The notes under the pieces are model-generated. The model saw only the letters and a program-made list of their open reading frames with translations. It ran no database searches and was not told where the DNA came from. A DNA stretch of 38,266 nt from Saprospiraceae bacterium (GTDB taxonomy: Bacteria; Bacteroidota; Bacteroidia; Chitinophagales; Saprospiraceae), in NCBI GenBank assembly GCA_022841505.1, contig JALHRK010000019.1, positions 1 through 38,266 on the forward strand, read 5' to 3'. Shown here piece after piece: positions 1 to 38,266 of this stretch. Both the position numbers and the translations under genes were made by a program. Each line of letters begins with the position of its first letter. Within the stretch, counting starts at the first letter, position 1.

Positions 1-156
1 GGGCTGTTGGATGGACAGGCTATCCGCCCAGTCTGCCTGCGCTTTGCCTGCGCTTGCAAATTGACGCGCCCACCCCTGCTTCCTGTCCTGTACGGCACGA
101 TGGAGTAGTTTGTATGCTAAGCGGATGTGTTTGGGGATCACTGCTTTGAGATGCAT
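1..156 (-). CDS. partial open frame running off the left edge (N-terminus MHLKAVIPKHIRLAYKLLHRAVQDRKQGWARQFASAGK...), unknown product
   Basis: Manual translation of the minus strand from ATG at 154-156; open to the window edge, 52 codons. Not in the supplied ORF track because it is truncated. Confidence 0.35.
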   Translation of the reverse strand, partial: MHLKAVIPKHIRLAYKLLHRAVQDRKQGWARQFASAGKAQADWADSLSIQQP

Positions 157-278
157 TGTGTTTTGAGGTTTTGTGGGTTTAAACACATGTTATCTTGTCC
201 CGGTCCATGATGTGATTAGATTGGTGTAAAATTAAGAACTGGCCGTGGTTTTTATATGGATTGGTTGAGATAAAATTT

Positions 279-292
279 TGCGAATTTTCGCA
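279..292. promoter_or_regulatory. palindromic operator-like site TGCGAATTTTCGCA
   Basis: Inverted repeat TGCGAA-TT-TTCGCA, near-identical to the site at 343-356; upstream of the acyl-CoA dehydrogenase. Confidence 0.5.
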
Positions 293-310
293 AAAAAATC
301 ACCCTCCCCC

Positions 311-341
311 TTTACAAACACCAAAAATCCCTTTAACTTTG
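311..341 (+). promoter_or_regulatory. Bacteroidota-type promoter (TTTA-N19-TAACTTTG) for the acyl-CoA dehydrogenase
   Basis: TAACTTTG at 334-341 fits the -7 consensus TAnnTTTG; TTTA at 311-314 sits where the -33 TTTG is expected. Confidence 0.5.
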
Positions 342-342
342 T

Positions 343-356
343 AGCGAATTTTCGCT
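343..356. promoter_or_regulatory. palindromic operator-like site AGCGAATTTTCGCT just downstream of the -7 element
   Basis: Inverted repeat AGCGAA-TT-TTCGCT; same core as 279-292, centre-to-centre distance 64 bp. Confidence 0.5.
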
Positions 357-390
357 AATAACCATTTTTTTGCCTTAAACCTGCCGTGCC

Positions 391-2211
391 ATGTCCGCTA
401 CTTTGGTTCATACCGCTGTCCTGAAAGGAGGAGAATTCCTCGTCAAATCCTCCAAACCGGAAGATATGTTCATCCCCGAAGAGATGAACGAAGAACAACT
501 TATGATTCGCGACATGGTGCGCGACTTCCTGCATACCGAGATCCTGCCCAATGTGCAAAAGATTGAAAAACAGGAAGATAATATTACGGTGAAGCTGTTG
601 GACAAAGCGGCTGGACTGGGTCTGCTCGGCACCCACATGCCCCAAACTTATGGTGGCATGGAACTAGACACCAATACCAATACCCTCATTTGCGACACCA
701 TTGGACCTGCAAGCGCTTTTACGGTGTCTTTTGCAGCGCATACCGGGATTGGGATGCTGCCGGTGCTGTATTTCGGAACGGAAGCACAAAAGCAAAAATA
801 CCTGCCGCGTCTCATCTCCGGCGAATTGAAAGCGTCGTATTGCCTTACAGAACCGGGTTCCGGCTCCGATGCCTTAGCGGCCAAATCGCGCGCTGAACTT
901 TCCGCCGATGGCACGCACTACGTGCTCAACGGCCAGAAGATGTGGATTTCCAATGCGGGGTTTGCAGATATTTTCATCGTGTTTGCACAAATTGGCGGCC
1001 CTAACCTGCCCAACGGGAAATCGGGATTTACCGGCTTTATCGTGGAGCGCAACATGGAAGGTCTGACCCTTGGCGCGGAAGAGCAAAAATTGGGCATCAA
1101 AGGCTCTTCTACCCGCCAGGTATTTTTTGAGAACGTAAAAGTGCCCGCAGAAAACGTGCTGGGCGAGGTTGGCAAAGGCCACCTCATCGCCTTCAATGCC
1201 CTGAACGACGGCCGTTTCAAGCTTTGCGCCCTGAGCCTCGGCGGCGCAAAAGGCAGCGTCACTACCGCCACGCGCTACGCCAACGAACGCATCCAATTTG
1301 ACGTTCCCATCGCCAGTTTTGGCGCCATCCAATATAAATTAGCCGAACAGGCAATCCGGATTTTTGCCGCAGAAAGCGCGCTGTATCGCGTTTCCAACCT
1401 CATGCAGGACAAATCGGGCGTTTTGCAGGAAGCAGGCGCTACGTTTGCGGAAGCCAAATTGCAGGCGGCAGAAGAATACGCCATCGAGTGTTCCATCCTG
1501 AAGGTGGCCGGCTCGGAAGTGCTGGACTACGTGGTGGACGAAACCCTGCAAGTGCATGGCGGCATGGGCTATTCGGAAGAAGGCACGGCAGCCCGCGCTT
1601 ACCGCGACGCCCGCATCAACCGCATCTACGAAGGCACGAACGAAATCAACCGTCTGCTGACGGTGGACATGCTGTTCAAACGAGCGCTGAAAGGTACGCT
1701 CGACATCGTTAGTCCGGCCTGGGAAGTCCAGAAAGAACTCAGCTCGATGCCTTCGATGGAAAAACCTTCAGGCCCTTACGGGGAAGAAGAAAGCGCGTTG
1801 CGGGATTTCAAAAAAATCATCCTGATGACCGCCGGCGCTGCTGCCAAAATGCAGATGGACGGCAAACTGAACCTGAAAGAAGACCAGGAGATCGTGATGA
1901 ATGTGGCCGATATGATGATTGACGTTTTCCAGGCAGAATCACTGCTGCTCCGCGTGCAGAAGTTGTCGGGACTGGAAACCAAAAACGACCAGGCGATTTA
2001 CGACGCCATGCTGCGTGTATTTTTCTCTGACGCCGCAGCCCGCATCCAGAAAAATGCGACGGATGCCCTTGCATCCTTTGCAGAAGGCGATTTATTGCGT
2101 ACCTTTGTGATGGGTTTGAAACGCTTCAGCAAGTACCCACCGGCAAATGTGATGGCCGAACGCCGTAAAATTGCCGCTGCGCTGATCGCTGCCAATGAAT
2201 ACTGTTTCTGA
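391..2211 (+). CDS. acyl-CoA dehydrogenase family protein
   Basis: 606-aa ORF with ACAD motifs (YCLTEPGSGSDA, QVHGGMGYSEE, RIYEGTNEINR). Confidence 0.95.
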   Translation: MSATLVHTAVLKGGEFLVKSSKPEDMFIPEEMNEEQLMIRDMVRDFLHTEILPNVQKIEKQEDNITVKLLDKAAGLGLLGTHMPQTYGGMELDTNTNTLICDTIGPASAFTVSFAAHTGIGMLPVLYFGTEAQKQKYLPRLISGELKASYCLTEPGSGSDALAAKSRAELSADGTHYVLNGQKMWISNAGFADIFIVFAQIGGPNLPNGKSGFTGFIVERNMEGLTLGAEEQKLGIKGSSTRQVFFENVKVPAENVLGEVGKGHLIAFNALNDGRFKLCALSLGGAKGSVTTATRYANERIQFDVPIASFGAIQYKLAEQAIRIFAAESALYRVSNLMQDKSGVLQEAGATFAEAKLQAAEEYAIECSILKVAGSEVLDYVVDETLQVHGGMGYSEEGTAARAYRDARINRIYEGTNEINRLLTVDMLFKRALKGTLDIVSPAWEVQKELSSMPSMEKPSGPYGEEESALRDFKKIILMTAGAAAKMQMDGKLNLKEDQEIVMNVADMMIDVFQAESLLLRVQKLSGLETKNDQAIYDAMLRVFFSDAAARIQKNATDALASFAEGDLLRTFVMGLKRFSKYPPANVMAERRKIAAALIAANEYCF

Positions 2212-2220
2212 ATTGATAAT

Positions 2221-2283
2221 CCGCGTTGTCAACGCTCAATTTGACAAAATCGGTTTCGCACCAAAAGGTGCGAGCTATAATAT
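2221..2283 (+). repeat. intergenic repeat with hairpin TCGCACC-aaaa-GGTGCGA (copy 1)
   Basis: Inverted repeat at 2256-2273; the flanking ~55 nt resemble the reverse complement of 5291-5356. Confidence 0.55.
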
Positions 2284-2392
2284 AAGGAAACCAATACAAG
2301 ACCGGGCCTCTGCACTTCATTGGGCAGGGGCTTTCGTTTATAGTATAATTCCCATGAATTTCACTACCTTTATTTCCAAAATTGACATTCCG

Positions 2393-3358
2393 ATGAGATT
2401 ACTTTTCAATGTTGTGGTGCTCATCAGCATCGCTTTCCTGAGCGCTTGCGGCGGCAGCGGCACAACCGATAGCAGTACCAATTCCCAGACCGGCAGCGAC
2501 ACCACCGGCACACCTGCCGAAATGGAGGCCAACCAGCCGGCGCCACGGGCCAACCACGATTGTACGATTCCGGGCAAAGTGCTGGAGGGCAACCAGTTTT
2601 GGATCAAAGAACAGGAAGTGCTGGTCTGTATTGTCGCAGACTCCACCACGGTTGACCCGGATCTTGGCGACAGCCACCGCATCGTGGAAGCTTACAACAC
2701 CAAAACCTGCGAGCGGATTTTTCGCAAAGCCCTTCCGGTAAACGTCAGCGCTGATTTCCCTTATTATCTGGCGGAAATCACGTATAACAACGTCAACAAG
2801 ATGGTGGCCATTCGCGGCTTCAATTCGATTTATTGTTTCGACGTGGCTACCCAAAAACTATCTTCAGCCATGAAGCCTGCTTTTAAAAAAGGACGACTCT
2901 CTGAAGACGCCCAAACCGGGATGATCAAGCGCCTGGAAGTCTGGGAAAACTATTTAGTCGGCTTTTCCGAAGATCAGGGTACCTTCGTTTTTGATATTGC
3001 CAACCACCTGGCGCCCAAAGCAGTATTGCCTTTTGCAGAATACAAAGCCGGAGAAAACGACTTTGCTTCCCTGTTTTTGCTGACTTCCGGCGCCGATGGC
3101 CAGCAGGCCATTGTACCGACTTATGACGCCGAGAAAGAGCAGTTTTCAGTCAATGCCCTGTTGGATAAACCAGCCAAATTGAACACCAATATGACGGAAA
3201 GTGCAAAAAACAACCGCCATTTGGTTTTGCGGCCTATGGATGCAGCCGCTCCGGCTATTGCGGTGGACATGCTCAAACGCAAGCGGATGGCCCTGCCGGC
3301 AGACAAAGCGACGGCGAAAACGCAGGAGATTTTGGAGTGGATGAAAACGCAGCAGTAG
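2393..3358 (+). CDS. hypothetical lipoprotein
   Basis: ORF 2195-3358; the internal ATG at 2393 gives MRLLFNVVVLISIAFLSACGGSG, a lipoprotein signal with LSAC lipobox. Upstream codons lie in a repeat. Confidence 0.7.
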   Translation: MRLLFNVVVLISIAFLSACGGSGTTDSSTNSQTGSDTTGTPAEMEANQPAPRANHDCTIPGKVLEGNQFWIKEQEVLVCIVADSTTVDPDLGDSHRIVEAYNTKTCERIFRKALPVNVSADFPYYLAEITYNNVNKMVAIRGFNSIYCFDVATQKLSSAMKPAFKKGRLSEDAQTGMIKRLEVWENYLVGFSEDQGTFVFDIANHLAPKAVLPFAEYKAGENDFASLFLLTSGADGQQAIVPTYDAEKEQFSVNALLDKPAKLNTNMTESAKNNRHLVLRPMDAAAPAIAVDMLKRKRMALPADKATAKTQEILEWMKTQQ

Positions 3359-3359
3359 C

Positions 3360-4085
3360 ATGAGCCTGAACTATAGTCACCTGCCTAAATGGCTGGAAAA
3401 CAACTTCATTTTTCGCACGCTCTTTTTGTTCCGGAAGCTGTTCCTCCTGAAAAAAAGCTTCCGGCACTACTCTCAGTTTGCAGAGGACATCTCGATTGGC
3501 CTGCATTTCCCTAAACGCTCAAAGGGCTTTTTTGTGGATGTGGGCTGCTTCCATCCGGTCAAATACAACAATACCTACCGGCTTTATCGCAAAGGCTGGC
3601 GCGGCGTGAATATTGACATTGATGCGATTAAAATTCAGGGATTTAAGATCTTGCGCCCCGGCGACACGAATATTGCCTGCGCCGTAAGCGACAAGCCCGG
3701 CGAGGTGAATTATTGGTCAAATGGGTTTTATTCCCTGACCATTACCTTAGATGAGGAATTTGCTGCGGGCAAACCCGGCTACCTAAAAAAAACGGTAAAA
3801 GCCGACACGCTGAACAATCTCTTAGACGGTACCAAATACAAAGACCGCCCGATTGATTTTTTGACCGTAGATGCCGAAGGCCACGATTACCAGATTTTAA
3901 GCTCTTTGGATTTTCAGCGCTACCAGCCCAAACTCATCGCAGTGGAAACCCACAAAACTACCTTAGACGAGGTCATGAAAGAGGATTTATACCTTTATCT
4001 CACCAACCTCGGCTACGTCATGGTCAACTGGGTTGGCTTGACTTTGCTGTTCCGGAGGAAAGAAAATCAGCCTCCTCTTCCATAA
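3360..4085 (+). CDS. FkbM family methyltransferase
   Basis: 241-aa ORF with FkbM-like motifs (FFVDVGCFHPVKYNNTYRLYRKGWRGVNID; IDFLTVDAEGHDYQILSSLDF). Confidence 0.85.
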   Translation: MSLNYSHLPKWLENNFIFRTLFLFRKLFLLKKSFRHYSQFAEDISIGLHFPKRSKGFFVDVGCFHPVKYNNTYRLYRKGWRGVNIDIDAIKIQGFKILRPGDTNIACAVSDKPGEVNYWSNGFYSLTITLDEEFAAGKPGYLKKTVKADTLNNLLDGTKYKDRPIDFLTVDAEGHDYQILSSLDFQRYQPKLIAVETHKTTLDEVMKEDLYLYLTNLGYVMVNWVGLTLLFRRKENQPPLP

Positions 4086-5292
4086 AACTGCGGATGCTTA
4101 AGACAACAAACACGATGTAAATTGCCGTACCGACTTGTGTTTCTAACAACTGCTCAAAAGCAAAAGCTGAAAACGCCAGCACGTGAAAGGCGGTGAACAG
4201 GGGGCGTCGCCAGTTGCGGCGATGCCATAGCGGGTAGGCTGTTGCCAGCGCAAAAAAGAGCAGTCCGAATACCCCGCAGGCTGCATAGGTGAGCACATAC
4301 TGGCTTTGGGGCATGTAGCCCGGGCCGGCTAATTCGGGGTAGTGTTCCTGCAAATATGCCTCCGTTTCGTCGCGGATATCGCCAATGCCTACGCCCGTCC
4401 AGGGATGCGCGTTGCCGAGGGCAATTCCGGCTTCAATATTGGCAACCCGATAGGAATCAGACAACTCCTTCAGGTTGGTTTTACTGCGGATCATGTGCAG
4501 GTTGTAAATCGTATAATCCACCTTGTTGCGCAGGGTAGGCACGTATTGATAGGCTAAGGCAATCCCGCCGGCCATCAACAGCACAACGGCTAAGCCGGTT
4601 GCGTAGCGCCGGCCGGTAATGACGTAATGCGCCAGCAGGTATACCAGGATCAGGTACAAAACAATCAATCCGCTGCGCACCGCAAGTACATGCAGGAAAA
4701 CCGTCAAAAAAAGCAGCAAGCCGACTTGCAATCCCTGTTCTAAGCGCGCATACCGCCAATGAAACCCCTGTCGGATCAATTCCCAGGCAATGGCCACTGA
4801 AAAAGCCGTCATCAGGCTGAAATGGATGTGCATACCGGGGGTTGGCAGCACCTGTCCGAGGCGGTAAGCTGCCGTCAATTCCCCAAAATGCAAAAAATAC
4901 CACCCCATCAAACTCAGGCAGGTACCGGAGATGACCAGCAGAAAAAAGTAGAGCAACCCCAGGTGCTCCCGCCGGGTAAAGCGCGGAATGGCGACCACCG
5001 CAAAAGGTAAAAGCAGAAACGGAACCTTCATGCGCAAGCGGTCCAGCAGCCAGTCGGTATTGGTGGAATTCAGGCCGCTGATCAGAAAAATGAAAAAGAT
5101 AAGGGTCAGGCCCAAAAGCGCCGGATTGCTCAGGAAGCGCCGGAAATGTTCGCCAACGCGCCGGTCAAACACCGCGTTCATCACCAAACCAATCATGCCC
5201 ATGCTGAGCAGGACTTTGGAAAAAATCAGGCCAACCAGCATGACGATACAGGCTAAGAGGCAGTAGTACTGGCGTATTGTGGCTTCGTTCAT
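4024..5292 (-). CDS. O-antigen ligase (WaaL/Wzy-like) family membrane protein
   Basis: 422-aa polytopic membrane protein; HPWTGVGIGDIRDETEAYL resembles the Wzy_C G-x-G segment. Confidence 0.75.
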   Translation of the reverse strand: MNEATIRQYYCLLACIVMLVGLIFSKVLLSMGMIGLVMNAVFDRRVGEHFRRFLSNPALLGLTLIFFIFLISGLNSTNTDWLLDRLRMKVPFLLLPFAVVAIPRFTRREHLGLLYFFLLVISGTCLSLMGWYFLHFGELTAAYRLGQVLPTPGMHIHFSLMTAFSVAIAWELIRQGFHWRYARLEQGLQVGLLLFLTVFLHVLAVRSGLIVLYLILVYLLAHYVITGRRYATGLAVVLLMAGGIALAYQYVPTLRNKVDYTIYNLHMIRSKTNLKELSDSYRVANIEAGIALGNAHPWTGVGIGDIRDETEAYLQEHYPELAGPGYMPQSQYVLTYAACGVFGLLFFALATAYPLWHRRNWRRPLFTAFHVLAFSAFAFEQLLETQVGTAIYIVFVVLSIRSFMEEEADFLSSGTAKSSQPS

Positions 5293-5356
5293 ATAAATCT
5301 CGCGCCGTTAGGTGCGAATCCTTTTTTGTCATACTGAACGTTGCGAATCGTGTGGC
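5291..5356 (-). repeat. intergenic repeat with hairpin TCGCGCC-gtta-GGTGCGA (copy 2, reverse orientation)
   Basis: Hairpin at 5300-5317; reverse complement resembles 2221-2283. Its end abuts the start codon of the O-antigen-ligase-like gene. Confidence 0.55.
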
Positions 5357-5621
5357 TTAAGCTAATGGCCATGTACAACACTAAGCAGCGTGAAGTATCA
5401 ATAAGAAAACCGCATCCAGGGCAGTTGCTGCTAAGGTATGCGTTTCGGTTTAGGAAACGTTGGGATCCGGCAAGGTATATTGGCGGGTGATAAATTAACA
5501 ACGCGATCTTCCTGAGCAAATGTCGCCATCCCACCGTTACCCTGCTTATTTGCAGGAAGCAACTGCCCGGATTCAACCGACTTGCTCCAAATTTGTATTG
5601 TTTTTGAATAAAACACAAGAA

Positions 5622-6611
5622 ATGATCAACTGGTTAGATATCATCAAGTTCGCCAACCATGGCAATCCCAAACCCAGCCGGCGAATATTAAAAACAGATG
5701 CCGAATGGGAAGCGCAACTCACGCCGGAGCAATACCGGATTGCCCGGCAGCACCAGACAGAAAGGGCTTATACCGGCGCATTCTGTCAGTTGTTTGAGCC
5801 GGCACTTTATGGCTGCGTTTGTTGTGAAAACTGGCTGTTCGATAGCCGGGAAAAATTTGAATCGGGCACGGGCTGGCCAAGTTTTACGCAACCAGTGACC
5901 GAAAACGCCATGCAATATCGCAAAGACAGCAGCCACGGCATGAACCGGATTGAAGTGTTGTGCAACGTTTGCGATGCACACCTCGGCCATATTTTTCCCG
6001 ATGGCCCCATGCCAAGCGGGCTGCGGTATTGCATCAATTCAGCAGCGCTGCGAAAAGTGAGTACAACCGCTTTGCAAACGGCAACTTTTGGTGGCGGCTG
6101 CTTCTGGTGTACGGAGGCTATTTTTAAAGCACTTGACGGGGTGGAAAGCGTGACGTCGGGATATAGTGGTGGTGATGTCATCAACCCTGATTATGAACAG
6201 GTTAAATCGGGGGCTACCGGCCACGCGGAAGTGATTCAGGTGATCTTTGACAGCCATATAATTCCTTATGAGGACCTGGTACGCATTCATTTGCATACCC
6301 ACAACCCAACGACGCTGAATCGCCAGGGAGCGGACGTGGGGACCCAATACCGCTCCGTTATTTTTTACCACAGTGCCGAACAAAAGGCCATGGCAGAAAA
6401 TGTCCTCACGGAAGCAACCGCAGATTTCGACGATCCGATTGTGACTGCGTTAGCACCCTTCGTGCAGTTTTTCAAAGCGGAAGCGCACCATCAGAATTTT
6501 TATGTCCGAAATCCTGATTTGCCGTATTGCGAGGTGGTTATTACGCCTAAATTGCAGCAGTTGCGCGTGAAATATGCGGACAAACTGAAGCGCCTCCCGG
6601 AGTTGGATTAA
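5622..6611 (+). CDS. msrAB: bifunctional peptide-methionine sulfoxide reductase, MsrB (N-term) - MsrA (C-term)
   Basis: ORF 5520-6611; ATG at 5622 (MINWLDIIKFANHG). MsrB motifs CVCCENWLF, SGTGWPSF, GLRYCINSAAL; MsrA motif ATFGGGCFWCTEAIF. Confidence 0.92.
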   Translation: MINWLDIIKFANHGNPKPSRRILKTDAEWEAQLTPEQYRIARQHQTERAYTGAFCQLFEPALYGCVCCENWLFDSREKFESGTGWPSFTQPVTENAMQYRKDSSHGMNRIEVLCNVCDAHLGHIFPDGPMPSGLRYCINSAALRKVSTTALQTATFGGGCFWCTEAIFKALDGVESVTSGYSGGDVINPDYEQVKSGATGHAEVIQVIFDSHIIPYEDLVRIHLHTHNPTTLNRQGADVGTQYRSVIFYHSAEQKAMAENVLTEATADFDDPIVTALAPFVQFFKAEAHHQNFYVRNPDLPYCEVVITPKLQQLRVKYADKLKRLPELD

Positions 6612-6622
6612 TTGATGAAACC

Positions 6623-7066
6623 ATGAATCTTCAACGAGCCAATCTTAAGGATACCAGGGAGCTAATGGACCTAGTCGCCCAATTCTACGCCCATTTCGGC
6701 TATCCTTTTGAAGCGATTCAACACCGGAAATTGGTGGAACACTTTTTGACCCACGAGCACTTAGGTTCCATTTGGTTGTTGCAAACAGAAGAAAAATCCA
6801 TCGGATACTTAGCCCTGACGTACGGCTTCACGTTTGAATTCGGTGGACGAGATGCTTTTGTGGACGAGTTTTTTATTGCCGAACCTTACCGGAATGCGGG
6901 ATTTGGCCGGTTGGCCCTTCGGGAAATCCAAGGAAAGATGGAAACGTTGGGTTTGAAAGCGCTGCACCTGCAAACGGAGAACTACAATGAACGGGCGAAA
7001 GCCTTGTATGAATCGCTGGGGTTTGAAGATTTTAAAAGGGCGACGTTGACGTATTTGGGAGCGTGA
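6623..7066 (+). CDS. GNAT family N-acetyltransferase
   Basis: 147 aa; acetyl-CoA loop FIAEPYRNAGFGRLAL and C-terminal NERAKALYESLGFE. Confidence 0.88.
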   Translation: MNLQRANLKDTRELMDLVAQFYAHFGYPFEAIQHRKLVEHFLTHEHLGSIWLLQTEEKSIGYLALTYGFTFEFGGRDAFVDEFFIAEPYRNAGFGRLALREIQGKMETLGLKALHLQTENYNERAKALYESLGFEDFKRATLTYLGA

Positions 7067-7072
7067 GCATTA

Positions 7073-7103
7073 GCCGTCCTACGACTTCAAGTCGCAGGAC
7101 GGC
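7073..7103. repeat. 31-bp palindrome GCCGTCCTACGACTT-c-AAGTCGCAGGACGGC (copy 1)
   Basis: Inverted repeat with one mismatch; second copy at 7557-7587. Confidence 0.85.
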
Positions 7104-7116
7104 TTCCCAGGGTCTC

Positions 7117-7251
7117 GTACCGCCGAACTCCGATTCGGCGGGTTCCGGGCGATGAGTTTCTTAAAACCTCAAAATTTCTGGTTTGCAATTATAGCATGCG
7201 TTTCGGATGCACCAGGCATTCGTATTTCGCCGAATCGGAGTTCGGCGGTAC
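7117..7251. repeat. 135-bp MITE/BIME-like unit with 24-bp perfect terminal inverted repeats (unit 1)
   Basis: GTACCGCCGAACTCCGATTCGGCG at 7117-7140; exact reverse complement at 7228-7251. Each terminus also folds on itself (CCGCCGAA/TTCGGCGG). Confidence 0.85.
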
Positions 7252-7267
7252 GAGGCAACGCCGCGCT

Positions 7268-7403
7268 GTACCGCCGAACTCCGATTCGGCGGGTTACCAA
7301 CGATTAAGTTTCTCTAAAACTCAAAATTTCTGGTTTACAATTATAGCATGCGTTTCGGATGGACCAGGCATTCGTATTTCGCCGAATCGGAGTTCGGCGG
7401 TAC
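7268..7403. repeat. 136-bp MITE/BIME-like unit with the same 24-bp terminal inverted repeats (unit 2)
   Basis: TIRs at 7268-7291 and 7380-7403; interior (TCAAAATTTCTGGTTT.CAATTATAGCATGCGTTTCGGATG.ACCAGGCATTCGTATTT) nearly identical to unit 1. Confidence 0.85.
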
Positions 7404-7556
7404 AGCGCAAGAACGAAACAAAGCAGCATCATGACTGCGTCGTGATCGTTGTGCCCTTGTGTGAATCCCAATGGCGTGCACCGGCAAGCCATTCAGCGAA
7501 CCGAAAATAAAGAATATTGCGGAAATAGTAGGAGATTTTGTTTAGGAGAGGCATTA

Positions 7557-7587
7557 GCCGTCCTACGACTTCAAGTCGTAGGACGGC
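7557..7587. repeat. 31-bp perfect palindrome GCCGTCCTACGACTT-c-AAGTCGTAGGACGGC (copy 2)
   Basis: Perfect inverted repeat with a 1-nt centre; matches 7073-7103. Confidence 0.85.
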
Positions 7588-7617
7588 TTCCCAATTCAAG
7601 TTTTGTGTTCGCGAAAA

Positions 7618-7644
7618 GGTAACACCTTTTGGAAAGGTGTCACC
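7618..7644 (-). terminator. hairpin terminator downstream of glyS
   Basis: Minus strand GGTGACACCTTT-CCA-AAAGGTGTTACC then TTTTCG; the one non-Watson-Crick position is a G.U wobble on the minus-strand RNA. Lies just past the glyS stop. Confidence 0.55.
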
Positions 7645-7653
7645 TTGGGTGCG

Positions 7654-9204
7654 TTAACTAAACAACAACTTCATATCCGTCCGCTGGCGCACAATCCCCT
7701 CAATTTCGCTGATGGGAATGCGCTCCTGCACCATTGAGTCGCGCTCGCGCAGGGTAACGGTATTGTTTTCGATCGTTTCAAAATCTACGGTCACGCAAAA
7801 TGGCGTGCCGATGGCGTCCTGGCGGCGGTAGCGTCGGCCAATGGCGTCTTTGTCGTCGTATTGGCAGAGGAAAGACTGCTTCAGGTCGTTGAAGATTTCG
7901 CGGGCCTTTTCCGGCAGTTCTTCTTTGTTGCGGATCAGGGGCAACACCGCGCATTTCACCGGCGCGAGGGCAGGGTGCAGGCGCAGCACCGTGCGCGTTG
8001 CGTCTTCGCCTTTCGCATCCGGAACGGCTTCTTCCTGCAGGGCGTAGCTCATCAGAGCGAGGAACATGCGGTCGCAGCCAACAGAGGTTTCCACCACGTA
8101 AGGCACGTAGTTTTCGTTCAGTTCCGTATCGAAATACTGCAATTTTTTGCCCGACAATTCCTGGTGGCTTTTCAGGTCAAAATCGGTGCGCGAGTGGATG
8201 CCTTCCAGCTCTTTGAACCCAAAAGGAAACTCGAACTGGATGTCCACGGCCGCATTGGCGTAGTGCGCTAAGTTGTCGTGGTCTTTAAACCGCAGCATTT
8301 CCGGCGGCGTACCAAGGGCCGTGTGCCACTTCATACGGGCGGCTTTCCAGTATTCGTACCACTTCATTTCTTCGCCCGGGCGGATGAAAAACTGCATTTC
8401 CATTTGCTCGAATTCGCGCATGCGGAAAATGAATTGCCGCGCCACGATTTCATTGCGGAAAGCTTTGCCGATTTGCGCAATGCCAAACGGCACTTTCAGG
8501 CGCGTGCTTTTTTGCACGTTCAGGAAGTTGACAAAAATGCCCTGGGCGGTTTCGGGCCGCAGGTAAAGTTTGCCCTCTTCGCCGGCGATGTTGCCCAACT
8601 GGGTGGAAAACATGAGGTTGAACTGACGCACTTCTGTCCAGTTGCGCGAACCGCTTTCCGGGTCGGCGATTTCCAGCTCTTCGATCAACGCTTTCAGGCC
8701 GGCCATGTCGCCGTCTTTCATCAATTGCGCCAAGCGTTTTTCAATGTCCAACGCCTGTTTCAGGTATTCCGAAACGCGCGGGTTGGTTTCGCGGTACAGG
8801 GCTTCGTCGAAGCTTTCGCCAAAGCGCTTGCGTGCTTTTTCGACTTCCTTCTCCGCTTTTTCGTTGATTTTATCAATCACGCCTTCCACGAGCTGGTCGG
8901 CCCGGTAGCGTTTTTTGCTGTCTTTGTTGTCTACCAGCGGGTCGTTGAATGCATCCACGTGCCCCGAAGCTTTCCAGGTTTTGGGGTGCATGAAGATGGC
9001 CGCGTCAATGCCCGTGATGTTTTCGTGCATTTGCACCATCGCGCGCCACCAGTAGTTTTTGATGTTGTTTTTCAACTCCGAGCCGTAGGGGCCGTAATCA
9101 TACACGGCGCTGAGGCCGTCGTAGATCTCGCTGGACTGAAAAATGAATCCATATTCTTTGCAGTGTGCAACTAACTTTTTGAATTGATCAACCTGTTGTG
9201 ACAT
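7654..9204 (-). CDS. glyS: glycyl-tRNA synthetase (homodimeric, class II)
   Basis: 516 aa with GlyRS motifs (EIYDGLSAVYDYGPYGSELKNNIKNYWW; LRPETAQGIFVNF; FIRPGEEMKWYEYW; RTVLRLHPALAPVKCAVLPL). Confidence 0.96.
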   Translation of the reverse strand: MSQQVDQFKKLVAHCKEYGFIFQSSEIYDGLSAVYDYGPYGSELKNNIKNYWWRAMVQMHENITGIDAAIFMHPKTWKASGHVDAFNDPLVDNKDSKKRYRADQLVEGVIDKINEKAEKEVEKARKRFGESFDEALYRETNPRVSEYLKQALDIEKRLAQLMKDGDMAGLKALIEELEIADPESGSRNWTEVRQFNLMFSTQLGNIAGEEGKLYLRPETAQGIFVNFLNVQKSTRLKVPFGIAQIGKAFRNEIVARQFIFRMREFEQMEMQFFIRPGEEMKWYEYWKAARMKWHTALGTPPEMLRFKDHDNLAHYANAAVDIQFEFPFGFKELEGIHSRTDFDLKSHQELSGKKLQYFDTELNENYVPYVVETSVGCDRMFLALMSYALQEEAVPDAKGEDATRTVLRLHPALAPVKCAVLPLIRNKEELPEKAREIFNDLKQSFLCQYDDKDAIGRRYRRQDAIGTPFCVTVDFETIENNTVTLRERDSMVQERIPISEIEGIVRQRTDMKLLFS

Positions 9205-9465
9205 GGTATTTGGTATCGCTGATGTGATGTTTTACAAAAATGCCGGACAGATGTTGCGCTGCCCAACTGTTTATTTCCTTGTTTTTGGCTCTAAATGGTT
9301 CAGGAAGGCCGCAAAGTTCGCAAAGATTTTATATTCAAGTTGCTTCCGAATGAAATTTTCAAGGATTCTTCTGTAGCGCATAGGGGGGGCGCGCTGATTT
9401 ATGCATCTCCCTTTCAAGAAATCACCCGAACCCTTTTTACATTTCTAAAAAAAAACTTGACGACT

Positions 9466-10140
9466 ATGAAGGCAATGACCTTGCTTGCAGGAACCCTGTT
9501 GTTCCTGTCACCGCTTTATGCCCAGGATGTACGCAAATTGCAGCCTTTTGATGAAATTATGGTCAGCGGCAACATCACGGTGTTGTTGCAAAAAGGAGAA
9601 ACAGAAACCGCTGTCGTGGAAGCCAGCGGCATTTCGGAAGACAAAATATCGGTGTACGTAAAAAATGGCAAGCTGAAGCTGCAACTCTTAGACGGCTTTT
9701 TTTACAAAAATGCAAACGTGAACATCGTCGTGACTTACCGCAGCCTGCGCCATGTGAACGGGAGCGCCGGTTCCAGAATCAAAAGCGACGCCGTCATCGA
9801 AGCGGATATATTTTCCGCCAAAGCGGGAAGCGGCGCGCAGGTGGAACTGGAAATCAAAGTCAATTCCCTGAGTGCAATGGCTTCTGAAGGCGCCGAACTG
9901 GAGCTGAGCGGTTCAACTGGTTCTCAAAACGCGTCGGCAGCAACGGGTGGGCAATACCATGCCTTAAACCTGCAATGCGACCAGACCGAAGTGCGCGCCA
10001 GCACCGGCGGAAAAGCTGTGGTGGTCGCCCTGAAAAGCCTCGATGCTTCGGTGAATACGGGCGGCGAAGTGGAGTATTCCGGTGATCCTGAAGTGCGCAA
10101 CACGCGGAATATGCTGGCGGGGGAGATTAGGAAGATATAA
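9466..10140 (+). CDS. secreted DUF2807 (head GIN domain) protein
   Basis: ORF 9295-10140; ATG at 9466 gives signal peptide MKAMTLLAGTLLFLSPLYAQ. FDEIMVSGNITVLLQKGE and LRHVNGSAGSRIKSD repeats are DUF2807-like. Confidence 0.8.
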   Translation: MKAMTLLAGTLLFLSPLYAQDVRKLQPFDEIMVSGNITVLLQKGETETAVVEASGISEDKISVYVKNGKLKLQLLDGFFYKNANVNIVVTYRSLRHVNGSAGSRIKSDAVIEADIFSAKAGSGAQVELEIKVNSLSAMASEGAELELSGSTGSQNASAATGGQYHALNLQCDQTEVRASTGGKAVVVALKSLDASVNTGGEVEYSGDPEVRNTRNMLAGEIRKI

Positions 10141-10312
10141 ATAGGCAAGTTTGCAAGTTTGCAAATAGGCAAGTTGGCAAGTGGCAAATTCGCAAATAGG
10201 CAATGCCTGAATATCAATCAGTAGGAATAGCTAACGTGCCCTTTGCCAATTTGCCCTTTGCCAATTTGCCACTTGCCCTTTGCCAACTTGCCTTTTGCCA
10301 ACTTGCCCTAAA
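10141..10312. repeat. degenerate short tandem repeats (GGCAAgttt/GGCAAgtgGCAAa) in inverted arrangement
   Basis: Left arm 10142-10202 (ggcaagtttgcaagtttgcaaataggcaag...) and right arm 10238-10312 (tgccctttgccaatttgccctttgcc...) are of opposite orientation. Confidence 0.75.
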
Positions 10313-12493
10313 ACGGAACATTCTGTTCCAAACCCCGTATACCCCACTACGCCTCAGCCCTGCGATGGCGAAAAAAGCTTGAAACAATTTGCAAAATACC
10401 TTAAAAATTGGAGACTGGCGCTGCTGCTCACAACAGGCCTGTTGGTGTTGTTGCCCTGGAATTTTTTGGAACCCGGCAATGCAGCGCAGCAGGCAGAACG
10501 TGGGGCGTTCATTTTATTGGCAAAAGCCATTGCGTTACTTGGCCTCGTGGTTTTTACCTTTCGAATGCGGATCCACTTTATCCCGAAGCGGGGGGTATTT
10601 GCAGCTGCGTTTGCCAATTTGGCCATGCTGGCGGGTTTGACCGGCATTGCGTTGCAAATGCGGCGAGCCGTTTTGGAGCAGTCTATTCCACTCGATTTTG
10701 ACCATTTTTTTCAGCTCGAACGCGCCGGCGTTTTAGCGCTTACCGCAACGCTGGTGTTGGCCATTGCTTTGTTTTTGCTTTCGCACCGCCTGCTTTGGAG
10801 CGTGATCCAGGCAGAAATATCCCGACAGCAGCGATCCCGGGGCATGTTGATTGCCCTGGCAATTTTTGGATTGGGCGCCCTGTTTTTACCCGATCCGCTG
10901 ACGCCCGTTCAACTCTTGTTGTCGGGCATTGCCTACGTGGCTCTGTTCGATTTCTACATGGAACGCCGGGTATCTAACCTGACCGGGTTGTTGTTTTGGG
11001 CAGTGATGATTTCGGTCTGGCTGGCCCTGCTGTTGTTTCAGTTCAATTTGAAGGAAGACCGCAGCGCCAGGCTCAACTTAGCCCGCGAACTTGCTGCGGC
11101 GCAAACCATAAATCCGGAGCGGTTGACCAAATACGACTACGCTGTTTTTCTGCAAGACGGGCAAATCCCGAAATTCGGGGGAACGCTGTCGGGGAACCTG
11201 TCTGAAGAAGTTCGTTTGTTTAAGGAAGGGCAATGGCAGGAATACTTTTCGGCGGCGCGGGCCGATTTGGTTTTACGCGGCAAAAATGGCCTTACCGTGG
11301 TCATTGGCAAAGCAACGGGCGGCTATCTCAAACCCATGTCGCTTTTTTCCAGTATGTTTTCGGTGCTGTTTTTATTGGTGTTGCTGCTGGCGGGCATCAA
11401 CTACGTCACCCGGTTCGTCAACCCAGAATATGGGTTGCCCCTTTGCGGGCGCCCCTCCCTCCGCAACCGCATCCAACTGTCCATGATCGCCTCCATTCTG
11501 GGGTCTTTTTTTGCGTTTGGGTTGCTCGCTGCCGCTTATTTTCGGCGCACGTCTTCGCCCGAATTGCAGGATGAAGTGCAGGTTTTTATCAGCGCGCTGC
11601 TGAATTTGTACGTGTTCCTCCTCCTGGTTGCGACTTCGGCAGCCATTTGGGTGGCCAATTCGATTACCCGGCCTTTAGTAGAGATTGGCCAGAAATTATC
11701 CAACATCAAACTTGGCAAAAACGAGCGGATCATCTGGCAAGGCCAAAACGAACTGGGCGAACTGATCGGGGCGTACAACCGCATGATTGAAAAGTTAGCA
11801 GACAGCACCGAACGCCTGAAACAATCCGAGCGCGAAGGCGCCTGGCGCGAAATGGCCCGACAGGTAGCCCACGAAATTAAAAACCCCCTCACCCCCATGA
11901 AACTAAGTGTTCAGCACCTGCTGCGGGCTTATCAGACGCAGCCGGAGCAGGCGCCGGCATTGGTGCAGCGCGTCAGCCAAACCCTGATCGAACAAATTGA
12001 CGTGCTGTCTGACATTGCTTCGGAGTTTTCCAATTTTGCCAAAATGCCCGAACCCAAGTGCGAGCAGCTCGACCTCAATCAGTTGATCACGACTGTTTAT
12101 GGACTTTTTGAGCCGGAGCAAGAAACACCCCTGCGGGTGGAATGCCAGTTGCCCGAACAGCCGGTCTTCGTTTTTGCAGACCGCAGCCAGTTGACCCGCA
12201 TCCTGGTGAACCTGATCAAAAATGCCATTCAATCTATTCCCGATGGCCGCGAGGGGCATGTTCGCATTGCCCTGAGTACTTCGGAAAGCCGGGCCCTGAT
12301 TTGCGTCAGCGACAACGGCGCAGGCATTCCGGATGCGGTGCAGGAACAAGTGTTTTCGCCTTATTTTACGACCAAATCGTCGGGCACAGGACTGGGCCTC
12401 GCCTTATGCAAAAGCATGGTGGAAGCCATGAACGGCAGGATTTGGTTTGAAACAAAGGTGGGGGAGGGGACAAGGTTTTTTGTTGATTTGTAG
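10280..12493 (+). CDS. NtrY-like membrane sensor histidine kinase (start uncertain)
   Basis: HisKA HEIKNPLTPMKLSVQHLLRAYQ; HATPase NLIKNAIQSIPDG, DNGAGIPDAVQEQVFSPYFTTKSSGTGLGLALCKSMVE; HAMP-like linker. The called TTG start lies in a repeat; another in-frame TTG is at 10379. Confidence 0.88.
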   Translation: MPTCLLPTCPKTEHSVPNPVYPTTPQPCDGEKSLKQFAKYLKNWRLALLLTTGLLVLLPWNFLEPGNAAQQAERGAFILLAKAIALLGLVVFTFRMRIHFIPKRGVFAAAFANLAMLAGLTGIALQMRRAVLEQSIPLDFDHFFQLERAGVLALTATLVLAIALFLLSHRLLWSVIQAEISRQQRSRGMLIALAIFGLGALFLPDPLTPVQLLLSGIAYVALFDFYMERRVSNLTGLLFWAVMISVWLALLLFQFNLKEDRSARLNLARELAAAQTINPERLTKYDYAVFLQDGQIPKFGGTLSGNLSEEVRLFKEGQWQEYFSAARADLVLRGKNGLTVVIGKATGGYLKPMSLFSSMFSVLFLLVLLLAGINYVTRFVNPEYGLPLCGRPSLRNRIQLSMIASILGSFFAFGLLAAAYFRRTSSPELQDEVQVFISALLNLYVFLLLVATSAAIWVANSITRPLVEIGQKLSNIKLGKNERIIWQGQNELGELIGAYNRMIEKLADSTERLKQSEREGAWREMARQVAHEIKNPLTPMKLSVQHLLRAYQTQPEQAPALVQRVSQTLIEQIDVLSDIASEFSNFAKMPEPKCEQLDLNQLITTVYGLFEPEQETPLRVECQLPEQPVFVFADRSQLTRILVNLIKNAIQSIPDGREGHVRIALSTSESRALICVSDNGAGIPDAVQEQVFSPYFTTKSSGTGLGLALCKSMVEAMNGRIWFETKVGEGTRFFVDL

Positions 12494-12582
12494 GGGTTGA
12501 AAATTTTCAACCCTTACCACGACCACGGGGTTGAATATTTTCAACCCCTACGACGACCACGGGGTTGAATATTTTCAACCCC
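12493..12582. repeat. three-copy tandem array of a 34-bp unit containing a GGGGTTGAA-tatt-TTCAACCCC hairpin
   Basis: Hairpin copies start at 12493, 12527 and 12561 (period 34); spacers are taccacgaccac and tacgacgaccac. Confidence 0.9.
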
Positions 12583-13480
12583 TACGACGGATTTTCACCA
12601 TATATGTTTTCCCCGCCTTATTTGTCAATTTCGTGCTAATCAACCACGGGTTATACACCTTCAGCATGCGGTAAGTCGTGCCGTGTTCGACGGCAAAATC
12701 GCCCCAGCTTTCCACCGGGCCATTCACTTCCACCAGGTCGTATTCGCTCATAGGCGGGTAGGCCTGATCTTCGTCTAAATAAAAACCGAATGCCCGCGGG
12801 TTCTTCAGAATTTCTTTGATGGCGATGACGCGGAAAACGTAGCGGGAAGTTTCCGAGTTGAGGCTCAGATCGTAATAATTGTTGGCGCGCTGGGTCTGGA
12901 TGTCTTTTGCCAGCCGGGTACCGCCCATGTTGTAAGCGGCGGCAGACAACGTCCAGTCGCCGAAACGCTTTTTGTACCCTTTCAGGTAATCGCAGGCTGC
13001 TTTGGTCGCTTTTTCTAAGTGGTAGCGCTCGTCCACCTCGCTGGAGATCTCTAAGCCGTAATATTCGCCGGTATTGCCCATGAATTGCCAGATGCCTTTG
13101 GCGCCTTTCGGCGAAATTTCATTGCGCAGGCTGCTTTCCGCAACGGCCAAATATTTGAAATCGTCCGGCACCCCGTTTTCGGCGAGGATTTTTTCAATAA
13201 CCGGAAAATATTTATACATACTTTTGATGTGTAACATGGTGGTGGCATGCCAATAGGTATTGATCAGCAGCTCGCGGTCGAGGCGCTCCCGCACGTCAAA
13301 GTTGTCCATCGGAACCGGCTCGCCGGCAAAATCAAAAGGTTTGTTCAGGTCTACCGGCTTTACAATTTGCGGAAGGATACTGTCAGTAGCCGTTACATTT
13401 TTGGCGGAATAAGACGCAAAAACGGCAATAGTCAGGAAAGCAGCCAGCACCAGCGTGTAAGCGGTCAGTTTCTTTTGCAT
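12575..13480 (-). CDS. secreted lytic transglycosylase (SLT/MltD-like)
   Basis: ORF 12575-13546; ATG at 13480 gives MQKKLTAYTLVLAAFLTIAVFA. SLT motifs AVAESSLRNEISPKGAKGIWQFM and LSAAAYNMGG. Confidence 0.88.
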   Translation of the reverse strand: MQKKLTAYTLVLAAFLTIAVFASYSAKNVTATDSILPQIVKPVDLNKPFDFAGEPVPMDNFDVRERLDRELLINTYWHATTMLHIKSMYKYFPVIEKILAENGVPDDFKYLAVAESSLRNEISPKGAKGIWQFMGNTGEYYGLEISSEVDERYHLEKATKAACDYLKGYKKRFGDWTLSAAAYNMGGTRLAKDIQTQRANNYYDLSLNSETSRYVFRVIAIKEILKNPRAFGFYLDEDQAYPPMSEYDLVEVNGPVESWGDFAVEHGTTYRMLKVYNPWLISTKLTNKAGKTYMVKIRRRG

Positions 13481-13586
13481 GAGATCTTGATTTGAATTCC
13501 GGTAAAGATAAACAAGTTTGCCAAAGCCAATGTATTTAACTATCATGCGCTTTCAATACATACATCACATACCAAAAAGATAATTA

Positions 13587-15737
13587 ATGACCGGATTGTT
13601 GCTGAATGTAGATTTTTCGCTGCCCCTGAAAAATCCCGTGCTGGTTTTTTCCATCCTGCTGTTCATTATTTTGTTCAGTCCCATTCTGTTGCGCAAATTT
13701 CGGTTACCCGGCATCATCGGGCTCATCTTGTCGGGCATCTTAGTCGGCCCTTACGGATTCAACCTCATCGAACGCAACGAAGCCATCATATTGTTCAGCA
13801 CCATCGGTTTGTTGTACATCATGTTCCTTGCCGGGTTGGAATTGGACATGAACGAGTTCAAAAAGAACCGCTATAAAAGCATTCTTTTCGGCTTTTTTAC
13901 GTTTGCCATCCCCATCTCAATCGGGTACCCGGTCTGCCATTATCTCCTGGGCTACGATATGTTGGCGTCCGTGATGATCGCCAGCATGTTTGCTACGCAT
14001 ACCTTAGTTGCCTACCCTATTGCCAGCCGGCTTGGGATTGTGAAAAACGAAGCGGTTGCCATCACGGTAGGTGGCACCATCATCACGGACACTGCTGTTC
14101 TGCTCATACTGGCGGTGATTACCGGTTCGAAGCAGGGGGGGCTCGACCAGGCTTTCTGGATCCGGTTGATCATTTCGCTGACGATTTTTAGTGGCATTGT
14201 TTTTTACCTGTTGCCCCCAGTGGCGCGCTGGTTTTTCCGAAATATCGAAGGTGAAAAAACGTCCCAGTACATTTTTGTGCTGGCCTTGGTTTTTTTGTCG
14301 GCTTTTTTGGCCGAAGTTGCCGGTGTAGAACCGATCATTGGAGCGTTTATGTCGGGTTTGGCGCTCAACAGCCTGATTCCGCATACTTCGCCCCTGATGA
14401 ACCGCATTGAATTTGTTGGGAATGCCTTGTTCATCCCTTTTTTCCTGATCAGCGTTGGGATGCTGGTAGACATAAAAGTCCTGTCGAACGGCCCCTGGGC
14501 GCTCATCGTGGCAGCAACCTTGTCGGTTGTGGCGATTACCGGAAAGTGGGTGGCGGCCTGGATTACCCAGCGCGTTTTTCGCTATTCCCGCTACCAGCGT
14601 AACGTGATCTGGGGCCTGAGCAATGCGCACGCTGCGGCGACATTGGCGGTTATTTTGGTGGGATACAACATCGGTATTTTGGACGAAAATGTGCTGAACG
14701 GTACGATCATCCTCATCCTGATCACCTGCCTGGTGGCTTCTTTTGTAACGGAACGCGCCGGGCGTAATTTAGCCATCGCCGAACTCGAAAAACTACCGGA
14801 AATCAAAGACTTAGACGAAAAAATCTTAGTCCCCATTTCCAATCCAGCCACCATCGAACCGCTTATGGACTTGGCCATCCTGCTCAAAGACCGCCGGTCA
14901 AGCCAGCCGATTACAGCGCTTTCTGTAGTTCAGGACGACGACGAAGCCCGGGAGCGCGTGGTTCAAAACAAACAAATGCTGGAAAAAGCGATCATCCACG
15001 CCGCTGCGACCGATACAAAAGTCACCATAGATACCCGCGTTGCGCTCAATGTGGGCAACGGCATTTCACAGTACGTCAAAGAAAAAATGATTTCAGTCGT
15101 TCTGATTGGCTGGACGGGCAAAGCGGCAAAAGTGGAAGGCAAAATTTTCGGAACGGCGCTCGACCAGCTCATTCAAAGCAATTCACAAATGGTGATGGTG
15201 ACGCAGTTGCGGCAGCCGATCAACATTACCCGTCGCATCGTGGTAGCCATTCCGGCCAATGCGCAGTACGAAGTCGGGTTCTCCGGGTGGCTTCAAAAAA
15301 TAAACCTGCTGGCCAGAGAAACCAGCTCCGAAATGCACCTGCATACTACCCCCAAAACCTTTGAAGCCATTCGCCGGTATTTCGCAAAGAACCGCATCCT
15401 CGTCAGCAAAAAATTCTACGACTTTGAGGATTGGGAAGATTTTCTGATTCTTGCCAAATCGGTCTCCCGCGACGATCTGTTGGTGGTGGTTTGCGCCCGG
15501 AAAGGTTCCATTTCCTACAACAGCTATTTAGACGAAATTCCAGGCAAGCTGCCCAAATATTTTAAGGAAAACAACTTCATGGTCATCTTCCCCGAACAAC
15601 CCGGCGGCGAAATGCTCGACAGCGTCATCACAGAAGAAGACATCAGCTTGTCGCCAATTCAGGATAATATTCAGCGGTTGAGCCGCTATGGGAAGGTGTT
15701 AAGGCGGTTGTTTGGGAAAAAACAAGACGGTGCATAA
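13587..15737 (+). CDS. cation:proton antiporter (CPA2/Kef-like) with C-terminal USP-like region
   Basis: 716 aa; polytopic N-terminus (RLPGIIGLILSGILVGPYGFNL, TIGLLYIMFLAGLELDMNEFKK) and soluble C-terminal domain. Confidence 0.88.
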   Translation: MTGLLLNVDFSLPLKNPVLVFSILLFIILFSPILLRKFRLPGIIGLILSGILVGPYGFNLIERNEAIILFSTIGLLYIMFLAGLELDMNEFKKNRYKSILFGFFTFAIPISIGYPVCHYLLGYDMLASVMIASMFATHTLVAYPIASRLGIVKNEAVAITVGGTIITDTAVLLILAVITGSKQGGLDQAFWIRLIISLTIFSGIVFYLLPPVARWFFRNIEGEKTSQYIFVLALVFLSAFLAEVAGVEPIIGAFMSGLALNSLIPHTSPLMNRIEFVGNALFIPFFLISVGMLVDIKVLSNGPWALIVAATLSVVAITGKWVAAWITQRVFRYSRYQRNVIWGLSNAHAAATLAVILVGYNIGILDENVLNGTIILILITCLVASFVTERAGRNLAIAELEKLPEIKDLDEKILVPISNPATIEPLMDLAILLKDRRSSQPITALSVVQDDDEARERVVQNKQMLEKAIIHAAATDTKVTIDTRVALNVGNGISQYVKEKMISVVLIGWTGKAAKVEGKIFGTALDQLIQSNSQMVMVTQLRQPINITRRIVVAIPANAQYEVGFSGWLQKINLLARETSSEMHLHTTPKTFEAIRRYFAKNRILVSKKFYDFEDWEDFLILAKSVSRDDLLVVVCARKGSISYNSYLDEIPGKLPKYFKENNFMVIFPEQPGGEMLDSVITEEDISLSPIQDNIQRLSRYGKVLRRLFGKKQDGA

Positions 15738-15740
15738 AAA

Positions 15741-15823
15741 AACAAGAGCTTCGGGAATAAACTGAGCAAATTGGCCTTTGAGGCCCTAATATGCTCAGTT
15801 TAAACTCCCCGAAAACTCTTGTT
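15741..15823. terminator. ~83-nt nested multi-stem hairpin; terminator-like or repeat-derived
   Basis: Outer AACAAGAG.../...CTCTTGTT, middle AAACTGAGCA/TGCTCAGTTT, inner GGCC-TTTGA-GGCC; between convergent genes. Confidence 0.55.
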
Positions 15824-15902
15824 GTGAAAGACGCATTGGTTTATTAAGGCTGCACTAACTACAAAATTGGATTAATTCAAAAAATTAAAGTGGGATAATC
15901 TG

Positions 15903-18830
15903 TCATCGCCAGATGACCTGACCACTTGCCACGCGGCCTTCCTGGGTCACAATTTCGATGAAATACAAACCGGCAGATCGCCCATTGCGCTGCAATTCCA
16001 CAAGCGGGCTGCTGAGATTTTGTTTTGCGACAAGCTGTCCCATGGCGTTGTAAAGCCTGAGTTCCCCCTGTTTGATGGCTGCATTTTCCACCAGCACATT
16101 CACGGCGCCGGGTGCGGGACTAGGCCAGATGCGCAACCGGGCTTGCGGTTTTTCAGGTTCGGGCTCCACAGCGGTTGCAACCCGAATCGGGTCGCGGTGC
16201 ACGGTGTGGGTGACGGTGTTGGTGATTACCGGGTCGTTGTAATCGAAATAAATACCGGCAGTATTGCTCAGCAGCGTATAATCGGGCAGATCCGGGTGTT
16301 GGCTGACACGGAAGCTCACGTATCCCTGCGATGCTTCAAAATTGGCAGCTGTGTCGGGCAAATTGATGTTGGCGAACCTGAAAAAGAACTCCCCGGTGGG
16401 CTCCATGCCAAAGGTATAGGGGTGGCTGGATGCGCCCGGACGAACCGTAGTCAGGTCGAAATGGGGGCTGATAAAATCCCGGATCAGGACATGAATGGCG
16501 GGTGCCGTGCCGGTGTTTTGGAACCGGATCCGGTATTCGATATCCTGGTTTGGCGCCAGCCAGTGGCTGATGCCGATGCCTTCGGGCGAAGCGGTTTTGT
16601 CGTTGGGATCAAAAGAATCAACGTTTTCCTGGCATTCGATGTCAATGAACGCGTCCGCATCGTCTTGTGGGAATTGGTTAATAATGCCAAGGCTTTGCCA
16701 GCCGTCACAGCCTTCAATGCTGATAATGGGCGTTGAATTGCCGGGGTGCCCCTCCGGTTGCTGCACCTGGAGCGTGATGGTTTGTCCGGTAGCGTCGAAG
16801 GACAAAACATGGATTTCGCCAGGTAAAAGCGTTGGGATTAAACCTTCCAGGAGAATAATCTGATCTTCCACCACAATGAAGTTTGTAGGTTCGTTCATGG
16901 CGCCCTGGCCCACATTCTGGATGATGAAAAAGATGGAATCGCCATCGCAGTAGGCATCCAGGGCGAGGCTGCTGCCATTCCAGATGGAATCCTGTGGCAG
17001 GCAAAGCGAATCGGGATAGATGTGCGCTTCCACGCAATGGGTCTGGCCTAAAACAGCATCGCAAGCCACCAGTACATCGAAATTGAAAGTCCCGCATTCG
17101 CCTTCGGCGACATTGCCCAGCAAAAAACGGTAGCGGTTTTGTTCCTGCAAATAGGCTGGAATGGAAGACTCAACCAATGTCAAATCGGGGTCTAAGGTAA
17201 TATCTACGTAGGCGTTCTCAGCAGCCATTGTTCCCCGATTGCAATAATTAGCCGTATAGCGGGCATCGGAGCAACGCCTGAGCAAGAATGAACTAAGATC
17301 TACTTCCAGATAGGGGCATTCCACTATTTCCTGCCCCAAAAAATTGACCATAACGGTATCCAAATCTGCTACCACGGCGTCCTGTTCAATTTCGCAGACG
17401 TAGTGGTAGGGACTGGGGGGAAAAATTCGCACGGAATAATCACCCAGGGGCACCGGGGCCTGGTAATTGCCCGCCTCATCAGAAATAGCATACCAGGTTT
17501 CTTCGCCGGTAATTTTGGCGACCCAGTCTTGTGCTCCCGGATCGTTGGCCGTTTCAATACAATCTGAATTTTCATCCAGTTCGGTTTGTCCGGCTATTGC
17601 AGAATGGTATAGGTTTCCTGAAGGATCGGCCAGGATCAGCATGGCCTGGTCTTCAACGCCAACCCGCCAGGCGCCGCCGCCAATGACCAAATTGCCGTCA
17701 GCGCGTTTGAAAACACTACGGCCTTGTTCCCATAAGCCAGTGCCAATTTCTTTTTGCCAAAGGGTGTTGCCATTCGCATCGGTTTGAATGAGCGACACCT
17801 GGGAAGCGCGTGGTATTCCGGATTGTGGGTTCCAATTCGTGCCGCAGATCAGGTAACCGCCCTCGTTTTGAATCACCGTTGCTCCATCCTGCCAACCTGG
17901 CAAATCCCATTCCCGCCGCCATATTTGAGTTCCCTGATCATTGTATTTATACAACTCAATGTTGTGGACTCCAAAATAGCGCTCTTTGGTACCAAGTGCG
18001 ATAAAACCATCGCCTTCCTGACTCATAATCAGGTCGTTGATCTGGTTATCTTCTCCCTGATTTTCTGAAAAAACACGTTCCCAAAGCACATTGCCCTGAC
18101 TATCGGTTCGGATCAGCAAATACTCAACAATGCTGGGGGTTGCAACCCTTCCACCGATCACGTACCCATTGTCAGGTGTTTGAAGAATGGCATAACAACG
18201 GATAAAATAAACGGAATTTACCGTACTTGGGATGTACCGATTAAACCACTCTACCTCGCCGGATGCATTCAATTTCAAGATATAGACACTATCCTGGCTA
18301 TTTAAATTGTCAATACGCCCGGTGCAGGCAAATCCGCCATCTGAAGTAAGCGCCACATCATAGATCTCGTCATATCGGTTAGCAAAATTAAATTGCTTTG
18401 TCCAGATGGGGTCGCCATTTGAGTTGGTTCTGAGGATCATCATATCTGCGATGTTGCCAGGAGAGGCGCCCGGCAATGTTTTTTTGCCTGCCAATACATA
18501 CCCTCCATCCGGCAGTGCTTTTGCAGTGTAACAGTACTCAATTTGATCACTATCTCCATAGAACCTTCGCCATATTTCATCCCCCTGTTCATTGGTTTTC
18601 AGCATGAAAAAATCAGACGTACTCCCCGGAGCGTTTCTGTCTTGCCCCCACCCAGCCAGCATGATGTGGCCATCTATTGCAGGCATGGCTATAGCGCCGT
18701 GGTTTGGCTCTAGTTCCGAGTAACCCGTTAGCAAAGTATCCGGCCCGCCATAAGTGCGCATCCAGCCCTGCGCCCGGGCAAACATTCCAAAGAGCGCTAA
18801 GCAAAAACAAGTCATTAAGATCTTTTTCAT
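15903..18830 (-). CDS. large secreted protein with T9SS type A sorting domain
   Basis: ORF to 18863; ATG at 18830 gives signal MKKILMTCFCLALFGMFARAQ. WD/Kelch-like repeats, DPNDKTASPEG...YRIRFQNTGTAPA domain and C-terminal LRIWPSPAPGAVNV...GLYFIEIVTQEGRVASGQVIWR. Confidence 0.85.
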   Translation of the reverse strand: MKKILMTCFCLALFGMFARAQGWMRTYGGPDTLLTGYSELEPNHGAIAMPAIDGHIMLAGWGQDRNAPGSTSDFFMLKTNEQGDEIWRRFYGDSDQIEYCYTAKALPDGGYVLAGKKTLPGASPGNIADMMILRTNSNGDPIWTKQFNFANRYDEIYDVALTSDGGFACTGRIDNLNSQDSVYILKLNASGEVEWFNRYIPSTVNSVYFIRCYAILQTPDNGYVIGGRVATPSIVEYLLIRTDSQGNVLWERVFSENQGEDNQINDLIMSQEGDGFIALGTKERYFGVHNIELYKYNDQGTQIWRREWDLPGWQDGATVIQNEGGYLICGTNWNPQSGIPRASQVSLIQTDANGNTLWQKEIGTGLWEQGRSVFKRADGNLVIGGGAWRVGVEDQAMLILADPSGNLYHSAIAGQTELDENSDCIETANDPGAQDWVAKITGEETWYAISDEAGNYQAPVPLGDYSVRIFPPSPYHYVCEIEQDAVVADLDTVMVNFLGQEIVECPYLEVDLSSFLLRRCSDARYTANYCNRGTMAAENAYVDITLDPDLTLVESSIPAYLQEQNRYRFLLGNVAEGECGTFNFDVLVACDAVLGQTHCVEAHIYPDSLCLPQDSIWNGSSLALDAYCDGDSIFFIIQNVGQGAMNEPTNFIVVEDQIILLEGLIPTLLPGEIHVLSFDATGQTITLQVQQPEGHPGNSTPIISIEGCDGWQSLGIINQFPQDDADAFIDIECQENVDSFDPNDKTASPEGIGISHWLAPNQDIEYRIRFQNTGTAPAIHVLIRDFISPHFDLTTVRPGASSHPYTFGMEPTGEFFFRFANINLPDTAANFEASQGYVSFRVSQHPDLPDYTLLSNTAGIYFDYNDPVITNTVTHTVHRDPIRVATAVEPEPEKPQARLRIWPSPAPGAVNVLVENAAIKQGELRLYNAMGQLVAKQNLSSPLVELQRNGRSAGLYFIEIVTQEGRVASGQVIWR

Positions 18831-18972
18831 AAAGTCGTCAGTTGAGTAAGAAATACCCGACAAAAATCCGTCTGAAATGCCAGAGAATCAACATCATTTT
18901 TTGTAATTTTCCAAAATAAATTTTGGTTTTTTATTTAATAATTTGTTGATTTACAGATTTTAAGATAGTATT

Positions 18973-20403
18973 TTGCCCAACATGGAAAACAGCCGTTTAT
19001 TGGAACTTATCTCCACCTTCAACGCCACAGAGTGGACCGAACTGGGAAAATGGCTCCGTTCGCCGGCCATCAATCAGCGCAACGACGTGCTGCAGTTATA
19101 CGATTTTTTAAAAAAAGAAAAAAAAGGCAGTCGCGAAACGGAAGCGCTTTTTCGGAAACGGGCTTTTGCAGCGGTGTTTCCAGGCGAAGTGTTTGAAGAA
19201 AAGAAATTGGGCTACACCATTTCGTTTATGCATCAAAGTATTCGCAAATGGTTGGTGTACAAAGAATTGGAGGTCAATAAGGAAGAGTTTCAGGTTTTAT
19301 TGGTCCGTGCGTTGCGCAAACGGAACTTAGAGCGGCACGTGGCCACAGAAACCGCCGCAACCCTTAAAATCCTGGATCAAAATACCCGCCGCGACCATCA
19401 GTACCTGGATTGTCTGAATCGCCTGCGGGCAGAAGCCTATGAACAGGAGTTGTTGCAAAGTCGTCATACGGCAACGCTTTTTGGCAGTTGGGCGGAAGCC
19501 ACTACACAGCATTTTGTGGCCGTGAAATTGCGCCAATCCTGCACCGCTTTAGCCCACCGGGCGTTACTGAAAGTGGAATTCCGGCCTGACCTGACCGAAG
19601 CCGTGCTGGAGTTTGCCGCCCGCCACGACTGCTTCGGCCAGCCTGCGATCCGGGTTTATTTTGCGTTGTACCATGTGCTGGCCAACCGGGATCCCGAAAA
19701 ATACTACCCCGAAGTGCGCGGTTTTCTGAGCCGGAGCGCCGGCGTTTTTTCAAAAGTGGAATGCCGCGATTTGTACCTGCTGCTCATCAATTACAACATC
19801 CGCCAGGTGAACGATGCCGAAGAACTGGTTCGCCGGGAGCACCACCTGCAGGAAGTATTGGAACTCTACCAGCAGGGCCTGGACCAGGACGTTTTTATTG
19901 ACCAGGGCGTGCTTTCTCCATTTACATACAACAACATTGCGATGGCTGCACTGGGTTTGCAGCGCTGGGAATGGGTGGCGCATTTTTTGGAAACTTACCG
20001 GGAAAAACTCAGCGATGCAGCCCGGGATAGCGCTTATTCCTACAACTTGGCGCTGTTTCATTTCCGCCAGGGACACTACGATCAGGCCATGCGTTTGTTG
20101 TCGCCAACCGATTTTACAGACCTCCATCACGCGCTTTCTGCCCGCCGCATGTTGTTGCGTTGCTACTACGAACTGAGCGAGTGGACTGCATTGGATTCTC
20201 TGCTCGACAGCTTTTTCAATTTCCTGCACCGGAACAAACGCATTGGTTACCACCGGCAACACTACCTGAACCTCGTGCGGCTCACGCGCAAACTTTTGCA
20301 ATTGAAACCCGGCGATGCTGCAAAACGTGCTGCCGTATTCCGGGAGGCCGAAGCCACCAAACTTTTGGCCGAACGGGAGTGGCTGTTGAGCAAGCTTTGT
20401 TAA
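18973..20403 (+). CDS. conserved hypothetical helical (TPR-like) protein
   Basis: 476-aa intact ORF, helix-rich, no catalytic motif recognised. Confidence 0.7.
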   Translation: MPNMENSRLLELISTFNATEWTELGKWLRSPAINQRNDVLQLYDFLKKEKKGSRETEALFRKRAFAAVFPGEVFEEKKLGYTISFMHQSIRKWLVYKELEVNKEEFQVLLVRALRKRNLERHVATETAATLKILDQNTRRDHQYLDCLNRLRAEAYEQELLQSRHTATLFGSWAEATTQHFVAVKLRQSCTALAHRALLKVEFRPDLTEAVLEFAARHDCFGQPAIRVYFALYHVLANRDPEKYYPEVRGFLSRSAGVFSKVECRDLYLLLINYNIRQVNDAEELVRREHHLQEVLELYQQGLDQDVFIDQGVLSPFTYNNIAMAALGLQRWEWVAHFLETYREKLSDAARDSAYSYNLALFHFRQGHYDQAMRLLSPTDFTDLHHALSARRMLLRCYYELSEWTALDSLLDSFFNFLHRNKRIGYHRQHYLNLVRLTRKLLQLKPGDAAKRAAVFREAEATKLLAEREWLLSKLC

Positions 20404-21671
20404 ATGGAGGACGGAATTACCTTTCCGCGCGCTTCCCCAAACCCAATCCGAATCCCGTCCTTTTCTCCCCAGCCACGCATCACAACGGTGTCGCCGTCTT
20501 CGATGAAGCGCCGCTCCGAACCGTCGGGCATGGCTACCGGGCGGGTTCCTTTCCAGGAAATTTCAAGCATGGATCCAAACGAGTCCGGCGTGGGGCCGCT
20601 GATGGTGCCGGAAGCGCAAAGGTCGCCAGTGCGGATATTACAGCCATTGCTGGTGTGGTGGGCCAATTGCTGGCACATGTTCCAGTAGAGGTATTTAAAA
20701 TTTGAGTGGCAAACCTGTTTGGCTGCGCCGGTTTCAGGGGCGATGTGGACTTCCAATTGAAGGTCAAAGCCGCGCGCACCGGTACATTGCAGGTAAGGGA
20801 GCACTTCCGGCTCCTGCTTCGGCCCGTCCACCCGGAAGGGTTCCAGGGCGTCCAGAGTCACTACCCAGGGCGATACAGTGGAAGCAAAATTTTTGCCAAG
20901 GAATGGCCCCAGCGGCACGTATTCCCAGCGCTGGATGTCGCGTGCCGACCAGTCGTTGAACAGCAGCATGCCAAAAATATAGTCCTCCGCTTCTGCCGTG
21001 GAGACGGTTTGACCCAATTCCGTATTCTTGCCGATGACAAAAGCCATTTCCAGTTCAAAATCGAGTTGGCGGGTGGGTTCGTAAACCGGTTGTTCAGCGC
21101 CGTCGGCCATCAATTGCCCTTTGGGGCGGCGCACCGGCGTGCCGGATACGACAATGGACGATGCGCGCCCGTGGTAACCCACCGGCAGGTGCAACCAGTT
21201 GGGAAGCAGCGGGTTTTCGGCGCTGCGAAACATCGCGCCGACGTTGCTCGCGTGCTCGCGGCTGGAATAAAAATCCGTGTAATCGCCGATGTGCAGCGGC
21301 AGCAACAGCTCCGCACTGGCTTGCGGGATCAGGAAAAACGGCGCCAATTCGCTGGCATCCCAGGTTTCCAGATCGTCGTCGAGGATTTCCGAAAGGCGGT
21401 TGCGCACCGCGCGGGTTTTGTCTTTGCCCAAAGCGATGAAATCGTTGAGCACCGGTTGCCGGAAAATGTTGCGTTCGATCGCTAAATCGTCAAAAAAGCC
21501 ATGCTCGGACAGCACATACAAATCGGCCACGTGTTCCCCAATCGCCACACAAAGGTGCGGCTCGCCGCCTTCCGCCCGGTATACGCCGAACGGAAGGTTT
21601 TGGATTGGGAAATCGTTGCCCGCGGGTACGTTTACCCACGATTTTAGTGTTGGATTATTGGCTCGGAACAT
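20400..21671 (-). CDS. fahA: fumarylacetoacetase
   Basis: 423 aa; motifs DYTDFYSSREHASNVGAMFR, LPVGYHGRASSIVVSGTPVRRPKGQ, LDFELEMAFVIGK, FNDWSARDIQRWEYVPLGPFLGKNF. Confidence 0.96.
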   Translation of the reverse strand: MFRANNPTLKSWVNVPAGNDFPIQNLPFGVYRAEGGEPHLCVAIGEHVADLYVLSEHGFFDDLAIERNIFRQPVLNDFIALGKDKTRAVRNRLSEILDDDLETWDASELAPFFLIPQASAELLLPLHIGDYTDFYSSREHASNVGAMFRSAENPLLPNWLHLPVGYHGRASSIVVSGTPVRRPKGQLMADGAEQPVYEPTRQLDFELEMAFVIGKNTELGQTVSTAEAEDYIFGMLLFNDWSARDIQRWEYVPLGPFLGKNFASTVSPWVVTLDALEPFRVDGPKQEPEVLPYLQCTGARGFDLQLEVHIAPETGAAKQVCHSNFKYLYWNMCQQLAHHTSNGCNIRTGDLCASGTISGPTPDSFGSMLEISWKGTRPVAMPDGSERRFIEDGDTVVMRGWGEKDGIRIGFGEARGKVIPSSI

Positions 21672-21691
21672 GGTTGAACAGGTTGTGGTTT

Positions 21692-21854
21692 AGAGCTTGT
21701 TCGCGAATTCATCAACGGGCTGCGAGCGGTAAATTTCATTTTATACTGCGTTGGATTTTTTCGTCGTAGCTGCTGGCTACGTCTGCAAAATCCGCCTTGT
21801 CTAAAACAAAATTTCCTCGCTCTCGCTCCGTCATGAAATCCCGAATAAGCTCTT
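21692..21854. repeat. structured intergenic element C with ~20-nt terminal arms; distant member of the TGCGTT...GCCTTG family
   Basis: Arms AGAGCTTGTTCGCGAATTCAT / ATGAAATCCCGAATAAGCTCT; core TGCGTT-GGATTTT...GTAGC-tgctg-GCTAC...AAAATCC-GCCTTG at 21747-21799. Confidence 0.6.
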
Positions 21855-21856
21855 GA

Positions 21857-23323
21857 TCAATACGCTTTCGCAAACAGCACCCTTTTGGAAGACGGATTAC
21901 CTGTTAAAACGCAGGCGCCCTGTTCTTCCGGTGCGTCGAGTGGAATGCAACGGATCGTAGCTTTGGTCAATTCTTTGATTTTGAGTTCCGTTTCGCTCGT
22001 GCCGTCCCAGTGTGCGGAGACAAAACCGCCTTTGTTTTCGAGGACAGACACGAAATCGTCCCAGGTATCCACCGGGGTGGTATATTCTGTTCGGTAAGCT
22101 TTCGCTCTGTTGAACAGGTTGTCCTGAATGTCGCGCAGGAGCTGATCCACATATTCAGCAATGCCGTCGAGCGGCACGCTGGTTTTTTCTTTGGTGTCGC
22201 GGCGCGCCACTTCCACCTGTCCGGAATCCAGGTCGCGCTGCCCGAGGCCAATGCGCACCGGCACGCCGATCATTTCGTATTCGGCAAATTTAAAGCCCGG
22301 CCGGTTTTGGTCGTCGGTATCCACTTTTACGGAAATGCCTTTAGCGCGCAATTGCACCACGATCTTGTCTGCCGCTTCCAGCAGTTCGGGGAACGGCTTG
22401 GGAATCGGAACAATCACCACCTGAACCGGCGCCAGTTTCGGAGGAAGCACCAGGCCGTCGTCGTCCGAATGCGTCATGATCAGGCCGCCTACGAGGCGGG
22501 TGGAAACGCCCCAGGAGGATGCCCACACGTGTTCCTGCTGGTTTTCTTTGTTCAGGAAGAGTACATCAAACGCTTTGGCAAAATTTTGGCCCAAAAAGTG
22601 GGACGTACCCGCCTGCAGCGCCTTGCCGTCCTGCATTAAAGCCTCAATACAAAAGGTTTCATCGGCGCCGGCAAAACGCTCGTTGGCTGTTTTTATCCCC
22701 TTGATCACGGGCATGGCCATGTATTCTTCTGCGAACCGGGCATAGATATCGAGAATCAGCCGGGTTTCTGCCATTGCTTCATCCGAGCTGGCGTGCGCAG
22801 TATGGCCCTCTTGCCACAAAAATTCAGTGGTGCGCAGGAAGGGACGCGTCCGCATTTCCCACCGCACAACATTGGCCCACTGGTTGATCAGGATGGGCAG
22901 ATCGCGGTAGCTTTTGATCCAGTCCTTATAGGTATGCCAGATGATGGTTTCGGAAGTCGGGCGTACTATGAGTTCTTCTTCTAGTTTTGCTTCCGGATCC
23001 ACGATCACGCCGCTGCCATTCGGGTCGTTTTTGAGTCGGTAATGCGTCACAACGGCGCATTCTTTGGCAAAACCTTCCACATGGCTGGCTTCCTTGCTCA
23101 GGAAACTTTTGGGGATGAACAGCGGGAAATAGGCATTGACGTGCCCCGTTTCTTTGAACATCGCATCCAATGCATCGCGCATTTTTTCCCAGATCGCATA
23201 ACCGTGTGGCTTGATCACCATGCAACCACGCACCGGCGAGTTGTCGGCGAGGCGCCCTTTGCGCACAATATCGAGGTACCATTGTGAATAATCGTCGGCC
23301 CTGCTCGTAATTTCCTTAGCCAT
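21857..23323 (-). CDS. proS: prolyl-tRNA synthetase (ProS type 3-like)
   Basis: ORF to 23383; ATG at 23323 gives [73 protein letters not shown]. Confidence 0.95.
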
Positions 23324-23471
23324 GAATTTTACTGCTTTTTGTTGTAAACAGCTCGTTATCAATCTTGGATTAGTTTTAACCAACCCATCTTAACATTTGT
23401 TAAAATAGAAGATTAATAACTTTAACTGCCTAAACGACTGATTTAAAATGTCCTTAACTAAAAAATAGGCA

Positions 23472-23479
23472 CAAAAGTA
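23472..23479 (-). promoter_or_regulatory. candidate -7 element TACTTTTG for proS
   Basis: Minus-strand TACTTTTG fits TAnnTTTG; implies a leader of roughly 140 nt. Confidence 0.35.
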
Positions 23480-23540
23480 ATAATTTCGGGTTTGTAAACT
23501 GAGAACAGTTCATTCTAATTGCGCTTTTAAAAATCCGCTT

Positions 23541-24926
23541 ATGAAAAAGATAAAATTATTGGCATTCACCTTCATGGTACTGGCTTTAGGCTTGAGCAAC
23601 GTTGCATTGGGCCAGTATGATGACCTGTACTACGACCCGGACCGGGACGCAGGTACCTACAATACCGGCATTGACAAATCCCGGCCCACCGACAACGCAG
23701 TCGCTTCCCGTTACGATGACGAAGAAGAAGACTACGACAACAACACGGCAAGCTACGACCAGGGTTACGATGACGACGAGTATGCGTACTACGACGATTA
23801 TGACTATTACTACACTGCTCGTGTCCGCCGGTTTCACCGCCCCTACTACGGCTTTAGCTATTTTGACCCCGTTTATGCCGACCTTTATTATTACGATCCT
23901 TTCATCAACCCTGGCGTAACCGTCCTCATTTACGACGGCTACAATTCCTGGAACAGTTGGAACAACTGGCGCCGGTGGAACCGCTGGAACAGTTGGAGCT
24001 CCTTCAACCGCGGCTGGGGCTGGGGCAACGGCTGGAACCGCTGGAACGACCCCTGGTACGGTGGCGGCTGGAATCGCTGGAATGATCCCTGGTACGGCAA
24101 CAATTACTACGTCAACAACTACTACGGTTACGGTGGCGGCTGGAATAACTGGGGCGGCAACGGTTACTATTGCCCGCCATCCTGGGGCAACGGCTACAAC
24201 TACAACACCATCAATACCAACAACAATACGCATTACGGCCCGCGGACGACCGGTTCAAGCCTTGTGCCGCGTAAAAATGATCGCTCCCCCGGTATTCAAA
24301 AACCGGTAACGGGGCCATTGGTTCCCAAAGAAGAGCGTCAGACGACCCAACCTGGTTCAGGCTCAGGACTGACGTCCCAACCTGGCAATGCACGCGATAC
24401 CCGCCGCCCGGCTTCTGAAGACGGCAAAACGCCTGTAGGTGTTGACGGCGCAGGTACCCGGGAAACGCCGTCGCGCACGGTTCGGCCTGACAATCCGGTC
24501 AATGACCGCCCGAAATTTGAGGAGCCGCGTACGCCGCGCCGGGAGACAACGACGCCAAGCCGCGAAGAAAATAGCCCTTCCCGCCCGGCAATAGAAAGCC
24601 CGCGGACGCCGCGCCGGGAAGAAGCAAGTCCTTCGCGTCCACGCCGGGAAGAAGCTGCTCCTTCCACGCCGACGCGCAGAGATGATACGCCTGCAAGGGA
24701 ATACCGCGAGCGCAGCGAAACGCCGAGGAGTTCTTCTCCATCGCGCAGCTACGACAACAGCAGCCGTCAATCTTCGCCATCGCCATCGCGCAGTTATGAT
24801 AACGGCAGCAGCCGCCAATCATCTCCATCGCGCAGCAACGACAGTGGCGGTAGCCGGCAGTCTACCCCGTCGCGCAGCAACGACAGTGGCGGCAAGAGCC
24901 GTTCAGGTGGCAGGAACGGAGGTTAA
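23541..24926 (+). CDS. secreted three-segment low-complexity protein (D/Y-rich, W/N/G-rich, R/S/P-rich)
   Basis: 461 aa; signal peptide MKKIKLLAFTFMVLALGLSNVALGQ; repeats NRWNDPWYG(G/N), PRTPRRE, SRSNDSGG. Confidence 0.85.
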   Translation: MKKIKLLAFTFMVLALGLSNVALGQYDDLYYDPDRDAGTYNTGIDKSRPTDNAVASRYDDEEEDYDNNTASYDQGYDDDEYAYYDDYDYYYTARVRRFHRPYYGFSYFDPVYADLYYYDPFINPGVTVLIYDGYNSWNSWNNWRRWNRWNSWSSFNRGWGWGNGWNRWNDPWYGGGWNRWNDPWYGNNYYVNNYYGYGGGWNNWGGNGYYCPPSWGNGYNYNTINTNNNTHYGPRTTGSSLVPRKNDRSPGIQKPVTGPLVPKEERQTTQPGSGSGLTSQPGNARDTRRPASEDGKTPVGVDGAGTRETPSRTVRPDNPVNDRPKFEEPRTPRRETTTPSREENSPSRPAIESPRTPRREEASPSRPRREEAAPSTPTRRDDTPAREYRERSETPRSSSPSRSYDNSSRQSSPSPSRSYDNGSSRQSSPSRSNDSGGSRQSTPSRSNDSGGKSRSGGRNGG

Positions 24927-24930
24927 TTGA

Positions 24931-25050
24931 TGTCTGTCTTTAGAGTCCGATAGCTGCGTTATGTTTCGTCCCAAAACCGGTCATTTACCTCAGTAAACTC
25001 CCGCTTTTGGGACGAAACATGCCTTGCTCTCGAACTCTAAAGAACAGACA
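24931..25050. repeat. structured intergenic element A (~120 bp)
   Basis: Terminal arms TGTCTGTCTTTAGAGT/ACTCTAAAGAACAGACA; 16-bp stem 24961-24976/25005-25020; TTTAC-CTCA-GTAAA apical hairpin. Aligns to 26612-26730. Confidence 0.9.
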
Positions 25051-25078
25051 CCGACTAAGTGGACAAACAAAATAGTGA

Positions 25079-25115
25079 AATAGAAAAGGCGGGTTATTCA
25101 CTCGCCTTTTCTATT
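25079..25115. other. 13-bp-stem hairpin AATAGAAAAGGCG...CGCCTTTTCTATT upstream of the FadL-like gene
   Basis: Perfect inverted repeat; no U-tract on the plus strand. Confidence 0.5.
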
Positions 25116-25134
25116 CAAAAAAAAACAAAATACC

Positions 25135-26607
25135 ATGCGAATTATCCTAAGCTTTGGTTTTCTCCTGATCTTTTCCTCCTTATCCTATAGCCAAACCGCG
25201 AGTGATGCTTTGCGTTTTTCCTACCACGACGGCAGCGGCATCAGTACCGCACGGAGCCTGGGCGTAGGGGGCGCGATGAGTGCGTTGGGCAGCGATTTTT
25301 CAGTGATCAGCACCAACCCGGCCGGTCTGGGCTGGTACCGGAGTTCCGAATTTGTGATTACCCCTTCGCTGACTGCGATCAGCACCGAATCACAATTACT
25401 GGAAAGCGACGATGCACGCATTAATAAGGAACGGCTGAGCAAACTGGGCCTGAGCAATTTGGGCTTCGTGGTGTCCTCCCGTCCGACCGCTTCGCAATGG
25501 ACGACCTTCAATTTTGGTATCGGTCTCAACCAATTGGCCAATTTTAACCAACGCTTTTATTACGATGGGCAGACGGAGGGATCAATCATCAACCGGTTCC
25601 AGGAATTGGCCAATGGCAGTGATGGATTGGATGATTTTGAATCGGGATTGGCTTATGACGCCGAGGCGCTTTACGACTTTGACGAGGACGGTTTTTACGA
25701 CTCTGATGTGGAGTTGCGCCCCAATGCGCTGATTTACAAAGAACAAACGGTGACGACCTCCGGCTCAATCAACGAACTTACTTTCGCTTTTGCCGGGAGC
25801 TACAGCGACAAATTATTGATGGGGGTAACCATCGGGGTGCCTTTCCTGAATTACAATATGGATAAGGTTTACAAGGAATCGGATCAGGGGGAAGAAGCCG
25901 ATGGCAATATTCCGTTTTTTGATGACCTGGAATTTACGGAAAGCCTGAATACGACTGGGATCGGCATCAACCTGAAAGCCGGATTGATCTACCGCCCCAT
26001 CCAGGCCGTTCGCCTCGGCCTTGCGGTTCACACGCCCACCGCTTATGGGTTGAACGATACTTATCGCAACACCATGTCCTATTTTTACACGGATAACGGA
26101 GGCAGTACAAGCGGAGATGCTGAATCGCCTGACGGCTTATTCGAGTATAAATTTCGCTCGCCCTGGCGAATCATTGGCGGTTTGGGCGTCATCATCGGAA
26201 AAGCTGGGTTTCTGAGTGGCGAAGTGGAATGGGCCGACTACACCGGCGCACATTTTCGCTATGACGGGTTTGAGGGCGCCGAACGCGATGTCAACAATGA
26301 CATTGTCAACCAGTTGCAAGCTGCGGCAAACATCCGCCTTGGTGGCGAACTCGCTTTTGAAATCTTTCGCCTGCGGGCGGGTTTTGGCTTACATCAGTCG
26401 CCCATTCAGGGAGACGATACGGTCAACGAAAGCATCAGCGCGGGATTTGGCATCCGGGAAAAATCGTTTTTCTTAGATTTGGGCTACCGGCATTACCTCA
26501 TTGAGGAAACGTATACGCCTTACCAGACTTCCGAAGCGCCTATGCAGTTTGTCAACAATGACGTGACTAATGGGCGCTTCCTGCTATCGGTCGGCTTCCG
26601 TTTTTGA
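25135..26607 (+). CDS. outer membrane protein, OmpP1/FadL-like
   Basis: 490 aa; signal peptide MRIILSFGFLLIFSSLSYSQ; ARSLGVGGAMSALGSDFSVISTNPAGLG; terminal FLLSVGFRF. Confidence 0.82.
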   Translation: MRIILSFGFLLIFSSLSYSQTASDALRFSYHDGSGISTARSLGVGGAMSALGSDFSVISTNPAGLGWYRSSEFVITPSLTAISTESQLLESDDARINKERLSKLGLSNLGFVVSSRPTASQWTTFNFGIGLNQLANFNQRFYYDGQTEGSIINRFQELANGSDGLDDFESGLAYDAEALYDFDEDGFYDSDVELRPNALIYKEQTVTTSGSINELTFAFAGSYSDKLLMGVTIGVPFLNYNMDKVYKESDQGEEADGNIPFFDDLEFTESLNTTGIGINLKAGLIYRPIQAVRLGLAVHTPTAYGLNDTYRNTMSYFYTDNGGSTSGDAESPDGLFEYKFRSPWRIIGGLGVIIGKAGFLSGEVEWADYTGAHFRYDGFEGAERDVNNDIVNQLQAAANIRLGGELAFEIFRLRAGFGLHQSPIQGDDTVNESISAGFGIREKSFFLDLGYRHYLIEETYTPYQTSEAPMQFVNNDVTNGRFLLSVGFRF

Positions 26608-26611
26608 ATCG

Positions 26612-26730
26612 TGTCTGTTTTTATAGTCCGATAGCTGCGTTATGCGAAGGCCCAAAATTGGTCATTTACGCGAGTAAACTCCCACTTTTGGGCCTTCGCA
26701 TGCCTTGCTCTCGAACTCTAAAAACAGACA
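26612..26730. repeat. structured intergenic element B (~119 bp)
   Basis: Terminal arms TGTCTGTTTTTATAGT/ACTCTAAAAACAGACA; 16-bp stem 26642-26657/26686-26701; TTTAC-GCGA-GTAAA apical hairpin. Confidence 0.9.
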
Positions 26731-26737
26731 CTCCACT

Positions 26738-26770
26738 TAGAACATGTTCGGGAACCCAAAACATGCTCTA
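26738..26770. repeat. small hairpin TAGAACATGTTCGGG-aa-CCCAAAACATGCTCTA
   Basis: Near-perfect inverted repeat directly after element B. Confidence 0.55.
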
Positions 26771-26772
26771 AC

Positions 26773-26828
26773 TATCTAATGTCTAACATCAATAATCTAA
26801 TATCTATAATCTAACATCTACAATCTAC
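26773..26828. repeat. degenerate tandem micro-repeat (ATCTAA/CATCTA type)
   Basis: atctaatgtctaacatcaataatctaatatctataatctaacatctacaatctacc, ending at the next ATG. Confidence 0.75.
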
Positions 26829-26829
26829 C

Positions 26830-27375
26830 ATGTTGCTATTCTTCTTTAAAGCCCTCCACATCGTAGGATTCACTGCCTGGTTTGGCGGACTTTTTTACCT
26901 CGGACGCCTGTTTGTCTACCATGTGGAAGCCAACGACCAACCGCAACCTGAGCAGGACATCCTGAAGCGCCAATACCAAATAATGGAAGGGCGGGTGTAC
27001 AAAATCATCATCGTACCTGCCATGAACCTGACCTGGGGTTGCGGTCTTGCGATGCTCTTTCTGTACGGCTTGGACTGGCTTGCCGCCAACCCCTGGATGC
27101 ACGTTAAGCTGTTGCTACTGGTTTTATTGACCGGCTTCCAACTCTGGTCTAAAACCATCATCAAAAAATTGGAGAAAGGGGAAGCATTGCCCAACGCCTT
27201 CCGGTTTCGCCTGCTGAACGAAGCGCCTACGGTGTTTTTGTTGGCGATTGTGCTGCTGGCGGTTTACCGGAATGGGATTAACTATGCGTATTTTGCGCTT
27301 GGGGTTGGAGGCTTTGTGGCATTAATCTACTGGGGGGCGGTGGCTTATCGAAAGAGAAGATCACAGGGAGTTTGA
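26830..27375 (+). CDS. hemJ: HemJ-like protoporphyrinogen oxidase / CopD-family membrane protein
   Basis: 181 aa; FFKALHIVGFTAWFGGLFYLGRLFVYH and PWMHVKLLLLVLLTGFQLW resemble the HemJ family. Confidence 0.8.
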   Translation: MLLFFFKALHIVGFTAWFGGLFYLGRLFVYHVEANDQPQPEQDILKRQYQIMEGRVYKIIIVPAMNLTWGCGLAMLFLYGLDWLAANPWMHVKLLLLVLLTGFQLWSKTIIKKLEKGEALPNAFRFRLLNEAPTVFLLAIVLLAVYRNGINYAYFALGVGGFVALIYWGAVAYRKRRSQGV

Positions 27376-27522
27376 ACTAATCTTATCGTAAGGCGTTCTC
27401 CTTTCACTTTTCAATCCAAATCTTAAGAAAGTGTGAAAATGGCACAGGAACTACACCTGCCATGCCGAAAAAGCTAATTTTGCTTTGAAATGAGTCAATT
27501 CTTAAATCAAATTCAAGGAAAT

Positions 27523-28398
27523 ATGAAAAAACAACTTTTATGCCTGACTGCTGTATTGGCACTGGTTTTTGCTGTCACTACGACGACTACTGCTCAAATC
27601 CGTACGCCTGCGCCCAGCCCGGGTGCAAAACTCACCCAAACCGTTGGGCTCACTGAAGTCACTGTAGAATACTCCCGCCCAAGCCTGAAAGGCCGCGCAG
27701 CATTTGGCGCTGAAGGCGTTGTTCCTTACGGTTCTACCTGGCGCACCGGCGCCAATTCTGCTACAAAAATTACTTTCAGCGACGACGTGAAAGTTGGCGG
27801 CCAGGCCTTGGCAAAAGGTTCTTATGCCATCCTTTCTTTGCCTGGCGAAACGGATTGGGTCGTTATGTTCCACACTTACGACAAGACGGACTGGTCGAGC
27901 TACGAGGACAAAACCCCTGCGGCTAAAGTTGCTGTAAAAGCACAAAAAACCGGCCACTCGGTTGAAACGTTGACTTTTGATATCAACAACCTGCGCAACA
28001 CCGGTGGTAGCCTCGATTTCTACTGGGGCAACACGATGCTGAGCCTTCCCATCGAAGTGGAAGTAGACAAAAAGGTAATGGCGGATATTGAGCGCGTGAT
28101 GGCTGGCCCATCGGCGAACGATTACGCTGCGGCTGCTGGTTATTACCACGACAGTGGCAAAGACCTGAAAAAAGCGCTGGAATACATCCAGAAAGCGAAT
28201 GCAGGCAACGAACCAAGGTTCTGGCAGGTGCGCCGCGAAGCCCTGATCCTCGGCGATCTGGGTATGTACGCAGAAGCAGTAGCCGCTGCTGAAAAGTCGG
28301 CCATGCTGGCTGAAAAAGCAGGCAACGCAGAATATGTGAAAATGAACAAAGCTTCTATCGAAATGTGGAAGCCGAAAGTGAAGAAAAGCGGTAAATAA
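27523..28398 (+). CDS. secreted DUF2911 domain-containing protein
   Basis: ORF 27490-28398; ATG at 27523 gives MKKQLLCLTAVLALVFAVTTTTTAQ. VTVEYSRPSLKGRAAFG, GSTWRTGANSATKITFSDDV, GGSLDFYWGNTMLSLPI are DUF2911-like. Confidence 0.85.
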   Translation: MKKQLLCLTAVLALVFAVTTTTTAQIRTPAPSPGAKLTQTVGLTEVTVEYSRPSLKGRAAFGAEGVVPYGSTWRTGANSATKITFSDDVKVGGQALAKGSYAILSLPGETDWVVMFHTYDKTDWSSYEDKTPAAKVAVKAQKTGHSVETLTFDINNLRNTGGSLDFYWGNTMLSLPIEVEVDKKVMADIERVMAGPSANDYAAAAGYYHDSGKDLKKALEYIQKANAGNEPRFWQVRREALILGDLGMYAEAVAAAEKSAMLAEKAGNAEYVKMNKASIEMWKPKVKKSGK

Positions 28399-28428
28399 TC
28401 ATCTTGCCGGTTCTTTATAGCGAACTAC

Positions 28429-28471
28429 AACAGGCCGCCCTGCTACAACTTGCAGGAGCGGCCTGTTTTTT
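28429..28471 (+). terminator. rho-independent terminator
   Basis: AACAGGCCGC-CCTGC-tacaactt-GCAGG-a-GCGGCCTGTT followed by a T-tract. Confidence 0.9.
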
Positions 28472-28505
28472 ATATTTGATACAGGAAAAAATAAAATATT
28501 GCAGT

Positions 28506-28538
28506 TTTGTGATTAATCCGATTTATTAATTAGGTTTG
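28506..28538 (+). promoter_or_regulatory. Bacteroidota-type promoter TTTG-N21-TAGGTTTG
   Basis: TTTG at 28506-28509 and TAGGTTTG at 28531-28538, upstream of the protease gene. Confidence 0.5.
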
Positions 28539-28581
28539 CTTAGAATAGTCCAAATTTTAAGTCACTAAAATGCCCTCTAAT

Positions 28582-30849
28582 ATGAACAAAATTTACGCTT
28601 GGGGAGTGGTATGTACCGCATTCCTCTCTTTCATTTCCATTGCTAACCTGCAAGCCCAGCTTTCAGCCGGCGGCACACCGATGAGTTTCATTTTGCACGA
28701 TCGCGTTGCGCCAGCACCCGAAGCCATTGATATGGCGCCGGTAGACATAACCCGCCTGCGTGCAGAAGACGCCGTCAACGACCGCGATTTCACCAAACCA
28801 CACCGCTTTGGCCACCTGATGGAAGTTGGCATGAACCCCGAAAATTCCGGGGTTTGGGAAGAACTTCCCGGCGGCGACCGCCTTTGGCGCGTTACGGTGC
28901 GTTCTTTTGGCGCTCAAACGATTAACATGATTTTTTCGCGCTATAAATTGCCGGTGGGTGCGCAGTTGTTCATTTACAACAAAGACCGCAGCATGGTGAT
29001 CGGCGCGTTCACCCACGCCAACAACCAACCGGAAGAAGTATTGGGTACCACCCTGGTTGAGGGCGATGAAATGGTCGTAGAATATTACGAACCAGCCTGG
29101 GTTACTTTTCCCGGCGAACTGGAAATCGGCTCCATCGTTCACGGCTATCGCCTGCCTGGCGACGGCGAACCGGAGCAGGAAGGTGAAGGAAGAGCATTTG
29201 GCGATTCAGGCAATTGCCACAACAACGTCAACTGCCCCAGCGGCTCTGCCTGGGCCAATCAGAAAAAGTCAGTGGTAAGAATTGTAAACGGCGGGGACTG
29301 GTGTACCGGCGCGCTGATCAATACAGCCAACAACAGCGGGCTGCCTTACCTGCTCACAGCCAACCACTGCTACGCAAGTTCCTATGCTTCGTGGGTATTC
29401 TGGTTTAATTTTGAAGCCAGTGGGTGTACCAATCCGGCCTCTTCACCGACAACCTATACGACATTGTCCGGGTCGTCGCTCAAAGCGCGCAATGCCGCAT
29501 CCGATTTTATGCTGCTGCAACTCAACAGCACGCCGGGCGTGACGCATACGCCTTATTATTCGGGTTGGAACCGGGGCACAACAGCGCCGACTTCTTCGGT
29601 TTGTATCCACCATCCGAGCGGCGACATCAAAAAAATATCTTTCGACAATAATGCAGCAACAAACAGCAGTTGGAGCGGTACGCCAGCCAATTCGCACTGG
29701 CATGTGATCTGGGATAGCGGCGTGACGGAGCCAGGCTCTTCCGGATCCCCGCTTTATGATCAAAACCAGCGCATCATCGGTCAATTGCACGGCGGCGCTT
29801 CTGTTTGCGGCGGTTCTGACCTGTCGGATGAATACGGAAAATTCTCTGTTTCCTGGAATACCGGTACGACTGCCGCTACCCGCCTCAGCGACTGGCTGGA
29901 TCCGGGCAGCAGTGGAGCAACCACAGTCAACGGGTACGATCCCTTTGCCGGGGGCGCAAATTTCCTGAGTGTGACGCCTGCCAACCAAAACGTTAGTTCA
30001 GCAGCAGGCAGCACTGCATTCAGCGTAAGCTCCAATGTATCCTGGACCGCTTCAGGAGCTGCGTCCTGGGTCACGATCAGCCCGGCTTCCGGTACCAACA
30101 ATGGGACGGTGACGGCTACCTACACTGCTAATACGGGCTCTACGAGCCGCGTCGCTACCATTACTATTACAGGCGGCGGCTTCACCCAGAACGTAACTGT
30201 TACGCAAGCGGGCACCACCGGCTCCTGCTCGAACGACGGAGAAACTGCAAACAACACCCGCCAAACCGCACCAACCATTGCTTTGAATGTGGATAAATTG
30301 TCACAAATCGGCAGCAGCACGGATGTGGACTGGTGGAAATTCACTTTAAGCGCTACGACGACCGTGACCCTGACGCTGGGCACCCTTCCGGCAGACTTCG
30401 ACCTCCGTTTGAGAAGGTCCAATGGCAACATCATCGCCACTTCCCAGAACGGAGGCACTGCCAGCGAAACGATTACGGCATCCCTGGCAGCAGGTACTTA
30501 TTATGCTTATGTCTATGGATATAACGGCGCATTCAGCACCAGTGTTTGCTATACCCTGCGCGTGTCTACAGGCGCCTTCCAGGGCGGCGAAGCAGATAAG
30601 AACCTGGATGAAGCAAGCATCAGCATTGCGCCCAATCCTACAAATGGTCTCACAACCCTCCGCTTGTCGGATGAAACTTCCAACGCACGCGTGCTGGTAT
30701 ACGACCAGATTGGCCGCAAAGTGATGGAGGAAAATGGCCGAGGACAATTTGAACTGAACTTCGCAAACCTTCCCGGCGGAACGTACATCATCCGCGTAGA
30801 AACGGGCGGTAAAACGCTTGTTGAACGGGTGGTGGTTAGTGGAAAGTAA
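28582..30849 (+). CDS. secreted lysyl-endopeptidase-like serine protease with BACON, PPC and T9SS type A domains
   Basis: ORF 28570-30849. Triad context LLTANHCY, ASDFMLLQL, EPGSSGSPLYD; BACON VSSNVSWTASGAASWVTISPASGTNNGTVTATYTAN; C-terminal ISIAPNPTNGLTTL...GGTYIIRVETGGKTLVERVVVSGK. Confidence 0.9.
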   Translation: MNKIYAWGVVCTAFLSFISIANLQAQLSAGGTPMSFILHDRVAPAPEAIDMAPVDITRLRAEDAVNDRDFTKPHRFGHLMEVGMNPENSGVWEELPGGDRLWRVTVRSFGAQTINMIFSRYKLPVGAQLFIYNKDRSMVIGAFTHANNQPEEVLGTTLVEGDEMVVEYYEPAWVTFPGELEIGSIVHGYRLPGDGEPEQEGEGRAFGDSGNCHNNVNCPSGSAWANQKKSVVRIVNGGDWCTGALINTANNSGLPYLLTANHCYASSYASWVFWFNFEASGCTNPASSPTTYTTLSGSSLKARNAASDFMLLQLNSTPGVTHTPYYSGWNRGTTAPTSSVCIHHPSGDIKKISFDNNAATNSSWSGTPANSHWHVIWDSGVTEPGSSGSPLYDQNQRIIGQLHGGASVCGGSDLSDEYGKFSVSWNTGTTAATRLSDWLDPGSSGATTVNGYDPFAGGANFLSVTPANQNVSSAAGSTAFSVSSNVSWTASGAASWVTISPASGTNNGTVTATYTANTGSTSRVATITITGGGFTQNVTVTQAGTTGSCSNDGETANNTRQTAPTIALNVDKLSQIGSSTDVDWWKFTLSATTTVTLTLGTLPADFDLRLRRSNGNIIATSQNGGTASETITASLAAGTYYAYVYGYNGAFSTSVCYTLRVSTGAFQGGEADKNLDEASISIAPNPTNGLTTLRLSDETSNARVLVYDQIGRKVMEENGRGQFELNFANLPGGTYIIRVETGGKTLVERVVVSGK

Positions 30850-30949
30850 AAGAATGATTTGAGGGATTTGAAGATTTGAAAATTTGATGATTTGAAGATT
30901 GGGGGCCGTGCCAATCTTCAAATTTTCAAATCCTCAAATCTTCAAATTC
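30850..30949. repeat. degenerate tandem micro-repeat (GATTTGAA) forming a ~50-nt-arm imperfect hairpin between convergent genes
   Basis: gatttgagggatttgaagatttgaaaatttgatgatttgaagattgg / ccaatcttcaaattttcaaatcctcaaatcttcaaattctt. Confidence 0.85.
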
Positions 30950-32686
30950 TTACTCCGCTTTCCTCACCTCCGACCGCTCCGACACTCCATTCTCATTAAT
31001 TGCCTCAATTCGGAAAAAATAGGTTTTACGGTTGTCCATGCCTTTGAACCAGTATTCATTCCCGTCGTGGACCATAATGCAGTTGTACAATTTATCCGGT
31101 TCGGTTCCGTAGTAGATGTTGTAGGCCCAGGCATTGCTGACCGGGCTCCATTTGATCCACGCAGAGCGTTTGTCTTTTTCGGTGCGCAGGACCATAAAGG
31201 TTTTAACGGTGTCCGGCACTGCTCCCGTGCCTTTCCCGAATACCCGCAGCCCGGAAATAGCAAATTTGCCGGTCGCCATGTGGATATTTTCCAATTTAAT
31301 AAACCGGGTTTCCACCGCTTTGGGCAACTCCACATAGTCGTGCGGCACGTCCGTTTTGTTCTGACTTTTATCCACCAAAATTTCCCATTTTTTGCCATCG
31401 CGGGAATGCAGCAGGCGGTATTGATGAAAAATATCCGTGCGTTTTCCCAGGAATTCTGCGTCCTGATCGGCATAGTTGATCTGGATGGCCCGGACGGTGC
31501 AAAGTCCGCCGAGGTCGCTTTGGATCCATTCGCCCCGGTTGGCCGTTGCGGCGCTCCAGTAGGTTTTCATGGCTTCATCCACCGCATAATTGGCCTGGAA
31601 GCCACCAAAAGTTGAAGAAACCTGCACCGGTTTTTGGTAATTCAGCAGCATCCAGCCGGTGAAGCGGGGTTGCAGGTGGTCGGCTTCACCGCCAGGCAAG
31701 TAGTGCGGGTAATCGCCAAAGGCCGTGTGGCAATACATCACTCCATCGGAATCGAACCCTGCGGGCCAAATGCCGATGCGCCGTTCAAAGTTGTTTTTGA
31801 CCGACAGCATGATGGTGGACACGTGCCACCAGTTTTTCCAGTGGTCCTGGAAAGTGGCGCCATGCCCGGCCCCGCGGGCAAAACCGCCCGGTTTGAAAGA
31901 AATCGGATCGGACTGTGGAATGAAAGGCCCAAGCGGACCTTCTCCAACCAAAACCCCGTCGGCATACCCGCTGAATTCCGTACCCGGCGCGCCGTATTGC
32001 AAATAGTATTTTCCGTTGTGTTTCGTCATCCAGGCGCCTTCCATAAACGGATCGAGGAAGGTATTGTCCATGTGTTCGCCAAAGCGTTGCCAGCCGTAGC
32101 GATCCGGTTCGAGGAGGTACATTTCCTTGCGATAGCCCATCGGTTGCAGGGTTTTTCGATCCAGTTCGATGCCGTACATGGGGTAGCGGTTGCTGCTGCC
32201 GTTATACATGTAGAGCCGCCCATCGTCGTCGGTGAAAAAAGCGGGATCCCAGCCCCCCATGTCGAAGGCCGGAACCGCTTCCGTCCATTCGTTGGCTTTG
32301 GGATTGGTGCTCATCCAGATGGGAAAATCCCGCCCGTACGTGGAGCCGAAAACCAGCATCGTATCTCCGATGATGCCAACGGCGGGCGCACAAAGATCGT
32401 CGTAGACCTTATGCCAGGGCTTCAAAAAAGAGCGCGACACAAAATGCCAGTCGGACAGGTCATTGCTCCACCAATAGCCCCATTGGTTGGTAGAAAAAAG
32501 GTAATAATCGCCTTTGTAGGTCACAATGACCGGGTCGGCGGTGGCGCGGTGGCGGCCCCAATCGCTGAAATTGGGGATGGGCGTGAATCCGTAATCTAAG
32601 TTGACCGGATTGCAATACGTCTTCTGAGCAGGCACATTTGCGGCCCACAAAAAGAAAATAAACAGGGCAACGACGATCTTTTTCAA
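30950..32686 (-). CDS. secreted GH43-like glycoside hydrolase with discoidin (F5/8C) and FN3-like C-terminus
   Basis: 578 aa; signal MKKIVVALFIFFLWAANVPAQ; five-bladed GH43-like start HRATADPVIVTYKGDYYLFSTNQWGYWWSNDL; AIQINYADQD...YRLLHSRDGKKWEILVD. Confidence 0.82.
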   Translation of the reverse strand: MKKIVVALFIFFLWAANVPAQKTYCNPVNLDYGFTPIPNFSDWGRHRATADPVIVTYKGDYYLFSTNQWGYWWSNDLSDWHFVSRSFLKPWHKVYDDLCAPAVGIIGDTMLVFGSTYGRDFPIWMSTNPKANEWTEAVPAFDMGGWDPAFFTDDDGRLYMYNGSSNRYPMYGIELDRKTLQPMGYRKEMYLLEPDRYGWQRFGEHMDNTFLDPFMEGAWMTKHNGKYYLQYGAPGTEFSGYADGVLVGEGPLGPFIPQSDPISFKPGGFARGAGHGATFQDHWKNWWHVSTIMLSVKNNFERRIGIWPAGFDSDGVMYCHTAFGDYPHYLPGGEADHLQPRFTGWMLLNYQKPVQVSSTFGGFQANYAVDEAMKTYWSAATANRGEWIQSDLGGLCTVRAIQINYADQDAEFLGKRTDIFHQYRLLHSRDGKKWEILVDKSQNKTDVPHDYVELPKAVETRFIKLENIHMATGKFAISGLRVFGKGTGAVPDTVKTFMVLRTEKDKRSAWIKWSPVSNAWAYNIYYGTEPDKLYNCIMVHDGNEYWFKGMDNRKTYFFRIEAINENGVSERSEVRKAE

Positions 32687-32846
32687 AGCAGTCGGGTTTG
32701 GTATCCCGCTAAATTACAACTCCTTCGGGAAATACGCCTTCCGAATTATTCAAAAGACTTACTGCTTGGTAGTTTGGCAACACCACAATTTTCCCGTATT
32801 TTCGCATGAAGAGAGCGACCTCTTACATACAGCAACCATATACAGT

Positions 32847-34382
32847 ATGCGAAAACAGATCAATCAATGCTTTCGTTGGTACTATCGGCAACGGTACTTG
32901 AAAATAAAACGTATCGTTGAACGGCCGCACGAAACGCAACGTGCGCTGTTGCTGCAATTGCTCCGGGCTGCTGAACAAACGGAATGGGGACTCCAGTTCG
33001 GCTACCGGCATTTGAAAACCCCGGAAGCGTATGCCCGGGCCGTACCCGTGCAGGATTATGAAAGCCTGAAACCCTATATCCAGCGCATGATGTACGGGGA
33101 AAAAGACATCCTGTGGAGCGATCAGGTGCGCTGGTTTTCCAAATCTTCCGGCACCACGGAGGACAAAAGCAAATTCATCCCCGTTTCCCGCCAGAACCTC
33201 CGCCAATGCCATATCCGGGGCACCTGGGATACAATGGCCTGTTTTTACGCCAACCGGCCCGATGCCCGGCAATTCGAGTGCAAAAGCATGGTCATGGGGG
33301 GGAGCCTGAAACCCTTCGCGCCTTATCCGCGCACCATGACGGGAGACGTTTCTGCGGTCATGATTTCGCACATGCCCTGGGTGGGCAGGCCGTTTTTTAT
33401 CCCCGATTTTGAAACCGCTTTGCTCGACGACTGGGAAGAAAAAGTAGAACGCCTGGCGCTTGCCGGAATCCGGGAGCCTAATGTGGTCATGATCGGCGGC
33501 GTTCCGACTTGGACCCTGGTGCTTTTCCGGAGGATCCTCGAAATCACCGGCAAAAGCAATATGGAAGAAGTCTGGCCGCATTTACAGGGCTATATCCACG
33601 GCGGGGTCAGTTTTGTGCCTTACCGGACCCAGTTTGAGGCCTATTTCCCTTCCGGTAAAATAAGTTACCAGGAAATATACAATGCCTCGGAGGGGTATTT
33701 TGCCATTCAGGACGACTTTGGTTCCGATGATATGCTCCTGTTGTTAGACAACGGAGTCTACTATGAATTCCTGCCCGTTGAGGAATGGGGCGCCAGCAAT
33801 CCGCAGGCCATCCCCCTGAGCGAGGTGGAGGCGGGGAAAAACTACGCGCTGGTTATCAGTACCAACGCCGGGCTTTGGCGCTACATGCTGGGCGATACGG
33901 TGATGTTCACTTCGTTGGCGCCTTACAAAATCAAAATTACCGGCAGGACGAAGCAATTTGTCAACGCTTTTGGCGAAGAAGTGGTGGTGGAGAACACCGA
34001 TAAAGCCTTAGCGGAGACCTGCCTCCAGTTGGATGTGATCGTATCTGAATACACGGTCGCACCCGTCTATTTCGGCGCTGCCAGCAAAGGCGGGCACGAA
34101 TGGCTGATCGAATTTGAGCGGCCTCCGGAAAATTTGAAAGCTTTTGCCCAGTTGCTCGACCAGAATTTACAAAAAATTAATTCCGACTACGAAGCCAAAC
34201 GCTTCAAGAGCATTGCCCTGGCGCCGCTGAAAACCAAAGTGCTGCCCAAAGGCACGTTCCACAACTGGCTGAAGTCGAAAGGCAAGCTGGGAGGCCAGCA
34301 TAAAGTGCCCCGGTTGGCCAATCACCGGCAGTATATTGACGAAATTCTGGACTTTTTGCAAGGCAGCCAAAGTACAGTGTGA
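32847..34382 (+). CDS. GH3 auxin-responsive-promoter family protein (acyl-adenylate-type)
   Basis: ORF 32766-34382; ATG at 32847. WFSKSSGTTEDKSKFIPVS, YNASEGYFAIQDD, FVNAFGEEVVVENTDKAL match GH3 motifs. Confidence 0.88.
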   Translation: MRKQINQCFRWYYRQRYLKIKRIVERPHETQRALLLQLLRAAEQTEWGLQFGYRHLKTPEAYARAVPVQDYESLKPYIQRMMYGEKDILWSDQVRWFSKSSGTTEDKSKFIPVSRQNLRQCHIRGTWDTMACFYANRPDARQFECKSMVMGGSLKPFAPYPRTMTGDVSAVMISHMPWVGRPFFIPDFETALLDDWEEKVERLALAGIREPNVVMIGGVPTWTLVLFRRILEITGKSNMEEVWPHLQGYIHGGVSFVPYRTQFEAYFPSGKISYQEIYNASEGYFAIQDDFGSDDMLLLLDNGVYYEFLPVEEWGASNPQAIPLSEVEAGKNYALVISTNAGLWRYMLGDTVMFTSLAPYKIKITGRTKQFVNAFGEEVVVENTDKALAETCLQLDVIVSEYTVAPVYFGAASKGGHEWLIEFERPPENLKAFAQLLDQNLQKINSDYEAKRFKSIALAPLKTKVLPKGTFHNWLKSKGKLGGQHKVPRLANHRQYIDEILDFLQGSQSTV

Positions 34383-34412
34383 ACTTTTATTAAGAAAAGT
34401 TATTAATAAAGT

Positions 34413-34420
34413 TACTTTTG
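34413..34420 (+). promoter_or_regulatory. candidate -7 element TACTTTTG upstream of the ECF sigma gene
   Basis: Fits TAnnTTTG, 38 bp before the ORF start. Confidence 0.35.
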
Positions 34421-34457
34421 TTAGAGCATATACAGGATTCCTAAAATCACGAAAATT

Positions 34458-35078
34458 TTGATGAACTTCGCAGAATACAGCGATAAGGGTAAAGAAGCGC
34501 AAATGGTTCAGCTCCTGACATCGGGGGATGGCCAGTCACTTGCTTTGCTGTACGAACGCTATTCTGCGGCGTTGTTCGGCATCATCCGCGGGATGATCAA
34601 CGACGAAGAGCTTGGCAGGGAAGTCCTCCAGGATGCTTTTGTCAAAATCTGGCAAAATGCCGATAAATACGACGCAACCAAAGGCCGGCTATTCACCTGG
34701 ATGGTGCAGGTAACGAGGCGTTTAGCAATTGATTCCATCCGATCCAAACAATTTAAGACGGATCGGAAAACCGATATGCTCCCTGATTCCGTATCTAACA
34801 GCAGCTCCCTTAGTGAAGAAACAAACCTGAAGGATATCGGTTTGAGACGGGTCGTAGATCAGTTGGACGAACATCACAAATCTATTATCACCCTCTTATA
34901 TTTTCAGGATTACACACAAAAAGAAGTCAGCGAGGAACTGGACATCCCGTTAGGAACGGTGAAGACCAGAACCCGGAAAGCAATGGAGCGTTTGCGTGAA
35001 ATACTTCGCAACGAAGGCCTTTCTGCGTCGGCATTTATTTCTTTAAATGAATTTATAAACCAATACCTTGGACATTAA
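34458..35078 (+). CDS. ECF-family RNA polymerase sigma factor
   Basis: 206 aa; sigma2 LGREVLQDAFVKIWQNADKYDATKGRLFTWMVQVTRRLAID and sigma4 YTQKEVSEELDIPLGTVKTRTRKAMERLRE. Confidence 0.93.
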   Translation: MMNFAEYSDKGKEAQMVQLLTSGDGQSLALLYERYSAALFGIIRGMINDEELGREVLQDAFVKIWQNADKYDATKGRLFTWMVQVTRRLAIDSIRSKQFKTDRKTDMLPDSVSNSSSLSEETNLKDIGLRRVVDQLDEHHKSIITLLYFQDYTQKEVSEELDIPLGTVKTRTRKAMERLREILRNEGLSASAFISLNEFINQYLGH

Positions 35079-35877
35079 GGAATACATATTATCCGGAGTA
35101 CTTGAACTGTACGTGTTGGGCAAATTAGATGCCCAGGAAAGTGCGGCAGTCGAACTCATGGCCGCTCAGCACCCTGAAATCAGGGCCGAAATTGACGCCA
35201 TCGAGCAAGCTTTGGAAGTGTATGCCCAAATGCATGGCCAAACGCCGCCACAGGGTACGTTGGAAAATATCCTGAACCGGGTGGATCAATTGCGCCCACC
35301 TAACCCAATAAAGGCTTCCGGGGCCGCTCCCAAGCCCCCCCGATTTTTAATGACCTTCGTTATCATCGCAGCCCTGGTTAGCATCGTGGCTGCGCTTTGG
35401 GCATACAATGGCAAGCTCCAAACGGAAGGGCAAATTGCACAGGTGCAGGAACGCCTGGATTCCTTCCGCAGGGAATGTGATCAGATCGCCCGCGAAAATG
35501 CGGCCAACCGCGCCGAATTGGCTTTCCTGAAAGATGGCGCCACCCGGCCTATTACCATGCGCGGTACGCCGAATAAAGATTCTACCGCCATTGCCTCCGT
35601 ATATGTCAACCCCCTGCAAGGCAAAGCTTATTTGAATGTCGTGAAACTTCCGCCCCCGCCCGCAGGCAAGCAATACCAGCTTTGGGCTATCGTAGGCACG
35701 GCCGCGCCAGCCGACATGGGCGTTTTCGACTTACCAACTACACCGGGCGAACTCAAAGAAATTGCCTTCAGCCCGCAGTTTGCGGATAAGGTGACGTTTG
35801 CCGTAACGCTGGAAGATGCTGGTGGGAAGCCTACGCCTGATTTGACGCAGTTGTATTTGATTTCTGAGGCGGGGTGA
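35068..35877 (+). CDS. anti-sigma factor (RskA-like), TTG start overlapping the sigma gene
   Basis: 269 aa; single TM segment FLMTFVIIAALVSIVAALWA; RskA-like PPPPAGKQYQLWAIVG...DMGVFDLP...FAVTLEDAGG. Confidence 0.88.
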   Translation: MDIKEYILSGVLELYVLGKLDAQESAAVELMAAQHPEIRAEIDAIEQALEVYAQMHGQTPPQGTLENILNRVDQLRPPNPIKASGAAPKPPRFLMTFVIIAALVSIVAALWAYNGKLQTEGQIAQVQERLDSFRRECDQIARENAANRAELAFLKDGATRPITMRGTPNKDSTAIASVYVNPLQGKAYLNVVKLPPPPAGKQYQLWAIVGTAAPADMGVFDLPTTPGELKEIAFSPQFADKVTFAVTLEDAGGKPTPDLTQLYLISEAG

Positions 35878-36152
35878 TTTCGGTATTGGCAAACCTTATA
35901 GATTAAAATTTTTCGTTGTTTATATTTTGAATTATTAGGAAAAGGTTTAACTTGCTGAGGATAAACCAAATTTTGGTATGACCCAGTGTAGAGAACAGAT
36001 AGATGAAGCCCTTGCTTTTTGGTGTAAGCTGGAAGTGGGGGCTTTGTGTGTATTACAGCCAATGACCTTGTAAGGTGGGGTATTGAGATGCGAAGTTTTG
36101 GCGGATATTGGGGTGCGGGAATACTTACTCTGTGTAATAAAACAGGTGAAAC

Positions 36153-36968
36153 ATGGATGATTTTAAAAGATATATAAAAAATATTTTCATAGAAAATCCT
36201 CAAAAAGCTTTAGATGAAGTATTAGGTAAAATTGATCGTCAGACTAAAAGTAGTGACGATTTTTTACTGCTTAAGGGGAGGTATAATTTAATAAATGAGC
36301 AAGCTAATAAGAATATCATCAATGGAAATGAATATGAAATAGAAATAAACAGAATTAATAATTCTTTTATTTCGCTATTGAATAAAATAAATGTAGATGA
36401 TGGTTTTTTTTCAATTGCATCACAATCTAAATTATTGCATTTTGAAAATGAATATGCAGCTCATGAAGAGATTAAAAGTGAGATATTGAGATCTAATAAA
36501 ATAAAATTACATTTAATTCGAGGAGGGGAGTTATTTAAAAACGAAAATGGCCTTTTTAATTTAAAAAAATACAAAAGTGTAAGTCAGTTTTTAAATTTAA
36601 AAATATTATTTATAGACTTTGAGTCGCTTTCCCAAGAGGAATATTTGTATCTAAATAATTGCATTAGTCTTAATTGGAAAGGATTAGAGGTTGATAGGGA
36701 AGGTTTTACCCATACTATTGATAGCTTAAAGTATTTAAGTGAAGGTTTTGACGTTAAAGTCAGAGTTTATGGACTTAATCTTTTGCATTTTTTAAAATTG
36801 TACATATTTGATAATTCCTGCTATTTTACTGTTTATCACAGGTTAGGCAAAGCCAAAGAACACCAACAGTATCCAATCTTTAAGATTGAGAGTAGTAGTC
36901 CTCTTTACTCAGTTTTTGAAGCAATTTTTGACAACTCTTGGGAAAAATCAAAAGTCATCATCAACTAA
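36153..36968 (+). CDS. EAD11-like effector-associated domain fused to a degenerate PLD-like domain
   Basis: N-term FIENPQKALDEVLGKIDRQTKSSDDFLLLKGRYNLINEQANKNIINGNEYEIEINRINNSFISLLNKI matches the EAD11 pattern; C-term LHLIRGGELF...VKVRVYGLNLLHFLKLYIFDNSCYFTVYH...PIFKIESSSPLYSVFEAIFDNSWEKS. Confidence 0.7.
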   Translation: MDDFKRYIKNIFIENPQKALDEVLGKIDRQTKSSDDFLLLKGRYNLINEQANKNIINGNEYEIEINRINNSFISLLNKINVDDGFFSIASQSKLLHFENEYAAHEEIKSEILRSNKIKLHLIRGGELFKNENGLFNLKKYKSVSQFLNLKILFIDFESLSQEEYLYLNNCISLNWKGLEVDREGFTHTIDSLKYLSEGFDVKVRVYGLNLLHFLKLYIFDNSCYFTVYHRLGKAKEHQQYPIFKIESSSPLYSVFEAIFDNSWEKSKVIIN

Positions 36969-36977
36969 ATAATTAAA

Positions 36978-37406
36978 ATGAAAAAGTATACCAAAGTAGT
37001 TGTTTCTGCAATTGTCTGGCATGATAATAAAATTTTACTTTTGAAACGAGCTCAAAATTTTAAGGAACTAAATATTGGGAAAGACTTTTGGGATTTACCT
37101 GGAGGGAAACTTGAATTTGGACTTCAAACCGTTGAGGCTTTACAAAACGAATTATTAGAAGAGACGCATTACATCAAAATTAATTCAACGCTAAGGTTGA
37201 TAGAAGCGATTTCCTATTTAATAGAAGACGAAATAACAATTACAAATAGAATAAATATAATATATGATATGAAAATAGAGGGCGAAGCCCAAATACAGCT
37301 AAGTGAGGAACATAGTGAATACATATTTACAGATAATGTATATTTGATTCAATCATTAAATATGATGGCGCCAATCAAAAGCCTTTTGCTAAAGTTGCTG
37401 GAATAA
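36978..37406 (+). CDS. NUDIX-fold protein with degenerate Nudix box
   Basis: 142 aa; DLPGGKLEFGLQTVEALQNELLEETHYI aligns to the Nudix box. Begins 9 bp after the previous stop. Confidence 0.88.
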   Translation: MKKYTKVVVSAIVWHDNKILLLKRAQNFKELNIGKDFWDLPGGKLEFGLQTVEALQNELLEETHYIKINSTLRLIEAISYLIEDEITITNRINIIYDMKIEGEAQIQLSEEHSEYIFTDNVYLIQSLNMMAPIKSLLLKLLE

Positions 37407-37410
37407 AGCA

Positions 37411-37460
37411 TAGGGAATTTTGGAAATTCTAAAATTCAGAAAATTCTGATTCAGACAAAG
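37411..37460. repeat. degenerate micro-repeat (GAATTTTGGAAATTCT / AAAATTCTGA type)
   Basis: gggaattttggaaattctaaaattcagaaaattctgattcag, right after the Nudix gene. Confidence 0.5.
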
Positions 37461-37566
37461 AAACAATGCATGGGAATAACGGATTTTTAACCCGTACATC
37501 GCCGCATTTCCCTCATATCCATGTTTTCCCTACCTTTCGACGCGAGTCTTTCACAAAACGCACACC

Positions 37567-38266
37567 ATGCACGAAAACAAACCATACCTCATCCGGAACA
37601 TGACGCCCGACGAAGTAGAGCGGATTGCAGTGGAATGGGCAGCCAAAGAAGGTTGGAATCCAGGCATTTATGATGCCCCGTGTTTTTATGCGGCCGACCC
37701 CAAAGGCTTCTTTGCAGGGTTTCTTGGGGACGAACCCATTGCCTGCATTTCAGCGGTTGCTTACGATCCGGACTTTGCCTTTATTGGATTTTACATCGTC
37801 AAACCGGAGCATCGGGGCAAGGGTTACGGGTTGAAAATATGGAATGCAGCAATCGCTTATTTGCAAACCCAAAACATCGGCCTGGATGGCGTTGTTGAAC
37901 AACAGGTAAACTATAAAAAATCGGGTTTTGAGTTGGCTTACCGCAACATTCGCTATGAAGGTACCGCCCAACCCACCACAGCACGGTTTCCGGAGATCGT
38001 CCCGGCTTCGGAAGTTGCTTATGATGAAATAGCCCAGTATGATGCCGGCATTTTTCCTGTTCCCAGACCTCGCTTTCTCCAGGGTTGGCTCAAACAACCT
38101 GAAAGTTTGGCTTTGGTGGCCTTGCAAGCTGGCAGAGTTGCGGGATACAGTGTGCTCCGAAAGTGCCGGATTGGCTATAAAATCGGGCCTTTATTTGCCG
38201 ATAATAAAGACTTAGCCAACAAACTGTTCCTTGCTTCAAGCAACCAGGTTAAACCCGGTACTGCAA
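37567..38266 (+). CDS. GNAT family N-acetyltransferase, truncated at window end
   Basis: Manual translation MHENKPYLIRNMTPDEVERIAVEWAAKEGWNPGIYDAPCFYAADPKGFFAGFLGDEPIACISAVAYDPDFAFIGFYIVKPEHRGKGYGLKIW...; open to the window edge. Not in the ORF track. Confidence 0.88.
   Translation, partial: MHENKPYLIRNMTPDEVERIAVEWAAKEGWNPGIYDAPCFYAADPKGFFAGFLGDEPIACISAVAYDPDFAFIGFYIVKPEHRGKGYGLKIWNAAIAYLQTQNIGLDGVVEQQVNYKKSGFELAYRNIRYEGTAQPTTARFPEIVPASEVAYDEIAQYDAGIFPVPRPRFLQGWLKQPESLALVALQAGRVAGYSVLRKCRIGYKIGPLFADNKDLANKLFLASSNQVKPGTA

Follow-up and report, generated by a model that had tools for sequence, protein, structure and literature searches.

Two hairpins in a Saprospiraceae genome are probably copies of an ERIC-like mobile element

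Two hairpins, copies A and B, lie on either side of a FadL-like gene in a 38,266-nt stretch of a Saprospiraceae genome (the window). We conclude, with a probability of roughly 0.8, that both are resident copies of one mobile element, non-autonomous and of the ERIC/IRU type. ERIC sequences have served for strain typing since the 1990s, and non-autonomous mobile elements of this type had already been described in Enterobacteriaceae and Vibrionaceae. The new points are a range that crosses phyla, a 6-bp TANNTA duplication in Fulvivirga, near-fixed placement in sense at stop codons, and evidence for the exchange of inner hairpins as units.

Results

Two copies of one hairpin in the window

Copies A and B are direct repeats, 84% identical over 111 nt without a gap, and each is predicted to fold into a single long hairpin (A, -61.7 kcal/mol; B, -63.4 kcal/mol; z about -12.6, with 0 of 200 shuffled sequences folding as well). 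Alignment and fold thus confirm a preliminary description of the window, in which A and B appeared as copies of one structured element, here ~122 nt, with a common architecture. The right end of the element extends beyond the bounds first drawn for it, as CAGACAC-NCGACTAAATGGACAGACAC-TANNTA, and there includes a second arm that can pair with the left end. The parts of the two copies are as follows.

24930–25051, + strand: copy A, complete ERIC-like hairpin, beginning in sense 4 nt past the stop codon TAA (24924–24926) of the upstream gene
24924–24929, + strand: left-end target of A, TAATTG, the stop codon plus a TANNTA-like motif, so named by analogy with the Fulvivirga target duplication
24931–24954, + strand: A, outer arm, left, TGTCTGTCTTTAGAGTCCGATAGC
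24955–24960, + strand: A, conserved box TGCGTT, 5' side of the lower internal loop
24961–24976, + strand: A, inner stem, left arm, subtype TTTCG
24980–25001, + strand: A, apical box GTCATTTAC-CTCA-GTAAACTCC, the ERIC-type centre
25005–25020, + strand: A, inner stem, right arm
25021–25026, + strand: A, conserved box GCCTTG
25027–25050, + strand: A, outer arm, right, proximal part
25052–25070, + strand: A, right extension including the distal right arm CGACTAAGTGGACAAACAA; consensus CGACTAAATGGACAGACAC
26611–26731, + strand: copy B, complete ERIC-like hairpin, beginning in sense 3 nt past the stop codon TGA (26605–26607) of the FadL-like gene
26636–26641, + strand: B, conserved box TGCGTT
26642–26657, + strand: B, inner stem, left arm, subtype CGAAG
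26661–26682, + strand: B, apical box GTCATTTAC-GCGA-GTAAACTCC
26686–26701, + strand: B, inner stem, right arm
26702–26707, + strand: B, conserved box GCCTTG

The inner stems (24961–24976/25005–25020 in A, 26642–26657/26686–26701 in B) differ at positions 4, 5, 6, 7 and 9, and every difference is matched on the opposite arm, as had been described. So is a sixth pair, CGG/CCG in A against TGG/CCA in B. The change of tetraloop, from CTCA in A to GCGA in B, was likewise found, with TGCGTT and GCCTTG common to both copies.

A 16-bp hairpin 3' of copy A (25079–25115) is kept in the congener and may be the terminator that originally separated the two genes. Copy B is separated from the next gene by a 14-nt tandem repeat (TATCTAATGTCTAACATCAATAATCTA..., 26773–26827), and similar ATCTAATATCT runs also follow at least one other copy (L085).

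A high-copy family placed in sense behind stop codons

The 7.5-Mb genome holds ~200–225 copies. The 5' box TCCGATAGCTGCGTTATG occurs 114 + 111 times at up to three mismatches, compared with 2 + 0 times for a reversed control pattern, so its occurrence is not due to chance. With ~225 copies genome-wide, the flanking of the FadL-like gene, which the preliminary description had pointed out, is incidental.

We studied the anatomy of the copies in ~1.2 Mb extracted from the genome. The copies share rigid boxes (TCCGATAGCTGCGTT, GCCTTGCTCTCGAAC) that diverge by 1.1–1.5% per site in this sample, and their inner stem is hypervariable yet paired; RNAalifold predicted 36 pairs, 23 of them with changes on both sides. 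The family core is fixed as TGCGTT / GTCAYKTAC-NNNN-GTAMRCTCC / GCCTTG while the paired stems vary freely, and in this genome inner-stem and outer-stem variants are freely combined. The ends, TA-GTGTCTG ... CAGACAC, are 7-bp inverted repeats with TA at the termini, and the element measures 122 positions in the covariance model and 141 nt end to end in Fulvivirga. In some copies the apex is swapped for another hairpin (CATCCCG..CGGGACTCC), and in others a REP-like sequence is nested. One copy (L026/C63) has its centre inverted relative to its flanks, an arrangement that points to a putative exchange of arms. A second palindromic repeat (TTCGACTCCGCTCAG...) lies inside several copies (L053:451-596, L098:14741, L094:16712), sometimes in place of the middle.

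By our own hexamer-based ORF caller, which makes positions approximate, 92 of 97 copies in this genome are intergenic. Nearly all of the intergenic ones (79 of 87) lie behind a gene of the same orientation, and for most of them its stop codon falls within -2 to +4 nt. Of 27 copies in G325, a Bacteroidales genome, 25 likewise lie at a stop codon in sense. The sense bias is not universal, as the Fulvivirga copies have no orientation bias. A TANNTA site readily overlaps TAA or TAG, which explains the position at stop codons and not the orientation.

The core corresponds to that of ERIC

The preliminary description assigned the hairpin to no named family; we correct this to an ERIC/IRU-like mobile element rather than an unnamed RNA. 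From the ERIC primers, we presumed the family core to be ERIC's and then tested this by alignment and by covariance model. Two models were used, one trained on Bacteroidota copies only (R1) and one built from 30 diverse members (R2). An E. coli ERIC copy 3' of psuT matched R2 over its full length (30.3 bits, E 1.7e-8), a score to be read with the fact that the R2 training set included an ERIC-like copy from a viral contig. R1 alone gave a weak match to the E. coli ERIC (13.1 bits, E 0.03) and 26.5 bits for the ERIC-like viral-contig copy. Relatives of one viral-contig member (L195) are present in 5403 of 5426 E. coli genomes.

The E. coli ERIC carries TGCGTT, GTCACTTAC-TTAT-GTAAGCTCC and GCCTT, all at corresponding places. 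Its centre, AGTCACTTAC-TTAT-GTAAGCTCC, aligns with that of the window copies, which are an A-for-G variant of the central motif GTCACTTAC-NNNN-GTAAGCTCC. Reviews describe ERIC as 127 bp long, bounded by terminal repeats of 7 bp with TA at the ends, and place it in Enterobacteriaceae and Vibrionaceae (PMC10969869, PMC2229807). Like ERIC, IRU or RU-1, imperfect palindromes of ~127 bp that form one long hairpin (here ~122), our elements have the GTCACTTAC-NNNN-GTAAGCTCC type of centre and the TGCGTT and GCCTT boxes in corresponding order, share the 7-bp terminal repeats with TA ends, and are intergenic and high in copy number. Unlike ERIC, they occur in Bacteroidota, Bacillota and many other Pseudomonadota, have GTAAACTCC where ERIC has GTAAGCTCC, carry different outer stems, show a 6-bp TANNTA duplication (clear in Fulvivirga, weak in this genome), and in this genome and G325 are placed almost invariably in sense at stop codons. 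We write "ERIC-like" and not ERIC in the strict sense because the mismatch is one of host range as described (PMC10969869), not of structure. The outer ends differ between phyla, which counts against our main reading.

A search of the openly accessible literature returned no report of ERIC outside Gammaproteobacteria. Rfam had no match for the window, nor for six members of the family at E up to 1. YPAL/RU-2, RUP, NEMIS/Correia and BOX are also small non-autonomous intergenic hairpin elements, some of them near gene ends, and we know of no core common to them and this family. An integron attC site was set aside, as no R-box match was seen by eye.

The core spans three bacterial phyla

The sole congener compared (G001) has 13 matches, and 35 other genomes of the family have none, against ~225 copies here. 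Across the order, R1 found members in 11 of 299 genomes from several families, with entirely different outer stems and the same core. A pattern scan of GTDB, which undercounts because it allowed 5 and not 6 free bases between TTTA and TAAA, returned six genomes with 7–148 copies each (Bacteroidota, Pseudomonadota and Bacillota, an assignment that is provisional for an 'Acetofilamentum' record), and the model confirmed all six. R2 found members in 101 of 249 sampled Pseudomonadota genomes and in 26 of 250 Bacillota genomes. E-values from R1 and R2 are rough, so that lone weak matches are untrustworthy; many genomes have several strong ones. The conserved core of the family thus spans three bacterial phyla.

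Many copies and covariation, the support that the preliminary description had asked for, were both found. In the R2 alignment, 83.3% of cells are paired (55.5% when shuffled), covariation is 0.543 (0.148±0.011 shuffled, at most 0.121 slid), and 31 of 36 pairs have changes on both sides, although fitting the alignment to the structure inflates the pairing and covariation figures.

Tandem arrays of the element, with units of ~115–138 nt, occur in three unrelated genomes (L170:1024-1733, L209:1501-2027, L251:2880-3270), and IMG/VR contigs carry ERIC-like copies among phage tail- or baseplate-like genes (L188:1331-1440, L190:6007-6116).

Empty sites, target duplication and the question of an enzyme

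The congener is collinear around the window. Its site B is cleanly empty, and its site A holds a half-deleted remnant, with only a decayed left half. In Fulvivirga, 6-bp TANNTA direct repeats flank the 141-nt element and are identical at 20 of 34 copies, with 5.26 of 6 positions matching on average against 4.29 expected (z 9.6; 0 of 2000 permutations as high). For the middle NN the figures are 1.74 against 0.91 matches (0 of 5000). The same ends are visible in the Saprospiraceae genome, where the duplication signal is weak (z 2.3–2.9).

Inverted 7-bp ends (GTGTCTG/CAGACAC), TA termini and a 6-bp duplication are what an ordinary MITE would show, namely a DDE insertion sequence shortened by deletion, which moves by way of its terminal inverted repeats and carries the core as a passenger. 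However, the usual pattern is reversed here, with ends that differ between phyla around a conserved internal core, and none of the inspected Fulvivirga copies adjoins a transposase with such ends. We consider this origin quite unlikely. Stop codons at which one copy has succeeded another, and the G325 outer stems that no two copies share, both described below, are left unexplained by simple MITE transposition and weigh against our main reading. Other Fulvivirga elements with similar ends exist, and none of those inspected has a transposase, so no autonomous partner was found; nor was a mobilising enzyme.

REP, BIME and REPIN sequences are 20–40 nt units tied to RAYT transposases. They are likewise dispersed intergenic palindromes, and this genome has Y1_Tnp genes, which speaks for mobilisation by a RAYT (Y1 HUH) transposase. 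The link to RAYT was nonetheless not found for our element: a copy lies within 1.5 kb of only 1 of 18 Y1_Tnp loci, Y1_Tnp matches are absent from two carriers, one with 37 copies and one with 101, the Fulvivirga duplication is 6 bp, and the GTAG/CGTC tag was not seen. We rejected a REP/BIME-type origin as barely credible.

Inner hairpins differ by subtype and are probably exchanged as units

Among 95 copies in this genome, the stems are bimodal, with 65 having 0–1 mismatch in ten pairs and 27 having 4–6. Most stems with 4–6 mismatches belong to a single subtype, CTCG/CTTCG, which is present also in other species and is therefore probably the older one. The symmetric stems CGAAG/CTTCG, as in copy B, and CTCAG/CTGAG are two mirror corrections of it. 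In the paired class, 24 of 650 pairs (3.7%) mispair, about twice the per-site flank divergence of 1.1–1.5%, and so resident copies give no sign of upkeep. A test of which strand is functional, confounded by shared subtypes, gave no surplus of G-T over A-C among sense-strand mispairs.

At one orthologous site in G325 and a relative (G339), the outer stem is the same and the inner hairpin is entirely different, the G339 hairpin being that of another G325 site. Both arms were thus replaced together, because the two genomes differ in a whole inner hairpin that is known elsewhere in one of them. At two further orthologous sites, one and the same stop codon is occupied by a different full element in each relative, and right-half remnants of older elements lie downstream.

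We conclude that A and B differ by hairpin subtype and not by stepwise compensation in place, since the evidence points to exchange of whole inner hairpins. The preliminary description had seen in the two stems a selected fold whose drift was compensated pair by pair. The fold is real, present in many copies and strongly covarying across phyla; compensation in place is not supported, given discrete stem subtypes, resident mispairing at about twice the flank divergence, and arms swapped together at an orthologous site.

A selected 3'-UTR RNA element, a terminator-like or mRNA-stability hairpin whose stems compensate in place and whose copying is secondary, would account for the sense position at stop codons in two distant genomes and for the cross-phylum covariation. 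In G325, moreover, paired outer stems are unique to each copy and have an A-run before and a T-run after them, like intrinsic terminators. We nevertheless think this explanation unlikely. The mispairing rate is that expected without upkeep, G-T mispairs do not exceed A-C mispairs, sites in relatives are cleanly empty, and Fulvivirga copies are unoriented.

The same unique outer stems, together with site-specific pairing that extends beyond the element in Parabacteroides, could mean that the element inserts into existing hairpins such as terminators, the outer stem then being host target sequence. Yet the outer stem is constant in this genome and in Fulvivirga, the latter with a target duplication, and at the three orthologous sites compared, relatives lacking the element have no corresponding hairpin, which makes targeting of this kind improbable.

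Discussion

For a mobile element of the ERIC kind, we propose the following course. The constant core forms two internal loops and an apical stem, and the stems between them need only to pair. The element would move, probably in hairpin or cruciform form, through an enzyme supplied in trans that recognises the core, and would insert with a 6-bp duplication, as seen in Fulvivirga and weakly here, at AT-rich TANNTA-type sites, which often overlap stop codons. Sense copies right after a stop codon would place a hairpin at the mRNA 3' end. In Yersinia, an ERIC at a gene's 3' end is reported to lower transcript stability in an orientation-dependent manner (PMC10969869, PMC2229807), which suggests a similar effect here. 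New subtypes may arise in source copies, where one arm would be copied from the other or a whole inner hairpin exchanged, and then spread while resident copies decay without detectable upkeep. The common flanks and different, perfectly paired stems of A and B would follow because subtypes form in source copies before spreading. Our data fit a scheme in which arms are copied and modules exchanged in source copies before these spread; its molecular steps are putative.

More tentatively, and with some doubt on our part, ERIC may have branched off within a bacterial superfamily of mobile hairpins that is itself ancient. A putative, widely shared machinery would recognise the core loops of these hairpins, insert and serially replace copies at stop codons, and swap inner hairpins as modules.

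A core that covaries across three phyla provides a covariance model for finding ERIC-like elements anywhere and points to the nucleotides that matter. To our knowledge, no enzyme that moves ERIC has been identified; the question of ERIC mobilisation can now be tested by seeking a factor common to the carriers. The placement at stop codons, in sense only, is relevant to how mRNA 3' ends are shaped.

One Fulvivirga element (L283, minus strand, ~6159–6330) has similar ends and TSD-like flanks around a completely different interior, and is possibly a second non-autonomous family on the same ends.
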